In this document: piece after piece, positions 1 through 64,000 of the stretch
How the letters are laid out: every line of letters begins with the position of its first letter
How positions within the stretch are numbered: position 1 is the first letter of the stretch
From: Bacteroidota bacterium
GTDB lineage: Bacteria > Bacteroidota > Bacteroidia > 2-12-FULL-35-15
Length of the DNA stretch: 64,000 nt
NCBI GenBank assembly: GCA_947504725.1
Contig: CANNHN010000001.1
Coordinates: 62,001 to 126,000, forward strand
Direction: 5' to 3'
Translations under genes and position numbers: made by a program
Notes under the pieces: model-generated
Told to the model about the DNA's origin: nothing
What the model saw: the letters and a program-made list of their open reading frames with translations, nothing else
Database searches by the model: none

Positions 1-2
1 CA

Positions 3-338
3 TTAGGATTAGAAGTTCTTTTGGAAGTTCGTGATAAGAATGAATTGAATTCAATAAATGAATTTGTTGATGCTGTTGGTGTAAATAATAGGAATCTTAA
101 AGACTTTAGCGTTAATGTTTCTCAATCTTTCGAATTAGCGAATTTAATTCCTTCTGACTTCATTAAAATTTCTGAAAGCGGAATAGATTCAGCAAATACT
201 ATTATCGAATTGAGTGAAGCTGGATTTAAAGGCTTTTTGATTGGCGAATCGTTTATGAAACATAGTCGCCCAGAGCGCGTATGTTCTGATTTTATAAAAG
301 AAGTAAATGCATTAAAAAATAATTTAATAACTATATAA
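3..338 (+). CDS. trpC: Indole-3-glycerol phosphate synthase, C-terminal part
   Basis: This is the 3' end of a gene that begins before the window; about 111 of the usual 255-270 residues are present. TrpC closes the indole ring, converting CdRP to indole-3-glycerol phosphate. The opening residues (LGLEVLLEVRDKNEL) match the mid-barrel strand of the family. FIKISESGID and GFKGFLIGESFM match the last barrel strands that bind phosphate. The frame is open from base 3. The next gene starts one base after the stop, and trpF, trpB and trpA follow on the same strand, which confirms the assignment. Confidence 0.93.
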   Translation, partial: LGLEVLLEVRDKNELNSINEFVDAVGVNNRNLKDFSVNVSQSFELANLIPSDFIKISESGIDSANTIIELSEAGFKGFLIGESFMKHSRPERVCSDFIKEVNALKNNLITI

Positions 339-339
339 T

Positions 340-828
340 ATGAACTTGGATTTTATCAAAGCAACAAAGTCTGATGTAGCATTGATTGCTCAGTTAGCAG
401 ATAGTATTTGGAGAAAACACTATATAACCATTATCACTATGGAACAGATTGATTACATGTTGAATTTAATGTATTCAGCGGATAGTCTAACAAAGCAAAT
501 GGATGAAGGACATGAATTTACTTTGGTCTATAGTAATAAAAAACCTATTGGATATATTTCATTAAACTCAATAGATGGAAAAAATTATTTTCTTCATAAA
601 TTTTATATTGAAGTAGAAGACCAAGGGAAAGGAATAGGTTCGGAATTGTTTACACACGTTTTGGATCAAATGCCAGATGCCGAATCGATTGAGCTTTTTG
701 TTAATAGAGAAAATTTTAAAACGATTAATTTTTATTTTAAACACGATTTCGTAATTAAAAAAACAATAAATCAAGATATTGGTAATGGATTTTTTATGAA
801 TGATTTTGTAATGATTAAAATGCTTTAA
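340..828 (+). CDS. GNAT-family N-acetyltransferase inside the trp operon
   Basis: This is a 162-residue Gcn5-related acetyltransferase. The acetyl-CoA binding motif A is visible as QGKGIG at residues 95-100, after the strand FLHKFYIEV. The C-terminal segment FVNRENFKTINFYFKHDF is the usual motif B region. The gene sits between trpC and trpF with gaps of 1 and 2 bases, so it is very probably co-transcribed with them. GNAT proteins acetylate amines on small molecules or proteins. The substrate cannot be read from sequence, and a role linked to tryptophan synthesis is only an inference from position. Confidence 0.85.
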   Translation: MNLDFIKATKSDVALIAQLADSIWRKHYITIITMEQIDYMLNLMYSADSLTKQMDEGHEFTLVYSNKKPIGYISLNSIDGKNYFLHKFYIEVEDQGKGIGSELFTHVLDQMPDAESIELFVNRENFKTINFYFKHDFVIKKTINQDIGNGFFMNDFVMIKML

Positions 829-830
829 AA

Positions 831-1469
831 ATGTTGTTAAAGATATGTGGGCTAAAAGATTCTGAAAATATAAAACAAGTGGCATTGTTAAAGCCCGATT
901 TTATGGGTTTTATTTTCTATGCTGAGTCTAAACGTTTTGTTGGAGAAGATTTTGTTATGCCTGAGATTTCGTCTGAAATTAAAAAAGTAGGAGTCTTTGT
1001 TAATGCCACAGCAAGTTATATTTCAGAAAAGAGCGACCAATATGATTTGGATTATATTCAGATACATGGCGATGAAGATTCAGTTTTTTGCTCCGACCTC
1101 TGCATTTCTCTTTGCACGAGAATAGGAAAAAAGGAAATTAAATTAATAAAAGCATTTGGAATAGATGAGCATTTTGATTTTGATATTTTAGATGAATATT
1201 CCTATTCGTGTGATTATTTTTTATTTGATACAAAAGCAAAAGAATACGGTGGAAGTGGAAGGCAATTTGATTGGACCTTGTTGGAAAACTATAGTGGAAC
1301 AACTCCGTTTTTTTTGAGTGGTGGCTTGGGTTTGAAGGACATAAAAAAAGTTCAAAGTTCAAAGTTTAAAGTTCAAGCTATTGATGTGAATAGTATGTTT
1401 GAAATCGAACCTGGGATAAAAGATATTAATAAATTAAAAAAAATAAATCTTAGCATGCTTAGTGCCTAA
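831..1469 (+). CDS. trpF: Phosphoribosylanthranilate isomerase
   Basis: TrpF performs the Amadori rearrangement of phosphoribosylanthranilate to CdRP, the step before TrpC. The protein has 212 residues, a normal length. It starts with the family signature KICGLKD, in which Cys6 is the expected general base. [12 protein letters not shown] places the general acid at Asp133. FLSGGL is the late phosphate-binding strand. An unusual segment, [10 protein letters not shown] (residues 173-182), follows this strand. It is encoded by four tandem heptamers and looks like an inserted repeat. The gene lies 2 bases after the GNAT gene and 11 bases before trpB. Confidence 0.95.
1347..1374 (+). repeat. Four tandem AAAGTTC heptamers inside trpF
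   Basis: Four head-to-tail 7-mers (AAAGTTC, AAAGTTC, AAAGTTT, AAAGTTC) lie in frame in trpF and encode the [10 protein letters not shown] stretch. AAAGTTC runs of this kind are, from general knowledge, common as intergenic or gene-end repeats in Bacteroidota. Here the array falls in the loop after the GG phosphate-binding strand and keeps the frame, since it totals 28 bases within a longer in-frame segment. Confidence 0.8.
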
Positions 1470-1480
1470 GTGGTAAAAAA

Positions 1481-2656
1481 ATGAATTATCAAGTTAACGA
1501 AAAAGGCTATTATGGAAATTTTGGTGGAGCATTCATCCCTGAAATGTTATTCCCAAATGTAGAAGAACTTCGTGAGAAGTATTTGTCAATCATTCAAGAA
1601 AAAGATTTTCAATTGGAATTGAATGAGTTGCTTAGAGATTATGTAGGACGACCATCTCCTCTTTATTATGCAAAGAGACTGTCTGAACGATACAATACGA
1701 ATATCTATTTGAAACGTGAAGATTTAAATCATACTGGAGCGCATAAAATCAACAATACGCTCGGTCAGATATTATTAGCAAAGCGATTAGGTAGAACAAG
1801 AATAATTGCGGAGACGGGTGCTGGACAACATGGCGTTGCGACAGCTACCGTTTGCGCGTTGATGGGTTTAAAGTGTATTGTCTATATGGGGGAAGTGGAT
1901 ATCAAACGTCAGGCGCCCAATGTAGCACGCATGAAACTATTGGGTGCAGAAGTGATTCCAGCAACAAGCGGAAGCAAAACATTGAAAGATGCAACCAATG
2001 AGGCCATTCGTGATTGGATTAATAATCCTGTAGATACATATTATATTATAGGTTCTGTTGTAGGACCACATCCTTATCCAGATATGGTTGCACGTTTTCA
2101 AAGTGTAATAAGTGAAGAAATAAAAAAACAGCTACTTGAAAAAACTGGAAATGAAAATCCTGATTATGTGATTGCTTGTGTTGGTGGTGGAAGTAATGCA
2201 GCTGGTGCATTTTATCATTTTCTAGAAAATGAAAAGGTGAAATTAATTGCTGTTGAAGCAGCAGGAAAAGGAATTGACTCAGGTCATTCTGCCGCAACGA
2301 GTGTTTTAGGGAAGCCTGGAATTATACATGGCAGTAAAACATTGTTGATGCAAACCAGTGATGGCCAAATTATTGAACCGTATAGTATTTCTGCAGGATT
2401 AGATTATCCCGGTGTAGGGCCAATTCATGCGCATTTATTTGAAACGGGCAGAGCAGAGTTCGTATCTGCAACTGATGAAGAAGCATTGAAAGCTGTATTT
2501 CTATTGTGTGAATTGGAAGGAATAATTCCTGCTTTAGAAAGTGCACACGCATTGGCGTATCTTGAAAAACTAAAAGCGAAAGAAAATGAAGTAGTAGTCA
2601 TTAACTTGTCAGGAAGAGGAGATAAGGATTTAGCAACTTACATTGAAAAACTTTAA
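1481..2656 (+). CDS. trpB: Tryptophan synthase beta chain
   Basis: TrpB joins indole with serine to form tryptophan in a PLP-dependent reaction, as part of the alpha2-beta2 complex with TrpA. It has 391 residues, typical for TrpB1. The PLP lysine is Lys89 in HTGAHKIN. The glycine-rich phosphate loop CVGGGSNA is present, as is [13 protein letters not shown]. The C-terminal [12 protein letters not shown] is the conserved PLP-ring site with its serine. It follows trpF and precedes trpA by 4 bases, the classic order. There is no sign of degeneration. Confidence 0.98.
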
Positions 2657-2660
2657 CATA

Positions 2661-3452
2661 ATGAGTAAGATTAATACATTATTTCAAGATAAAAAGCAGA
2701 ATATACTTTCTGTGTATTTTACTGCTGGTTTTCCAAATTTAAATGATACCACTACGATCATTAATGAATTAGAAAAGAGTGGAGTTGATTTGATAGAAAT
2801 TGGAATGCCTTTTTCTGATCCATTAGCCGATGGGCCTACTATTCAACGAAGTAGCGAAATTGCTTTGGAAAATGGGATGACTATTAAATTATTGTTTGAG
2901 CAATTGAAAATTGTTAATTCTACTATTCCACTTGTTTTGATGGGTTATTTGAATCCTATTTTACAATATGGTGTTGAGAAATTTTGTAAAGACGCCTCAG
3001 CACTTCGGATTTCAGGTGTGATTATTCCTGATTTGCCTTTTCAAGAATATCTAGATGAATACAAAACCATTTTTGAAAAATATAATCTTAAAAATATTTT
3101 TTTAATTACTCCACAAACTTCAGAAGCTCGAATTCGGTTGATTGATGAATATACTGATGGTTTTATTTATATGGTCTCATCTGCAAGTACAACGGGAGCC
3201 AAGAATGAAATTGGGTCAGAGCAAGAACAATATTTCAAGAGAATAAAAGAAATGAATTTAAAGAATCCAACCGTGATTGGTTTTGGAATTCACAATCAAC
3301 AAACATTTTCAAAAGCCTGTGAATTTGCTAATGGTGCAATTATCGGAAGTGCATTCATCAAAGCAATTGAGACTGGTGAGGATTTGGAGAAGGATATTGG
3401 TGTATTCGTAAACACTATTTTAAAAGAGCAATTAGCACACAGAAATTCGTAA
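2661..3452 (+). CDS. trpA: Tryptophan synthase alpha chain
   Basis: TrpA cleaves indole-3-glycerol phosphate to indole and glyceraldehyde 3-phosphate, passing indole to TrpB. I chose the ATG at 2661 (263 residues); an upstream in-frame TTG lies within trpB. The catalytic residues are Glu46 in LIEIGMPFSD and Asp57 in PLADGPT. Phosphate-binding strands VIGFGI and AIIGSAF are near the end. The C-terminus (AHRNS) and the bases after the stop resemble a dispersed AATTCGT/AATCCGT repeat, so the last few residues may derive from repeat sequence. Confidence 0.97.
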   Translation: MSKINTLFQDKKQNILSVYFTAGFPNLNDTTTIINELEKSGVDLIEIGMPFSDPLADGPTIQRSSEIALENGMTIKLLFEQLKIVNSTIPLVLMGYLNPILQYGVEKFCKDASALRISGVIIPDLPFQEYLDEYKTIFEKYNLKNIFLITPQTSEARIRLIDEYTDGFIYMVSSASTTGAKNEIGSEQEQYFKRIKEMNLKNPTVIGFGIHNQQTFSKACEFANGAIIGSAFIKAIETGEDLEKDIGVFVNTILKEQLAHRNS

Positions 3453-3479
3453 AATCCGTCTTAATTCGTTATCCATATT

Positions 3480-4487
3480 ATGATTATTCAACTAGAGCAA
3501 AACATTTCACCAACAGTAAAAGAAAAAATCCTTTCTTCCATAAATACTATAGGTTACAAAACAACCGAAGTGAAAACCCAAAAAGGAATTTACTTAGTAT
3601 GTATTGGTAAAAACGAATTTGATATTCGTTTAATCGGCAGTTTAAATGGCGTTCAGGATGTTCACCGTGTTTCTGATAGCTATAAACTCGTTTCTCGTAA
3701 ATGGAAAGTAAATGCTACTGAAATTGATTTAGGTGATGGTGTTTTAATAGGTGAAAACAATTTTTCAATTATGGCTGGCCCATGTAGTATTGAAAGTGAA
3801 GAGCAAGTTGAAAAAGTTGTTAAACATTTAGTTGAAAACAATATTAAAGTAATGCGTGGTGGCGTATTTAAGCCTCGTAGTTCTCCATACGCTTTTCGTG
3901 GAATGGGAATAGATGGATTAAAAATGTTTAATCGTATTTGTCGTGCAAATGGAATAAAAATCATTACAGAAGTGATGCAAGTTTCACAAATTGCTGAAAT
4001 GATAGATTACGTAGATGTGTTTCAAGTAGGAGCAAGAAATTCGCAAAACTTTAATTTGTTAGATGAATTAGGTCGAGTAGACAAACCTGTTTTGATTAAG
4101 CGTGGGATGAGTGGAACAATTGATGAGCTATTGCAATCTGCAGAATATATTTTTTCAAATGGTAATGAAAAGCTTATGCTGTGTGAGAGAGGTATTCGTT
4201 CTTACGAAACTGCATACCGAAACACATTTGATATAAATGCCATTCCAATCTTAAAGGAAAAAACGCATTTGCCTGTAATTGCTGATCCTTCACATGGAAT
4301 TGGTATTCGAGAACATGTTCCAATGATTGCTTTAGCTGCTATGATGGCTGGTGCAGATGGTGTAATTTACGAAGTGCATGAAAAACCTGAGGAAGCTGCT
4401 AGTGATGGAGCTCAGACCTTAAATTTTGATGAATCGAAACAGCTAGTTGGTCGATTGAATGCTAATTATAGTCTGAATTTAGTTTAA
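3480..4487 (+). CDS. aroF: 3-deoxy-7-phosphoheptulonate (DAHP) synthase, type I-beta
   Basis: This enzyme condenses phosphoenolpyruvate with erythrose 4-phosphate, the first step of the shikimate pathway. It has 335 residues. An N-terminal ferredoxin/ACT-like domain (about residues 1-75, ending near VQDVHRVSDSYKL) precedes the barrel. The barrel carries IMAGPCSIES (residues 97-106) and KPRSSPYAF (131-139), and has late metal and substrate sites in IADPSHGIG and IYEVHEKPE. The N-terminal domain is the arrangement that gives feedback control by aromatic amino acids in Thermotoga-type enzymes. It sits 27 bases after trpA and probably forms part of one aromatic amino acid operon. Confidence 0.95.
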   Translation: MIIQLEQNISPTVKEKILSSINTIGYKTTEVKTQKGIYLVCIGKNEFDIRLIGSLNGVQDVHRVSDSYKLVSRKWKVNATEIDLGDGVLIGENNFSIMAGPCSIESEEQVEKVVKHLVENNIKVMRGGVFKPRSSPYAFRGMGIDGLKMFNRICRANGIKIITEVMQVSQIAEMIDYVDVFQVGARNSQNFNLLDELGRVDKPVLIKRGMSGTIDELLQSAEYIFSNGNEKLMLCERGIRSYETAYRNTFDINAIPILKEKTHLPVIADPSHGIGIREHVPMIALAAMMAGADGVIYEVHEKPEEAASDGAQTLNFDESKQLVGRLNANYSLNLV

Positions 4488-4531
4488 TTAAAGTGTTTTA
4501 GTGCGTATATTGTACTATAAAATTAATAAAT

Positions 4532-7500
4532 ATGCTACGTAAATCAATTGCCCTTTTGTCTTTTAGTTTTTGCTTCTCTTTAGTTTCCATTTCGCAAGAT
4601 TGGGTTAATAAATTGCAAGATCCAACTGTTAATTTTTATGATGTTCAAAAGTCGTTTAACGATTATTGGAAGAAGGAAGAAAAGAAAGAAAAGTTTAAAA
4701 GCTTTTTTACTTTCCGTAATAAAACCGAAAAAGAGAATGAAGGTTATGTTATGTACAAGCGTTGGGAACAACATATTGAACCTCGTGTTTATCCAAGTGG
4801 TGATAGAAGTTTGTTAAGTAATGGAAGTAAAGAAATTGAAAAATTAATTATTAATCCGACACAGAGAAGTTCTATGATGATCGGTGGAAATTGGTCAGCA
4901 ATGGGTTCGGCTGATGTACCTGCAAATGCAGGAGGAGCTGGTCGATTAAACTGCGTAGCTTTTCATCCAACAAATAATAATATCATCTGGGTAGGTGCTC
5001 CTGCTGGCGGATTATGGAAAACGACAGATGCAGGTTCTACTTGGACAACAAATACTGATCATTTACCAACACTTGGTGTTAACGACATTGCAATTGATAT
5101 AACTGATACAAATATTATGTATATCGGTACGGGCGATCAAGATGCAAGTGATACCTATGGTGTAGGTGTTTTGAAATCAACCGATGGTGGTGTTACTTGG
5201 AATATTACAGGATTAAACTGGACAACCAATCAAGGTAGAAGTGTTGGACGTGTTTTAATTAATCCGAATGATCACAACATGATTTTTGCTGCATCCAGCT
5301 CTGGTGTTTTCAGATCATTGGATGCGGGTGCAAACTGGACAAAAGTATTAGGTAGCGGAAATATTAAAGATTTAGAATTTAAACCAGGTGATCCTTCAGT
5401 TATTTATGCAGCTTCTTCTGCCGGATTTTATAAATCAATAAATACTGGATTATCTTTTTCGATTGTAACGTCATCTTCTTCTGGTTTGCCATTCAGTTCA
5501 TCTGTTAGTAGAGCTGCAATTGCTGTTTCTCCATCTAATCCTGATTATGTATATGTTTTGTATTCTGCCAATCCCTCAAACAACTACAAAGGATTATATC
5601 TTTCAACAAATTCTGGAACAACATTTACATTGCAAAGCAATTCTCCAAATTTATTAGGGTATGATTACGATGGAAGTGATGGAGGTGGACAAGGTTGGTA
5701 TACACTTTCTTTAGCGGTTGCTCCTTTTGATGCGAATGAAGTGATTGTAGGTGGCGTGAATATGTGGAAATCTTATGATGGCGGAGTTAATTGGACCTGT
5801 CTTTCACATTGGTGGGGTGATGGAGGATTTCCCTATGTCCATGCTGATATCCATAACATAGCATACAGCCCCGATGGATTAAGAATTTACTCTGCAAATG
5901 ATGGTGGACTATTTGTTTCTTCAGATATTGGAAATTCTTGGCAAGATAAAAGTGATGGGTTGCGAATTGGTCAGATGTATCGTTTAGGTAATTCTGTAAC
6001 AAATTCTAATCTGGTGCTCCAAGGTTGGCAAGATAATGGTACCAGCCTTCACAATTCGGGAGTATACGAAAGAGTTCTTGGCGGTGATGGGATGGAATGT
6101 TTTATTGATTGGAGCGATCCAAATTTTATGTATGCTGAATATCAAAATGGAGGATTGCAAGGTTCTACTGATGGCGGTGGAAGTTTTGATGACCTTGTAA
6201 ATAATATAGATGAACCGGGAAGATGGATTACTCCTTGGATGCAAGACCCTATCGATCCACAAACAATTTATGCTGGTTTCGAAAATGTTTGGAAATCTAC
6301 GAATAGAGGAAATTTCTGGACTCAAATTTCTACTTTCAATTCGAGTGGATTAATTGTATTAGAAGTGTCAAAATCAAATCCACTTTATATTTATGCATCT
6401 ACATCTTCTACGGTTTATAAAACAACAGATGGAGGAGCAAATTGGACAACGGTTACTTATCCTTTGGTTGGTGGTACTGCCATCACTGCTTTAGAAGTAA
6501 GTACTACCAACCCGAATATTGTTTGGATGACCCGCTCTGGATATGTTGCTGGAACAAAAGTTTTAAAAACAATTGATGGTGGAGCAACCTGGACAAACAT
6601 TTCAGGAACTTTACCGAATATACCTGCAAATTGTGTGGTGAATCAAACAGGCACAAACGATGGAGTATATGTTGGCACCGATTTAGGAGTTTATTATATT
6701 GATAACGATTTAACTTCTTGGATGCCCTTTTCAAATGGATTGCCAAATGTAATAGTGGATGAGTTAGAAATTCATTACGGAACAAATAAATTGCGTGCAG
6801 CTACATACGGAAGAGGTTTGTGGCAATCAACTATTTTTGATCCGTTATCTAATTTGCCTTATGCAAACTTTGTTGGAGATACGCTTAGCGGTTGTCCAGG
6901 TTTCAATGTTCAGTTTTCTGATAGTACATTAAATTCTCCAATAGCATGGAGCTGGACTTTCCCAGGAGGAACACCGGCAACTTCTAATTTGCAAAATCCA
7001 ATAGTCACTTACAATACTCCGGGATTATATCATAATGTAAAGTTGATTGTAACGAATACTTTTGGAACAGATTCAATTACAAAACTTAGTTATGTTGCAG
7101 TTAGTCCTGGAACACAACCCATTGTTACATTAAATAAAAATGATACGATTTGTCTTGGGACATCTATTTTGCTTTTAGCTAGCAATGGAAGCACACATTT
7201 GTGGTATCCAACTTCTCAAACTACTTATAATATTTCGGTAGCTGTAACAAGTTCTCATTGTGTAACAGTTACTGATGTTTTCGGATGTTCTTTATCATCG
7301 GATACAATTGATATTTATGTTGCTCCCTTGCCACCGATTCCAACTATCACACTAAGCAACGATACTTTATTTTCAAGTTTTCCAACAGGAAATCAATGGT
7401 TGAATGGAGGAGTAATTATTCCAGGAGCAACGGATTCATTTTATGTTTTGCCTTGGTTTGGTTTGACAATTACATTGCAACAAATTGATAGTATCACAGG

Positions 7501-7804
7501 TTGTTATTCTACTTCTTCTCCATTTGTAGGAATTGATGAAGAAGGAGAAAATGGAATTTCTTATTCTGTATATCCAAATCCTAGTAATGGAATTGTAAAT
7601 TTGATTTTTCAATCAACCTATACAAGTGACGTAAGTGTTGAACTAACAGACGTTATTGGTAGAGTGGTGTATAATAAAAAATACGATTCGTTTAATGGTC
7701 GACAAGAAAGCATACTAGATGTATCCGCTTTTGAAAAAGGGGTTTACTTGCTTTCTTTAAGAAATAGTAAAGGTGTTGTTGCTAAAAAGTTGGTGGTGAA
7801 TTAA
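4532..7804 (+). CDS. Secreted sortilin/BNR propeller protein with PKD domain and T9SS type A sorting domain
   Basis: This 1090-residue protein has an N-terminal signal peptide ending near VSISQ. A long BNR/VPS10-like propeller region (about residues 115-790) shows many copies of the S-T-DGG-TW motif, such as KSTDGGVTWN, KTTDGGANWT and KTIDGGATWT. A PKD domain follows (SWTFPGGTPATS, about 780-865), then an Ig-like segment. The C-terminal domain begins at VYPNPSNG (about 1010) and contains LTDVIGRVVY and FEKGVYLL, the T9SS type A sorting signal. The product is therefore expected to cross the outer membrane through T9SS. Ligand or enzymatic function is unknown. Its stop abuts the stop of the next gene with no gap. 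Confidence 0.9.
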   Translation: MLRKSIALLSFSFCFSLVSISQDWVNKLQDPTVNFYDVQKSFNDYWKKEEKKEKFKSFFTFRNKTEKENEGYVMYKRWEQHIEPRVYPSGDRSLLSNGSKEIEKLIINPTQRSSMMIGGNWSAMGSADVPANAGGAGRLNCVAFHPTNNNIIWVGAPAGGLWKTTDAGSTWTTNTDHLPTLGVNDIAIDITDTNIMYIGTGDQDASDTYGVGVLKSTDGGVTWNITGLNWTTNQGRSVGRVLINPNDHNMIFAASSSGVFRSLDAGANWTKVLGSGNIKDLEFKPGDPSVIYAASSAGFYKSINTGLSFSIVTSSSSGLPFSSSVSRAAIAVSPSNPDYVYVLYSANPSNNYKGLYLSTNSGTTFTLQSNSPNLLGYDYDGSDGGGQGWYTLSLAVAPFDANEVIVGGVNMWKSYDGGVNWTCLSHWWGDGGFPYVHADIHNIAYSPDGLRIYSANDGGLFVSSDIGNSWQDKSDGLRIGQMYRLGNSVTNSNLVLQGWQDNGTSLHNSGVYERVLGGDGMECFIDWSDPNFMYAEYQNGGLQGSTDGGGSFDDLVNNIDEPGRWITPWMQDPIDPQTIYAGFENVWKSTNRGNFWTQISTFNSSGLIVLEVSKSNPLYIYASTSSTVYKTTDGGANWTTVTYPLVGGTAITALEVSTTNPNIVWMTRSGYVAGTKVLKTIDGGATWTNISGTLPNIPANCVVNQTGTNDGVYVGTDLGVYYIDNDLTSWMPFSNGLPNVIVDELEIHYGTNKLRAATYGRGLWQSTIFDPLSNLPYANFVGDTLSGCPGFNVQFSDSTLNSPIAWSWTFPGGTPATSNLQNPIVTYNTPGLYHNVKLIVTNTFGTDSITKLSYVAVSPGTQPIVTLNKNDTICLGTSILLLASNGSTHLWYPTSQTTYNISVAVTSSHCVTVTDVFGCSLSSDTIDIYVAPLPPIPTITLSNDTLFSSFPTGNQWLNGGVIIPGATDSFYVLPWFGLTITLQQIDSITGCYSTSSPFVGIDEEGENGISYSVYPNPSNGIVNLIFQSTYTSDVSVELTDVIGRVVYNKKYDSFNGRQESILDVSAFEKGVYLLSLRNSKGVVAKKLVVN

Positions 7805-8473
7805 TTATTCAATCACCAATTTTCCTTTCGCAATTGTCGCGTTTTCTTGTATCAACTGATAAAAGTAAACACCATCTGAAAGTTTCTCTCTTTCTAACGT
7901 GAATTCATTTGTTTGTATAGAGCTAATCGTTTTTACAACTCTTCCTATTACATCGGTAATTCTCAACTCAGCATTGGTAATCTTAATTTCAGCATCAATC
8001 TTAAAGGTAGCGTTGGTGTGAAGTGGATTCGGATAAACGATAATATTTTTAGAGTTCTGCATATCAACAATTCCAGTCGCAGTAGTAACTGTAAAAGTAA
8101 TGTTGTCATTGTCGTCAGCAATAAATCCAGGAGTGCATGGTGGTCCACCAATTCCACTCGTTAATGTCATGTTAAATGTGTGCATACCTGCTGGAAGCAT
8201 CCCTAAATTAAAAGTGTCGGTTGTATTGCAAATTGCTGTTAGCATCCCCAAGCAGTGATGTGCATATCCAGTTGTAGAGCTGCCAGAAGTTGAATGATTC
8301 TGATTATCAACAGCACATCCCATTGTTGTAAACATAACATTCGCGTATACTTTTACAATGTCAGTAGTAGTCGGAGCCGGTGGATCAATAACAAATCCTG
8401 TGATGGTTCCTTGTGCGAATGTATTTGCTGAAAAAAGTAATCCGATAATTAAGATGTAAATATTTTTATTCAT
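7805..8473 (-). CDS. Small secreted protein with T9SS type A sorting domain
   Basis: This protein has about 222 residues. I chose the ATG at 8473 because it gives a clean signal peptide (MNKNIYILIIG...FAQ); an upstream in-frame extension to 8503 adds a polar tail. The middle part is Cys- and His-containing (GCAVDNQNHS, YAHHCLGML, PPCTPGFI) and I do not recognise its fold. The C-terminal 80 residues, from VYPNPLHTNATF through ITDVIGRVVK and LSDGVYFYQL, form a T9SS type A sorting domain. It converges with the preceding gene at zero distance. It is probably a surface or secreted protein of unknown function. Confidence 0.8.
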   Translation of the reverse strand: MNKNIYILIIGLLFSANTFAQGTITGFVIDPPAPTTTDIVKVYANVMFTTMGCAVDNQNHSTSGSSTTGYAHHCLGMLTAICNTTDTFNLGMLPAGMHTFNMTLTSGIGGPPCTPGFIADDNDNITFTVTTATGIVDMQNSKNIIVYPNPLHTNATFKIDAEIKITNAELRITDVIGRVVKTISSIQTNEFTLEREKLSDGVYFYQLIQENATIAKGKLVIE

Positions 8474-8500
8474 TTTTTTATTTTTTTGGTTTAAGGTATT

Positions 8501-8523
8501 CATGAATGCTTAAGCATTTCATG
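8501..8523. promoter_or_regulatory. Imperfect 23-bp palindrome upstream of the small T9SS protein
   Basis: The core AATGCTTAAGCATT (8505-8518) is a perfect 14-bp palindrome. The flanking CATGA and TCATG extend it with one unmatched base. It lies about 30-50 bases upstream of the minus-strand start at 8473, where an operator or leader hairpin would be expected. No function is shown. Confidence 0.35.
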
Positions 8524-8597
8524 TTTTTTGTTTTTTTTACTGTTTTATATAAGATGCATCCCTTATGAATTTGGTTGCATTAACTATGCTGAATGGT

Positions 8598-9560
8598 TTA
8601 TTTCCCCGTCATCCATTTTTCTACCTTTTTAATAAAGTCGGCAACCTGCTGTGCTGGCCATAATGGAAGCTGTTTGCCATCACTTATTTGGCAGTAGAGT
8701 GTCATTTGAAATAAAGCTCGTAAAGTGCTGAAATAGGGAAGGAGCTCAAGTTCTTTTTCGGATAATTTACGTTGCGTTTGATAGCCTTTCATAAAAGCAT
8801 CTATAATCTCTTTTGGTTTGTTTTTATGGTCATACCACATAAATACTCCAATATCATAAATTAAATACCCGTCTCCGAAAAAATCAAAATCGAAAAACGT
8901 GAATTCGTTGTTGGTAGTGATGTGAAAATTTTCTGCTTGCAAATCACCGTGACAAACTCCTGAAGCCAATTGTGTTTTATCGATGTTTAGAAAAAGCTTG
9001 TTGAAATAACCTTTTAACTGAACAACATATTTGTATTCATCAGGATGATTGATCAATATTGGTTTTAATGTAGTAAGCGTTTTCTCAAATTGATAGTCGA
9101 TATCATAGTTATGAGCAGAAGTACCGAAATTTTTATTCTGTGATAATAAATGAATTTTTCCTGTTTGAATTCCCAATAATTCTGCTTGTTCAATAGTGAG
9201 TTTTCTAACTTGTTCGCCATCTGCATAGGAAAACAAAACAGCATAACGAATTCCTTCAGGTGCTCCTATTGATTGAATAAATTGCTTTTGGCTGTCTGAA
9301 ATGGGAAAAGAAACAGAAATTCCTCCATCTTTTAAATGGTTAAGAAACTTTAATTCAGATTCAATGCTTTCCAAGCTTCTCCAATTGTGTTTGTATACTC
9401 TGAGAATGTATTTGTCTGTTCCTTTTTGGATCAAATAAGTATCATTAAAACCTCTTTTTAAAAAAGTAATAGAGGTAGAGTTTGGAAATGAATATTTTTG
9501 ACATACGAGTTCCAACAATGCTTGAGTTGATAAAGAAGAATATTCGATTGGGAAAGTCAT
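8598..9560 (-). CDS. APH-fold phosphotransferase (aminoglycoside/homoserine kinase-like)
   Basis: About 320 residues from the ATG at 9560; the upstream TTG is not needed. The fold is the APH/choline kinase type. The N-lobe carries KRGFNDTYLI and YILRVY. The catalytic loop HGDLQAEN spans residues 204-211. The metal-binding DFD in FFDFDFFGDG lies at 224-226. This family phosphorylates small hydroxyl compounds such as homoserine, choline or aminoglycosides, and the substrate cannot be chosen from sequence. No resistance context is seen. The start is divergent from the TIGR02117-like gene, 72 bases away. Confidence 0.85.
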   Translation of the reverse strand: MTFPIEYSSLSTQALLELVCQKYSFPNSTSITFLKRGFNDTYLIQKGTDKYILRVYKHNWRSLESIESELKFLNHLKDGGISVSFPISDSQKQFIQSIGAPEGIRYAVLFSYADGEQVRKLTIEQAELLGIQTGKIHLLSQNKNFGTSAHNYDIDYQFEKTLTTLKPILINHPDEYKYVVQLKGYFNKLFLNIDKTQLASGVCHGDLQAENFHITTNNEFTFFDFDFFGDGYLIYDIGVFMWYDHKNKPKEIIDAFMKGYQTQRKLSEKELELLPYFSTLRALFQMTLYCQISDGKQLPLWPAQQVADFIKKVEKWMTGK

Positions 9561-9632
9561 ATGCAAATGTAGGATTTTTGGCAATTGTATACTAAACCAA
9601 TTCTATTCACGTTTAAATGTAATTTTAAAACA

Positions 9633-10316
9633 ATGGTTACTCTTAAAACCTTTTTCCGTTATATCTTTCGTATCCTTCTTGGGTTTATCGCTTTTGTACT
9701 TTTGTATCTTCTTTTTGCTTGGCTTTTGCCATTCTGGAAAGTCAATTCTTCTTTTGCAAATGCAAGTAAAGGAGTAGAGATTTATATTCAATCGAATGGA
9801 GTACATACCGATATTGTAATGCCTGTTAAAAGTGAAGAAATAAACTGGGATGAGATGTTGCCTTATTCTGATTTTAAAAATGTGACAGCAGACTATAAAT
9901 ATGTTGCATTAGGGTGGGGCGACAAAGGTTTTTTTATAGATACTCCAACTTGGGACGATTTAACATTCTCAACAGCATTTAAAGCTGCATTTGGCCTTGG
10001 AACAACTGCGATGCATGTAACTTATAAATACAATACACCAAAGTTGACAGAATCGTGCAGAAAACTGACCATCACTAAAGAGCAATATCAAAAGTTGATT
10101 TCAACTATTCTAGAATCGTTTGAGTTAAAGGCTGGAATACCAATCTGGATTAATCACTCTGGTTATACGCAACAAGATTGCTTTTATGAAGCGAACGGAA
10201 CGTATAGCATGTTTAAAACATGCAATGTGTGGACAGGAAAAACATTGCAAGCTGCAGAAATTAAAATAGGAGTGTGGACACCTTTAGAAAGCGGGATTGT
10301 GGGGCATATGGAGTAG
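9633..10316 (+). CDS. TIGR02117/DUF2459-family membrane-anchored protein
   Basis: About 227 residues from the ATG at 9633, which puts a single transmembrane helix (FIAFVLLYLLFAWLLPF) near residues 15-31. An upstream TTG start is less likely. The body contains NGVHTDIVMPV, YVALGWGDKGFFI, DTPTWDDL and TAMHVTY, the pattern of the TIGR02117 family (sometimes called urease-region protein, though no urease genes are here). The conserved His, Asp and Cys residues suggest a hydrolase-like fold, but no activity has been assigned that I know of. Confidence 0.8.
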   Translation: MVTLKTFFRYIFRILLGFIAFVLLYLLFAWLLPFWKVNSSFANASKGVEIYIQSNGVHTDIVMPVKSEEINWDEMLPYSDFKNVTADYKYVALGWGDKGFFIDTPTWDDLTFSTAFKAAFGLGTTAMHVTYKYNTPKLTESCRKLTITKEQYQKLISTILESFELKAGIPIWINHSGYTQQDCFYEANGTYSMFKTCNVWTGKTLQAAEIKIGVWTPLESGIVGHME

Positions 10317-10334
10317 CATTTGAGTTGCGAGGAT

Positions 10335-10366
10335 AAAGATTTCTCGACTCCGCTCGAACAATGAGC
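10335..10366. repeat. Dispersed intergenic repeat, family A (one arm)
   Basis: On the minus strand this reads as a TTCGAGCGGAGTCGAGAAATCTTT-like element. The same core occurs at 13138-13200 and 21487-21574. It lies between convergent genes. About 40-70 bases downstream is a second repeat-like stretch (GAAAATCTGCGTTCAAATTC, near 10413-10432). Confidence 0.6.
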
Positions 10367-10438
10367 ACTTCAGTAAAAAAATAAAAAATCCTTTTTCATC
10401 ATGAAGATCATGAAAATCTGCGTTCAAATTCACCCATG

Positions 10439-11563
10439 CTACTGAAGAATCAGCTTTCCAGTCGCCAACAAATTGTCATCACCAATAAACTTATAAATGT
10501 AAATACCGCTTCTCAGCTCATCTCTATTTATAGTTGTTTCTGACGTGTTAAGTTCTTTAATGAATTTAACTTCTCTTCCATTAACATCATAAAGAGTAAA
10601 CGAAATTTTTGCAAAAGCATTTAAACATTCTGGATTAAATGAGATGGTTGCATTTTCTACAATTGGATTTGGATATATTTTTACACTGGATTTGAATTTA
10701 TCCATTTCTCCAATTCCATTTGAATTAGGATCAAATACCCATAAATCTTTTGTAGTTAAAGAATCATAGCCTGTAGAAATGTATCCATATTCTCCAATTG
10801 AAAAGCCAACAGCATTAGAGCGAGCTGTACCTGCAAAATTTGTTATTGCGGACCAAGCATTTGTTAATGAATTAAATTTCCAAAAATCTTTTCTATTAGA
10901 TAATGTATTGTCATAACCAGTTCCAACATATGCATCGGTTCCAATTACAAAACAAGCAGCTCCGTAACGAGGTGTTCCGCCATAAGGAGCAACAGAGAAC
11001 CATGAATTTGCAGTTGCATCGTATTTGTAAAAATCGCCTTTGAATGCTCCGTCATCACCTGTTCCCACGTATGCTTTTGTTCCTATTGTGAATGCTATTG
11101 GCAGTCTTCTTGGAGTTCCGGGATAAGGTGCTTTGATTGTCCAGCTATTTGAAGCAACATTGTACATCCATAAATCATTTTTAAAACCAGAGATATCTTG
11201 TCCGCAAGCAATGTATCCATTTCCTCCCAATTCAAATCCAACAGCAGATCTTCTGGGTGTTCCCGCAAAATTTGCTTTTTGAGTCCAAAGGTCAGCTCCA
11301 GCATCATATTCCCAGCAATCTAAATTAAATGGGTTTGAACTTTGTCCACAACATACATATGCTTTTGTTCCTATGGTAAAACAAGAAGCAGCATCTCGCG
11401 ATAAGCCCGAGCCAGTTGCTCCACCAATGCTCGTTACTGCAGTCCATGTATCACTAGCTGGAATATAAACACTGAAATTTCTTTTGAAGCTTGAGCTGTC
11501 GTATCCCGTTCCTACAAATGCAACAGTTCCAATTGAAAATGCAACATATAGGTATTCTGAAAT
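10439..11563 (-). pseudogene. 5'-truncated kelch-repeat protein with T9SS type A sorting domain
   Basis: The reading frame is open for about 374 residues, from just below a TGA at 11564-11566 to the stop at 10439. It encodes at least five kelch-like blades of the pattern VGFxIGxxAYVGTGYD...FWKFNSLTNAW (for example FTIGTKAYVGTGDD and FSIGEYGYISTGYD). A T9SS type A sorting domain follows (KIYPNPIVENATISF, LYDVNGREVKF, RSGIYIYKF). No ATG or signal peptide occurs in frame, and the only TTG (11230) would start mid-propeller. An exported protein needs a signal peptide, so this looks like a remnant that lost its 5' end. A frameshift or unusual start is the alternative. Confidence 0.7.
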
Positions 11564-11594
11564 TCATAAGAAGTAGAGTAATTTTTTATAAAGC

Positions 11595-11613
11595 TAATGT
11601 AAAGTTTACATTA
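11595..11613. promoter_or_regulatory. 19-bp near-perfect palindrome
   Basis: TAATGTAAA and TTTACATTA flank one central G, giving a 9+1+9 inverted repeat. It lies in the 197-base gap between the truncated kelch frame and the gene at 11761. The symmetry and AT-rich arms suit a dimeric regulator's operator, but this is inference only. Confidence 0.4.
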
Positions 11614-11760
11614 ATACAATTTTTTTTGACTCTTTTTGATTGAATATGAAAAATGGTGAATTGATATGAACATTGTTTATAATCGTTTGGAAATAAATGT
11701 GGTAAGAATTTGACTTTAATCGAAATAGTTTGTAATTTTAAGGTATAAAACTCCAATTTC

Positions 11761-12243
11761 GTGATATCAAAACGATTTAGATATTGTTTGTCAATAGCAT
11801 TCTGTTTGCCTGCATTTGTTGTTTATTCTCAACCAAATGCACAAGGCAATCAGTCGGGAGTAACCATTATTGGTGATAATCCACAAACAAATAACGATAA
11901 CGACCCTAACGATTTTATTAATTCAAATCCTTATACCGAAAATAACGAACCCCAAATTCAACAACAAATGACAGCTCAGAATATTGAGCCTACTTTGGAG
12001 AATGGTTTTCACATTCGTTTTGAGTTAAATCAAGCCTCTCAAGAATACAATATTAAGCCTGCCGATCCAACATCCATGTCTTCTGGTTTTACTTCTTCTG
12101 GTGGCGGTAGTGCTTCTGTTGGAAAAACAAAAAAGCATGGTACTTCTCTTGGGGAACTTACTTTTAATGCAAAAAAGCGTTTCAGGTCCTGGTTTCCAAA
12201 ACGTAAAAAACGCTACCGTCCGCATCTTTGCGGTAGATTCTAA
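11761..12243 (+). CDS. Secreted protein with Asn/Asp-rich middle and basic C-terminus, unknown function
   Basis: This 160-residue protein starts at a GTG and has a signal peptide ending near FVVYSQ. A low-complexity Asn/Asp/Gln-rich region (residues 25-70) follows, then a Ser/Gly linker (GFTSSGGGSASVG), and a strongly basic tail rich in Lys, Arg and aromatic residues (FNAKKRFRSWFPKRKKRYRP) ending in LCGRF. I do not recognise the family. The tail could bind lipopolysaccharide, peptidoglycan or nucleic acid. It is 49 bases upstream of the SUMF1 lipoprotein gene and may share its transcript. Confidence 0.65.
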   Translation: MISKRFRYCLSIAFCLPAFVVYSQPNAQGNQSGVTIIGDNPQTNNDNDPNDFINSNPYTENNEPQIQQQMTAQNIEPTLENGFHIRFELNQASQEYNIKPADPTSMSSGFTSSGGGSASVGKTKKHGTSLGELTFNAKKRFRSWFPKRKKRYRPHLCGRF

Positions 12244-12292
12244 GCTACTGTATCTTTTATTTATAATTTGGTTATAAGAGAAAACCTCTCTT

Positions 12293-13102
12293 ATGAAAAA
12301 TCTATTAGCTCTTTCCATTCTTCTTTTGTTTTCTGTTAGTTGTAAAACGCAATATGATGTTGTTCGAAAGATTGAGAAAGAACATCGTTATGCTCCTCCA
12401 GGAACGGTTTGGTTGAAAGATTCCATTTATATAGATATGTGCGAAGTTCGAAATCTAGATTATCTTGAGTATACACTTTGGGTAAAAAAGTACGATTTTG
12501 CAAACTATGAAAAAATGTTGCCAGATACTACAGTTTGGAGACATAAGTTTAGTTATAACGAACCTTATGTTAAGTATTTTTTTGGACATCCAGCATATTA
12601 TCAATATCCAGTTGTTGGTGTTAGCTACGAACAAGCTATGGCATTTTGTAAATGGAGAACTGAAAGAGTAAAAGAGTTTGCAAAATTAATCTCTCCAAAA
12701 TCGAAATATGCTTCTTCGTATAATAACTACAACTATTATTATCGCTTACCAACCAAAGAAGAATGGGAGTATGCGGCTGGTGCAGAAACAAATAGTAAGT
12801 ATGGGTTTGAGAAAATGCAATCAAAGGATAATTCACCCAATTTTAATATTAAAGAAACATATATGTTAGGCTATTTTAAGCCTGGAGTTGATATTTTGGT
12901 TCCGGTAATTTATAAAAAGCCTAACAGTTATGGTTTATTCAATACAATTGGCAATGTTGCTGAAATGACAGCAGAAAAGGGCATAAGCAAAGGAGGCGGT
13001 TGGATTAATTCCATTGCGGATTGTGAAATTAGCGATTCTGTAAAATTCGAAAGCCCATCTTCTTGGCTTGGTTTTAGATGTGTATGTGTTGTGACAAAAT
13101 AA
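12293..13102 (+). CDS. Lipoprotein with SUMF1/FGE-sulfatase fold (GldK/PorK-like)
   Basis: This 269-residue protein has a lipobox (LLFSVSC, Cys17), so it is a predicted lipoprotein. The mature part shows the FGE-like fold: YIDMCEVRNLDYLEY near the start, VVGVSYEQAMAFCKWR, YRLPTKEEWEYAAG, NTIGNVAEM, SKGGGW and LGFRCV. In Bacteroidota, SUMF1-fold lipoproteins include GldK/PorK, which form the periplasmic ring of the T9SS. This one is shorter than GldK, which exceeds 400 residues from memory, so it is a relative rather than a clear orthologue. Its neighbours are envelope proteins. Confidence 0.8.
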   Translation: MKNLLALSILLLFSVSCKTQYDVVRKIEKEHRYAPPGTVWLKDSIYIDMCEVRNLDYLEYTLWVKKYDFANYEKMLPDTTVWRHKFSYNEPYVKYFFGHPAYYQYPVVGVSYEQAMAFCKWRTERVKEFAKLISPKSKYASSYNNYNYYYRLPTKEEWEYAAGAETNSKYGFEKMQSKDNSPNFNIKETYMLGYFKPGVDILVPVIYKKPNSYGLFNTIGNVAEMTAEKGISKGGGWINSIADCEISDSVKFESPSSWLGFRCVCVVTK

Positions 13103-13137
13103 TTTTTAGCTTTGTGTAGATCTTCTTTTTGCATTTT

Positions 13138-13200
13138 TTTGTCATTTCGACCGAAGATCATTTGTCATTTCGACCGAAGCGGAGAAATCTATTTACTTTT
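13138..13200. repeat. Dispersed intergenic repeat, family A (tandem arms)
   Basis: TTTGTCATTTCGACCGAAG occurs twice in direct orientation (13138-13156 and 13161-13179). The second copy continues into CGGAGAAATCTATTTA. The same sequence family recurs, inverted, at 10335-10366 and 21545-21574. It fills most of the gap before the OmpA-family gene. Confidence 0.7.
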
Positions 13201-13215
13201 TAAAGAAAATTAGTA

Positions 13216-14112
13216 TTGAAAAACGTATTCTTAATAGCACTTTTTTTATTTTTCTCCCTTTTTTCTTTCTCACAAACTCCAGGAAAAAAATATGCTGCAG
13301 GAAATGGTGGTGAAATTTTTCTTCCTCAAGGAGATATTTCTTTTGCTGACGAAGTAGTTGATTTCAAGCGTGGAGATCCAGATGCAGTCTCAGAAGCTTG
13401 CGATTCGATGTTGTCTATCGGTGTTGCCGATTTTGCTGGTGTGGCTTCTAATTTTACGTCTTTAGGATGTGGTGGAATACTCACAGTTCGCTTTTCTGAT
13501 AATGCATTAATCAATATTCCTGGCCCTGATTTATATGTTTTTGAAGTTGGAAAATACATTGAAACAACTCAATTATTTGTTTCTCAGGACGGCATTGTAT
13601 GGATTAATGTTGGGGCAATTAGTGGTGGTGTATCTTCTGTGGATATTGGCGATTCTGTAAAAAAAGACGAAGTATTTCATTATGCGAAATTGGAAGATTT
13701 AAAAACCGATTGCAAAGGTTCTTGGCCTGGCGCAGATATAGATGCGATTGCTGCAATTGGCTCAGGAGTTCAATTTAACTTAAGTAGTGCCGTATTATTT
13801 GATTTTGATAAGTATGATTTGTTAGCAAATTCTAAACAGGAATTGGATAGAATTGTTGAACAAATTAAAAGACAAAAGCCTTCGAGCGTTATTATAGAAG
13901 GACATACTGATAATATCGGACAAGAAATTTATAATCAGACTTTGTCAGAAAAAAGAGCAACATCGGTAAAAGACTATATTCTATCAAAAACAGGAACGTC
14001 TGGTACGAAGTCTAAATCCATTGGTTATGGAAGCAAATTGCCTATTTCATCAAATAAAAGCAAAGAAGGACAAGATAATAACCGAAGGGTTAGTGTTATT
14101 TTGATCCCTTAA
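13216..14112 (+). CDS. OmpA-family peptidoglycan-binding outer-membrane protein
   Basis: This 298-residue protein begins with a TTG that directly gives a signal peptide (LKNVFLIALFLFF...FSQ). An N-terminal beta-sandwich region (about residues 20-185) contains GGILTVRFSDN, GPDLYVFEVG and PGADIDAIAAIG. The C-terminal OmpA domain (about 190-298) has VLFDFDKYDL, IIEGHTDNIG and DNNRRVSVIL, the peptidoglycan-binding signature. It lies between the SUMF1 lipoprotein and a PorE-like TPR/PD40 protein that lacks its own OmpA domain. The two genes may therefore supply the parts that PorE carries on one chain. Confidence 0.85.
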   Translation: MKNVFLIALFLFFSLFSFSQTPGKKYAAGNGGEIFLPQGDISFADEVVDFKRGDPDAVSEACDSMLSIGVADFAGVASNFTSLGCGGILTVRFSDNALINIPGPDLYVFEVGKYIETTQLFVSQDGIVWINVGAISGGVSSVDIGDSVKKDEVFHYAKLEDLKTDCKGSWPGADIDAIAAIGSGVQFNLSSAVLFDFDKYDLLANSKQELDRIVEQIKRQKPSSVIIEGHTDNIGQEIYNQTLSEKRATSVKDYILSKTGTSGTKSKSIGYGSKLPISSNKSKEGQDNNRRVSVILIP

Positions 14113-14185
14113 TTCTCTCCCTTTCAATATTGTTCAATTTAAGGTTTTGTTCTAGAAAACGTTATTTTCAATCAATTCATCTATT

Positions 14186-14208
14186 AAAAGCAATCATTCG
14201 TTGCTTTT
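14186..14208 (+). terminator. Rho-independent terminator after the OmpA-family gene
   Basis: AAAAGCAA (14186-14193) pairs with TTGCTTTT (14201-14208) around a 7-base loop and runs into a T-tract. It lies 70-100 bases after the stop at 14112. It directly precedes a TATCTTTG promoter box, so the two transcripts are probably separate. Confidence 0.6.
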
Positions 14209-14211
14209 TTT

Positions 14212-14219
14212 TATCTTTG
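14212..14219 (+). promoter_or_regulatory. Bacteroidota -7 box (TATCTTTG) for the TPR/PD40 gene
   Basis: TATCTTTG matches TAnnTTTG, the -7 element used by the Bacteroidota primary sigma factor. It lies 32 bases upstream of the chosen ATG at 14252. A -33 TTG at the ideal spacing is not obvious. Confidence 0.55.
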
Positions 14220-14251
14220 CAGTCCAAAATAAAAACATATCAATAAATACA

Positions 14252-15844
14252 ATGAAAAAATTACACCCTTTTATTCTTTTAACTTTTATTTTATTGACTT
14301 CTAATGTTATTAAAGCTCAATCGGATAAAAAAGTTGACCCATTCTTGGCTGATCAAAAATTTATCAACGGAAACTATGAGGCTGCATTAGAGGATTACTT
14401 GCAATTGCTAGATGATTCTAAAACAGATAAATACAATTACAACATTGCTATTTGTTATTTAAATACAAACATTAATAAAACGAAGGCAATTCCATATTTG
14501 GAAATTCTTACTCGTAAACCGAAGTTCGACCCTAATGCAATGTATTTGTTAGGCCGAGCTTACCATTATGGATTTCGTTTTGATGATGCAATTAAAGCAT
14601 TCACTTCATTTAAACAAACTGGAAGAGGTAATGCTGACAACCTTGGAGATGTAGATCGTCAAATCCAATTTTGTATTAATGCAAAGGAGTTGATGAAATT
14701 CCCTTTAGATGTGAAATTCGAAAATCTTGGGGCAAATGTAAATTCTCCTTATACCGATTATTATCCTTTTGTTCCAAGCGATGAATCATTTATTATGTTT
14801 AATACACGTAGACCAGATGAGGGTGCTGAAGTAGTTAAAGAAGATGGTACACATCCAGCCGCAATCTATGTTTCTAAAGTAACAGATGGTGCTTTTGTGA
14901 AATCAAAAAACATTGGACCACCCATTGCAAAAAAAGAAGGTGAACAGGAAATTATTGGCTTGTCGGCAACTGGAGAAATTATGTTGTTGTATTATACCAA
15001 CCTAAAAGGCGTTGGTGATATATATAGCACAACTACTGATAAAAATAAAAGTTTTAAACCTGCAGATAAATTAGATGAAAATATTAATTCATCAAAAGCT
15101 GAAGAAATTGCTGCTTGTATCAGTACTGATGGTACTATTTTGTATTTCGCTAGTAACCGTTTAGGTGGTAAAGGTGGTACTGATTTGTATTTCAGTAGAA
15201 AACTACCAAATGGTTTGTGGGGTCCTGCTCAAAACATGGGAGGTGATGTAAATACTGCTTTTGATGAAGACTTTCCAAACGTTTCTGCTGATGGTAAGGT
15301 AATGTATTTTAGTTCAAACGGACATACAACTATGGGTGGTTACGATATTTTCAAGGCAGAATTTAGTGTTGAAACAAAACAATTTACAAATCCTAAAAAC
15401 ATTGGATATCCTATCAATACCCCTGAAGACAATTTCAACTTCCGTATTTCTAGTAATGGCCGCTTTGGATATATTGCAGCTTTACGCGAAGGAGGATTTG
15501 GTGATTTAGATATTTATCGTGTTACATTAAACCAAATAGAACAACAATATTCAGCTATCCATGGTGATATTTCTTCTGCTGATTCAACTCAAAAATTGAA
15601 TTTTTCTGATGTTTTCATTACTGTTACGGATAGTAAATCTCAAGAGGTAACAGGAACGTATATTCCAAATGCAAATACTGGTCGTTATGTAATGGTATTG
15701 GCTCCGGGTATTTATGAAATGAGCTTGGAAGCAAATGGATTTCAAACTGTTTCAGAGAAGATAACTGTATTAGATAAAAGTTCGTTTAGATTCGAAATAT
15801 CGAAAGACATTCAACTCAAACCTGAAGGGTTTCAGACGAAATAA
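14252..15844 (+). CDS. TPR / PD40 propeller / regulatory-domain protein (PorE-like, without OmpA domain)
   Basis: About 530 residues from the ATG at 14252, which gives the signal peptide MKKLHPFILL...IKAQ. The order is: TPR-like helices (about 20-140: YEAALEDYLQLL, AMYLLGRAYHYGFRFDDAIKAF); PD40 blades (about 155-430: ILYFASNRLGGKGGTDLYFS, VMYFSSNGHTTMGGYDIFKA); and a carboxypeptidase regulatory-like domain (about 440-530). PorE of the T9SS has these three plus a C-terminal OmpA domain, which is missing here. An OmpA-domain protein is encoded immediately upstream. The N-terminal half is homologous to the giant protein at 51108. Confidence 0.8.
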   Translation: MKKLHPFILLTFILLTSNVIKAQSDKKVDPFLADQKFINGNYEAALEDYLQLLDDSKTDKYNYNIAICYLNTNINKTKAIPYLEILTRKPKFDPNAMYLLGRAYHYGFRFDDAIKAFTSFKQTGRGNADNLGDVDRQIQFCINAKELMKFPLDVKFENLGANVNSPYTDYYPFVPSDESFIMFNTRRPDEGAEVVKEDGTHPAAIYVSKVTDGAFVKSKNIGPPIAKKEGEQEIIGLSATGEIMLLYYTNLKGVGDIYSTTTDKNKSFKPADKLDENINSSKAEEIAACISTDGTILYFASNRLGGKGGTDLYFSRKLPNGLWGPAQNMGGDVNTAFDEDFPNVSADGKVMYFSSNGHTTMGGYDIFKAEFSVETKQFTNPKNIGYPINTPEDNFNFRISSNGRFGYIAALREGGFGDLDIYRVTLNQIEQQYSAIHGDISSADSTQKLNFSDVFITVTDSKSQEVTGTYIPNANTGRYVMVLAPGIYEMSLEANGFQTVSEKITVLDKSSFRFEISKDIQLKPEGFQTK

Positions 15845-15850
15845 GTTTTT

Positions 15851-15882
15851 AAAAAGCATCGCAAATAAAAGCGGTGCTTTTT
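15851..15882 (+). terminator. Rho-independent terminator after the TPR/PD40 gene
   Basis: AAAAAGCATCGC (15851-15862) pairs with GCGGTGCTTTTT (15871-15882) with one T-G wobble and an 8-base loop, followed by T residues. It starts 6 bases after the stop. Confidence 0.85.
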
Positions 15883-15885
15883 TAT

Positions 15886-15913
15886 TTTGCACTGCTTTTA
15901 TTCGGTAATTTTG
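15886..15913 (+). promoter_or_regulatory. Promoter for the NADH dehydrogenase gene
   Basis: A TTTG (15886-15889) is followed after 16 bases by TAATTTTG (15906-15913), matching TAnnTTTG. The ATG lies 20 bases further on. Spacing is slightly short of the 17-19 typical of Flavobacterium. Confidence 0.55.
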
Positions 15914-15933
15914 CAATATAATTTTATTGATCT

Positions 15934-17238
15934 ATGAGTATAAAAGCCAATATCGCTGAAACTTCGCAAAAACGAATTGTAATTGTAGGAGGAGGATTTG
16001 GTGGATTGCAACTCGCACGAAAATTATTAAAGTTGGATTACCAAATCGTGCTGATTGATAAAAATAATTACCACCAATTTCAACCTTTGTTTTATCAAGT
16101 TGCAACAGCAGGCTTAGAACCAAGTACCATCTCTTTTCCTTTTCGCAAAATTTTTCAGAATAAAAAAAATATTCACATTCGTGTTGCGGAAGTAAATGCA
16201 ATTCGTTCTGCCGATAATCAACTTGACACTTCCATTGGTGTTATTGATTATCATCATTTGGTGATTGCTATTGGTGCTGACACAAATTTTTTTGGAAATA
16301 AAAAAATGATGGAATTGGCTTATCCAATGAAATCAGTAAGTGAAGCTTTAACTTTAAGAAATACCATTTTACAAAACTATGAGAATGCTTTATCTGAATC
16401 TGACAAAGAGAAAAGAAAGCAATTGATGAGCGTGGTGGTGGTTGGTGGTGGCGCAACAGGTGTTGAAGTTGCGGGTACTTTGGCTGAGATGCGAAAAAGC
16501 ATTTTGCCAAAAGATTATCCTGAATTGGATTTTAAAATGATGCAAGTTTATCTGTTGGAAGGCTCGCCAAAAGTATTGAATGTAATGTCGGACAACGCAT
16601 CTTCAAAAGCGGAAGAATATTTAAAAGACCTTGGAGTGAACGTTTTTTTAAATGCAAGAGTGAAGGAGTATGATGGAGAGAATGTGTTTTTAGAAAATGG
16701 AAAAGAGATTCCAACGAAGACATTGGTATGGGCTGCAGGTGTTATCGGGAATAAAATTCAAGGTTTAAGTCCAGATGTAATTACTTCATCTAACCGAATA
16801 AAAGTAAATCGTAACAATAGAGTAGAAGGCTGCGAAAACATTTATGCCATTGGCGATATTGCATTTATGATAGAAGATAAATATCCAAAAGGACATCCAC
16901 AAGTTGCTCAAGTTGCCATTCAGCAGGCATTAGCGTTATCAAAGTATTTTAAAAATTTATTGCAAAATAAAACTTCAATTGATTTTTCATATAATGATTT
17001 AGGCTCTATGGCAACTATTGGTAGAAATAAAGCTGTTGCTGATTTGCCTAACATTAAATTTGCTGGATTTTTTGCTTGGTTGGTGTGGATGTTTATTCAC
17101 TTGATGTCATTGGTCGGAGGAAAAAACAGATTGTTTGCATTTATCAACTGGGCGTGGAGTTATATTACATTTGACCAATCTTTGAGGTTAATTATTAAAC
17201 AATCTTCGAGAGATAAATTTTTAGAGGATAAAAAATAA
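15934..17238 (+). CDS. ndh: Type II NADH:quinone oxidoreductase (NDH-2)
   Basis: This 434-residue FAD enzyme passes electrons from NADH to quinone at the inner membrane without pumping protons. The FAD dinucleotide fold is IVIVGGGFGGLQLARKL near residues 15-31. The NADH fold is VVVVGGGATGVEVAGTL near 166-182. YAIGDIAF is the second FAD motif. A C-terminal hydrophobic amphipathic segment (about 368-400: FFAWLVWMFIHLMSLVG) fits membrane attachment. It has its own promoter and is followed 4 bases later by a DinB-like gene. Confidence 0.93.
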   Translation: MSIKANIAETSQKRIVIVGGGFGGLQLARKLLKLDYQIVLIDKNNYHQFQPLFYQVATAGLEPSTISFPFRKIFQNKKNIHIRVAEVNAIRSADNQLDTSIGVIDYHHLVIAIGADTNFFGNKKMMELAYPMKSVSEALTLRNTILQNYENALSESDKEKRKQLMSVVVVGGGATGVEVAGTLAEMRKSILPKDYPELDFKMMQVYLLEGSPKVLNVMSDNASSKAEEYLKDLGVNVFLNARVKEYDGENVFLENGKEIPTKTLVWAAGVIGNKIQGLSPDVITSSNRIKVNRNNRVEGCENIYAIGDIAFMIEDKYPKGHPQVAQVAIQQALALSKYFKNLLQNKTSIDFSYNDLGSMATIGRNKAVADLPNIKFAGFFAWLVWMFIHLMSLVGGKNRLFAFINWAWSYITFDQSLRLIIKQSSRDKFLEDKK

Positions 17239-17242
17239 AATT

Positions 17243-17782
17243 ATGAGTATCGAAAAGCATTTATTAGAAAACACCATTGGCGTATTTAAAAACTATCGTG
17301 CTTTAGCAGAAAAATCATTTGCTCAATTAGAAGGAGATGATGAATACCATTATGCTCCAGATGCCGAATCTAACAGCGTTGCAATTGTAATTAAACATAT
17401 GGCAGGGAATATGATTTCACGATGGACTGATTTTTTAACTACTGATGGAGAAAAATCAACGAGAAATAGGGATAGTGAATTTATTGAAGGCAAAGAATCC
17501 AAAGAAGAATTGATTTTATATTGGAACAATGGATGGGAAGTATTTATGAATACTCTGAATTCTCTTAAAGATGAAGATTTAATGAAAACGATTACTATCA
17601 GAGGTGAATCAATGACTGTTGCACAAGCTTTAAATCGACAAACGGCACATTATGCCTACCACGTTGGACAAATTGTTTATTTAGCTAAACATATTAAAAG
17701 TAAAGAGTGGAATTCTTTATCTATTCCCAAGAACAAATCAGGTGAACACCTGAAAGGTGGCTATCTCGACAATATAAAGTAA
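17243..17782 (+). CDS. DUF1572 / DinB-like four-helix protein
   Basis: This 179-residue protein is predicted all-helical. Potential metal ligands are His in VIKHMAGNM and the pair in QTAHYAYHVGQIVYLAKH, the arrangement of the DinB/YfiT superfamily; the overall pattern fits DUF1572. Members are often metal-binding or thiol-dependent enzymes, but most have no known role. It follows ndh by 4 bases and is probably co-transcribed. Near its end CAGGTG-AA-CACCTG forms a short hairpin. Confidence 0.75.
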   Translation: MSIEKHLLENTIGVFKNYRALAEKSFAQLEGDDEYHYAPDAESNSVAIVIKHMAGNMISRWTDFLTTDGEKSTRNRDSEFIEGKESKEELILYWNNGWEVFMNTLNSLKDEDLMKTITIRGESMTVAQALNRQTAHYAYHVGQIVYLAKHIKSKEWNSLSIPKNKSGEHLKGGYLDNIK

Positions 17783-17805
17783 ATGTTTGATGAGAAATGG
17801 CAGAT

Positions 17806-17834
17806 GGAAAATGAAAGGACATCATCCATTTTCC
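17806..17834. repeat. Inverted repeat between DinB-like and rhomboid genes
   Basis: GGAAAATG (17806-17813) is complementary to CATTTTCC (17827-17834) with a 13-base loop, and a T-rich stretch follows at about 17850. It could be a weak terminator or a decayed dispersed repeat. Confidence 0.35.
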
Positions 17835-17871
17835 CTCATACATCATACATTTTTTTACTATATTTACATAT

Positions 17872-18483
17872 ATGATTACATACATTATTCTGGGCATTAC
17901 CATCTTTATTTCCATTACAGCAATGGATAATCATACTTTAAAAAATAAGTTGATGTTCAATGCGTATATGATTAAAGAAAGAAAAGAATGGTACCGCTTT
18001 TTTTCTCATGGTGTAATTCATGGTGATTGGATGCACTTGATTTTTAATATGCTTTCATTATATATGTTTGGCCGGACAGTTGAAGATGCGTTTGGTGCTA
18101 TTTTCGAAGCAAAAGGTGTTTTGTTTTTTATTTTACTTTATGTTGGTGGTTTGGCAATGTCATCTCTCTATTCTTACGAGCGCAATAAAGGAAATGTATA
18201 CTACAATTCGTTAGGTGCTTCTGGGGCTGTTTCTGCAGTCATTTTTGCATTCATTATACTCGCCCCCAATGCGCGATTAGGATTTATGCTTATTCCAGTG
18301 CCTATTCCAGCTTATCTTTTTGGTTTTATATATTTAGGTATTGAGTATTATTTAAGTAAGCGAGGCAACACAGGTATTGCACATGATGCGCATATCTGGG
18401 GAGCAATTTATGGAATTGTACTTACAATTGTTTTAAAGCCAAGTCTTTTTTCTTCATTCATTGATCAAATATTAGGTAGATAA
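17872..18483 (+). CDS. Rhomboid-family intramembrane serine protease
   Basis: This 203-residue polytopic membrane protein has the rhomboid catalytic dyad: Ser117 in GASGAV and His174 in AHIWGA. The helix with HLIFNM (His55, Asn59) stabilises the oxyanion. Six hydrophobic segments are visible. Rhomboids cleave transmembrane substrates inside the inner membrane, and the substrate here is unknown. The stop overlaps the next start by one base (TAATGA), indicating translational coupling to the phosphatase gene. Confidence 0.92.
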   Translation: MITYIILGITIFISITAMDNHTLKNKLMFNAYMIKERKEWYRFFSHGVIHGDWMHLIFNMLSLYMFGRTVEDAFGAIFEAKGVLFFILLYVGGLAMSSLYSYERNKGNVYYNSLGASGAVSAVIFAFIILAPNARLGFMLIPVPIPAYLFGFIYLGIEYYLSKRGNTGIAHDAHIWGAIYGIVLTIVLKPSLFSSFIDQILGR

Positions 18484-18959
18484 TGAAAGCAGTTTTTTTA
18501 GATAGAGATGGAGTAATAAATGTTGAACGTGGCTACACTCATCGTTTGGAAGACTTTGTCATATTACCTGATTTAATCGAAGTGTTACAACTGCTTCAAT
18601 CAAAAGGATATTTATTGATTGTAGTTTCTAATCAAAGTGGAATTGCAAAAGAGCTTTATAAACAATCAGACGTTGAGATTTTGCATAAATTTATGATGGG
18701 TGAATTTGTGAAAAATAATATTAAGATTTCAGAAATATATTATTGTGTTCACCATCCAGATGTAAGTAAATGTATTTGTCGCAAGCCGGATTCATTATTT
18801 GTAGAAAAAGGGTTGGCGCGTTTTGGTATTGATCCCCAAAAATCCTATTTTATTGGAGATAAAGAGCGTGATACAGAAGCAGCTGAAAAAGCAGGAGTAA
18901 AAGGGATTTTAATTGAAGCAAATATTTCATTAAAAACCATTTTAAATCAAATTAACTAA
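18483..18959 (+). CDS. gmhB: HAD-IIIA phosphatase, GmhB-type (heptose bisphosphate phosphatase)
   Basis: This 158-residue HAD phosphatase has the nucleophile motif FLDRDGVIN (Asp7, Asp9). VVSNQSGI is motif 2. The zinc loop uses Cys88, His90, Cys97 and Cys99. YFIGDKERDTEAA is motif 4. GmhB removes the 7-phosphate from D-glycero-D-manno-heptose 1,7-bisphosphate during ADP-heptose synthesis for lipopolysaccharide. The close relative HisB-N is excluded by lack of histidine genes nearby, though only weakly. It overlaps the rhomboid gene by one base. Confidence 0.85.
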   Translation: MKAVFLDRDGVINVERGYTHRLEDFVILPDLIEVLQLLQSKGYLLIVVSNQSGIAKELYKQSDVEILHKFMMGEFVKNNIKISEIYYCVHHPDVSKCICRKPDSLFVEKGLARFGIDPQKSYFIGDKERDTEAAEKAGVKGILIEANISLKTILNQIN

Positions 18960-18979
18960 ATTTACATCAGAATTTAGAT

Positions 18980-19831
18980 ATGGAAAACTATATTAATCAT
19001 AACGGAAATTTTATTTTGTCGGATGCCCCAATGGTAGCTGCAAATAATCGTTCGTTTAGATATGGTGATGCCTTGTTTGAAACCATTCGATTGACAAATT
19101 ACAATCCTCAGTTTTTAAAAGAACACTTGCTTCGATTAATTGCAGGAATGGATGTTTTAAAAATGGAAAGAAATCCAAATTTGAATTCCACTTTTTTAGA
19201 ACACGCCATTTTAGAATTAGCACAAAAAAACAATGTGACTTCCGATGGCCGAGTGCGCTTGACCGTTTATCGTAACGAAGGCGGTTTGTATGCTCCCAGC
19301 GACAATAAAGTTTCATTTGTTCTAGAAGTTTATCCGATAGAAGAGAAAGGATATATTCTTAATCAAAAAGGATATACTGTTGACTTGTATACTGAGTTCA
19401 AGAAAGCTCAAAATGCTTTGTCTTCAATTAAATCAGCAAACAGTGCTATTTATGTGATGGCAGGAATTCATAAAACGAATAACAAGCTGGATGAATGTTT
19501 GCTCTTAAATGACAAACATCATATTATTGAAGGGATAAGTTCGAATATCTTTGCAGTAAAAAATGGAGTGTTGTATACTCCACCTGTTGGTGATGGTTGT
19601 GTTAATGGAGTAATGCGTAAAAAGATTATTGAAATAGCTCAAGCAAATAAAATTGCAGTGTATGAAATTTCTGTAATGCAAAATGTATTGTTGGGTGCCG
19701 ATGAATTATTTTTAACAAATACAATCAATGGAATTCGTTGGGTTGTAGCCTATAAACAAAAAAGATATTTTAATGATACATCTCAAAAATTAACACAAAA
19801 ATTAAATGAGTTAATTGCAACTACTGTTTAA
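18980..19831 (+). CDS. Class IV PLP aminotransferase (BCAT / aminodeoxychorismate lyase-like)
   Basis: This 283-residue fold-IV PLP protein has FRYGDALFETIR near residues 26-37. The PLP lysine is Lys151 in SSIKSANS. IIEGISSNIFAV and LFLTNTINGI lie in the C-terminal half. The family includes branched-chain aminotransferase, D-amino acid aminotransferase and PabC. Length and the FxYGDALFET motif fit a PabC or IlvE relative, and I cannot separate these. It precedes pdxH by 2 bases. PdxH makes PLP, the cofactor of this enzyme, so the pairing is functionally plausible. Confidence 0.82.
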   Translation: MENYINHNGNFILSDAPMVAANNRSFRYGDALFETIRLTNYNPQFLKEHLLRLIAGMDVLKMERNPNLNSTFLEHAILELAQKNNVTSDGRVRLTVYRNEGGLYAPSDNKVSFVLEVYPIEEKGYILNQKGYTVDLYTEFKKAQNALSSIKSANSAIYVMAGIHKTNNKLDECLLLNDKHHIIEGISSNIFAVKNGVLYTPPVGDGCVNGVMRKKIIEIAQANKIAVYEISVMQNVLLGADELFLTNTINGIRWVVAYKQKRYFNDTSQKLTQKLNELIATTV

Positions 19832-19833
19832 TA

Positions 19834-20484
19834 ATGGAAGATTTAAGATTATACATAAATACATTGCGCCACGATTTTGCTAAGCAAACACTTGACAAAA
19901 AAGATGTGAATGTCAATCCGATTTTACAATTTGAAAAGTGGTTTAAAGAAGCAGTTGACGCAAAGGTGAACGAACCAAATGCAATGACAGTTGCAACGGC
20001 CTCTCCTGAAGGCAGACCATCAGCTCGCATTTTATTACTTCGCAATTTTGATGAAAACGGTTTTGTTTTTTACACAAATTATACAAGCCGAAAAGGTGGG
20101 GAGATTTTAAAAAATCCTTATGCTTCTCTATTGTTCTTCTGGCCAGTGTTAGAAAGACAAGTTCGTATCGAAGGAAAACTAACAAAGCAGAGTGCCGAAG
20201 AATCTGATAAATATTTTAAAACCCGTCCGCGTACCAGTAAATTAGGTGCATGGACATCCGAGCAAAGTAGAGTAGTGGCTAGCCGAACTGCATTGGATGA
20301 AGAATATAAAAAACTTTCTGAAAAATATCCTGGTGAAGATGTTCCTCGTCCAATTTATTGGGGCGGATACATTTTGGAACCAGCAAACATTGAATTTTGG
20401 CAAGGTCGACCAAGTCGTATGCACGACCGACTATTATATACAAAAGAAAAGGACAATTGGAAAATTGAGCGATTGGCTCCTTAA
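19834..20484 (+). CDS. pdxH: Pyridoxamine/pyridoxine 5'-phosphate oxidase
   Basis: PdxH oxidises pyridoxamine or pyridoxine phosphate to PLP using FMN. It has 216 residues, the usual size. Visible motifs are NAMTVATASPEGRPSARILL, FVFYTNYTSRKG, FFWPVLERQVRIEG and the C-terminal EFWQGRPSRMHDR, where Arg and His contact PLP. It starts 2 bases after the class IV aminotransferase and ends at a strong hairpin terminator. Confidence 0.96.
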   Translation: MEDLRLYINTLRHDFAKQTLDKKDVNVNPILQFEKWFKEAVDAKVNEPNAMTVATASPEGRPSARILLLRNFDENGFVFYTNYTSRKGGEILKNPYASLLFFWPVLERQVRIEGKLTKQSAEESDKYFKTRPRTSKLGAWTSEQSRVVASRTALDEEYKKLSEKYPGEDVPRPIYWGGYILEPANIEFWQGRPSRMHDRLLYTKEKDNWKIERLAP

Positions 20485-20486
20485 AT

Positions 20487-20519
20487 AAAAAAACCTTCAA
20501 GATTCTTGAAGGTTTTTTT
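20487..20519. terminator. Bidirectional rho-independent terminator
   Basis: CCTTCAAG (20494-20501) pairs with CTTGAAGG (20505-20512). The stem is flanked by A-rich sequence on the left and T-rich on the right, so it can stop both pdxH (plus) and bTHX (minus) transcripts. Confidence 0.9.
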
Positions 20520-20539
20520 ATTTGATTTTTTTAATCTTA

Positions 20540-20731
20540 TTAAGCTTTTTTAGCTGCTTTTTTCGGTGCTGCTGCTTTTTTTGGAGCTGCTGCTTTTTTA
20601 GGAGCTGCCGCTTTTTTAGCTGGAGCTGCTGCTCTTTTTGCTCTTGATTTTGCAGTTTTGCTTTTTCTTGTTACTCCGAAAGAGCCCATTGATAATTTAC
20701 CTTTTTTGCTTTTTTTATCGCCTTTTCCCAT
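20540..20731 (-). CDS. Ribosomal small-subunit protein bTHX with Ala/Lys/Pro-rich tail
   Basis: This 63-residue, very basic protein opens with GKGDKKSKKGKLSMGSFGV, the bTHX signature; bTHX is a short peptide that sits in the head of the 30S subunit. Known bTHX proteins end soon after this motif. Here about 30 more residues follow, including three tandem KKAAAP units and an AAKKA end that resembles histone H1-like tails. The gene has its own promoter (20767-20797). Confidence 0.85.
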   Translation of the reverse strand: MGKGDKKSKKGKLSMGSFGVTRKSKTAKSRAKRAAAPAKKAAAPKKAAAPKKAAAPKKAAKKA

Positions 20732-20766
20732 AATAGTTTTTATTGTGTTTTGGTTAATTTCTAGTA

Positions 20767-20797
20767 CAAACGTACGTTAATTTTATAAAATAATCAA
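20767..20797 (-). promoter_or_regulatory. Promoter for bTHX
   Basis: On the minus strand TTG (20797-20795) is followed after 20 bases by TACGTTTG (20774-20767), a TAnnTTTG box. The ATG lies about 35 bases downstream at 20731. This is close to the consensus Bacteroidota promoter. Confidence 0.75.
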
Positions 20798-20812
20798 ATT
20801 GTTATTGTCTTA

Positions 20813-21484
20813 CTACTTGATATTATTTTTTGCTAAGTAGTCTTTTTCAATCAATTCTACTTTTGGAATGGAATTTCTTAACCATCTTAAAAGCAACTCT
20901 TCTTTTTCTGGATCATTTAAATGCCAATTGACATTCGATTTGTGAAGCTTCTCTTTCAATGAATGTAAACACAATGCAGCACTTACTGAAATATTGAAAC
21001 TTTCTGTAAAACCATACATAGGAATTTTTACAAATTCATCTGCATGCTCTCGAACGGTATCTGAAATACCAGTTAATTCTGTTCCGAAAAATAACGCAAG
21101 TGGTTTGTCTATGGATAAGTCTTCTAAATTGCAATCTTTTTCGTGCGGAGTAGTTGCAACAATTCTATAACCTTGAGCTTTTAGTTTTTTAATACAATCC
21201 AACGAATTGTTTTCTTCTTTTCTATAACGATGTAAGTTTAACCATTTTGGTGCACCTAATGCTATGTCCTTGTTTACGGTGTAAGCATTTTTGTTCTCGA
21301 TGATGTGAATATCTTGTATTCCAAATATATCACAAGAACGCAAAACAGCACTTGCATTGTGCGGTTGGTATAAATCTTCCAAAGCAATGGTAATATGCCT
21401 TGTCCTATAATCTAAAACAGTATCAAACTTACCTCTGCGTGTTTCAGAAATGAATTGCGATAAATATGTGATTAGTGCCTTCAT
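20813..21484 (-). CDS. trmH: TrmH/SpoU-family RNA 2'-O-methyltransferase
   Basis: This 223-residue SPOUT enzyme has all three motifs: NASAVLRSCDIFG (motif 1, with the catalytic Arg), LALFFGTELTGISD (motif 2) and IPMYGFTESFNISVSAAL (motif 3), where the SAM-binding knot forms. TrmH methylates the ribose of G18 in tRNA. An rRNA target is the alternative. The short length with an N-terminal helix and no extra RNA-binding domain fits TrmH. It is followed on the minus strand by the bTHX gene. Confidence 0.88.
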   Translation of the reverse strand: MKALITYLSQFISETRRGKFDTVLDYRTRHITIALEDLYQPHNASAVLRSCDIFGIQDIHIIENKNAYTVNKDIALGAPKWLNLHRYRKEENNSLDCIKKLKAQGYRIVATTPHEKDCNLEDLSIDKPLALFFGTELTGISDTVREHADEFVKIPMYGFTESFNISVSAALCLHSLKEKLHKSNVNWHLNDPEKEELLLRWLRNSIPKVELIEKDYLAKNNIK

Positions 21485-21486
21485 CT

Positions 21487-21574
21487 TGTCAGCTCGAGCG
21501 AAGTCGAGAGATCTTTATATTCGTATTAGCTGCTTATAATTTAAATAGATTCCTCCGCTTCGGTCAGAATGACA
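21487..21574. repeat. Dispersed intergenic repeat, family A (inverted-arm element)
   Basis: The left arm (TGTCAGCTCGAGCGAAGTCG..., from 21487) and the right arm (ending GGTCAGAATGACA near 21574) are imperfect inverted copies of each other, about 30 bases each, around an AT-rich centre. The arms match the repeats at 10335-10366 and 13138-13200. The element occupies nearly the whole gap between trmH and the arginase-family gene. Confidence 0.7.
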
Positions 21575-21578
21575 ATTA

Positions 21579-22634
21579 TTAAATGCGTCCATTAGATTTT
21601 GCAACCATATTTGAAATACGATATAATAATCGTGCTCCAACGTTTGCATCCCATTCATCACCTCCTGGAGCAACTTCATTGATGTCAAAAGCGATGATTC
21701 GTTTTCCTGAATCAACAATTTTTTCAATTAACATTAATATTTGTTCAAATTCAAAACCTCCAGCTACAGGTGTTCCTGTACTAGGACAAAGTTTTGGATC
21801 TAAACCATCAATATCAAAACTTAAATAAACTTCGTTTGGTAACTGAGCTATAATGTCGTTGCAGATAGTAGTCCAAGTTATGCCATCTAATTGTCGGTGT
21901 TTAATATCTCTATCAAAAAAAGTCTGAATTCTTCCGTTTGAGTTTTTTATCAAATCATATTCTGCCTGACAATAATCACGAATACCTACTTGTACCAATT
22001 TTGATACTTGTGGAATTTTTAAAGCATTGAACATAATAGATGCATGAGAAAATTCAAATCCTTCATAAGCATCTCGCAAATCAGCGTGAGCATCAATTTG
22101 TAAAATAGCGAATGAATTATTCTTTTCAGCAAGTGCTTGCATCAAGCCAAGTGGAGTAGAGTGGTCGCCACCCAACAATGCAACAATTTTATTTTTATCC
22201 ATGAATGAAAGTGATTTCTCTTTCACCCATTTATTCATTTTTATACACTCAGCATTGATAAGTTGACGAATGTTTTCCATTTCTTCATTCGTCTCAGGAG
22301 AGTCGCCTTCTTGTAAAAGTTCTATATACGTTTCTGCTTTTCTTCTTAAGCTTTCACTTTTGCTTGAAATGTCATCAGATATTTTATCCATAGCCAAGCC
22401 AATTTTCCAGGCATCAGCAATTTTAGGGTCAAATAAGTCTACCTGATAAGATGCGTTGTAAACAACTTGTGGGCCTAATGCTGTTCCGCCACTATAGGAT
22501 ACTGTTACTTCCCAAGGAACAGGAAGAATTACGACTTCGGCTTCATCCACAGAAAATGGTAAGCCGTAAATATTGTTGTTTGCATCGCCCAAACCGTTTG
22601 GGTCGAAACTGTTTATTTTATCTTGTTTGCTCAT
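21579..22634 (-). CDS. Arginase/agmatinase/formimidoylglutamase-family hydrolase
   Basis: This 351-residue protein has the two-manganese ureohydrolase motifs: LLGGDHSTPLG, LQIDAHADLRD and LSFDIDGLDP, plus ISDD-like N-terminal helices. The family hydrolyses guanidino groups of arginine, agmatine or formimidoylglutamate. Length above 330 residues and an N-terminal extension resemble the Bacteroidota formimidoylglutamase/agmatinase-like group, but the substrate is uncertain. Its start (22634) is 35 bases before the hup terminator. Confidence 0.88.
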   Translation of the reverse strand: MSKQDKINSFDPNGLGDANNNIYGLPFSVDEAEVVILPVPWEVTVSYSGGTALGPQVVYNASYQVDLFDPKIADAWKIGLAMDKISDDISSKSESLRRKAETYIELLQEGDSPETNEEMENIRQLINAECIKMNKWVKEKSLSFMDKNKIVALLGGDHSTPLGLMQALAEKNNSFAILQIDAHADLRDAYEGFEFSHASIMFNALKIPQVSKLVQVGIRDYCQAEYDLIKNSNGRIQTFFDRDIKHRQLDGITWTTICNDIIAQLPNEVYLSFDIDGLDPKLCPSTGTPVAGGFEFEQILMLIEKIVDSGKRIIAFDINEVAPGGDEWDANVGARLLYRISNMVAKSNGRI

Positions 22635-22668
22635 GACTTAATTTTTGAGTCACGAAAGTACATAAAAT

Positions 22669-22701
22669 AAAAAAGTCCCGTATTTCTACGAGACTTTTTT
22701 A
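22669..22701 (-). terminator. Rho-independent terminator of hup
   Basis: AAAAAGTC and GACTTTTT flank a CGTA-TTTC-TACG core, giving a strong stem with A/T tracts on both sides. It lies about 20 bases after the hup stop on the minus strand. Confidence 0.85.
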
Positions 22702-22718
22702 TTTGATTTAGTCAACGA

Positions 22719-22994
22719 CTATTTGTTAACAGTTTTTGCTAATTCAGATCCAGCTTTAAATTTAGCTACTTTTTTAGCAGCAATTTTAATAGCTTTACCA
22801 GTTTGTGGGTTACGACCAACTCTAGCAGCTCTTTTAGAGATAGAGAAAGATCCGAATCCTACTAATGCAACTCTATCACCTTTTTTAAGTGCTTTTGTTG
22901 TTGCGTTTACGAATGCATCTAATGCTCTTTGAGCATCTGCTTTTGTCAATTTTGCTTCTGCTGAGATAGCATCAACTAATTCTGCTTTGTTCAT
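22719..22994 (-). CDS. hup: HU-family nucleoid DNA-binding protein
   Basis: This 91-residue protein has typical HU features: MNKAELVDAISAEAKLTK at the start, VGFGSFSI, and the DNA-binding arm AARVGRNPQTGKAI, with the conserved RNP. HU dimers bend DNA and compact the nucleoid. It has a consensus promoter upstream and a strong terminator downstream, so it is monocistronic and probably highly expressed. Confidence 0.97.
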   Translation of the reverse strand: MNKAELVDAISAEAKLTKADAQRALDAFVNATTKALKKGDRVALVGFGSFSISKRAARVGRNPQTGKAIKIAAKKVAKFKAGSELAKTVNK

Positions 22995-23034
22995 TTTGTT
23001 TTGTTTTAAAAGGGTTTAACATTTAATTATATAA

Positions 23035-23064
23035 CAAAATTAGTATGATTCACTATCTGTGCAA
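23035..23064 (-). promoter_or_regulatory. Consensus promoter for hup
   Basis: On the minus strand TTG (23064-23062) is separated by exactly 19 bases from TAATTTTG (23042-23035). This is the textbook Bacteroidota arrangement. The start codon is about 40 bases downstream. The remaining sequence to 23253 shows nothing clear beyond short AT-rich stretches. Confidence 0.8.
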
Positions 23065-23253
23065 CATTTAGAGCTAAAAAAATGAGAAATTGTTGATAAG
23101 TCGCCTTTTTGTTAATAACTAGGTCTGTAAGGCTATATATAGTTATTGTTCAGGATAATCGAAAATTGAACCGACTTTTATTGTTATTGATTAGACACTT
23201 AGTAGTCTAATAATGAGCGGGAGTAGTAATAGTAAGTATTGAAAATCAGGTAA

Positions 23254-24222
23254 TTATTGTGATATTTTCCACTCGTTATTTATCGGAAATCCTCTTAGGA
23301 AGTCGGTTGTAGCCATTTTCTTCTTGCCAGCCAATTGCAATTCTTTTACGATAATATAGCCATCTTTTACTGCAATCTTCAAATTCGTTTTTGAATCAGT
23401 AATTACACTATATATAGCATGTGTTTGGTTGCTAATTTCTTTTTCCGTCTTAAATAGTTTTAGCGAATATGTTTTCCCGTCAGGAGCAATTAAGCTTGAA
23501 TAAGCTGCAGGATAAGGGCTTAAGCCACGTATAAAGTTATGGATTTCTAAAACAGTTTTGCTCCAATCAATTTTGCAATCTTCTTTAAAAATTTTAGGTG
23601 CATGTTTTTCTTGTTCTCCGTTTGCAATAAATTCAGATTGATCAATTTGTGGATACTTATTTTCTTCAATAGCTTTTACGGTTTTTAAAACCAAATTTGC
23701 TCCAACTAACATCAATCGATCGTGAATTTCTCCTGCTGTTTCATTTTCTGCAATCGGTGTTTTTTCTCTGAAGATAATTTTGCCTGTATCAATTTCATGT
23801 TGAAGGAAAAATGTGGAGACACCTGTTTCTTTTTCACCATTTATAACTGCCCAGTTGATTGGAGCAGCACCTCTGTATTGAGGCAACAAGGAGCCATGCA
23901 AGTTGAATGTCCCCAATCGTGGCATCTCCCAAACAACAACCGGTAACATTCTAAATGCAACTACAATTTGTAAATCAGCTTTTAAATCTCGAAGTTGTTG
24001 AAGGAAATTTTCGTCTTTTAATTTTTCAGGTTGAAGAATGTTTAAGCCTTTTTCTAACGCATAATTTTTTACTGCCGATTGCTGAATTTCTTGTCCCCGC
24101 CCCGCAGGTTTATCTGGAACAGTAATAACTCCAACAATGTTGTAATTATTTTTTACTAATATGTCGAGCGATTCCACCGCAAATTCTGGTGTGCCCATAA
24201 ATATAATTCGAAGTTGGCTCAT
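23254..24222 (-). CDS. fmt: Methionyl-tRNA formyltransferase
   Basis: Fmt formylates initiator Met-tRNA using 10-formyl-THF. It has 322 residues, the usual length. The start MSQLRIIFMGTPEFAVESL is typical. The formyl-THF site FNLHGSLLPQYRGAAP contains the catalytic Asn and His, and EIDTGKII supplies the Asp. A C-terminal tRNA-binding domain follows from about residue 205 (KIDWSKTVLEIHNFIRGLSP). Confidence 0.97.
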   Translation of the reverse strand: MSQLRIIFMGTPEFAVESLDILVKNNYNIVGVITVPDKPAGRGQEIQQSAVKNYALEKGLNILQPEKLKDENFLQQLRDLKADLQIVVAFRMLPVVVWEMPRLGTFNLHGSLLPQYRGAAPINWAVINGEKETGVSTFFLQHEIDTGKIIFREKTPIAENETAGEIHDRLMLVGANLVLKTVKAIEENKYPQIDQSEFIANGEQEKHAPKIFKEDCKIDWSKTVLEIHNFIRGLSPYPAAYSSLIAPDGKTYSLKLFKTEKEISNQTHAIYSVITDSKTNLKIAVKDGYIIVKELQLAGKKKMATTDFLRGFPINNEWKISQ

Positions 24223-24244
24223 TCTTGTTTTTTAATACTATTCG

Positions 24245-24325
24245 ATGAAAAAGAATATGCTTATGTTTGTTTTATTATCTGCTTGTAAAACTAAAAATAA
24301 TTTCAGCGCAAAAAACGGAATATGA
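24245..24325 (+). CDS. 26-residue lipoprotein-like micro-ORF coupled to the SLC13 gene
   Basis: An ATG at 24245 opens a 26-codon frame. It encodes a basic start (MKKN), a short hydrophobic stretch (MLMFVLL) and a lipobox-like LLSAC at residues 9-13, followed by a short polar tail. Its TGA overlaps the ATG of the SLC13 transporter (ATGA), which suggests translational coupling. It could be a minimal lipoprotein, a leader peptide that controls the transporter, or a decayed lipoprotein gene. I know of no family. Confidence 0.45.
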   Translation: MKKNMLMFVLLSACKTKNNFSAKNGI

Positions 24326-25794
24326 TTTATGTCAAACAAATAAAATTAATTCTTGGTCCTTTATTGGCAGCAGTTGTTTTTTTTGGATTTGATTTAATGC
24401 CAGGTAATCCAATGGTAACAAGGATGGCCGCAGTTGCTGTTTGGATGGCTGTTTGGTGGTTAACGGAGGCTATTCATTTAGCCGTTACAGCCTTGCTTCC
24501 AATTATTTTACTTCCTGTTTTGGGAATAGCAGATTCTAAAACCACTGCCTTTCAATATATGGACCCAATTATTTTTCTTTTTATAGGAGGATTTATTATT
24601 GCATTTGCTATTGAACGCTGGGATCTCCATAAACGTATTGCTTTAAAAATTTTGATGTTGGTAGGAACCAGTCCTTCTAGAATTCTATTTGGAGTAATGT
24701 TGACATCCTTTTTAATTTCCATGTGGATTTCAAATACAGCTACGGTTATGATGTTATTGTCTGCCGTTTTAGCTGTGATTGTTCAAATTGAGCAACATTT
24801 TAAAGAGGAACACCATTCACATAAAATGGCTTCTGCTTTATTAATTGGATTGGCTTACTCAGCTACAATAGGAGGGATGTCAACACTTGTAGGTACGCCA
24901 ACCAATATGATTTTTTTAAGAGAATACAATGAGAAATTTCCTAATAATCATGACATGAATTTTTTTGTATGGTTTAAAATTGGATTTCCAATTGCAATTG
25001 TTTTTTTGTTTTTAGCATTTTTTGTTTTAAAGAAGATGTTCATTAAAAAAGATGTTGAGCTAATAATTAGTAAAACTTATTTTTCAGATGCATATAAGAA
25101 ATTAGGTAAAATGAGTTATGAAGAAAAAACGGTGTCTCTTGTTTTTATTTTAACTGCAGTGTTGTGGTTTACGAGAGCTGATATCGACTTTGGCATTTTT
25201 AAATTTATTGGATGGAGCACCATTTTTCCTAATAAAGATTTTCTACAGGATAGTACAATTGCAATTTTTATGGCTGTATTATTATTTTTAATTCCTTCTA
25301 AATCTGAAAAAGAAAGGGCTTTGATGACTTGGAATGAAGTTTCTAAATTGCCTTTTGATATTATTTTGCTTTTTGGAGGAGGGTTTGCACTTGCTAAAGG
25401 ATTTGAATTGTCTGGATTAAGTACTTGGCTTGCTACACAATTAAAATTCACTCCAGATACAAACATTTATTTGTTGATTTTTTCAATGTGTGTATTAGTT
25501 TGCATCATAAGCGAATTTGCATCAAATGTAGCATGTATTCAATTAATGTTACCCGTTTTAATTGCAGTTCAACATTCAATGAACATTCATCCTTTGTTAC
25601 TATTGGTGCCTGCAACTTTGGCTGCATCTTTAGGATTTATGCTTCCTGTAGCTACAGGTGCAAATACAATCGTTTTTGGAACAAAAAGAATAAAAGTTAA
25701 CGACATGTTAAAAACAGGATTTACACTTGATCTAATTGGTGTTTTGTTGATAACCCTATCAGTATACTTTATAAGTAAAATGTTTGTAATTTGA
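24322..25794 (+). CDS. SLC13/DASS-family sodium:dicarboxylate or anion symporter
   Basis: This 490-residue membrane protein has about 11-12 hydrophobic segments. The first signature region has MWISNTATVMMLL (the SNT motif) and STLVGTPTNMIF. The second half carries EFASNVACIQLMLPVL and a LPVATGANTIVFG loop. DASS carriers import C4-dicarboxylates, citrate or sulfate with sodium; the substrate is not certain. The second SNT is ASNVA, a slight departure from the usual. The start overlaps the micro-ORF by 4 bases. It ends in a TGA. Confidence 0.9.
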   Translation: MIYVKQIKLILGPLLAAVVFFGFDLMPGNPMVTRMAAVAVWMAVWWLTEAIHLAVTALLPIILLPVLGIADSKTTAFQYMDPIIFLFIGGFIIAFAIERWDLHKRIALKILMLVGTSPSRILFGVMLTSFLISMWISNTATVMMLLSAVLAVIVQIEQHFKEEHHSHKMASALLIGLAYSATIGGMSTLVGTPTNMIFLREYNEKFPNNHDMNFFVWFKIGFPIAIVFLFLAFFVLKKMFIKKDVELIISKTYFSDAYKKLGKMSYEEKTVSLVFILTAVLWFTRADIDFGIFKFIGWSTIFPNKDFLQDSTIAIFMAVLLFLIPSKSEKERALMTWNEVSKLPFDIILLFGGGFALAKGFELSGLSTWLATQLKFTPDTNIYLLIFSMCVLVCIISEFASNVACIQLMLPVLIAVQHSMNIHPLLLLVPATLAASLGFMLPVATGANTIVFGTKRIKVNDMLKTGFTLDLIGVLLITLSVYFISKMFVI

Positions 25795-25891
25795 AAAAAT
25801 GTTCTATTTTTAGTGTAGGTTTAACAGTTGTAATTATCAAAATTTACATTAATTATTATTTGTAATTGTATTAAATTTTAAAAACTAAAAC

Positions 25892-26650
25892 ATGAAAAAA
25901 ATTACTCTTTTATTTCTTTTAGGTGCGTTTAATTTGGTTGACCTTGCAGCGCAAGATGACAAAGCATTTCACAAAGGCACCATTACAGTTGATCCAACAG
26001 TTGGTTTTGCTATTTATAAGACAAAAATTCATTCGGAACGCGATGAGGATTATTGGACAGGAACTTCTATTGCTACGAGAAGAGTGGTTGAAGATACAAC
26101 CGATGCTGCATTGTCTACAATCTATGGGTTGAGTGGTGAGTATGGAGTAACTGATTGGCTTGGTATTGGTTTGCGTTTTGCTTATTCTAATTATTTTGAA
26201 GAAAAACAGACTGATACTGTTTTGTTTCCAACGGGTGTTCAGTATTTTTCTTATAAATCAAAAGTTCGTGCGGTTGATTTGGGAATTAATGTAAATTTTC
26301 ACTTGGTAAAAGGGAAACGTTTTGATATGCCTATTTGTTTGACTGTAGGATATTCAAATTTTAAATTATCTGAAAACAATCCTGATACAGATCCTTCCAG
26401 CTATGATAATAGTGGTGCTGTTGCTAAAGATAATGGCTTGAATTATGGAATTCATTTGATGCCGAAAATTTATTTTGGAAAAGAGCAACATGTCGGACTT
26501 GCATTTCATGTTGGATATATGGGCTATAATTATCCTAGTTTTAATTTTTCAAACAATTTTGATTCAAATCTGAATGAAAATGATAACTGGGAATTTAAAC
26601 TTAAAGGAAATGGCTTTAATATGGGGATAGGGCTTAGTGTCAAGTTCTAA
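25892..26650 (+). CDS. Outer-membrane beta-barrel protein
   Basis: This 252-residue protein has a signal peptide (MKKITLLFLLGAF...LAAQ). Alternating aromatic/polar strands follow, for example WLGIGLRFAYSNYF, DLGINVNFHLVKGKRF and HVGLAFHVGYMGYNY, with a final strand NMGIGLSVKF ending in Phe, the hallmark of barrel proteins recognised by the BAM complex. No plug, sorting or enzyme motif is visible. Its function is unknown. It has a strong terminator and stands alone. Confidence 0.75.
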   Translation: MKKITLLFLLGAFNLVDLAAQDDKAFHKGTITVDPTVGFAIYKTKIHSERDEDYWTGTSIATRRVVEDTTDAALSTIYGLSGEYGVTDWLGIGLRFAYSNYFEEKQTDTVLFPTGVQYFSYKSKVRAVDLGINVNFHLVKGKRFDMPICLTVGYSNFKLSENNPDTDPSSYDNSGAVAKDNGLNYGIHLMPKIYFGKEQHVGLAFHVGYMGYNYPSFNFSNNFDSNLNENDNWEFKLKGNGFNMGIGLSVKF

Positions 26651-26670
26651 TCATCTCTAGTATTTTTTTT

Positions 26671-26702
26671 AAGGCCTTGAAATTTTATTTCAAGGCCTTT
26701 TT
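26671..26702 (+). terminator. Rho-independent terminator after the beta-barrel gene
   Basis: AAGGCCTTGAAA (26671-26682) pairs perfectly with TTTCAAGGCCTT (26688-26699), a 12-bp stem with a 5-base loop, then TTTTTG. Confidence 0.92.
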
Positions 26703-26799
26703 GTTTTAATGAACACCCCATTGTTTATATAATCTTTTGAAAATCAAGATAAAAGTTGTATATTAGTATAGTTTATTTATACACTTAATCCTATTTTTC

Positions 26800-29295
26800 A
26801 TGAATTTGAAAAATTACCTACAGCTATTTGCTTTAAGTTTTGCTTTGTTTTGTTTTTCGGAAAAGGCAAATTCTCAAGTAATGATTAATGAATACTCTTG
26901 TTCAAACATGAGTATTACCGATAACTTCGGGGAAACTCCAGATTGGATAGAATTGTACAATGCTGGTGCATCTTCAGTTACTTTAACTGGTTATCATATT
27001 AGCGATAAAATTAGTAATCCTACTAAATGGCCTATTCCTGCTGGTGTTACAATTACTGCTGGTGGTTTTGTTAGAATTTGGGCATCGGGAAAAAATACAG
27101 TTGTTGGTACAAATATTCATGCTGGAATAAAATTTACACAAACAAAACCTGAAGACATTGTATTTGCTGATCCTGCTGGAACTATTATTGATGGGTTTGC
27201 TTTGAATCCTACTCAGGCAGATGATTCAAGAGGGAGAACTACAAATGGTGCTGCAACTTGGTCGGTATTTACAACTCCAACACTACTTGCAAACAATACT
27301 GGTGCTATGTTAGAATATGCAGCGAAACCTGCTATGAATGTTGCATCAGGATTTTATGGCGGTGCACAAACTGTAACGATTACAGCAACTGCAGGATTAA
27401 CAATTCGTTATACTACAAACGGCTCAATTCCTACTGCAGCATCTACTTTATACAGCACACCTGTTAGTGTATCATCTACAACTGTTTTGCGAGCAAAAGC
27501 TTTTAGTGCAAATCCTTTAGAGCCGGCAAGTTTTATTGAAAGCAATACGTATTTTATTAATCAAACACATACAGTTCCTGTTGTTTCTGTTTTTGGAGAT
27601 TTAACAGATGATTTGTTGGGTGGTACTGGTTTAACTGCAGAAACTGGTTTGGAGTATTACGATAAAGCAAAAGTGTTAATTGCAGAAACAAATGGTGAAA
27701 CGAATGAGCATGGAAATGATTCATGGGCTTATTCTCAAAGAGGATTTGATTTTGTTTCTAAGGATGAAATGGGATATAATTATGCTGTAAATTCTCCATT
27801 ATTTGTTACCAAAGCACGTAGTTCTTTTCAGCGCTTAATTTTTAAAGCGGCTGCAAATGATAATTATCCTTTTGCTCCAGGTGCTCCAGCACATATCCGT
27901 GATTCATACGCGCATCACCTTTCCCAAAGAGCAGGTCTACACATGGACGAACGTTCTTGGGCTCCAGTCATTGTTTATTTAAATGGTGCTTATTGGGGAG
28001 TGTATGATGTTCGTGAAAAAGTAGACGATTTAGATTTTACAGATTATTATTATAAGCAGGATGCTCCATTTGTAGAATTTCTTCAAACTTGGGGAGGAAC
28101 ATGGGAGGCTTATACACCTGCTACTGGACAGGCAACAAGTGATTGGAACAGCATTAGAAATTATATTACTTCAAACAGTATGGCTGTTCCAGCAAATTAC
28201 GCATACGTTGATAGCATTTTTAATATCGAAAGTTTTGTAGATTATTTTGTTTTCAATTCCTGGTTAGTTACTTCCGATTGGTTGGATTGGAATACAGCTT
28301 GGTGGAGAGGGTTAGATCCAACAGGTGATAAAAAGAAATGGCGTTATACACTTTGGGACATGGATGCTATTCTAGGTCACTATATAAATTATACTGGAAT
28401 TCCTGACCCATCACCTAATGCAGATCCTTGTAACGTTGAAGGGTTACCAGATCCTGGTGGACAAGGTCATACACAAATATTAAATGCCTTGATGGCAAAT
28501 CCTGATTTTGAACAATATTATCAATCGCGTTACATCGATTTGATGAACACAAAATTAAATTGCACGTTCGCTCTTCCTCTTTTAGATAGTATGATTGCTG
28601 TGATTGATCCAGAAATGACTGCACAATGTACAAAGTGGGGTGGTGCTTATGCTACCTGGAAAGCAAATGCTGCTACATTTAGATCAGAAGTAGATCAGCG
28701 TTGTACTGCTTTAACACAAGGGTTAATCGATTGTTATTCTTTAACTGGTCCTTACGCTGTTACTTTTGATGTTTCTCCTGCTGGTGCTGGAAATATTCAA
28801 ATAAACAGTATTGTTCCTCCTTCTTATATTTTTTCTGGAAGTTATTTTGGCGGTATTGTAACAAAATTGAAAGCTATTCCCAACGGTCCTTATGTATTTG
28901 ATCACTGGGAAATGGCAAGTCATACGCCAACTCCTAGTACTGTTAGCGATACTGCTGAAGTATCTTTTACAACGTCTGAAAATGTTATTGCTGTATTTCG
29001 TTTAACATCAGAGCCACAAGGAGGATCAGAAGTTGGAATACCAAACGTGTTTTCTCCAAATGGTGATAATAACAATGATATTTTATTTGTCTTAGGAAGT
29101 ATTGATAAACTAGAATTTCATATTTATAATCGTTGGGGACAAGAAGTATTTAAAACAAATGATCGATCTGAAGGTTGGGATGGAAAATTTATGGGACAGG
29201 ATTGTAATGCAGGAGTATTTGCTTATAGAGTTTCTGGTGTTATGCCTGATGGTACTCGCGTTGAGAAAAAAGGAAACATTACGCTTGTTCGTTAA
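26800..29295 (+). CDS. Secreted CotH-kinase-domain protein with lamin-tail domain and T9SS type B sorting domain
   Basis: This 831-residue protein has a signal peptide ending at ANSQ. A lamin-tail domain (about 25-140) contains VMINEYSCSN and DWIELYNAG. A chitobiase/sialidase-like C-terminal segment (about 185-245) has IRYTTNGSIPT. A CotH-type domain follows (about 250-600: FQRLIFKAAANDNYPF, WGVYDVREKVDDLDF, WRYTLWDMDAILG). The last 85 residues (VFSPNGDNNNDILFV, IYNRWGQEVFK, GWDGKFMG, GVFAYRVSG) form a type B T9SS sorting domain. CotH of Bacillus is an atypical protein kinase; whether this domain is active is unproven. A PorP/SprF gene follows 10 bases later. Confidence 0.88.
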   Translation: MNLKNYLQLFALSFALFCFSEKANSQVMINEYSCSNMSITDNFGETPDWIELYNAGASSVTLTGYHISDKISNPTKWPIPAGVTITAGGFVRIWASGKNTVVGTNIHAGIKFTQTKPEDIVFADPAGTIIDGFALNPTQADDSRGRTTNGAATWSVFTTPTLLANNTGAMLEYAAKPAMNVASGFYGGAQTVTITATAGLTIRYTTNGSIPTAASTLYSTPVSVSSTTVLRAKAFSANPLEPASFIESNTYFINQTHTVPVVSVFGDLTDDLLGGTGLTAETGLEYYDKAKVLIAETNGETNEHGNDSWAYSQRGFDFVSKDEMGYNYAVNSPLFVTKARSSFQRLIFKAAANDNYPFAPGAPAHIRDSYAHHLSQRAGLHMDERSWAPVIVYLNGAYWGVYDVREKVDDLDFTDYYYKQDAPFVEFLQTWGGTWEAYTPATGQATSDWNSIRNYITSNSMAVPANYAYVDSIFNIESFVDYFVFNSWLVTSDWLDWNTAWWRGLDPTGDKKKWRYTLWDMDAILGHYINYTGIPDPSPNADPCNVEGLPDPGGQGHTQILNALMANPDFEQYYQSRYIDLMNTKLNCTFALPLLDSMIAVIDPEMTAQCTKWGGAYATWKANAATFRSEVDQRCTALTQGLIDCYSLTGPYAVTFDVSPAGAGNIQINSIVPPSYIFSGSYFGGIVTKLKAIPNGPYVFDHWEMASHTPTPSTVSDTAEVSFTTSENVIAVFRLTSEPQGGSEVGIPNVFSPNGDNNNDILFVLGSIDKLEFHIYNRWGQEVFKTNDRSEGWDGKFMGQDCNAGVFAYRVSGVMPDGTRVEKKGNITLVR

Positions 29296-29304
29296 TCTGA
29301 ATAT

Positions 29305-30342
29305 ATGATTTTTAAAAATAATTTCATACTTACTACTTTTTTGTTGTGCTCATCTTTTTCATTTGCGCAGGATATTCATTTTTCGCAGTACAACGAAACA
29401 CCACAGTTATTAAATCCTGGTGCTACTGGAGTTTATAGTGGTTATGTTCGTGCTATAGTAAATTATAAAAATCAATGGACTGCAATGGGTAATGCGTTTA
29501 ATACGGTTGCCGCTTCTGTTGATATGCCGTTGTTTGATAAGAAAGAGAAAAATGCTCACTTGGGCGCGGGACTTAATTTTTTTAGTGATAAAGCAGGCGA
29601 TTCAAACTTTGGTTTGACACAAGCAAATTTATGTCTAGCTGCAATTTTACCTGTTAGTAAAGAAAGTAAGTTTTCGATGGGCCTTTGTGTTGGAGGTGCT
29701 CAACGTAAGGTTAATCTAGCGGGATTAAATTGGGGAAATCAATACGATGGACAGGGTTTTAATACTGCTATGGCGAATTATGAAACAACTCCCAATAGCG
29801 CATTTTTCTATCTAGATCTAGCAGCAGGTGTGTATTATGAATATTCTAATGGTAAAGTAAAATTTGCTCGTAATGAAAAAAGGAAAGTAGATATTGGTGT
29901 TGCTTATTTTCATTTGAACCAGCCTACACAAAAATATTTTAATGTTGCAGAAAAGTTATACGGTAAATTGGTTGTAAATATGAACGCACACCTTGATAGA
30001 CCTGGAACAAAAGTTGCATTTCTACCATCTCTAATATATTTTCAGCAAGGAAAAGCAATGGAAATTACAGCAGGCTGTGCTATTCGCTATCGTTTTAAAA
30101 ATGAAACAAAAATTACAGGTTTAATTACTGAATCAGCTTTAGGTGTTGGTGTTTATTATCGATACAAAGATGCGATTGTTCCTTCTGTGTTTTTTACAAT
30201 GTCTGATTTTACTTTCGGTGTCTCTTACGATGTAAATGTTTCGTCTTACAAAGAAGTTTCAAAGCTTAATGGCGGAGTAGAAGTTTCTTTGAAATACAAT
30301 ATATTAAAAGGTGCTTTATTCAAACAAAAGAATATGATTTAA
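29305..30342 (+). CDS. PorP/SprF-family T9SS outer-membrane protein
   Basis: This 345-residue protein has a signal peptide (LLCSSFSFAQ) directly followed by DIHFSQYNETPQLLNPGATG, the hallmark of PorP/SprF. The rest is an outer-membrane barrel (GAGLNFFSDKAGDSNFGLTQ and many aromatic strands). SprF-like proteins are required for secretion of neighbouring type B cargo such as SprB. This gene directly follows the CotH-type B cargo and probably serves it. Confidence 0.92.
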   Translation: MIFKNNFILTTFLLCSSFSFAQDIHFSQYNETPQLLNPGATGVYSGYVRAIVNYKNQWTAMGNAFNTVAASVDMPLFDKKEKNAHLGAGLNFFSDKAGDSNFGLTQANLCLAAILPVSKESKFSMGLCVGGAQRKVNLAGLNWGNQYDGQGFNTAMANYETTPNSAFFYLDLAAGVYYEYSNGKVKFARNEKRKVDIGVAYFHLNQPTQKYFNVAEKLYGKLVVNMNAHLDRPGTKVAFLPSLIYFQQGKAMEITAGCAIRYRFKNETKITGLITESALGVGVYYRYKDAIVPSVFFTMSDFTFGVSYDVNVSSYKEVSKLNGGVEVSLKYNILKGALFKQKNMI

Positions 30343-30374
30343 AAAAAGCGCTTGCACTTTTGCAGGGGCTTTTT
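30342..30374 (+). terminator. Rho-independent terminator after PorP/SprF
   Basis: AAAAAGCGC-TTGCA and TGCA-GGGGCTTTTT form an imperfect stem around CTTT, beginning at the stop codon. It lies between convergent genes. Confidence 0.7.
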
Positions 30375-30385
30375 ATATCAAAATA

Positions 30386-31618
30386 TTATTTCACGTTTCG
30401 CATCGATAAATTGTAAATCGGCATCGCAAATAAGGTCGTTAGAATTGCAATCAATACTAATATTGAATATAAATCTGGTGTAATTATAGCATACGATAAT
30501 CCAATATTGGCCACAATTAATTCCATTAACCCTCTAGCATTTGTTAATCCACCAATAGCAGATGATTCGCCCCAAGAATAACCTGAAAATTTCATCGCAA
30601 TTGTACTAGAACCATATTTGCTAATAAAAGCAAATCCCACGATCACAAGCATTGGAATGAAATTAGTTAAATTACCTAACACCAACATATTTGCATTCAA
30701 TCCTGAAAAGGTAAAGAACAATGGAAGTAAAACGATAACCGTAAAATCTTTTAATTTGCTTTCAATACCTTTTGAAAAAACGGGATCACGAGGAACCGCT
30801 AGTCCTAAAATGAATCCTCCAAACACAGAATACAAGCCAAGTTTATCGGTAATAAGCGCAGCAGCTAATAAAGCGATTACTATAATTGCAAAATCTTGTT
30901 GATTTAAGAAACCGTTTTTTTGTGATCGTTTTCCTATTGTTTTTAGTAGAGGTTTTGCGATTAAGAATACAACTGCTACAAAACCGATTCCCCCAAAGAG
31001 TGTTATGTATCCAGCTTCCATTCCTTTTGCAGCAGCAGCAGCCGTAACAAATGAAAGCAGAATCCAAGAAATAACATCTTGGATAGAAGCAGAAATAACT
31101 GTTAGAACTCCAATAGGCGAATTTAATATATTTTTTTCGTGTAGAATCCTTGCGAGCATCGGAAATGCAGTAATTGCGAATGCAGTACCTAGAAAAATAG
31201 AAAATGAAACGAGTGAAATCCCAGGCATTGCAAATAGATCAAAATACCAGGTAGCAGCACACGCAGCAAAAATGAATGGGAATATAATTGCTACAGCAGA
31301 TAGAAGTGAAGAACGTTTTAATATTTTTTTTGTGAAGTTGTTAAAATCAATCTCAGAACCAACTAAAAACATATAAAACGACAATCCTAAATTGCTAATT
31401 ACAAATAGAAAAGGCATTAGTTCTTTACTGAAAATGTTTGCACTTATTTCGGGGAAAAAGTATCCGAAACAAGTAGGTCCTAATAGCACTCCTGATATCA
31501 TTTCTCCCACTACTTTGGGTTGTCCTAAATATTGAAATAGTTTTCCAAAAGTATGAGAAATAATTAATATGAGAACAAATGCAGTAGTAACAGCAATGAA
31601 TGTTTCTAGGTTTGTCAT
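30386..31618 (-). CDS. CPA2-family monovalent cation:proton antiporter
   Basis: This 410-residue membrane protein has about 12-13 helices. MISGVLLGPTCFGYFFPE at the first discontinuous region and the conserved FLVGSEIDF match CPA2 (Kef/NapA) antiporters. No RCK/TrkA regulatory domain follows. It exchanges sodium or potassium for protons across the inner membrane, and the ion is undetermined. It is the downstream member of a minus-strand run with the M42 peptidase 19 bases before it. Confidence 0.9.
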   Translation of the reverse strand: MTNLETFIAVTTAFVLILIISHTFGKLFQYLGQPKVVGEMISGVLLGPTCFGYFFPEISANIFSKELMPFLFVISNLGLSFYMFLVGSEIDFNNFTKKILKRSSLLSAVAIIFPFIFAACAATWYFDLFAMPGISLVSFSIFLGTAFAITAFPMLARILHEKNILNSPIGVLTVISASIQDVISWILLSFVTAAAAAKGMEAGYITLFGGIGFVAVVFLIAKPLLKTIGKRSQKNGFLNQQDFAIIVIALLAAALITDKLGLYSVFGGFILGLAVPRDPVFSKGIESKLKDFTVIVLLPLFFTFSGLNANMLVLGNLTNFIPMLVIVGFAFISKYGSSTIAMKFSGYSWGESSAIGGLTNARGLMELIVANIGLSYAIITPDLYSILVLIAILTTLFAMPIYNLSMRNVK

Positions 31619-31637
31619 TTTTTTTTGAAGTCAAGTA

Positions 31638-32549
31638 CTATAATTTTTCCATCAACACAGAATATAATTTTACCATAGCATCAATATCATTTTTGTAAAC
31701 CTTTTCATCAGGAGTGTGCACATTGTCCTCCGGAGCTCCAATAAAACACCAATCCCAAGGAAATTCAGCCATTTGTAATTCTTTTGCATCACTTCCTCCA
31801 GAACCTTCTACTTCTAATTGAAATGGAATTTTACTTTTTTTAGCAATCGCAATAATTCGGTCGACATAACTTTTTCTTGGAATTAAACTGTCTCTTAAAG
31901 AAATCGCAACACCTTTCCCATGAGGAACTCCTTCAGTAACCCAAGTAATGTCTGAGATAATTGCCTGGCTCACCTTATATTTTTCATAAATGAATTTTTG
32001 AATATAAGAAACTGTTCCTCCGCCATGTTCCTCATAACAAGAAAATACAATGATTCCGTCCTTTAATGTTTCAGCTACTTTCAATGCATTCCAAACACCT
32101 AAGCGATTATCCATATAACAGCATTGAACATACTCTTTCGTTTCTCTCCAGTTTGATTTGAATGTTAGTTCTGTTCCTCTGTCAATATCACGTTTGTATT
32201 TATAAGATATATTGCCATTTTTATCTACAACTAATTTGCATTCAATTTTTCCTTTACTGTCTTCTCCAATCAAATCTATCCCATTTATTAAACGTGGGCC
32301 TCCAATTTTGACAAGTTGTTTGTCATATCTCACAGTAAACCCAATACTATCTATATGTGCGAATATGGCTGTCTTTGGTTTTCCAAATACAAGCACAATG
32401 CAATCTTGAAAACCTTTACCTGAATATGTTTTTGGTTTTACCTTCCAGTTTTTTTTATTCTTATCAATATATTTCAGTAAGAAGTTTGTCATTCCTACTT
32501 CATTTCCTGATGGCGCATGAATTGCGCACATTTCTTTTAATGATTTCAT
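31638..32549 (-). CDS. M42-type zinc aminopeptidase-like peptidase
   Basis: This 303-residue protein has zinc-ligand motifs of M42/M20 peptidases in order: FAHIDSIGF, YMDNRLGVW, CYEEHGGG (catalytic Glu pair), ISDITWV, GGSDAKELQ and NVHTPDEKV. The N-terminus has the typical MCAIHAPSGNE. M42 enzymes are cytoplasmic aminopeptidases forming dodecamers. It is shorter than classic M42 members (about 340-360), so the inserted dimerisation domain may be reduced. Confidence 0.85.
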   Translation of the reverse strand: MKSLKEMCAIHAPSGNEVGMTNFLLKYIDKNKKNWKVKPKTYSGKGFQDCIVLVFGKPKTAIFAHIDSIGFTVRYDKQLVKIGGPRLINGIDLIGEDSKGKIECKLVVDKNGNISYKYKRDIDRGTELTFKSNWRETKEYVQCCYMDNRLGVWNALKVAETLKDGIIVFSCYEEHGGGTVSYIQKFIYEKYKVSQAIISDITWVTEGVPHGKGVAISLRDSLIPRKSYVDRIIAIAKKSKIPFQLEVEGSGGSDAKELQMAEFPWDWCFIGAPEDNVHTPDEKVYKNDIDAMVKLYSVLMEKL

Positions 32550-32561
32550 AATGCGAATGTA

Positions 32562-33176
32562 CTATATTGTTTTTATGTATTTGAGCTCCAATCCTTCAAT
32601 TTTGCTCATTCGGTCGTAAATGGTTGTTGATTTACTTTTTCTGATAGAAAAAATGAGAGAGCAGGTGAGTTCGAAATTTTGTGATTCAATTTTTAGTTCT
32701 TGGTCTTTAATTATTTTCATTACTTCATTCATTTGCAGATACTCAAATGTTATTTCATAAAAATCATTCACCGTTTTTTCAACGATAGTAGCGTTGTTAA
32801 TTGCATCCAATGCGGCTAATTTATATGCGTTGATTAATCCGCTCACACCAAGAAGAGTTCCTCCGAAATATCTAACAACAACAATAAGAATGTTGGTGAG
32901 GTCTTTTGATTGAATTTGCCCTAAAATGGGTTTGCCGGCTGTGTTGGAAGGTTCGCCATCGTCATTCGCTCTAAAGGCTTGCTTATCCGCACCTAATCGA
33001 AACGCGTAGCAATGATGATTTGCACTTGGGTGCAGTTTTCTTAGCTCAACCAAATGTTTCTTGATTTCTTCTTCTGTAGAAACAGGAATAGCAATTCCTA
33101 AAAATTTACTTCCACGATCTTTGAATAAGCCTTCTGATGGCTCTTTTATTGTGAAATAGGTGTCTTCAAATAGCAT
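32562..33176 (-). CDS. IMPACT/YigZ-family protein
   Basis: This 204-residue protein starts at the ATG at 33176; an upstream TTG two codons earlier is less likely. It has the IMPACT/UPF0029 core: GSKFLGIAIPV, HHCYAFRLG, DDGEPSNTAGKPIL and VVVRYFGGTLLGVSGL. A small C-terminal ferredoxin-like domain follows. The bacterial family is linked to stringent response and translation control. It lies upstream of the M42 gene on the same strand. Confidence 0.92.
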   Translation of the reverse strand: MLFEDTYFTIKEPSEGLFKDRGSKFLGIAIPVSTEEEIKKHLVELRKLHPSANHHCYAFRLGADKQAFRANDDGEPSNTAGKPILGQIQSKDLTNILIVVVRYFGGTLLGVSGLINAYKLAALDAINNATIVEKTVNDFYEITFEYLQMNEVMKIIKDQELKIESQNFELTCSLIFSIRKSKSTTIYDRMSKIEGLELKYIKTI

Positions 33177-33275
33177 ATTCAAGAGCTAAAGATAAAGTCT
33201 TTTCCTGTTTAAAATCACTATAAAAATATTTGTTTTGTAGTCAGAATATTTTATTTTAGCTAAAAATTAGAGTGA

Positions 33276-33713
33276 ATGATACTTGGATACATTGATATTG
33301 AATCCATTTCACAAAAAATGGTACTAGAATCAAATTTAGAAAGCGTGCACACCGTTGAAAAGCTTATTTCAAGGGTAAAGGAAGAGTATGCCATTTCCGA
33401 TGAAAATTATAATGACATGTGGATTGCTTTAAATGAAGCTGTTTCAAATGCAATCAAGCATGGTAATAAATTTGATCCGTCTAAAAAAGTACGTTTAACC
33501 ATTGAAACCAAAGAGGAACGTTACCTTTGTTTTACAATCAAAGATGAAGGCGATGGTTTTAACCCTGCTGCTGTTCCGAATCCAACAAATCCAGATAGAA
33601 TAGGTGAGCCCAACGGTAGAGGCGTGTTTTTAATTCACAAATTAGCCGACAGCGTAACGTATTCAGATAATGGAACTTGTGTCGAAATTAGTTTTGATTT
33701 GTTTAAAAATTAA
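33276..33713 (+). CDS. RsbW/SpoIIAB-like anti-sigma histidine-kinase-fold ATPase
   Basis: This 145-residue GHKL ATP-binding protein has the N-box NEAVSNAIKHGN (from residue 53), G1 box KDEGDGFNP (from 89) and G2 box GRGVFLI (114-120). There is no transmembrane or receiver domain. Such stand-alone proteins are anti-sigma factors or serine kinases that regulate stress signalling through an anti-anti-sigma partner. No partner gene is adjacent. It converges with ribD and shares a TTAA with it, so each stop uses the same four bases. Confidence 0.88.
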   Translation: MILGYIDIESISQKMVLESNLESVHTVEKLISRVKEEYAISDENYNDMWIALNEAVSNAIKHGNKFDPSKKVRLTIETKEERYLCFTIKDEGDGFNPAAVPNPTNPDRIGEPNGRGVFLIHKLADSVTYSDNGTCVEISFDLFKN

Positions 33714-34756
33714 GATTCGTTTACATAGAATAGTAACTTATCTCCACTAATATTTTCTTTTACAATAGGATTTTGTTCCATTAAAGGAGCTTTTACACCT
33801 TTTCCTAATTCCTTTTCCGAAATAAATACACGTGCTGAATCCCAAAAGCCTTCATCAATAAAGCTGTTCAGCAGTAATTCACCACCTTCTACTAAAAGTG
33901 AATGAATGTTTCGCTTGTATAACTCTTCTAATACTTGAGGAATAACAGGTTGTTCAAAGTTTATTTTTACATATTCCAAATTGGTTTGCGAAGGTTCATT
34001 CACCGATGTAAAAATGAGCGTAGGAGTCGTTTTGTCAAATAAATTAAATTGTTTTGGAATTCTTAACCATTTATCAACTGTGATTCGTAACGGATTTTTT
34101 CCTTTTACTTCTCTCACAGTTAGTTGTGGATTATCCAACAATGCAGTATTAGTTCCTATCATGATTGCCTGTTCTTGGCTTCTCCATAAATGCAATAATT
34201 TTTTTGAATCTGAATTGCTAATTTGAATCGGCTTAGATGTGTTTTCTTCATTGCGCTTTGCATCAATGAATCCGTCAGCCGTTTGTGCCCATTTTAAAAT
34301 GATGTAGGGTCGTTTTTTTTCATGATATGTATAAAATCGCTTGTTTAATTTTTTGCATTCTTCCTCTAAAACACCAACCTTTACATCTATTCCAGCTTTT
34401 GTAAGTTTTTCTATTCCTCTTCCCGAAACTAGAGCATTGCTGTCAATACTACCAATAACAACATAGGGAATTTTGTGTTCCACAATCAAATCAGCGCAAG
34501 GAGGTGTTTTTCCAAAGTGAGAACAAGGTTCTAGATTAACGTATAATGTTGATTTTTTTAAAAGATCTTTGTTTTTTACCGAGTGAATTGCATTTACTTC
34601 CGCATGTGCTTGTCCATATTGCTCATGATATCCTTCACCAATAATTTCTCCATCACAAACAATCACTGAGCCGACCATCGGATTAGGAGCTACCTGTCCT
34701 AAACCTTTTACTGCCAAATCAAGGCAGCGCTTCATATACGTTTCGTTATTGCTCAT
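33710..34756 (-). CDS. ribD: Bifunctional riboflavin biosynthesis deaminase/reductase
   Basis: This 348-residue RibD catalyses deamination and then reduction of the pyrimidine intermediate in riboflavin synthesis. The N-terminal zinc deaminase has QAHAEVNAI (His51, Glu53) and EPCSHFGKTPPC (Cys78, Cys87). The C-terminal reductase domain starts near residue 150 (IILKWAQTADGFIDA). The 3' end overlaps the anti-sigma gene by four bases. Confidence 0.95.
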   Translation of the reverse strand: MSNNETYMKRCLDLAVKGLGQVAPNPMVGSVIVCDGEIIGEGYHEQYGQAHAEVNAIHSVKNKDLLKKSTLYVNLEPCSHFGKTPPCADLIVEHKIPYVVIGSIDSNALVSGRGIEKLTKAGIDVKVGVLEEECKKLNKRFYTYHEKKRPYIILKWAQTADGFIDAKRNEENTSKPIQISNSDSKKLLHLWRSQEQAIMIGTNTALLDNPQLTVREVKGKNPLRITVDKWLRIPKQFNLFDKTTPTLIFTSVNEPSQTNLEYVKINFEQPVIPQVLEELYKRNIHSLLVEGGELLLNSFIDEGFWDSARVFISEKELGKGVKAPLMEQNPIVKENISGDKLLFYVNES

Positions 34757-34785
34757 ATAATTCTTATCATTGTTTTAACTATTCT

Positions 34786-34793
34786 TACCTTTG
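34786..34793 (+). promoter_or_regulatory. -7 box (TACCTTTG) very close to the prmC start
   Basis: TACCTTTG fits TAnnTTTG and ends 7 bases before the ATG at 34801. If used, the leader would be only about 2-4 bases long. No clear -33 element is seen at the ideal spacing. Confidence 0.5.
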
Positions 34794-34800
34794 CTAAGGT

Positions 34801-35670
34801 ATGAAAATTGCGTCAAATAAAATCAAAGACATTCTTCGTTTTTTTCGAGATGAATTAAATGATTCATTCGAAAAGGATGAGTTGGAAACCATAATTGCTT
34901 ATTGTTTTGAATTTTATTTGAATCTGAGTCGAACTGATTTGTCATCCAAGGAAGAGATGACGGTGAGCGAATCTGAATTGCTTAAATTCAATTTTGCAAT
35001 CAAAGAGTTAAAAAAACACAAACCTCTTCAATACATTTTAGGCGAAGCCGATTTCTATAGATTGAAATTCAAAGTAAACAAACATGTTTTAATCCCACGT
35101 CCAGAAACAGAGGAGTTAGTTCATTTAATTATTAAAGACAATAAATCGAAATCGCCTTCTATCCTTGATATTGGAACTGGAAGTGGCTGCATTCCTATTG
35201 CTCTAAAAAAAAATATCCCTTTTGCAAAAGTAAGTGCAATTGATATTTCTGAGGAAGCATTAGAAGTCGCAAAACAAAACGCAATTCTTAATCAAACTGA
35301 TATTGAATATGTATGCGACAGTATTTTAGATCCAACATCCAGTATTAGTGAGCCAGCATTCCTATTCGACATAATTGTTAGTAATCCTCCTTATATCTGT
35401 TTTGCTGAAAAAGAGAATATGAATAAAAATGTGATTGAATACGAACCACATTTGGCACTTTTTGTAGAAAATAACGATCCACTATTATTCTATAAAGCGA
35501 TTTGTGATTATGCTTTAAAGCATTTAAATGAGAACGGAAAAATTTACTTTGAAATTAACCAGTCACTCGGCTCCGAAACAAAGAATCTGCTTGAAAATAA
35601 TGGCTTTAAAAATGTTGAATTGATAAAAGATTTAAGCAATAATAATCGTATATTGCGAGGTAATATTTAA
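34801..35670 (+). CDS. prmC: Release factor glutamine methyltransferase
   Basis: PrmC (HemK) methylates the GGQ glutamine of release factors using SAM. It has 289 residues. The SAM site is ILDIGTGSGCIPIAL and the NPPY motif appears as VSNPPYIC near residue 195. The N-terminal helical domain is typical. It precedes the TonB-like gene by 11 bases. Confidence 0.95.
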   Translation: MKIASNKIKDILRFFRDELNDSFEKDELETIIAYCFEFYLNLSRTDLSSKEEMTVSESELLKFNFAIKELKKHKPLQYILGEADFYRLKFKVNKHVLIPRPETEELVHLIIKDNKSKSPSILDIGTGSGCIPIALKKNIPFAKVSAIDISEEALEVAKQNAILNQTDIEYVCDSILDPTSSISEPAFLFDIIVSNPPYICFAEKENMNKNVIEYEPHLALFVENNDPLLFYKAICDYALKHLNENGKIYFEINQSLGSETKNLLENNGFKNVELIKDLSNNNRILRGNI

Positions 35671-35681
35671 GAATTATTTCA

Positions 35682-36476
35682 ATGAAAAAATGTCTATTTA
35701 TTTGCGTTTCAATTTTTTTGAATGCAACTGGTTTGTTTTCACAAGGTGGATTTACGGTGGATGTTCTTCCTACCAATGTTGGTGGTAAATCCGAATTCAA
35801 AAGAGTGTTTGAACAAGAAGTTGTTTTTCCTGAAAAAGCTCTAAAAAACAAGTATTATGAAAAGGTAACAATTAATTTTGTTGTTAAAAAAGATAGCACT
35901 GTTTCGGATGTTAAAATTGAGATGAAAGGTGATAAAGAAACAAATGCTGAAGCAATTAGAATATTTAATCTATACCAATGGGTACCCGCTATTAAAGAAG
36001 GTCACTATATAGATGCAAAGTGGTCGGCTGTATTTGAGTTCGATCCATCTAAATATTCTAAAATTTGCAAAAAAAGAGGGTATGAGAAGTTTAAATATCT
36101 TGTTGATTCTAAAATTGATTCGTCTGGAAGAATTCATACAACAGGAGTTCAAATGCCTGTATATGATAAAGGGAATTATGCATTACAAGATTTTATTAAA
36201 GAGAACTTAGAATATCCTAGACAAGCTCAACTTTCAAATATTCAAGGAACTGTAATTTTATCTTTTGTAGTTGAACCTAGTGGTTTGATGACAAATATCG
36301 GTATAGCTAAGTCAGTAGGTGGAGGATGCGATCAGGAAGCGATTCGTGTAATGGAAATGATTAAGTGGTATCCTGGTAAATATGATGGGAAATTGGCTCG
36401 TGTAAAAATGACTTTTCCAATGTATTTTATTTTGAACGAAGAATTTAAAGATAACGCTGCAGGAGAACAGAAATAA
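35682..36476 (+). CDS. Secreted protein with two TonB C-terminal-like domains
   Basis: This 264-residue protein has a signal peptide (MKKCLFICVSIFL...LFSQ). Two tandem TonB-C-like domains follow: one about residues 40-125 (VVFPEKALKNKYYEKVTINFVVKKDSTV) and one about 160-255 (LEYPRQAQLSNIQGTVILSFVVEPSGL, then AKSVGGGCDQEAIRVMEMIKWYPG). The second matches the standard motif best. It lacks the usual proline-rich periplasmic spanner and inner-membrane anchor, so it is unlikely to energise receptors by itself. It starts 11 bases after prmC and ends 3 bases before ligA. Confidence 0.8.
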   Translation: MKKCLFICVSIFLNATGLFSQGGFTVDVLPTNVGGKSEFKRVFEQEVVFPEKALKNKYYEKVTINFVVKKDSTVSDVKIEMKGDKETNAEAIRIFNLYQWVPAIKEGHYIDAKWSAVFEFDPSKYSKICKKRGYEKFKYLVDSKIDSSGRIHTTGVQMPVYDKGNYALQDFIKENLEYPRQAQLSNIQGTVILSFVVEPSGLMTNIGIAKSVGGGCDQEAIRVMEMIKWYPGKYDGKLARVKMTFPMYFILNEEFKDNAAGEQK

Positions 36477-39091
<2,615 letters not shown>

Positions 39092-39109
39092 CTGAAATGT
39101 AAATTAGAA

Positions 39110-39196
39110 CGTCATTGCGAACCCCGTTTGGCAATCTCTCTCGCGATGAGAAGACTAGCAATCATCTGGAGAGATTACTTCGTACCTCGCATGACG
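39110..39196. repeat. 87-base hairpin-forming intergenic element upstream of the GlmU-like gene
   Basis: The ends are complementary with one bulge: CGTCATTGCGA (39110-39120) and TCGCATGACG (39187-39196). An inner perfect 8-bp stem joins AATCTCTC (39133-39140) and GAGAGATT (39169-39176). The CGTCATTGCGA start resembles dispersed palindromic repeats known in several bacterial groups. It lies in the 5' leader of the GlmU-like gene. Confidence 0.7.
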
Positions 39197-39216
39197 ACAA
39201 TAACAAACATAGAACT

Positions 39217-40401
39217 ATGAACTATATTCTCTTTGACGACAACACACGAATTAATCTTCTACCACTTACGTTTACTCGTCCAGTTGCAGATATTCGTATT
39301 GGTATTTTAACTATTCGCGAAAAATGGGAAAAAGTATTGGATTCAAAAATTTCTTCTAAAACAGAAGAATATTTAAATAAAAAATTTCCAACCGAATTTG
39401 CAATTGATACAGACAATGTATGGATAAATGGTTCATTTTGTCCAAATGCAAAACTATTGGAAGAAATCAAATCATTACAACCGCAACAAGCGATTTTGAC
39501 TTCAGGTATTGTAGTTGCTGCCAATTCAGGTAACGATAAAATTTTTGATTATAAAAATATTGATGGCTTTACAAATTTTGAATCGGTTGCTCAAGCAATG
39601 AGAGTTGAAAATCCTTGGGATATTTTTTCTAAAAATGGTGATGCAATAAAAGATGATTATGAATTGATTACTAAAGGAAGAAAATCATTGGCCTTGAGTA
39701 AAACAAATCAAGTAATTGGAGTTGAGAATGTTTTTGTAGAAGAAGGAGCAATTGTTGAATGTGCTATTTTGAACGCATCTGCTGGTCCTATTTACATAGG
39801 AAAAGAAGCTGAGATAATGGAAGGGTCAATTGTTCGCGGACCACTTGCATTGTGTGAACATTCCGCTTTAAAGTTGGGTGCAAAAATTTACGGCCCAACA
39901 ACTGTTGGACCATACAGCAAAGTTGGAGGAGAGGTAAATAATTCGGTCATCTTTGGATATTCTAATAAAGGGCATGATGGATTTTTAGGAAATTCTGTGT
40001 TAGGTGAATGGTGCAACATTGGTGCTGATAGCAATAATTCCAATCTAAAAAACAATTACGCACAAGTAAAATTATGGAACTACGAAAAAGAACGTTTTGT
40101 TAATACGGGTCTAACTTTTTGCGGATTGATTATGGGTGATCATAGTAAATGTGGAATTAATACCATGTTTAATACTGGAACTGTCGTTGGTGTAAATGCA
40201 AATATTTTTGGTTCAGGATTTCCACGCAACTTTGTTCCATCATTTTCATGGGGTGGCGCTGCTGGATTTACTACTTATAAAACAAATGATGCCTTTGAAG
40301 TTGCAACTCGTGTAATGGAACGGAGAGGAATGATTTTTAATGAAATTGAACAAAATATTTTGACTCATGTTTTTGAGTTAACTGAAAAATATAGAAAATA
40401 A
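39217..40401 (+). CDS. Bacteroidota alternative GlmU-like nucleotidyl/acetyltransferase
   Basis: About 394 residues from the ATG at 39217; the frame extends upstream only through repeat sequence. The N-terminal part (1-170) begins MNYILFDDNTRINLLPLTFT and RPVADIRIGILT, the pattern of the TIGR03991 GlmU-like family. The C-terminal part (about 180-380) is a left-handed beta-helix with hexapeptide turns (IYIGKEAEIMEGSIVRGP, NIGADSNNSNLKNNYAQVKL). The likely role is UDP-GlcNAc synthesis for peptidoglycan and lipopolysaccharide. No classical bifunctional GlmU is seen in the window. Confidence 0.82.
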   Translation: MNYILFDDNTRINLLPLTFTRPVADIRIGILTIREKWEKVLDSKISSKTEEYLNKKFPTEFAIDTDNVWINGSFCPNAKLLEEIKSLQPQQAILTSGIVVAANSGNDKIFDYKNIDGFTNFESVAQAMRVENPWDIFSKNGDAIKDDYELITKGRKSLALSKTNQVIGVENVFVEEGAIVECAILNASAGPIYIGKEAEIMEGSIVRGPLALCEHSALKLGAKIYGPTTVGPYSKVGGEVNNSVIFGYSNKGHDGFLGNSVLGEWCNIGADSNNSNLKNNYAQVKLWNYEKERFVNTGLTFCGLIMGDHSKCGINTMFNTGTVVGVNANIFGSGFPRNFVPSFSWGGAAGFTTYKTNDAFEVATRVMERRGMIFNEIEQNILTHVFELTEKYRK

Positions 40402-40412
40402 AACAAATTGGT

Positions 40413-40640
40413 ATGGAGTTTTCATCAATCGAAATAGTCGGCTATTTAGCATCATTAATTGTATTGATTTCATTTTTGATGAAGAATATGAAAACACTTC
40501 GTATCATTAATTCTATTGGATGTGTTCTTTTTGTGGCTTATGGAATTCTTCTTGGCTTTTCTCTTCCTATCATCATCACTAATGTGGCAATTGTTGCAAT
40601 CAATATTTATTACTTGTTTAAGGCGAATAAAACTAATTAA
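40413..40640 (+). CDS. Small YgjV/PQ-loop-like membrane protein
   Basis: This 75-residue protein has three hydrophobic helices (IVGYLASLIVLISFLM, INSIGCVLFVAYGILL, IIITNVAIVAINIYYLF). The N-terminal GYLASLIVLISFLMKNMKTLR resembles small PQ-loop/semi-SWEET or YgjV-like proteins. Homologues are often mislabelled uroporphyrinogen decarboxylase. Function unknown. It is 11 bases after the GlmU-like gene. Confidence 0.7.
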   Translation: MEFSSIEIVGYLASLIVLISFLMKNMKTLRIINSIGCVLFVAYGILLGFSLPIIITNVAIVAINIYYLFKANKTN

Positions 40641-40650
40641 CACGCAGCTT

Positions 40651-40690
40651 TGTCCTCCCGAGCGTAGCCGAGGGATGTCATTTTGTCCCA
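40651..40690. repeat. Intergenic repeat, TGTCCTCCCGAGCG type
   Basis: TGTCCTCCCGAGCGTAGCCG and the following GAGGGATGTCATTTTGTCCC form an imperfect palindrome (CCTC and GAGG arms). It shares the GTCATTT core with the family A repeats. It lies in the gap before lon. Confidence 0.5.
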
Positions 40691-40763
40691 ATTTCTTCAA
40701 TGGCACAGCAATTGAAAATGGAGAAGTATAATTTTATTAAAAAGACTTAATTCTACTCATTAT

Positions 40764-43241
40764 ATGACTGATAATTTCGACTTAAACGGTTTGGTACCAA
40801 TGCTTCGCGACAATATTATGGACGAGGATACTGAGTTTATACCATTGCTTTCATCGGAAGATGAAGACCAAATGAACTCAGAGAAAGTACCTGAAGAACT
40901 GTCAATTTTGCCTCTTCGTAACACTGTTTTATTTCCAGGCGTTGTGATTCCAATTACCGTTGGACGGGACAAATCAATCAATCTGATTAAAGATGCTTAC
41001 AAAGGTGATAAAATCATAGGTGTCGTTGCACAAAAAAACGATTCTGTTGAAGATCCAACTGAAGAAGATTTAAATAAAATTGGAACGGTAGCTCAAATCA
41101 TTAAAATGCTTCGTATGCCTGATGGTAACACTACAGTTATTATTCAAGGTAAAAAACGATTTGAGTTAGGTGAAATGAAACAAACGCAACCTTATATGAA
41201 GGCTGCTATTTCTGCAATATCTGAATCTCGCCCTAAAAAAGACGATAAAGAATTTGATGCACTCGTTTCTTCTTTAAAAGATTTAGCCCTTCAAATTGTT
41301 AAACAAAGTCCGCACATCCCAAGTGAAGCAGGTTTTGCTTTAAAAAATATAGAAAGTCCTTCTTTCTTAATCAATTTTATTTCATCTAACATGAATGCTC
41401 CCGTTGAAGAGAAGCAAAAAATGTTGGAGGTGATTGATTTGAAAGAACGCGCTACAATGGTCTTGTCAAACCTGACGAAAGAATTGCAAATGTTGGAATT
41501 GAAAAATCAAATTCAGTCTAAAGTAAAAGTTGATTTAGATAAACAGCAACGTGATTATTTTTTGCACCAACAAATGAAAACCATTCAGGAAGAGTTGGGT
41601 GAGAATAATAATACTCAGGATATTCAAGAAATGAAAATCCGTGCCACAAAAAAAATATGGAGCAAAGAAGTTTCATTGGCATTTGATAAAGCAATTGGGA
41701 AATTGGAGCGAATGAATCCAAATGCTGCTGAGTATTCTATTCAAACAAGTTATTTGGAAGTATTATTGGATTTGCCTTGGGATGATAAAACAAAAGATAA
41801 TTTCGATTTAAAACGTGCCGAAAAGGTTTTGAATAAAGATCATTTTGGGATGGATAAAGTGAAGGAGCGAATTATTGAACATCTTGCTGTTTTGAAGTTG
41901 AAAGGAAATATGAAGTCGCCAATTCTTTGTTTATACGGACCTCCAGGAGTTGGTAAAACATCTTTAGGAAAAAGTATCGCAGAAAGTTTGGGAAGAAAAT
42001 ATATTCGTATGAGTTTAGGTGGATTGAAAGATGAAGCAGAAATTCGCGGTCACCGTAAAACCTATATTGGTGCAATGCCTGGACGAATTTTACAAAGCAT
42101 AAAAAAATCTGGTTCATCCAATCCCGTTTTTATTTTAGATGAAATTGATAAAGTTGGAAATGATTTTCATGGAGATCCATCATCTGCATTATTAGAAGTT
42201 TTAGATCCAGAACAAAACAATGCATTCTATGATAATTATGTAGAAATGGATTATGATTTATCCAATGTGATGTTTATCGCTACAGCAAACTCTTTAAGTT
42301 CCATTCAGCCCGCTTTGCGCGATAGAATGGAGATTATAGAAATTACAGGATATACTATTGAAGAGAAAATGGAAATTGCAAAACGCCATTTGATTCCGAA
42401 ACAAGTAGAAGAACAAGGATTGAAAAAAGATCAATTGATTTTAAGCAAAGACGTAATCGAATTCATCATTGAAAATTATACTCGTGAAAGTGGTGTGCGT
42501 GGTATGGAAAAAGTAATTGCCAAAGTGGTGCGTAATGCTGCTAAGTCTATTGCTATGGAGCAAAAATACAATGTGAATGTTACCATAAATGATTTAGGGA
42601 AAATTTTAGGCCCAGCACATGCAAAAGATAGATATCAAGGTAATGATGTTGCTGGAGTTGTAACAGGTTTAGCGTGGACGAGTGTAGGTGGAGATATTTT
42701 ATTTATTGAAACAAGTATTACTAAAGGAACTGGAAAGCTAACGCTAACAGGTAATTTGGGTGATGTAATGAAGGAGTCGGCTGTGATTGCATTGGAATAT
42801 TTAAAATCACATAGTGCTATATTAGGTTTAAAACCAGAAGTGTTTGATAAATGGAATATCCACATTCACGTTCCTGAAGGTGCTACTCCTAAAGATGGTC
42901 CGAGTGCAGGAATAACTATGTTAACAGCAATTGCTTCTGCATTCACCCAGCGCAAAGTGAAAAACAAATTAGCGATGACTGGTGAAATTACTTTGCGTGG
43001 AAGAGTATTGGCAGTAGGAGGAATCAAAGAAAAAATTCTTGCAGCTAAACGTGCAGGCATCAAGGAAATTATTTTGAGTGCTGATAATAAAAAGGACATT
43101 GAAGACATCAAAAAAGAGTATATCAAAGATTTGAAATTCTATTATGTAGAAAAGATGATTGATGTTGTTAAATTGGCTTTGTTGAAGGAAAAAGTGGATA
43201 ATCCGATTGATTTGACAATCAAGGAAGAGTTAAAGAAATAA
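40764..43241 (+). CDS. lon: ATP-dependent protease Lon
   Basis: This 825-residue Lon degrades misfolded and regulatory proteins. The N-terminal LON substrate-binding domain is about 45-240. The AAA+ module carries Walker [10 protein letters not shown] (about 392-400) and Walker [11 protein letters not shown]. The C-terminal protease domain has the Ser-Lys dyad: Ser714 in [10 protein letters not shown] and Lys757 in [13 protein letters not shown]. An acidic leader of about 45 residues precedes the LON domain. Confidence 0.98.
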
Positions 43242-43312
43242 TTATTGCTTTACTTTTCTAAGCAGTGCAATATTCCCATCATTTTCTCGTTTAAAACACG
43301 GATATTTTTATT

Positions 43313-43320
43313 TATATTTG
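43313..43320 (+). promoter_or_regulatory. -7 box (TATATTTG) five bases upstream of porQ
   Basis: TATATTTG matches TAnnTTTG and ends five bases before the chosen ATG at 43326. Transcription would then begin at or next to the start codon, giving a leaderless mRNA. The same geometry occurs before the glycosyltransferase at 62009. Confidence 0.5.
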
Positions 43321-43325
43321 TGTTA

Positions 43326-44405
43326 ATGAATATCAGAAGAATACTTTTCCTTTTATCTGTAGTTATTATAAGCGTTTCTGGATCTGCTCAAACGGGTGGA
43401 AATAATACGTATGAATTTCTGAATTTACCTATTTCTGCCCGAGTTTCTGCTTTGGGAGGTAATTTAATTTCTGTAAAAGACAACGATTTAAATATTGCTT
43501 TAATAAATCCATCCTTGCTCTCCGACTCAATGAGCAACAATGTTGCGTTAAGCTACATCAATTATTTTGCTGATATCAATTACGGTTATGTTGCTTATGC
43601 AAAACATTTTGATAAAATCGGAAATTTTAGTGCAGGAGTTCATTATTTAGATTATGGAAAATTTATAAGAGCAGATGAAATTGGTAATACGGATGGAACT
43701 TTCGGAGCGAGTGAGATGAGTTTTAATTTGGCGTATGCAAAATCCATTTTAGATACCAATTTAACGGTTGGTGTTACTTTGAAAACTATTTATTCCCAAT
43801 TAGATAATTATTCTTCATGGGGCTCCGCAATTGATTTAGGCGCAACGTATGTTCGCCCTTCTCACGGATTTGCCGCAGCTGTTGTTGTTAAAAATATGGG
43901 TCGACAATGGAAGCCTTATGTTGAGGGAAATAGAGAGAAATTGCCTTTTGAAATTCAAATTGGTATTTCTAAAAAGCCAAAACATGTTCCTTTTCGTTTT
44001 TCTCTAGTTTATGAAAATCTTGAAAAGTGGGATTTGACTTACATTGACCCAGCCAACCCTCCATTAACAGAAGATCCTTTAACTGGCGAGCCTATCAAAC
44101 AAAATAAAGCAAAAATATTTGGCGATAAATTCATGCGTCACATGGTTATTGGTGGTGAATTCATTATAACAAAGAACTTCTTTTTACGTGCTGGCTATAA
44201 TTATCAGCGCAGAAAAGAATTGAAAATCCCTGAAAAAAGAGGAGCAACAGGCTTTTCCTTTGGTTTTGGGTTCAGAATCTATAAATTCCATATTAGTTAT
44301 GGTCGTGCAGTCTACCATTTGGCTGGACCATCAAACAATTTTTCAGTAAGTATGGATTTGAACAGTTTTTATTCTAAAAAGTTTAAATCTCCCGCAACTC
44401 CATAG
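43326..44405 (+). CDS. porQ: T9SS protein PorQ
   Basis: About 360 residues from the ATG at 43326, which gives a signal peptide ending SGSAQ; an upstream start at 43245 adds an implausible extension. The mature protein opens with TGGNNTYEFLNLPISARVSALGG, the PorQ signature, and then forms a PorV-like beta barrel. PorQ works with the T9SS cargo-release machinery and the PorU sortase at the outer membrane. Later motifs (GGEFIITKNFFLRAGYNYQ, GFSFGFGFRIYKFHISYG) are family-typical. Confidence 0.92.
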   Translation: MNIRRILFLLSVVIISVSGSAQTGGNNTYEFLNLPISARVSALGGNLISVKDNDLNIALINPSLLSDSMSNNVALSYINYFADINYGYVAYAKHFDKIGNFSAGVHYLDYGKFIRADEIGNTDGTFGASEMSFNLAYAKSILDTNLTVGVTLKTIYSQLDNYSSWGSAIDLGATYVRPSHGFAAAVVVKNMGRQWKPYVEGNREKLPFEIQIGISKKPKHVPFRFSLVYENLEKWDLTYIDPANPPLTEDPLTGEPIKQNKAKIFGDKFMRHMVIGGEFIITKNFFLRAGYNYQRRKELKIPEKRGATGFSFGFGFRIYKFHISYGRAVYHLAGPSNNFSVSMDLNSFYSKKFKSPATP

Positions 44406-44458
44406 TTTTTATTCAGAAAAATTTTCTGTAATATTGTCATAAGAATTTAATCTTCTTT

Positions 44459-45154
44459 ATGAGCAAAATCACCATTGCAATTGACGGATATTCATCGTGT
44501 GGAAAAAGCACGCTGGCGAAAGCATTGGCTTCTAAGTTAGGATATGCTTACGTAGATTCAGGTGCAATGTATCGTTGCGTTACAGTTTATGCTTTAAGAA
44601 AGGGCGTTATAAAAGATCACAGTTTTCAGGAAAGTGATATTGTTCGTTTACTCGATGAAATAAACCTTTCTTTTGAATTCAATCCAGCAACTAAATCTTC
44701 TGAAACTTTTTTAAATGGCGAAAATGTTGAAAAAGAAATTCGCCAAATGATTGTTTCGGAAAATGTAAGTAAAGTAAGTGCTATTCATGAGGTTCGAGTT
44801 AAAATGATTGCGATACAACGTAAGCTCGGCAAAAACAAAGGCATAGTGATGGATGGAAGAGATATCGGAACGAATGTTTTTCCTAAAGCTGAATTAAAAT
44901 TATTCATGACTGCTGATACGGATATTCGTACACAGCGCAGATTCGATGAATTGTCTTCGAAAGGTCAACATATTTCTTTTAGTGATGTTAAAGCTAACTT
45001 GATATACCGAGATCATGAAGACACTCATCGCAAAGAAAATCCTCTTACGCAAGCAGACGATGCTATTGTTTTAGATAATTCAGATTTGACACGCGAACAA
45101 CAGTTAGAATTTGTTCTAAAGTTAATTACTGATTTAACGTTATCTATTAATTAA
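44459..45154 (+). CDS. cmk: Cytidylate kinase
   Basis: Cmk phosphorylates CMP and dCMP. It has 231 residues. The P-loop is DGYSSCGKST (GxxxxGKS), followed by YVDSGAMYR. GRDIGTNVFPKAELKLFMTA and ADTDIRTQRR are the substrate and lid regions. The 53-base gap from porQ contains a small palindrome, CAGAAAA-A-TTTTCTG (44414-44428). Confidence 0.95.
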   Translation: MSKITIAIDGYSSCGKSTLAKALASKLGYAYVDSGAMYRCVTVYALRKGVIKDHSFQESDIVRLLDEINLSFEFNPATKSSETFLNGENVEKEIRQMIVSENVSKVSAIHEVRVKMIAIQRKLGKNKGIVMDGRDIGTNVFPKAELKLFMTADTDIRTQRRFDELSSKGQHISFSDVKANLIYRDHEDTHRKENPLTQADDAIVLDNSDLTREQQLEFVLKLITDLTLSIN

Positions 45155-45336
45155 TTTTTCTTTTTAGTAGTTACTTGCCTGCTGATACTTTTCATTAATA
45201 TCTTCTAATTGTCGAACAAATCCAACCATTCATAGTGTTTTTAATGTTAATTTATACGCATAATTTTAATTATTAACATAAATTCTTAACTTGCTATCCG
45301 ATTTATTTTAGGACTACTTTATTCCAATAATTAAAT

Positions 45337-48246
45337 ATGAATTTTAATAACGATTGCAAATTTTCATTTAATTGTCGATTGGTAAATGCAATAGCTTTTT
45401 TGGTTATTGTTTTTTCTCTTTTCTCATCATTGAATGTATCTGCTCAAACATTTTGGACAGAAACGTTTAGTAATGGTTGTACTGCTAATTGTGGAGCAGC
45501 TACTTATGTTGCAGGTCCAAACGGTCCGTGGACAGTAGCGTCTACAGGAGCGAATGGTGCAGAGGGAAGTGAGTTTTATATTAGTTGTGCTGAAAATGGT
45601 AATGCCGCAGGAGCTTGTGGAACTGGATGTGGGGCTGATGCTTCATTGCATGTGAGTTCTAGCCCGATGTGGGTGGGTGATGTTGGAGCTGCATATGAAA
45701 TCGGTGGAGCATGTGGTTTTCTTATTTGTATTGAAGCAAATTTAAGAGCTGAATCTCCTACAATCAATTGTGCTACTTTCTCTGGAATTACGCTAGCGTT
45801 TAATTATATAGAATTTGGTGATGGCACAAATGACGATGCTTCACTTTGGTATTTTGATGGTGCAATATGGACGCTATTAACAAATTTAGCTAAGACACCT
45901 TGTTGTGGTGGCCCTTGTAATAGTGGTAGTTTGCAAGGTCAATGGACTGCTTTTTCGGTTGCCTTACCAGCAAGTGCAAACAATAATCCTTTGGTAAAAA
46001 TTGGATTTAATTGGACAAACAATGATGATGGAGCAGGTTTTGATCCTTCCTTTGCTGTTGATGATATCACGTTAACCGTACCTACAGTAAATACTATAAC
46101 AACGGGAACAATTACTGGAAGTCCTTTTTGTGCATGCGGTACAATGAACGTTCCTTTTACAAGTACAGGAACTTATACAGTTGGTAACATTTATACAGCA
46201 CAACTATCTGACGCAGTAGGAAGTTTTGCCGCTCCCATTTCAATTGGAACTTTAGCAAGTGTAGCAAATACAGGAACAATTGCTTCAATCATTCCTTGTG
46301 GAACCCCAACTGGTGCAGGATATAGAGTAAGAGTAATAAGTTCTACTCCAGCAGTTATTGGAACAGACAATGGAGTGAACTTGGTCATCAATACAGATGT
46401 TCTTCCATCAGTTTCTATTACATCTACAGGAGCATCAATTTGTGCAGGCGCTTCAGTTACTTTTACTGCAACGCCAACAAATGGTGGTTCAGCGCCAACT
46501 TATCAATGGCAAGTTAATGGTACAGACGTAGTAGGAGCAACTGCAACTACATTTACAACAACTACATTAATAACAGGTGATGTTGTTTCCGTCACTATGA
46601 TTTCTAATGCATTGTGTGCTTCTCCTTCAACAGTTGTTTCAAACACAATAATTATGACGGTTACCGCTATTTTGCCAGCATCCGTAAGTATTACTTCTAC
46701 AGGTGCAATTATTTGTGTGGGTGATCCTGTTATTTTTACTGCAACTCCTACAAATGGTGGATCTACACCAACATATCAATGGCAAATAAATGGAACCAAT
46801 GTTGGAGGTGCAACGTTATCAACATTTACTTCTTCAACTTTAGTAAACGGTGATGTCATCACAGTAATTATGACGTCTTCTTTACCTTGTGTTTCAGGAT
46901 CCCCCGCTACGTCAAATACAATTACGATTACTGTTGCAGCCGTTGTTCCTGCTTCTGTTAGTATTGCAGCTAGTCCGGGAATTGTTGTTTGTGTTGGCGA
47001 CATGGTAACATTTACTGCAACACCAACCAATGGTGGTGCTGCACCAACGTATCAATGGCAATTAAATGGAACCAATATTGGAGGTGCCACTTCTTCAACT
47101 TTTTCTTCTTCAACTTTAGTTACTGGTGATGTAATTACTGTTATCATGACTTCTTCCTTGAGTTGTGCAACAGGTTCTCCTGCAACTTCAAATACGCTTA
47201 CAATGACTGTTTCTCCAACCGTTGCAGCTTCAGTTTCTATTGTTGGTTCTCCTCTTACTATCTGTATTGGTGATCCAGTTACTTTTGCTGCTACGCCAAC
47301 AAATGGTGGAACAATACCGGTTTATCAGTGGCAAGTTAATGGAACAAATGCTGGAACAAATTCTCCTTCATTTACAACTACTGGATTAGCGAATGGCGAT
47401 GTCATCACTGTAATTATGACTTCTTCTTTTGCGTGTGCAACAGGTTCTCCAGCAACTTCGAATACCGTTTCTGTTGTTGTAAATTCATGTACACCGCCTG
47501 TTGCAAATTTCACTGCTAATCAAACTATTTTTTGTGCAACACCTGCTTGTGTTAATTTTACTGATTTAAGTACGAATACTCCAACAAGCTGGAGCTGGTC
47601 GTTCCCTGGTGGTTCTCCAGCGACTTCCACGTCACAAAATCCTACGAATATTTGTTATTCTGCAAATGGTTCATACGATGTTACATTGATTGCAACAAAT
47701 TCAGATGGATCTGATACATTAACTCAAACGGGTTACATCACAGTTGGACTTCCAGTGGTTGTAACTATCTCAGGTAATTTAGTAATTAATGCATGTGAAT
47801 CAACAACATTGTATGCTGACCCAACAGATGGAACATATGCATGGTCATCAGGAAGTTCTACGAGTCCGCAAGTAACAGTTTCACCAACAGTAACTACGGA
47901 TTATACGGTTACATATACTAGTCCTGCTGGATGTACAGATTCTGAAACGACAACAGTAGTTGTTGAAAATATATTTACATATTATATGCCTACTGGATTC
48001 TCTCCAAATGGTGACGGGATAAATGATATCATTCAAGTTCAAGGACGTGGAATAGATTATATTAATTTGAAAATATTTGATAGAATAGGAGAAAAAGTTT
48101 TTGAAACAACAAATCCAAATGAAGGATGGGATGGAAAATTGATAGTATTGAGAATGAATAATAATGTCTTTGTCTATGATTTACTTGTTGTGTTTTGTGA
48201 TGGCAGTGAAGCCAAAGAGCATGGTGCAATTATGTTAGCTAGATAA
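45337..48246 (+). CDS. Large secreted adhesin-like protein with Ig-like repeats, PKD and T9SS type B sorting domain
   Basis: This 969-residue protein has a signal peptide ending NVSAQ. A Cys-rich N-terminal domain (residues 35-250) looks like a MAM/discoidin-type sandwich. Four tandem Ig-like units follow (about 355-720), each with VSI, CxGDxVTFTATPTNGG, P-YQWQxNGT and VITVIMTSS. A PKD-like domain (about 725-815: WSWSFPGGSPATS) follows, then a type B T9SS domain (YMPTGFSPNGDGINDI, IFDRIGEKVFE, EGWDGKLI). It is probably a surface adhesin. A PorP/SprF gene lies 80 bases downstream. Confidence 0.87.
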   Translation: MNFNNDCKFSFNCRLVNAIAFLVIVFSLFSSLNVSAQTFWTETFSNGCTANCGAATYVAGPNGPWTVASTGANGAEGSEFYISCAENGNAAGACGTGCGADASLHVSSSPMWVGDVGAAYEIGGACGFLICIEANLRAESPTINCATFSGITLAFNYIEFGDGTNDDASLWYFDGAIWTLLTNLAKTPCCGGPCNSGSLQGQWTAFSVALPASANNNPLVKIGFNWTNNDDGAGFDPSFAVDDITLTVPTVNTITTGTITGSPFCACGTMNVPFTSTGTYTVGNIYTAQLSDAVGSFAAPISIGTLASVANTGTIASIIPCGTPTGAGYRVRVISSTPAVIGTDNGVNLVINTDVLPSVSITSTGASICAGASVTFTATPTNGGSAPTYQWQVNGTDVVGATATTFTTTTLITGDVVSVTMISNALCASPSTVVSNTIIMTVTAILPASVSITSTGAIICVGDPVIFTATPTNGGSTPTYQWQINGTNVGGATLSTFTSSTLVNGDVITVIMTSSLPCVSGSPATSNTITITVAAVVPASVSIAASPGIVVCVGDMVTFTATPTNGGAAPTYQWQLNGTNIGGATSSTFSSSTLVTGDVITVIMTSSLSCATGSPATSNTLTMTVSPTVAASVSIVGSPLTICIGDPVTFAATPTNGGTIPVYQWQVNGTNAGTNSPSFTTTGLANGDVITVIMTSSFACATGSPATSNTVSVVVNSCTPPVANFTANQTIFCATPACVNFTDLSTNTPTSWSWSFPGGSPATSTSQNPTNICYSANGSYDVTLIATNSDGSDTLTQTGYITVGLPVVVTISGNLVINACESTTLYADPTDGTYAWSSGSSTSPQVTVSPTVTTDYTVTYTSPAGCTDSETTTVVVENIFTYYMPTGFSPNGDGINDIIQVQGRGIDYINLKIFDRIGEKVFETTNPNEGWDGKLIVLRMNNNVFVYDLLVVFCDGSEAKEHGAIMLAR
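46405..47490 (+). repeat. Four tandem Ig-like coding repeats
   Basis: Units begin near 46405, 46680, 46950 and 47227, with a period of about 270-280 bases. Each encodes the same Ig-like framework; units 2-4 are closest in sequence (for example, the shared segment GATxSTFxSSTLV...GDVITVIMTSS). Confidence 0.75.
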
Positions 48247-48326
48247 AGAAACATTTAATTAATTTGGTGAGCCATGCTCGCCATCGTTTGTGAAAGCTAG
48301 CAACTTCACATAAAGTGAAAAGGAAT

Positions 48327-49358
48327 ATGATAAAAAAATTAATAATTGTACTTGTATTAATGGGAACGTCTTTTGCATTTGCACAAGATTTCCATTTCTC
48401 TCAATTTCAATTAGCGCCTTTAAATGCAAATCCAGGGAATACTGGTGCGATTAATTCGGATATCAGAGCATATACGTTGTATCGAATGCAATGGTTTACT
48501 GTAACAAATCCATACAAAACATTTAACGTTGCATTAGATGGACCTGTATTTAAAAAATATATGTTGAGTGACGATTTTTTTGCTGCGGGATTAAACATTG
48601 TAAGTGATAATCAAGGACCTTTCCGTTTAAAAACACAATCATTTAATGCATTGGCATCTTATACCAAATTTATTGGAGGCAGACAAAAACACAATATTAC
48701 TTTAGGGTATACTATTGGTTATAATATTAGAACTGTATCATTGGGTGGAGTAAAGTGGGATAGTCAGTACAATCCAGTTTCAGGAACGTATGATGCAAGT
48801 TTTGGCGTTGCTGAAGGCGGAGGCGGAACAGGTTTTTTAGATATGTCTACTGGGCTAGTTTGGAATTTCAGAACAAACCATTTATTCAGAAGTGCCTTAG
48901 GCTTTTCCTTACATCATTTTACTGCTCCTAGATATAGCATCATGGGAAGACCAGAAAGATTGATTCCTAAATTTGGTGTACAGTGGAACATCGCGTATAA
49001 ATTAAGTGAAACGCATAATACAACTTTATTGCCTAGTTTAATTGCATACCAACAAGGAACTTCGGTGTTGTTAAATGGTGGATTAAATGTGAAATACGTA
49101 TTAGAAGAAGCATCTCGTTATACGGATAATCAAACAGATAAATCAGTTTATTTTGGTGTTTTTTATCGTTTTAGAGATGCCGTTTATGTAACATTTAGAT
49201 ATGAGTTGAAAGGTTTTGCCGCTGGAGCAGCATATGAAGTTACTGCTTCTAAATTAACACCTACAACAAAATCGGTTGGTGGATTTGAATTGTTCCTTCA
49301 ATACAACGGAGTATTTAAAAATAAACATGCTAAAAAAGCTAAAGCAAGATTCTTATAG
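48327..49358 (+). CDS. PorP/SprF-family T9SS outer-membrane protein (second copy)
   Basis: About 343 residues from the ATG at 48327, which gives the signal peptide MIKKLIIVLVL...AFAQ. The mature protein starts DFHFSQFQLAPLNANPGNTG, the PorP/SprF signature, then a barrel. It directly follows the type B cargo gene and probably serves it. It differs considerably from the copy at 29305 outside the signature. A strong terminator follows. Confidence 0.92.
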   Translation: MIKKLIIVLVLMGTSFAFAQDFHFSQFQLAPLNANPGNTGAINSDIRAYTLYRMQWFTVTNPYKTFNVALDGPVFKKYMLSDDFFAAGLNIVSDNQGPFRLKTQSFNALASYTKFIGGRQKHNITLGYTIGYNIRTVSLGGVKWDSQYNPVSGTYDASFGVAEGGGGTGFLDMSTGLVWNFRTNHLFRSALGFSLHHFTAPRYSIMGRPERLIPKFGVQWNIAYKLSETHNTTLLPSLIAYQQGTSVLLNGGLNVKYVLEEASRYTDNQTDKSVYFGVFYRFRDAVYVTFRYELKGFAAGAAYEVTASKLTPTTKSVGGFELFLQYNGVFKNKHAKKAKARFL

Positions 49359-49377
49359 TTAAGAAAAGTATAAAAAC

Positions 49378-49409
49378 AAAAAGCCCCTTGAAATATCAAG
49401 GGGCTTTTT
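49378..49409. terminator. Bidirectional rho-independent terminator
   Basis: AAAAAGCCCCTTGA (49378-49391) pairs with TCAAGGGGCTTTTT (49396-49409) around a four-base loop. It lies between convergent genes and has A and T tracts on its two sides. Confidence 0.92.
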
Positions 49410-49429
49410 GTTTTATGAATAAATACGTA

Positions 49430-50866
49430 TCAATAAAATTCGTAAGCACCTAAATCAGGAATTGATGTAGATGGATTTGGTCGATTGGCATCATTTAGAT
49501 CTTTCGAAATATTAATAACAGTATTGCCTTTGTCGATAGAAAATGCAGTTGCGTTTAATTTATAATTGTTTACCGTTACATCAACAAATCCAGGATCACC
49601 ATTAACGCAAGTAGTAAAATGTTCATCAAAAGCGAAGCTGGTTTTAATGTTACAGAATTCAAATTCATATGAAAAATTTCCTGGTCCTGCAGAAGCCAAT
49701 GAATCAATCCCTATTTCTTCATCAATATTTCCATAAATAATACAATTACCAAAATAGCAGCTATCGAGTGGGCGAAGTATTGTTCCTACAGAAGATTCGT
49801 AATAGTTGCTAAATGCTAAAACAGGAGTTGATCTACTATCATACGACCAATAATTAGCAAACGTGCAATGTTCAAATCTATACTTTCCGCCAAGAGTAAG
49901 TGCTGCAACATATTGTCCGCAATTCGCAAAAACACAATTCACTGCTCTAATATGAGCACCTTGTCCGAATATAGCAGCAGCAGACATGTTTTTTACAATT
50001 GTATTCGATACACGTAGAGTAGGAGTAGTCAAGGAAGCAACGGTATCGGCTTGAATTCCAATTTGTCCGTTTTTAATAACAGCCCAATCAATAATATTAT
50101 TTTTACTTAAAGCCGAAAGCCAAATTTTTCCCCATTGTCCTGGAACGTAAGCATATTCTGGTTCCAATCGGTCGCCTTGAAAAGTTACTTTGTTTGCTGG
50201 AAGTCCCAATACTTCCAATGTACCATCTTTATAAACCCAAAGTACTGCGTTGTTGTGCATATATATTTTTGCACCTGCAGGTATTGTAACGATTGTAGCT
50301 GAATCAACAACTAAATATCCAAAAACTAAATGTGGTTTATCTACTGGAAAAGTAAAATTAGTTCCGGGTGGTGTTATTACTGAATAAAATTTACCTGGAT
50401 CTGGTTTATGCAAATACACATCTTGTCCAATTGCAATCAGGTTTACATCTTGAATATTTCCATTTGTTTCAAAGATGATTGAATCTTTTACAAGTAAAGG
50501 CATACTTCCTGATGGATTAACATAAACCTGAACAAAAACATACATGCTATCACCACCGAGAATTTCAATGTCTGTAAGTATTGGCATGCTTGATGTAGTG
50601 GATATTCCGTCAATATTTAACTTAAAAGCAGAACTTGCTCCTCCTGCCAAATAAGCTTTTGAAATATTTATGGGTTGGTCGTGCTTATTATAAATTCGAA
50701 ACACTTTTGTGGTAGAGCCAGCATAATGAAAAACAGTGTCAAATAAGACCGTGTCAACAGAAAACTCAAGCTTAGCACTTGAATCTGTAATTAATTCGTC
50801 CTTTTTACAAGAAGAGAAAATAACAATTAAGAATAAGCAAAAAGGGAAAATCTGTTTCAATTTCAT
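49430..50866 (-). CDS. Lipoprotein with right-handed parallel beta-helix
   Basis: This 478-residue protein has a lipobox (IVIFSSC, Cys near 20). Residues 25-170 form a beta-sandwich or DUF-like module with repeated Val/Phe strands. From about 180 a parallel beta-helix follows (AGAKIYMHNNAVLWVYKDGTL, RVSNTIVKNMSAAAIFGQGA, RFEHCTFANYWSY), ending in NPSTSIPDLGAYEFY, typical of the choice-of-anchor-Q region. It is probably an outer-membrane lipoprotein that binds or processes polysaccharide. Target unknown. Confidence 0.8.
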   Translation of the reverse strand: MKLKQIFPFCLFLIVIFSSCKKDELITDSSAKLEFSVDTVLFDTVFHYAGSTTKVFRIYNKHDQPINISKAYLAGGASSAFKLNIDGISTTSSMPILTDIEILGGDSMYVFVQVYVNPSGSMPLLVKDSIIFETNGNIQDVNLIAIGQDVYLHKPDPGKFYSVITPPGTNFTFPVDKPHLVFGYLVVDSATIVTIPAGAKIYMHNNAVLWVYKDGTLEVLGLPANKVTFQGDRLEPEYAYVPGQWGKIWLSALSKNNIIDWAVIKNGQIGIQADTVASLTTPTLRVSNTIVKNMSAAAIFGQGAHIRAVNCVFANCGQYVAALTLGGKYRFEHCTFANYWSYDSRSTPVLAFSNYYESSVGTILRPLDSCYFGNCIIYGNIDEEIGIDSLASAGPGNFSYEFEFCNIKTSFAFDEHFTTCVNGDPGFVDVTVNNYKLNATAFSIDKGNTVINISKDLNDANRPNPSTSIPDLGAYEFY

Positions 50867-50987
50867 TTTACAAAGATAGAGTATGCGGTAAAAGTAACGG
50901 AATTTAGCCTGAAATATTTCAAAACCTCAAAAATAGGCCTCAAAGTGTGGAATTTGCTAAGAAATAGCATCAATCAATAAAAAAACT

Positions 50988-50995
50988 TAAATTTG
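50988..50995 (+). promoter_or_regulatory. -7 box (TAAATTTG) for the giant envelope gene
   Basis: TAAATTTG matches TAnnTTTG. It ends one base before an in-frame ATG at 50997, so that ATG lies at or upstream of the expected start of transcription. The ATG at 51108, with a signal peptide, is the real start, leaving a leader of about 105 bases. Confidence 0.55.
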
Positions 50996-51107
50996 TATGT
51001 TAAGGTGGCTTGTAATATCGTTTATTTTATTGCAACGTGTTGCAAATCAATATTTTATTAATTATCAATTAAAGGACATTTCTTCCGTTAAAGCGGAATT
51101 ACTCTAT

Positions 51108-54100
51108 ATGAAGCATGTAAGGTTTCTTTTCTTATTGCTAATCACGCTTGCATTCAGCACGCTTAATGCTTCGGCTCAAACCACTTTTGGTTCGGAAGAG
51201 GAATTGAAAACGCAGGCCTCAAAATTGTTTGATGAAGACGAATTTGAAGAAGCCTATCCTTTATACTCCCAATTAACCAGTATTTATCCCAAAGATCCTA
51301 ATTACAACTATCGTTTAGGTGTCTGTATGCTATACGCTAGTGATGATAAAGAGAAGCCTATCGCTTTCCTAGAATTTGCTTCCGGTAAACCGGATGTTGA
51401 GAAAGAAGTAAATTATTATTTGGCAAAAGCCTACCATTTGAATTATCGTTTCGATGATGCAATAAAAGAATACACAAAATATAAAAATGTTGCATCTGGC
51501 GCTAAGGCTGAGAAGTTGATGGTAGAACGACAAATTGAAATGTGTATTAATGGAAAAAAATTATTGCGCAACTTAACCGATTTAGTGGTGATTGAGAAAA
51601 AAGAAATGAGTCGTATTGATTTTTATCGCTCTTATGATATTTCGGGTATTGGCGGAAAGCTTTTGGCAAAGCCTGATGAAGAGGCCTTTAAAACAGCTTT
51701 AGATAAAAAGAAAAAAGAAAAATCAATTATTTATCTAGCAACAAACAATAATCAAGTTTTCTTTTCCAGCTATGGTGATAACATGGATCAGGGGAAAGAT
51801 ATTTATATTATACGTAAACTTCCTACTGGTGAATGGAGTAAGCCTCAAACATTGGGTTATCCTGTAAATACAGAGTATGATGAAGATTTCCCGTTCCTTC
51901 ATCCAAATGGAAAAGTACTATACTTCTGTTCGAAAGGACATAATTCTATGGGTGGTTATGATATTTATAAAACCACGTTAAATGAAGAAACATACACTTG
52001 GAACAAACCTGTTAATTTAGATTTCCCAATTAATACTCCAGACGATGACGTGTTATATATAACAAATGAAGATGAAAAAGAAGCATACTTCTCTTCTGCG
52101 CGCGCTAGTAAAAGCGGAAAGACGGCTGTTTACCATATAAATGTTGAACGAAAGCCGATTGATATTGCGATTATTAAAGGTGCTGTAATAAAGAACCGTG
52201 ACGAACAAGCCATTGATGTTAAGATTACTATAAAGGATTTGGCCGACAATGTGATTCTTGGAATTTTCAACTCAAAAGCAGCCAATGGCGTTTATTTGAT
52301 AAACATACCTAATGGCGGAAAGTTTTTATTTACTGTTGAAGCTACTGGGTTTGCAACACAATCAGATGTAGTGGAAGTTCCCGTTCAGTATGTGTTTCGA
52401 CCTATGAAACAAGAAATTAGCTATGAACTTGGAACAGATAAACTGATTATTAAAAATTTATTTGATGAAGTTTTGGATGATGCTAGTTATTTGCTCGCAC
52501 TTAATTTCATAAAAGAAAAATCCAAGATGGATGTGAATGTTGGTGAGAATAATAACGTGTCTGTAAATAATGCTGTAAAAGATACTGCAAGTTCTTCTAG
52601 TGTCGCTACAAACACTTTACAAGACAATAAAATAAATGATAATTCAACAACTTCCAGTAAAAAATTAACGAATGATGATATTGTAAAGATTGGTTATTCT
52701 GATGCAGAAGATGTTGCAAAAGAAGCAAAAGATTTGAGAGAACAAGCCGATGTAGCATTGGTGTTAGCGAATCAGAAAAATGAATTAGCAATCAATAAAG
52801 GTAAAGAAGCAGAGCAACTAATGTCGGATGCATCTAAGATGTCTGATAACATTAAGAAACAAGCTACTTTGGAAGAAGCGACTTTTGCAACGAAGGAGGC
52901 CGAAGAATTAAATCAAGAAACGGTTGCTGCATTTAATCTAGCAAAGAAAATTGAATACCGAGCTGTAGCAAAAGATAAAGAAGCTGAATTGTCATTGCAA
53001 TATGCAAAAGATTTAGAAGCTGCTGTCAAATCAAAAAATACGGATCCTGCTTTATTTAGTAAACTAGAAGAGCAACAGAAAAAACTAGATGATTTAGCTG
53101 AACAAAACAACAATCCAACTTTAGCAAATAGTTTGAAGATGGATGTAGATAACAAAAAACGTGAATGGGAAAAGGCGGTTCAAACATCTGCAGACATTAA
53201 ACAAGAGATTGCTGATAATGAAGCACTAGCTGTTACTACTCAAGCAGAAGCAGATAAAGAACGAAACGCAAAAGTAAAACAAGGTTTGATTGATCAGATT
53301 ACGGGATTGAAGATGGATACTGAAGATATTAAAAAAGATTTAGCCTTAAATGAACAAAAAGTCGCTCAATTGCAAAAAGAATATAATGGTGTTGTCAATG
53401 AAACTGCTTTAGTTAGCAATGTATATGACAAAGCTAAAACAACTACAAACGAAAAAGCTGCTGCTGATGTTGCAATGATTGAAAAAGCAAAATTAGAAGC
53501 TCAAGTTAATACAATAAAAAATACAACTACGACAACTGACAATGCTGTCGCTGTGAAGACAATCGATAATGCAGTTGCTGTTAATACAACAAAATCAACA
53601 GATAATGTAGTTGTGGAAAACACAACAAAATCAACAGATAATGTTGTTGTAGATAATACAACGAAAACAACAGACAATGCTTTGGTTGATAATACAACTA
53701 AAACAACTGACAATGCTGTTGTAGACAATACAACTAAAACTGCAGATAATGCTATTGTTGATAATACGACAATTGATAATTCTTCGAATGTGAAAGTAGA
53801 TTACTCAAAAAAATATTCTGATGAAATTGCCGCGACAGATAATATTTCAAATGAGTTAGAACGTGAAAATAAAAAGGCTGAATTGTTAAAGGAATGGTCT
53901 GGATCTCTTTCTGAAGATATAGCAGCTAAGAAAGAAGAATCTAAAAACGAAAAAGATAAAACAAAGAAAAAAGAATTGAATTCTGAAATCGCTGCATTAG
54001 AAAAAGAGTTGAAAGAAAAACAAAAAACAACTTCAGCAACTTTAGCAACTGTAGAAAAACTCAATAAAGATGCTGCAGTTGCGGATAATGTATCGTCAAC

Positions 54101-57002
54101 TTCAACAGATAATGCAATTGTTGATAATTCAACAAGCACAACTAATGCCGCAGATAATACAACTTCAAATCCTACATTTAATACGAATCAGAAATATTCA
54201 GAAGATATTGCTGCCACTAACGCAATTGCAAATGAAGCAGATCGAGAAAAAGCTAAAGCAGATGTATTGATGGATTGGAGCAAAGCAATTGATGCGGATG
54301 TTGCTAAGAAAAAAATAGATATGAATGCTAGCGATGATCCTGAAATGAAAGCGTTGCTCGCTATGAAGATTAAGCAGGGCGAGGATTTGTCAAAAGAAAA
54401 ACAAAAAGAAGCAGCACAAAGTTTAGCAAGAGTTGAAAGTATTAAAAATCCTAGCCTGGTTGCAAATACTACAAAAACAAACGACAATGCAGTAGTTGAT
54501 AATACAACAAAAACAACTGATAACGCAGTTGTTAATAATACAACAAAAACAACCGACAATGCAGTAGTTGATAATACAACAAAAACAACTGACAACGCAG
54601 TAGTTGATAATACAACAAAAACAACTGATAACGCAGTGGTTGATAATACAGCAAAAACAACCGATAACGCTTTAGTAGATAATGCTTCACAAACAACAGA
54701 TTCCTCTTCGGAAATTGAAGAAAAAGGTTTTGCATATTCTTCTTCAATAGCGAATGAGCAAGCAACAAAATCAGCAGTATTGTCTAAGGAATCGGATAAT
54801 TTAGCTTCTCAATCAAATGATTTAAAATCGAAAGCCGCTTCTGAAAATGATATAACAACAAAAAATGCAATTTATGCAGAAGCCGAGGAGTTTTCAAAAC
54901 AATCTGAAGCAAAACAGTTGGAAGCGGCTAAGGTTATTGGAACTGCAAATACAAAAGAATATAACGACAATCAAAATAAACTGGATCAATTTGTTGTTCT
55001 AACTAAAGGTAATTCTGCTGACGATATTTCAATGGCTGAAATGATGAAAGATGAAGCCGTTATTTATTTTAATCGCGCTCAAAAATCAAGAGAGGCTGCT
55101 AATTCAAGTACAAGTTTCTATGACAAAGAAACTTCTTTAGAAGATGCGTATAAAAATGAAATGATAGCTCTTGAGAAACAAAAGAAAGCAACTGACATCT
55201 ATTCAAAGTATGCATCTAATGTTGTAGTAAAAACGACCGACAACGCAGTTGTAAATAATACTACAAAAACAACCGATAATGCTGTCGTGAATAATACTAC
55301 AAAGACTACTGATAATGCTGTTGTAAATAACACAACTAAAACGGCAGACAATACTGCTGTAGACAACACAACAAAGACTTCAGACAATGCTGTTGTAAAT
55401 AACACAACTAAAACGGCAGACAATACTGCTGTAGACAACACAACAAAGACTTCAGACAATGCTGTTGTAAATAACACAACTAAAACGGCAGACAATTCTG
55501 CTGTAGACAACACAACAAAGACTTCAGACAATGCTGTTGTAAATAACACAACTAAAACAGCAGACAATTCTGCTGTAGACAACACAACAAAGACTTCAGA
55601 CAATGCTGTAGTGAATAAAACTAGTAATAATAATACATCAGTATCAAGTGCAGTATTCGTTAAAACAACAGTTCCGGTTTATTCGGCTTCTAAACCAATT
55701 CCTGTAAATGAGAAATTGCCAGAAGGATTGATTTTTAAAGTTCAAATTGGTGCATTTAGAAACCCGATTCCTCAAGATTTGTTTACTGGCATGTCTCCGA
55801 TTACTGGTGAGACGACTCCTCAAGGTTTTACAAGATATACGGCAGGATTATTTACAACTTTTGTAACTGCAGATAAAGTAAAACAAGAAATAAGAGATTT
55901 AGGTTATAAGGATGCATTTGTGGTAGCATTTTTAAATGGAAAGCGTATTCCAATGATTGAAGCAATGGCAATGACAGGTGAAACAATGCCAGCCAATAAT
56001 CAAATTGTAGCAAATACAACTAGTGTTGATAATACAACAAAAACAGCAGACAATGCAGTAGCGACAAACACAGCAAATAACACAACAAACATAACAAACG
56101 CAAATACAGCAGTTCAACCAGTAACGACTCCTGAGAATACTCAAAATGTAGCTACCGTTGGTGGATTGTTTTATACAGTTCAAATTGGTGTTTATTCTCA
56201 AGTAGTTTCTTCAAGAAAGTTGTACAACATTCAGCCACTATATACTGAAGTTGCTCCGAATGGAAATTATAGATACAACACAGGAATTTATAACAATGTT
56301 GGTCGTGCAGTAGAAGCAAAAAATATGATTATTGACGTTGGAATTAAAGATGCATTTGTAACAGCTTACTTTAATGGAAAACGTATTTCTTTGCCAGAAG
56401 CAGATCTGTTAATTAAAAATGGAACTGCTACTTATTCAACTGCTCCAAACATAAATGCTTTGCCAACATTTACAGCTTCTTCTGCACCTAGAACTTCACC
56501 TGTTAGTCCGAGAACAGTTGAATCAACTCCAATAGTTAATACTCCTATACCAACACCAGTTGAAACACCAACCGCAACACCAGTTGAAACAACAACTACA
56601 GCAACTACAACAACAACACCTGCAAATACCCCTGCAACAAATATTGTTACTGCTGCTACACCCATTGTGAGTGATCAATTAAAAGCGGAAGCAACAGCTA
56701 GCAATGTGATGCAAATTGATTCTGGAATTGTTTTTAAAGTTCAAATAGGCGCATTCAAAGAAGAAGTTCCATTAGAAATTGCAAACAAATTTTTGAAGAT
56801 AGCTAAAAAAGGTGTGAAAAATTATAAAGATGCAAATGGATTAACTATTTATACGGTTGGAACTTATAAAACATATACTGAAGCTGCTTCCGTTAGAACA
56901 GAGGTTGTGAATGAAGCTGCGATTACTGATGCTTTTATAGTTGCTTATAAAGATGGAAATAAAATTACGATAGACGAAGCAAGAGCATTAATTGGTCAAT
57001 AA
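51108..57002 (+). CDS. Giant TPR/PD40/repeat/triple-SPOR envelope protein
   Basis: About 1964 residues. The signal peptide is MKHVRFLFLLL...NASAQ. In order: TPR-like helices (25-155); PD40 blades (about 195-350, for example GKVLYFCSKGHNSMGGYDIYKT); regulatory-like domain (355-445); coiled-coil (about 530-800); three linkers built from 12-residue NTTKTTDNAVVD units separated by related coiled-coil modules (from about 805 to 1505); then three SPOR domains (about 1541-1615, 1686-1760, 1873-1964), each opening with a KVQIGAF or TVQIGVY strand. SPOR domains bind peptidoglycan lacking stem peptides. The N-terminal half is homologous to the 14252 protein and to PorE. It is followed 9 bases later by clpS. 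Confidence 0.82.
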   Translation: MKHVRFLFLLLITLAFSTLNASAQTTFGSEEELKTQASKLFDEDEFEEAYPLYSQLTSIYPKDPNYNYRLGVCMLYASDDKEKPIAFLEFASGKPDVEKEVNYYLAKAYHLNYRFDDAIKEYTKYKNVASGAKAEKLMVERQIEMCINGKKLLRNLTDLVVIEKKEMSRIDFYRSYDISGIGGKLLAKPDEEAFKTALDKKKKEKSIIYLATNNNQVFFSSYGDNMDQGKDIYIIRKLPTGEWSKPQTLGYPVNTEYDEDFPFLHPNGKVLYFCSKGHNSMGGYDIYKTTLNEETYTWNKPVNLDFPINTPDDDVLYITNEDEKEAYFSSARASKSGKTAVYHINVERKPIDIAIIKGAVIKNRDEQAIDVKITIKDLADNVILGIFNSKAANGVYLINIPNGGKFLFTVEATGFATQSDVVEVPVQYVFRPMKQEISYELGTDKLIIKNLFDEVLDDASYLLALNFIKEKSKMDVNVGENNNVSVNNAVKDTASSSSVATNTLQDNKINDNSTTSSKKLTNDDIVKIGYSDAEDVAKEAKDLREQADVALVLANQKNELAINKGKEAEQLMSDASKMSDNIKKQATLEEATFATKEAEELNQETVAAFNLAKKIEYRAVAKDKEAELSLQYAKDLEAAVKSKNTDPALFSKLEEQQKKLDDLAEQNNNPTLANSLKMDVDNKKREWEKAVQTSADIKQEIADNEALAVTTQAEADKERNAKVKQGLIDQITGLKMDTEDIKKDLALNEQKVAQLQKEYNGVVNETALVSNVYDKAKTTTNEKAAADVAMIEKAKLEAQVNTIKNTTTTTDNAVAVKTIDNAVAVNTTKSTDNVVVENTTKSTDNVVVDNTTKTTDNALVDNTTKTTDNAVVDNTTKTADNAIVDNTTIDNSSNVKVDYSKKYSDEIAATDNISNELERENKKAELLKEWSGSLSEDIAAKKEESKNEKDKTKKKELNSEIAALEKELKEKQKTTSATLATVEKLNKDAAVADNVSSTSTDNAIVDNSTSTTNAADNTTSNPTFNTNQKYSEDIAATNAIANEADREKAKADVLMDWSKAIDADVAKKKIDMNASDDPEMKALLAMKIKQGEDLSKEKQKEAAQSLARVESIKNPSLVANTTKTNDNAVVDNTTKTTDNAVVNNTTKTTDNAVVDNTTKTTDNAVVDNTTKTTDNAVVDNTAKTTDNALVDNASQTTDSSSEIEEKGFAYSSSIANEQATKSAVLSKESDNLASQSNDLKSKAASENDITTKNAIYAEAEEFSKQSEAKQLEAAKVIGTANTKEYNDNQNKLDQFVVLTKGNSADDISMAEMMKDEAVIYFNRAQKSREAANSSTSFYDKETSLEDAYKNEMIALEKQKKATDIYSKYASNVVVKTTDNAVVNNTTKTTDNAVVNNTTKTTDNAVVNNTTKTADNTAVDNTTKTSDNAVVNNTTKTADNTAVDNTTKTSDNAVVNNTTKTADNSAVDNTTKTSDNAVVNNTTKTADNSAVDNTTKTSDNAVVNKTSNNNTSVSSAVFVKTTVPVYSASKPIPVNEKLPEGLIFKVQIGAFRNPIPQDLFTGMSPITGETTPQGFTRYTAGLFTTFVTADKVKQEIRDLGYKDAFVVAFLNGKRIPMIEAMAMTGETMPANNQIVANTTSVDNTTKTADNAVATNTANNTTNITNANTAVQPVTTPENTQNVATVGGLFYTVQIGVYSQVVSSRKLYNIQPLYTEVAPNGNYRYNTGIYNNVGRAVEAKNMIIDVGIKDAFVTAYFNGKRISLPEADLLIKNGTATYSTAPNINALPTFTASSAPRTSPVSPRTVESTPIVNTPIPTPVETPTATPVETTTTATTTTTPANTPATNIVTAATPIVSDQLKAEATASNVMQIDSGIVFKVQIGAFKEEVPLEIANKFLKIAKKGVKNYKDANGLTIYTVGTYKTYTEAASVRTEVVNEAAITDAFIVAYKDGNKITIDEARALIGQ
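53523..53785 (+). repeat. 36-nt tandem repeat array 1 in the giant gene
   Basis: About seven diverged 36-nt units encoding NTTKTTDNAVVD-like dodecapeptides. Units differ more than those in array 3, for example the variants NTTKSTDNVVVE and NTTKTADNAIVD. Confidence 0.75.
54469..54705 (+). repeat. 36-nt tandem repeat array 2 in the giant gene
   Basis: About six copies of the 36-nt NTTKTTDNAVVD unit, some nearly identical, between two coiled-coil modules. Confidence 0.75.
55231..55619 (+). repeat. 36/72-nt tandem repeat array 3 in the giant gene
   Basis: About eleven 36-nt units. Four copies of a 72-nt higher-order unit start at 55359, 55431, 55503 and 55575 (the last partial); the complete ones differ by only one or two bases. 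The unit encodes alternating NTTKTADN(T/S)AVD and NTTKTSDNAVVN. Near-identity suggests recent expansion. Confidence 0.85.
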
Positions 57003-57011
57003 GATAAGAAA

Positions 57012-57317
57012 ATGAACATTGAAGATTTCGATAAACAACAACACGATTTAGATACCGACTCGGACGTTTTAATTGCTCCTGAGGAAGTAGCAGTGCAAGG
57101 GAAGCAGCTTATCGTTTATAATGATGATTTTAACACATTTGATCATGTGATTGATGCGCTTATTAAAGTTTGCAAGCATGATCCAATTCAAGCCGAGCAA
57201 TGTACTTTTTTAATTCATTACAAAGGGAAGTGATCCGTAAAAAAAGGTTCTTACGAAACATTAGAACCAATGTGTACTGCTTTGTTAGAAAGAGGAATTA
57301 CTGCGGAGATAGAATAA
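57012..57317 (+). CDS. clpS: ClpS adaptor with in-frame TGA (57231-57233)
   Basis: ClpS delivers N-degron substrates to ClpAP/ClpCP. The first 73 codons encode the binding fold: IVYNDDFNTFDHVIDALIKV (pocket residues) and TFLIHYKGK (the pocket His). Next comes TGA, and the same frame then continues SVKKGSYETLEPMCTALLERGITAEIE to TAA at 57315-57317, giving about 101 residues, normal for ClpS. The continued sequence is clearly family-like, and in Bacteroidota relatives I recall Cys at the TGA site (HYKGKC). The TGA could be a nonsense mutation, sequencing error or selenocysteine codon. TGA is a normal stop for ligA and the SLC13 gene here. Without readthrough the ClpA-contacting C-terminal part is lost. 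Confidence 0.85.
57246..57268 (+). other. Hairpin shortly downstream of the clpS TGA
   Basis: GGTTCT (57246-57251) is complementary to AGAACC (57263-57268) with an 11-base loop, beginning 12 bases after the in-frame TGA. Bacterial selenocysteine elements sit in this range, but the loop lacks the familiar GGUCU-type features of E. coli and the stem may be chance. Confidence 0.35.
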
Positions 57318-57332
57318 TACAAAAATAATTTC

Positions 57333-58136
57333 ATGAAAGAGAAAATAACATTATCCGTTTTGATAATTGCACTAGTTATTGTAGCATGTCAGAAAGTGCC
57401 AATTACAGGGCGTAAACAAATGAGTTTGATTTCTGAATCAGAAATGATTGGAATGAGTTTAACAAGTTATGCTGATTTTTTATCAAAGAATCCAGCTGTT
57501 TCTGAATCAGATGCAAATGCTAATATGGTTTCAAGAATAGGCAAAGACATGCAAAAAGCGGTTGAAACTTTTATGGCTGAAAAAGGTTTGTCGACCAGAT
57601 TGGATGGTTATCAGTGGGAATTCCACATGGTTAACGAGAATATTGTAAATGCGTGGTGCATGCCTGGAGGAAAGGTTGTTGTTTATTCTGGATTATTACC
57701 TGTTACTCAAACCGAATCGGGATTAGCTTGTGTGATGGGACATGAAATTGCACATGCAGTTGCTCGACATGGTAACGAACGTATGAGTCAAGGTTTGCTC
57801 ATTCAAGTAGGTGGTGCTGCTTTGTCTGTAGCACTTTCCCAAAAACCACAACTGACTCAGGATTTATTTTTGCAATCGTATGGATTAAGTTCTCAATTGG
57901 GAATGCTGAAATATTCACGCACACATGAAAGTGAAGCAGATAAAATGGGATTGGTGTTTATGGCCATTGCTGGATATGATCCTAATGAAGCAATTGCATT
58001 TTGGGAACGAATGGAACAAGCGAGTGGAGGCAACAAGCCGCCAGAAATATTAAGTACACATCCTAGTGATGCAACTCGCATAGCTGATATAAAAGCGTTT
58101 TTGCCTGAGGCGATGAAGTATTACAAGAAGAAGTAG
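57333..58136 (+). CDS. M48-family metalloprotease lipoprotein
   Basis: This 267-residue protein has a lipobox (LVIVAC, Cys near 19) and no transmembrane helix after it, so it is probably a periplasmic outer-membrane-bound lipoprotein. The zinc motif is GHEIAHAVARHGNER, with the third ligand Glu in THESEADKMG. This matches the BepA/YcaL/LoiP type of M48 proteases that check outer-membrane protein assembly. Position in a T9SS-rich region agrees with an envelope quality role. It begins 15 bases after clpS. Confidence 0.9.
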   Translation: MKEKITLSVLIIALVIVACQKVPITGRKQMSLISESEMIGMSLTSYADFLSKNPAVSESDANANMVSRIGKDMQKAVETFMAEKGLSTRLDGYQWEFHMVNENIVNAWCMPGGKVVVYSGLLPVTQTESGLACVMGHEIAHAVARHGNERMSQGLLIQVGGAALSVALSQKPQLTQDLFLQSYGLSSQLGMLKYSRTHESEADKMGLVFMAIAGYDPNEAIAFWERMEQASGGNKPPEILSTHPSDATRIADIKAFLPEAMKYYKKK

Positions 58137-58187
58137 TAGAAATTATTTACATTGAGCGGAGGCAATGTGCTCTATAATTGATATTAC

Positions 58188-58706
58188 TTATTTCTCCAGT
58201 GTCAAAAATCCTGTTAACGTATCAACCAAGTCATTCAATAAAACTTGTCTTTCAGACGTTATATTTTTTTTGAACTCTTTTACTTTTGTTATTGCTGATG
58301 TTACATCCGTCTCCGTAAAGGGCCCTTCCATATTCTCAATGGTAGTAATTGCTTCCAAAGAAATTAAATAGTTTTCATCCAATGCCAATAAAATAAAGAA
58401 TGGCAAGTATTTACTAAAATTTATTTCTGATTCCCAGCAAGCAGCTACTAAAAGATGTCTTACTTCTTTTGCTTTCGGACTTGCAATCGCAACAAGTAAA
58501 GTGTCACCACCTTTTTCTTTTTTTAAGGTCAATAATGCTTCTTCTTTTATTTCTTTGTTGGCTGGATCTGTTAATAAGGAAATCAAAGCTGAAATTTTTT
58601 CTTCATTCGTTACGGGCATTGTTACACCTTCTTCAGTGTTGCCAACAATTGTTGTGGCGTATTCTTTTGAGTTGAAATATTTTTTTAAGTTATCTGTTGC
58701 GTCCAT
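58188..58706 (-). CDS. Cytoplasmic helical-repeat protein, unknown function
   Basis: This 172-residue protein has no signal peptide. It is predicted all-helical, with HEAT-like repeated segments such as ISALISLLTDPANKEIKEEALLTL, ASPKAKEVRHLLVAACWESEI and ALDENYLISLEAITTIENMEG. I do not recognise a named family. A short inverted repeat (ACATTG/CAATGT, 58149-58168) lies just downstream between it and the M48 gene. Confidence 0.65.
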   Translation of the reverse strand: MDATDNLKKYFNSKEYATTIVGNTEEGVTMPVTNEEKISALISLLTDPANKEIKEEALLTLKKEKGGDTLLVAIASPKAKEVRHLLVAACWESEINFSKYLPFFILLALDENYLISLEAITTIENMEGPFTETDVTSAITKVKEFKKNITSERQVLLNDLVDTLTGFLTLEK

Positions 58707-58794
58707 TTTAATTATATTTTTTTAAGTGAGCAAATATCCGTAAATTTATTGATATGGAATTAATAGATTTAATCCGTCTTATATAAAACGTGCT

Positions 58795-59487
58795 ATGATT
58801 CAACAAGCTTTTTTTACAATTAAGGAGCCTTGTCAACAAGGTTGGGAGAATATGAGTGTTTCCGAAAAGGGAAGATTTTGTTCTTCTTGTAATAAACAGG
58901 TTCATGATTTTTCTAACTCAAGTATTGATGATATAAAGAAAGCATATTCGGAAAGTAGAGATGGTTTATGTGGGCACGTTCCTGTAAAGGTCTTGCAAGA
59001 ACAATACGTTGAAAATTTTATTCAAACAGAACATTTCAGTTATTTAAAAAGATTTTGGATTGCTGCTGTTTTTTGTTTTGGTGCAAGTTTGTTTACAGTA
59101 GATGATGTAAAAGCAAGTTCATTTTATAAAATTAAAACTGCTTTATTTAAAAATTCTTCAGAAATAAATGATACAATTAGTGTAAAAGGGGTGGTAAAAG
59201 ATAATATTTCACAGGCGCGAATTCCCTATGTTGCTGTTGCAGCTATTTGTAATAATATTGTTGTTGCTAAAGCACAAGCTAATATTAATGGTGAATACGA
59301 AATTAGAATTCCTAAAACTTATAATGTTGTTGATTTTAAAGCAATTTATCTTGGTTATAATACGCGTTTGATAAAAAATATTTCAGTAACAAAATCTAAA
59401 AATATTGTAGTTGATATTGATATGCAAATGAAAGAAGAATTGATGTTAGAAGGATATATTGAACCCCATTACATTGTACCTAAATAA
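58795..59487 (+). CDS. Cys-rich N-terminus, single TM and regulatory-like domain protein
   Basis: This 230-residue protein has four Cys (KEPCQQGWENM, GRFCSSCNKQVHDFS, GLCGHVPV) that could form a zinc-binding module at the N-terminus (residues 12-62). A transmembrane helix follows (about 84-102: FWIAAVFCFGASLFTV), then a carboxypeptidase regulatory-like beta-sandwich (about 125-215: VSVKGVVKDNISQARIPYVAV). The likely topology is cytoplasmic zinc module, helix, periplasmic beta domain. This combination is common in Bacteroidota but undefined. It overlaps the end of the EamA gene by eight bases. Confidence 0.7.
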   Translation: MIQQAFFTIKEPCQQGWENMSVSEKGRFCSSCNKQVHDFSNSSIDDIKKAYSESRDGLCGHVPVKVLQEQYVENFIQTEHFSYLKRFWIAAVFCFGASLFTVDDVKASSFYKIKTALFKNSSEINDTISVKGVVKDNISQARIPYVAVAAICNNIVVAKAQANINGEYEIRIPKTYNVVDFKAIYLGYNTRLIKNISVTKSKNIVVDIDMQMKEELMLEGYIEPHYIVPK

Positions 59488-60451
59488 AAGAAAGAATTTT
59501 ATCCCTCCAAATCAATACCATCACACCGGCTATCGCTATCAATGCCGCAACAACTGATTTTATTGTTATTTTCTCTTTGTAGAATAAATAGGAGAGCGGC
59601 AGTACAAAAACGGGAACCAACGCAAAAATAGTTTGCGCAACAGATGGCTTGTTCTGTAATAATGAAATTGTAAGCATCGATAAACTTACTCCCATAACAG
59701 GTCCGAATATCGTTCCACCTAAGGTAAAAATTAATCCATTGTTTCTATTTTCTAAAGCAGGTTGATTTATTTCTCTGAATTTGCCCCGAGCAATTGTAAT
59801 CAAATACATAATTCCCATTGCAACAATCATTCGTATCCAGGTAGCTTGGAAAAATGGTAAATCGGTATTATCGATTTGTGTTTCAAAACCTTTATTAGCG
59901 AGTACTAGTCCAAAACCTTGACAAACAGCAGAAAGAATAGCAAACAAAATACCCTTTCCTTTGCTCCCTATTGCATGATCATTTATTCGTCCGTTGCTAC
60001 CTTTGTTTAAACTCAACCAAACAACTCCAGCAATTGTAATGAGGATACCAACTATCCCTATGATGTTAATTCGTTCACCAATAAGAAAAAATGCGGAAAC
60101 TAAAGCTGCTGCCGGAGCTAGTGTTGTGAAAATGCTTCCAATGCGCGGACCAAGAATTACAAATGAGGTGAATCCAAAATAATCACCCAAGGCCAATCCA
60201 ATAACACCCGATGCTCCAAACCACATCCAATGTTCTAGATGAGGGACTGTAAAAAGTTCGGTAAACGAGATTGGTAAAAATAAAAGGCAAATAATGGTTA
60301 GGAATATGACTGCAAATACCAAACGAATATGATTAACAGTGTTGGGCCCCATTCTTCGAGCGGCTTCTGTGAATGGAAATATGCCAATGCTCCATGAAAG
60401 TGTAGTTGCTAAAGCTACAAGTTCGCCTAAATATGAAAATCCAATGGGCAT
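59480..60451 (-). CDS. EamA/DMT-family transporter
   Basis: About 323 residues from the ATG at 60451. Ten hydrophobic helices are arranged as two EamA repeats (about 1-145 and 160-323). PFTEAARRMGPNTVNHIRLVFAVI lies in the first repeat and VFVLPLSYLFYKEKITIKSVVAALIAIAGVMVL in the second. The family exports metabolites and amino acids, and the substrate is unknown. Its 3' end overlaps the convergent gene by eight bases. Confidence 0.85.
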   Translation of the reverse strand: MPIGFSYLGELVALATTLSWSIGIFPFTEAARRMGPNTVNHIRLVFAVIFLTIICLLFLPISFTELFTVPHLEHWMWFGASGVIGLALGDYFGFTSFVILGPRIGSIFTTLAPAAALVSAFFLIGERINIIGIVGILITIAGVVWLSLNKGSNGRINDHAIGSKGKGILFAILSAVCQGFGLVLANKGFETQIDNTDLPFFQATWIRMIVAMGIMYLITIARGKFREINQPALENRNNGLIFTLGGTIFGPVMGVSLSMLTISLLQNKPSVAQTIFALVPVFVLPLSYLFYKEKITIKSVVAALIAIAGVMVLIWRDKILSFI

Positions 60452-60674
60452 TCGATACAAATGTTAATTATGCCCGCAAATGTAGGGTTTTTCAATTTAT
60501 TGCCTTTTTTGTTTGTTCGTGCGCAAATAGAATTTATTCATCGATAAAATATGGTTATTGGTAGTATATTGTTAGTGTTATCGCACATTCAGGTGTTAAT
60601 AAGTTGATATCCACTATTTTGCTTTTGTAAAAAAATTAAACTCTATTTGTTATACTAATATTAAAAAATCAAAC

Positions 60675-61037
60675 ATGAACGCATTCAAACGAATATCTAT
60701 TATCGGCTTTTGTTTTTCATTTTTTATAATTGCTCAATCTTCAAATGCTCAAAACATTCAGATTCCAGCAGAAAGCCCAGACTTTAAAGTATTCCCTAAT
60801 CCTAACCAAAGTGATTCTGATACTTATGTTAGTTTGCAAGGTTTTAAAGCAGACAATTTATTAGTGGTTGTATACGATATGTTGGGCAGAGAAATTTATT
60901 CTAAAGTGCAACTTATGGAAAACGGTGGTTTCTTATTTACTATCACAACAGATGGTAAGCAATTAACAACCGGCATATATTTGATAACAGCTTCAGCTAA
61001 CGATAAAGTATTTCATCAAAAACTCATTGTAAAGTAA
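60675..61037 (+). CDS. Stand-alone T9SS type A sorting domain protein
   Basis: This 120-residue protein has a signal peptide ending NAQ (about residue 26) and almost nothing else except a T9SS type A sorting domain: FKVFPNPNQSDSDTYVSL, VYDMLGREIYSK and LTTGIYLITASANDKVF. Only about ten residues lie between the two. Sorting domains normally target larger passenger proteins. It has its own terminator. Confidence 0.82.
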   Translation: MNAFKRISIIGFCFSFFIIAQSSNAQNIQIPAESPDFKVFPNPNQSDSDTYVSLQGFKADNLLVVVYDMLGREIYSKVQLMENGGFLFTITTDGKQLTTGIYLITASANDKVFHQKLIVK

Positions 61038-61061
61038 AAATTGTCTCTCTAAACAATTTCT

Positions 61062-61094
61062 AAACAGCTCTTCATCTTCGGATAAGAGCTGTTT
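61062..61094. terminator. Bidirectional rho-independent terminator
   Basis: AAACAGCTCTT (61062-61072) pairs with AAGAGCTGTTT (61084-61094) around an 11-base loop, followed by T residues. It lies between the sorting-domain gene and the convergent DUF3108 gene. Confidence 0.88.
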
Positions 61095-61907
61095 TTATTT
61101 TGGAACAATGCATTTGATTGGATTTTTTAAGCCTTCGTATTTATACAACCATACTTTTATTGTACCAACAACTATAGGCGTTTCTACATAAACAGGCATT
61201 TTATTTTCATCATCCGTTACCCAAACAATCATTCCTTCTCCGCCTTTAAAAATTGTTCCTTCAATAAGATTTGGACTAAACTTGATACATCTCACTGTTC
61301 CCAGTAAATCGGATTTGATTGTTTCCTTTCCTAAATAGCGAATATAGGAAGGGAAGATTTCCCCGTCTAGCACAAATGTTATGGGAATAGTGTCTTTCGG
61401 TTTGTATTTTGAAAAGTCGAGGCAACGGGCATAAAAAATTGCTGTCATTACATCGTTGGTGCAACTTGTAATACTTAACGAATCTAATTTACTTGGCTTT
61501 CTATTTCTTTTCGAAGAAGTATAGACTTTGTTTTTTTTCTGATTAAATACATAATCATCATACGTATAGCTTCCGCCTTCTTTCGCATCTCTAATAAAGC
61601 GAATGGGTTTTAAAGTGGCAGTATCTGCATACGACTCATATCTGTCTCTCACTTTATAAAACCAGTCGTATTTTGGATAAGTAGCTCCTAATCCTACAAA
61701 ATGGTAAACATTTTTTCCGTTTAATTTATTCAGAAAAACGCTAAAGCTTGCTTCGCCAGCTTCCATCCAGATGGCGCCCCAATTGTAAAAGATTTTATAA
61801 TTGAATTGTTCACCAGCTTTAAAACTATTATTCTCAACCGAGCAATTCTTTTGACCAAAAAGCATCAATTGAAAGCAAAGCAAGATGAATAAGAGTGTTT
61901 TTTTCAT
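61095..61907 (-). CDS. DUF3108-family secreted protein
   Basis: This 270-residue protein has a signal peptide (MKKTLLFILLCFQLMLFGQ). The mature beta-rich domain contains FKAGEQFNYKIFYNWGAIWMEAGEASF, VGLGATYPKYDWFYKVRDRY, IPITFVLDGEIFPSYIRYLG and EGMIVWVTDDENKMPV, the DUF3108 pattern. DUF3108 proteins are periplasmic or surface, and their role is poorly known. The start diverges from the glycosyltransferase start by about 101 bases. Confidence 0.85.
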   Translation of the reverse strand: MKKTLLFILLCFQLMLFGQKNCSVENNSFKAGEQFNYKIFYNWGAIWMEAGEASFSVFLNKLNGKNVYHFVGLGATYPKYDWFYKVRDRYESYADTATLKPIRFIRDAKEGGSYTYDDYVFNQKKNKVYTSSKRNRKPSKLDSLSITSCTNDVMTAIFYARCLDFSKYKPKDTIPITFVLDGEIFPSYIRYLGKETIKSDLLGTVRCIKFSPNLIEGTIFKGGEGMIVWVTDDENKMPVYVETPIVVGTIKVWLYKYEGLKNPIKCIVPK

Positions 61908-61995
61908 TCTTTAAAAGTACAAATACTTTGAACGCTATACGTCATAAAAGTCAAAGAGTTTCTTACTTATCATACATATTAAAGCCATTTTTGGA

Positions 61996-62003
61996 TATAT
62001 TTG
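61996..62003 (+). promoter_or_regulatory. -7 box (TATATTTG) five bases upstream of the glycosyltransferase
   Basis: TATATTTG fits TAnnTTTG and ends five bases before the ATG at 62009. The initiation site would fall on or next to the ATG, so the mRNA would be leaderless. No clear -33 element is seen. Confidence 0.5.
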
Positions 62004-62008
62004 TGAGT

Positions 62009-63100
62009 ATGAAAATATTACATTTGAGTTCTGAAAAAAGTTGGAGAGGTGGAGAGCAGCAAATGGCTTATCTTATTGAACAATTAAAGCTTTTAGGTGT
62101 TGAGTCGCATGTGGCTGCACGTTCAAATTCAGCCTTTGAAAAATGGTGTTTAGCCAACAATATTCCTTTCCTTTCTATTCCATATAACAACGTTTTTGAT
62201 ATTTCTTCAGCTTTAAAACTTAAATCATATTGCTCTAAAAACAGCTTTGATTTCATTCACATGCATTCTTCACGTAGCCACGGGTTGGCACTACTAGCTA
62301 ATGCTCTTGGTAATTCAGTTCCTTTGATTCTTTCTAGAAGAGTTGATTTTCCTATTAAAGCAAATTTCTTTTCTAAGCGAAAATACAACCACGCTTTAAT
62401 TAAAAACATAATTTGTGTTTCTAACAAAATAAAAGATATTGTTTCTGAATCTATATCGAATCCTGAAAAATGTGTAACCGTTTATGATGGAGTTGATTTG
62501 AATCGTTTTCATGGTAAAGGAATGCGCGGCAAAATCAGAAAAGAACTCGGAATTTCTGATGAGTTTAAATTAATTGGAAATATTGCTGCGATTGCTCCAC
62601 ATAAAGATTATTTCACCTTTTTAGATACAGTAAAAATTCTTTCTTCAAAAATTAAAGCCAAATATCTTATTGCTGGTGAAGGCCCACTTCGTAAAGAAAT
62701 AGAAAATCGAATTGTTGAATTGGAATTACAAAACGATGTTTTTGTGTTAGGCTTCCGTAAAGATGTTGAAAATGTGTTTGCTGATTTGGATTTACTTTTA
62801 TATACTTCCAAAGAAGAGGGTCTCGGCTCTACTTTATTAGATGCGATGGCATACGGACTTCCAATAGTTGCTGCTGAAGGTGGTGGTATTCCTGAAATTG
62901 TAAAATCCGAATTCAATGGATTAACTGCTCCTGTTCAAGATTCACAAAAACTTTCGGAGCATGTTGTGCGAATGCTTAGCGACAACGCTTTACGTGAAAA
63001 ACTTGTCCTTAATGCTAAAGAGTTTGTGAAAGATTTTTCAAAAGAAGCAATGGCAAAACAAACCCTAGCGATATATAAGCAGGTATTAGCTCATAAATAA
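62009..63100 (+). CDS. GT4-family glycosyltransferase
   Basis: About 363 residues from the ATG at 62009 (MKILHLSSEKSWRGGEQQM); an upstream in-frame extension to 61895 lacks a good start context. The GT-B fold is evident: the N-terminal GGEQQMAYLIEQL region, YLIAGEGPLRKEIE, FVLGFRKDVENVFADLDLLLYTSKEEG (the EX7E-like donor region with SKEEGLGSTLLDAMAYGLPIV) and VAAEGGGIPEIV. It probably transfers a sugar during lipopolysaccharide or surface glycan assembly. It lies apart from other glycan genes. Confidence 0.88.
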   Translation: MKILHLSSEKSWRGGEQQMAYLIEQLKLLGVESHVAARSNSAFEKWCLANNIPFLSIPYNNVFDISSALKLKSYCSKNSFDFIHMHSSRSHGLALLANALGNSVPLILSRRVDFPIKANFFSKRKYNHALIKNIICVSNKIKDIVSESISNPEKCVTVYDGVDLNRFHGKGMRGKIRKELGISDEFKLIGNIAAIAPHKDYFTFLDTVKILSSKIKAKYLIAGEGPLRKEIENRIVELELQNDVFVLGFRKDVENVFADLDLLLYTSKEEGLGSTLLDAMAYGLPIVAAEGGGIPEIVKSEFNGLTAPVQDSQKLSEHVVRMLSDNALREKLVLNAKEFVKDFSKEAMAKQTLAIYKQVLAHK

Positions 63101-63146
63101 ATCAATTTCGGTGTCGTTTTCCTCTTTCACATTAGCCAAATTTTGA

Positions 63147-63154
63147 TATATTTG
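63147..63154 (+). promoter_or_regulatory. -7 box (TATATTTG) of the last gene
   Basis: TATATTTG lies 34 bases before the ATG at 63189, matching TAnnTTTG with an ordinary leader length. Confidence 0.5.
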
Positions 63155-63188
63155 TTATAGAAACTATAAAATCAAAAAAAACATAAAA

Positions 63189-64000
63189 ATGAAAAAAATT
63201 GCTACACTACTTTTTGCATGCGTTTTAGGAATTAACACCCTGTCGGCTCAAACTACAGGCGGGCCAGATGCATATGGTTATATTTGGAGAGACAGTAACG
63301 ATGCGCTGGGTCCAATTTATAATTGGATTGATATTTTACCACTAGTAGGTGCTCAAGAAGTGCGCTTTTTAGCGGATGACAACACTGTTGGTTCTTTTCC
63401 AATTGGTTTTCCATTTCACTACTACTGGTACGATGTTTCTCAATTTTGGGTTGGCTCAAATGGATACATCGGTTTTACAAATGGACAAATATCAGCTCCT
63501 TTTGGAACAATTCCAGCTACTACAGGTACACAAAATTTTTTAGCTGCAATGGCATGTGATTTATTATTCGACATTTCAAATACTGCTGAATGTTGGAGAT
63601 ATACTAATCCCGCTCAGGATACATTAATTGTTTCTTGGTTAAATGTTCCTTTTTATGATGCAGCAATTGCAGCTGGATCAGGGAACAATGAATTTCAAAT
63701 TATTTTAAGTGCAGTTGATAGCTCTATCACTTACCAATATAAAACGCAAACGGGTTTTCCATCAGCTGGTGCAAACGTTGTTATTGGTATCGAAAACAAT
63801 TCAGGTAGTATTGGATTACAACATTCGTACAATGTTTTTCCTCCTATCAATTATGCTATTAAATATTCTTATCCAAGCAATACAACTTATGTTGTAAATG
63901 ATGCTTCTACTTCTTACAATGACAATTCTGAAACTGGAGGATTGTTTCTTGCGCGAAATGGACAGCAGTTTACAATGAGTACAAGTATTAAAAATACAGG
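63189..64000 (+). CDS. Secreted protein, N-terminal part (runs off the window)
   Basis: The frame from the ATG at 63189 is open to the window end (at least 270 codons). It has a signal peptide (MKKIATLLFACVLGINTLSAQ). The mature part begins TTGGPDAYGYIWRDSNDALG, then a nidogen-like beta-rich region (FWVGSNGYIGFTNG, FLAAMACDLLFD, FQIILSAVDSSITYQYKTQ). Such proteins in Bacteroidota often end with T9SS sorting domains, but the C-terminus lies beyond the window. Confidence 0.75.
   Translation, partial: MKKIATLLFACVLGINTLSAQTTGGPDAYGYIWRDSNDALGPIYNWIDILPLVGAQEVRFLADDNTVGSFPIGFPFHYYWYDVSQFWVGSNGYIGFTNGQISAPFGTIPATTGTQNFLAAMACDLLFDISNTAECWRYTNPAQDTLIVSWLNVPFYDAAIAAGSGNNEFQIILSAVDSSITYQYKTQTGFPSAGANVVIGIENNSGSIGLQHSYNVFPPINYAIKYSYPSNTTYVVNDASTSYNDNSETGGLFLARNGQQFTMSTSIKNT

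Follow-up and report, generated by a model that had tools for sequence, protein, structure and literature searches.

The window, i.e. the whole 64,000-nucleotide stretch that was analyzed, carries clpS on its forward strand at 57012-57317. The gene opens with an ATG at 57012 and runs for 73 codons ending in HYKGK, after which an in-frame TGA (57231-57233) occupies codon 74. The same frame then carries on for 27 further codons (57234-57314; SVKKGSYETLEPMCTALLERGITAEIE) to a TAA at 57315-57317, as the sequence-only reading had described. Translated under the standard code, the listed open reading frame (57012-57233) yields 73 residues and stops before the central beta-strand of the model, and reading through the TGA yields 101 residues. 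The locus matches the Pfam ClpS family (PF02617) at 59.3 bits (cut-off 23) with one TGA inside the match, and is the sole ClpS match across the genome. The read-through protein shares family, fold, and the conserved NDD and H residues with ClpS, the adaptor that serves the N-degron (N-end rule) pathway in bacteria; it differs in that its frame is broken by the TGA at codon 74. The read-through protein is 94% identical over all 101 residues to ClpS of the nearest relative compared (G016), which means that the continuation behind the TGA is not due to chance.

The upstream neighbor of clpS encodes a long protein taken to be SPOR-type (50997-57002) and the downstream neighbor an M48-type peptidase (57333-58136), both names being putative and based on reading the sequence. 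The M48-type gene is also the downstream neighbor of clpS in G016 and in another genus member, G007, and the window clpS thus represents the orthologous locus. The putative SPOR-like protein has 2001 residues with many VDNTTKTTDNAV-form repeats, and its homolog in genome G023 likewise adjoins clpS.

The AlphaFold2 model of the read-through protein has a mean pLDDT of 81, with values of at least 90 in the core, and Foldseek matches it to solved ClpS structures from M. smegmatis, Arabidopsis, E. coli, and Caulobacter. In this model, the strand formed by residues 73-79 has only just begun when the stop is reached, and nearly all of it is lost together with helix 81-93 and strand 98-100. Judging from the model, roughly half of the folded domain would be missing from a 73-residue product, which is unlikely to be functional.

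Alignment of ClpS genes shows what the interrupted codon normally encodes. Among 133 aligned places, taken from genus, class, and named genomes with some genomes occurring twice, the codon-74 column holds TGT in 74, TGC in 56, and GCA (Ala) in 3, with no stop codon; the three Ala codons belong to more distant ClpS. Within the genus, all 31 other members covering the column (30 full-length genes and a partial copy in G021) have Cys, encoded by TGT or TGC (TGT in G016), and TGA is found neither in these 31 nor anywhere among the 133 places. The earlier expectation that relatives carry Cys here is therefore confirmed, and the alignment that had been proposed as a check reveals no TGA common to any relative. 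A CxxC-type motif was not found at this column in the aligned ClpS.

Compared with G016, clpS has 35 synonymous base differences and 4 nonsynonymous codons before the stop, and 6 synonymous base differences and 2 nonsynonymous codons after it (dN 0.05, dS 0.55). Codon 80, one of these last two, encodes Ser in three other relatives too, and the other, codon 83, varies. The codon comparison with G016 gives no sign of relaxed selection, and the 27 codons of the conserved C-terminal part show no decay. It follows that the TGA arose recently, is an error, or is tolerated because it is read through, three situations that sequence alone cannot separate.

UGA is a working stop in this organism, given that the genome encodes RF2 (prfB, 481 bits) and that prfB, on the minus strand, retains the classic autoregulatory +1 frameshift site. 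Specifically, a Shine-Dalgarno-like AGGGGG precedes CTTTGAC, whose TGA closes frame 0 while the +1 frame reads on as DIDRKLRE. TGA also terminates 16 of 219 long ORFs over 404 kb, and the conserved genes sampled contain no other internal TGA. A genome-wide code change, which had already been judged unlikely from the window, is rejected on these grounds and, from the sequence evidence, can in practice be considered excluded.

Internal stops were surveyed more broadly by comparing ORFs of relatives with about 400 kb of the same contig (C1:62001-466000), with 199 genes (67,341 codons) taken from G023, 63 (22,850 codons) from G003, and 38 (15,327 codons) from G016. Non-overlapping ORFs were chosen because shadow ORFs had dominated an initial tblastn comparison. 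In this survey, no clearly conserved gene other than clpS has an internal stop; we read the other flagged cases as start-site extensions, C-terminal variation, or shadow frames. Separately from this survey, a TAA flagged inside CysN is just its normal terminal stop. The TGA in clpS is thus a single event and not part of a pattern, and the lack of other internal stops in conserved genes indicates that the assembly is not littered with false ones.

Bacterial selenoproteins likewise have UGA where their homologs encode Cys, and the genome was searched for selenium machinery. SelB is the signature gene of the Sec-decoding trait (PMC5029168). The assembly, a 43-contig draft that is 99.6% complete, gives no match to SelA and no SelB over the cut-off, the best candidate (188.7 bits vs. 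242.25) being a 397-residue frame of EF-Tu size. No tRNA-Sec gene (selC) exceeds the cut-off either; the best score, 38.7 vs. 47, falls at a tRNA-Ser(tga) gene, and the best matches to the tRNA-Sec model are ordinary tRNAs, mostly with long variable arms. ARAGORN, run on 30 of the 31 tRNA matches, identifies one tRNA-Cys (GCA) and one tRNA-Trp (CCA), and none with a UCA anticodon. SelD is present (418 bits), and it adjoins selU/mnmH (344 bits), which explains its presence by tRNA modification to selenouridine. Both genes lie on the minus strand of contig C2 of the genome under study (G000), at ~485.4-487.4 kb (1396-2442 and 2511-3530 in the stretch examined there). With the SelD and SelU/YbbB pair of the selenouridine (SeU) trait in place and selA, selB, and tRNA-Sec missing from these searches, the genome is that of a selenouridine-only organism.

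A small hairpin follows the TGA at 57246-57268, and the initial impression that it is not a classical SECIS element holds. The 60 nt that begin at the TGA have no folding advantage over shuffles (z = -0.34), and the GGTTC...GAACC pair that forms the stem also occurs in 7 of 19 genus relatives with a Cys codon; it is a by-product of the conserved codons for GSY..LEP. Rfam matches in the clpS region all score far below their gathering thresholds. The fold, the relatives, and Rfam thus all depart from what a SECIS should be, namely a hairpin just after the UGA that is absent where Cys is encoded.

Given these results, we consider that the TGA probably represents a recent single-base nonsense mutation in this lineage, from TGT or TGC at codon 74 of clpS. 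This reading is supported by the presence of Cys codons in all 31 other genus members that cover the column, the absence of TGA from all of them, and the fact that one base change is enough. Once that change had occurred, RF2 would terminate translation at the UGA and leave a 73-residue fragment without the central beta-strand, last helix, and last strand of the ClpS fold, and this fragment should be unable to serve the Clp unfoldase as an adaptor for N-degrons. We infer from the data above that the base is real, the fragment inactive, and the event recent. The intact sequence behind the stop is as expected for a recent event, but its lack of decay is equally expected from a consensus error or from readthrough, and the continued presence of Clp_N-bearing Clp ATPases, possible partners of ClpS, also counts against loss. 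Compared with known bacterial single-codon nonsense mutations and recent pseudogenes, the case is alike in its one base change, its intact flanking frame, its absence from relatives, and its lack of recoding machinery, and no difference was detected.

A second genus member bears on this question. In G007, a clpS that is otherwise intact (within C28:800-1650) carries a TAG near codon 24, in a column where relatives mostly have Glu, and a nonsense codon is therefore found in 2 of 31 full-length clpS genes of the genus, the window gene included. This mildly favors a real mutation and weakly suggests that clpS can be lost, or may be dispensable, in the genus; the support is weak because G007 is also a draft genome. 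Four genus genomes have no ClpS match, but the neighboring M48 gene also lacks a full-length match in them, and they therefore provide no evidence of clpS loss. A separate rearrangement is seen on contig C414 of G021, where the last ~85 bases of clpS are present twice on the minus strand (3210-3293 and 5134-5220). Between the copies lie a HipB-like HTH protein (3475-3837, plus strand) and a HipA-like kinase (3837-5129, plus strand), both putative and named from their translations, and the arrangement resembles the insertion of a hipBA module at the clpS 3' end with target duplication, as an integrating element would do.

The main rival to a nonsense mutation is a consensus error of the assembly, in which case codon 74 would be TGT or TGC in the organism itself and its ClpS would be intact. 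We regard this as a serious possibility, albeit a somewhat doubtful one. Among the genomes compared, the species is represented by a single assembly, and the codon at 57231-57233 is known from its consensus sequence; the genome is a draft, and the named relatives in the genus are metagenome assemblies. The strong purifying selection seen both before and after the stop fits an intact gene, and a lone case in about 67,000 aligned codons is what a single stray error would produce. By contrast, single-base errors are rare in deep short-read assemblies, no others of the kind occur in the sample, and the nonsense codon in the clpS of G007 points away from error.

Functional readthrough of the UGA with an ordinary amino acid, e.g. 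by a near-cognate Trp or Cys tRNA, such that some full-length ClpS is made, is in our view very unlikely. The frame and the C-terminal part are fully kept and the Clp_N-bearing ATPases are retained, but a recent mutation or an error keeps the C-terminal part equally well, no UCA-anticodon suppressor tRNA is found among the genes scanned, RF2 is present with its own UGA frameshift site, and no relative shares the TGA. A low and perhaps regulated form of such readthrough, in which termination efficiency would set ClpS dosage in this lineage, is if anything slightly less credible.

Of the two readings that had been offered from the sequence, the one-base nonsense change thus stands, and selenocysteine at codon 74, inserted by SelB and tRNA-Sec, is rejected as extremely improbable: the UGA in a Cys column, SelD, and the hairpin hinted at it, but SelA, SelB, and tRNA-Sec were not found, SelD sits beside selU/mnmH, no related species has the TGA, the hairpin is not special, and Ala is tolerated at a column that shows no sign of redox activity in a protein that is not a redox enzyme. 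Most known selenoproteins are redox proteins that carry Sec at the active site (PMC1794560).

The TGA in clpS is therefore an ordinary finding, and a tempting selenoprotein lead ends here: finding UGA in a Cys column of a genome that has selD does not suffice. If the stop is real, this lineage would have lost the ClpS branch of N-degron proteolysis very recently, and G007 may possibly be on the same path, which would make a modest point about how dispensable clpS is.
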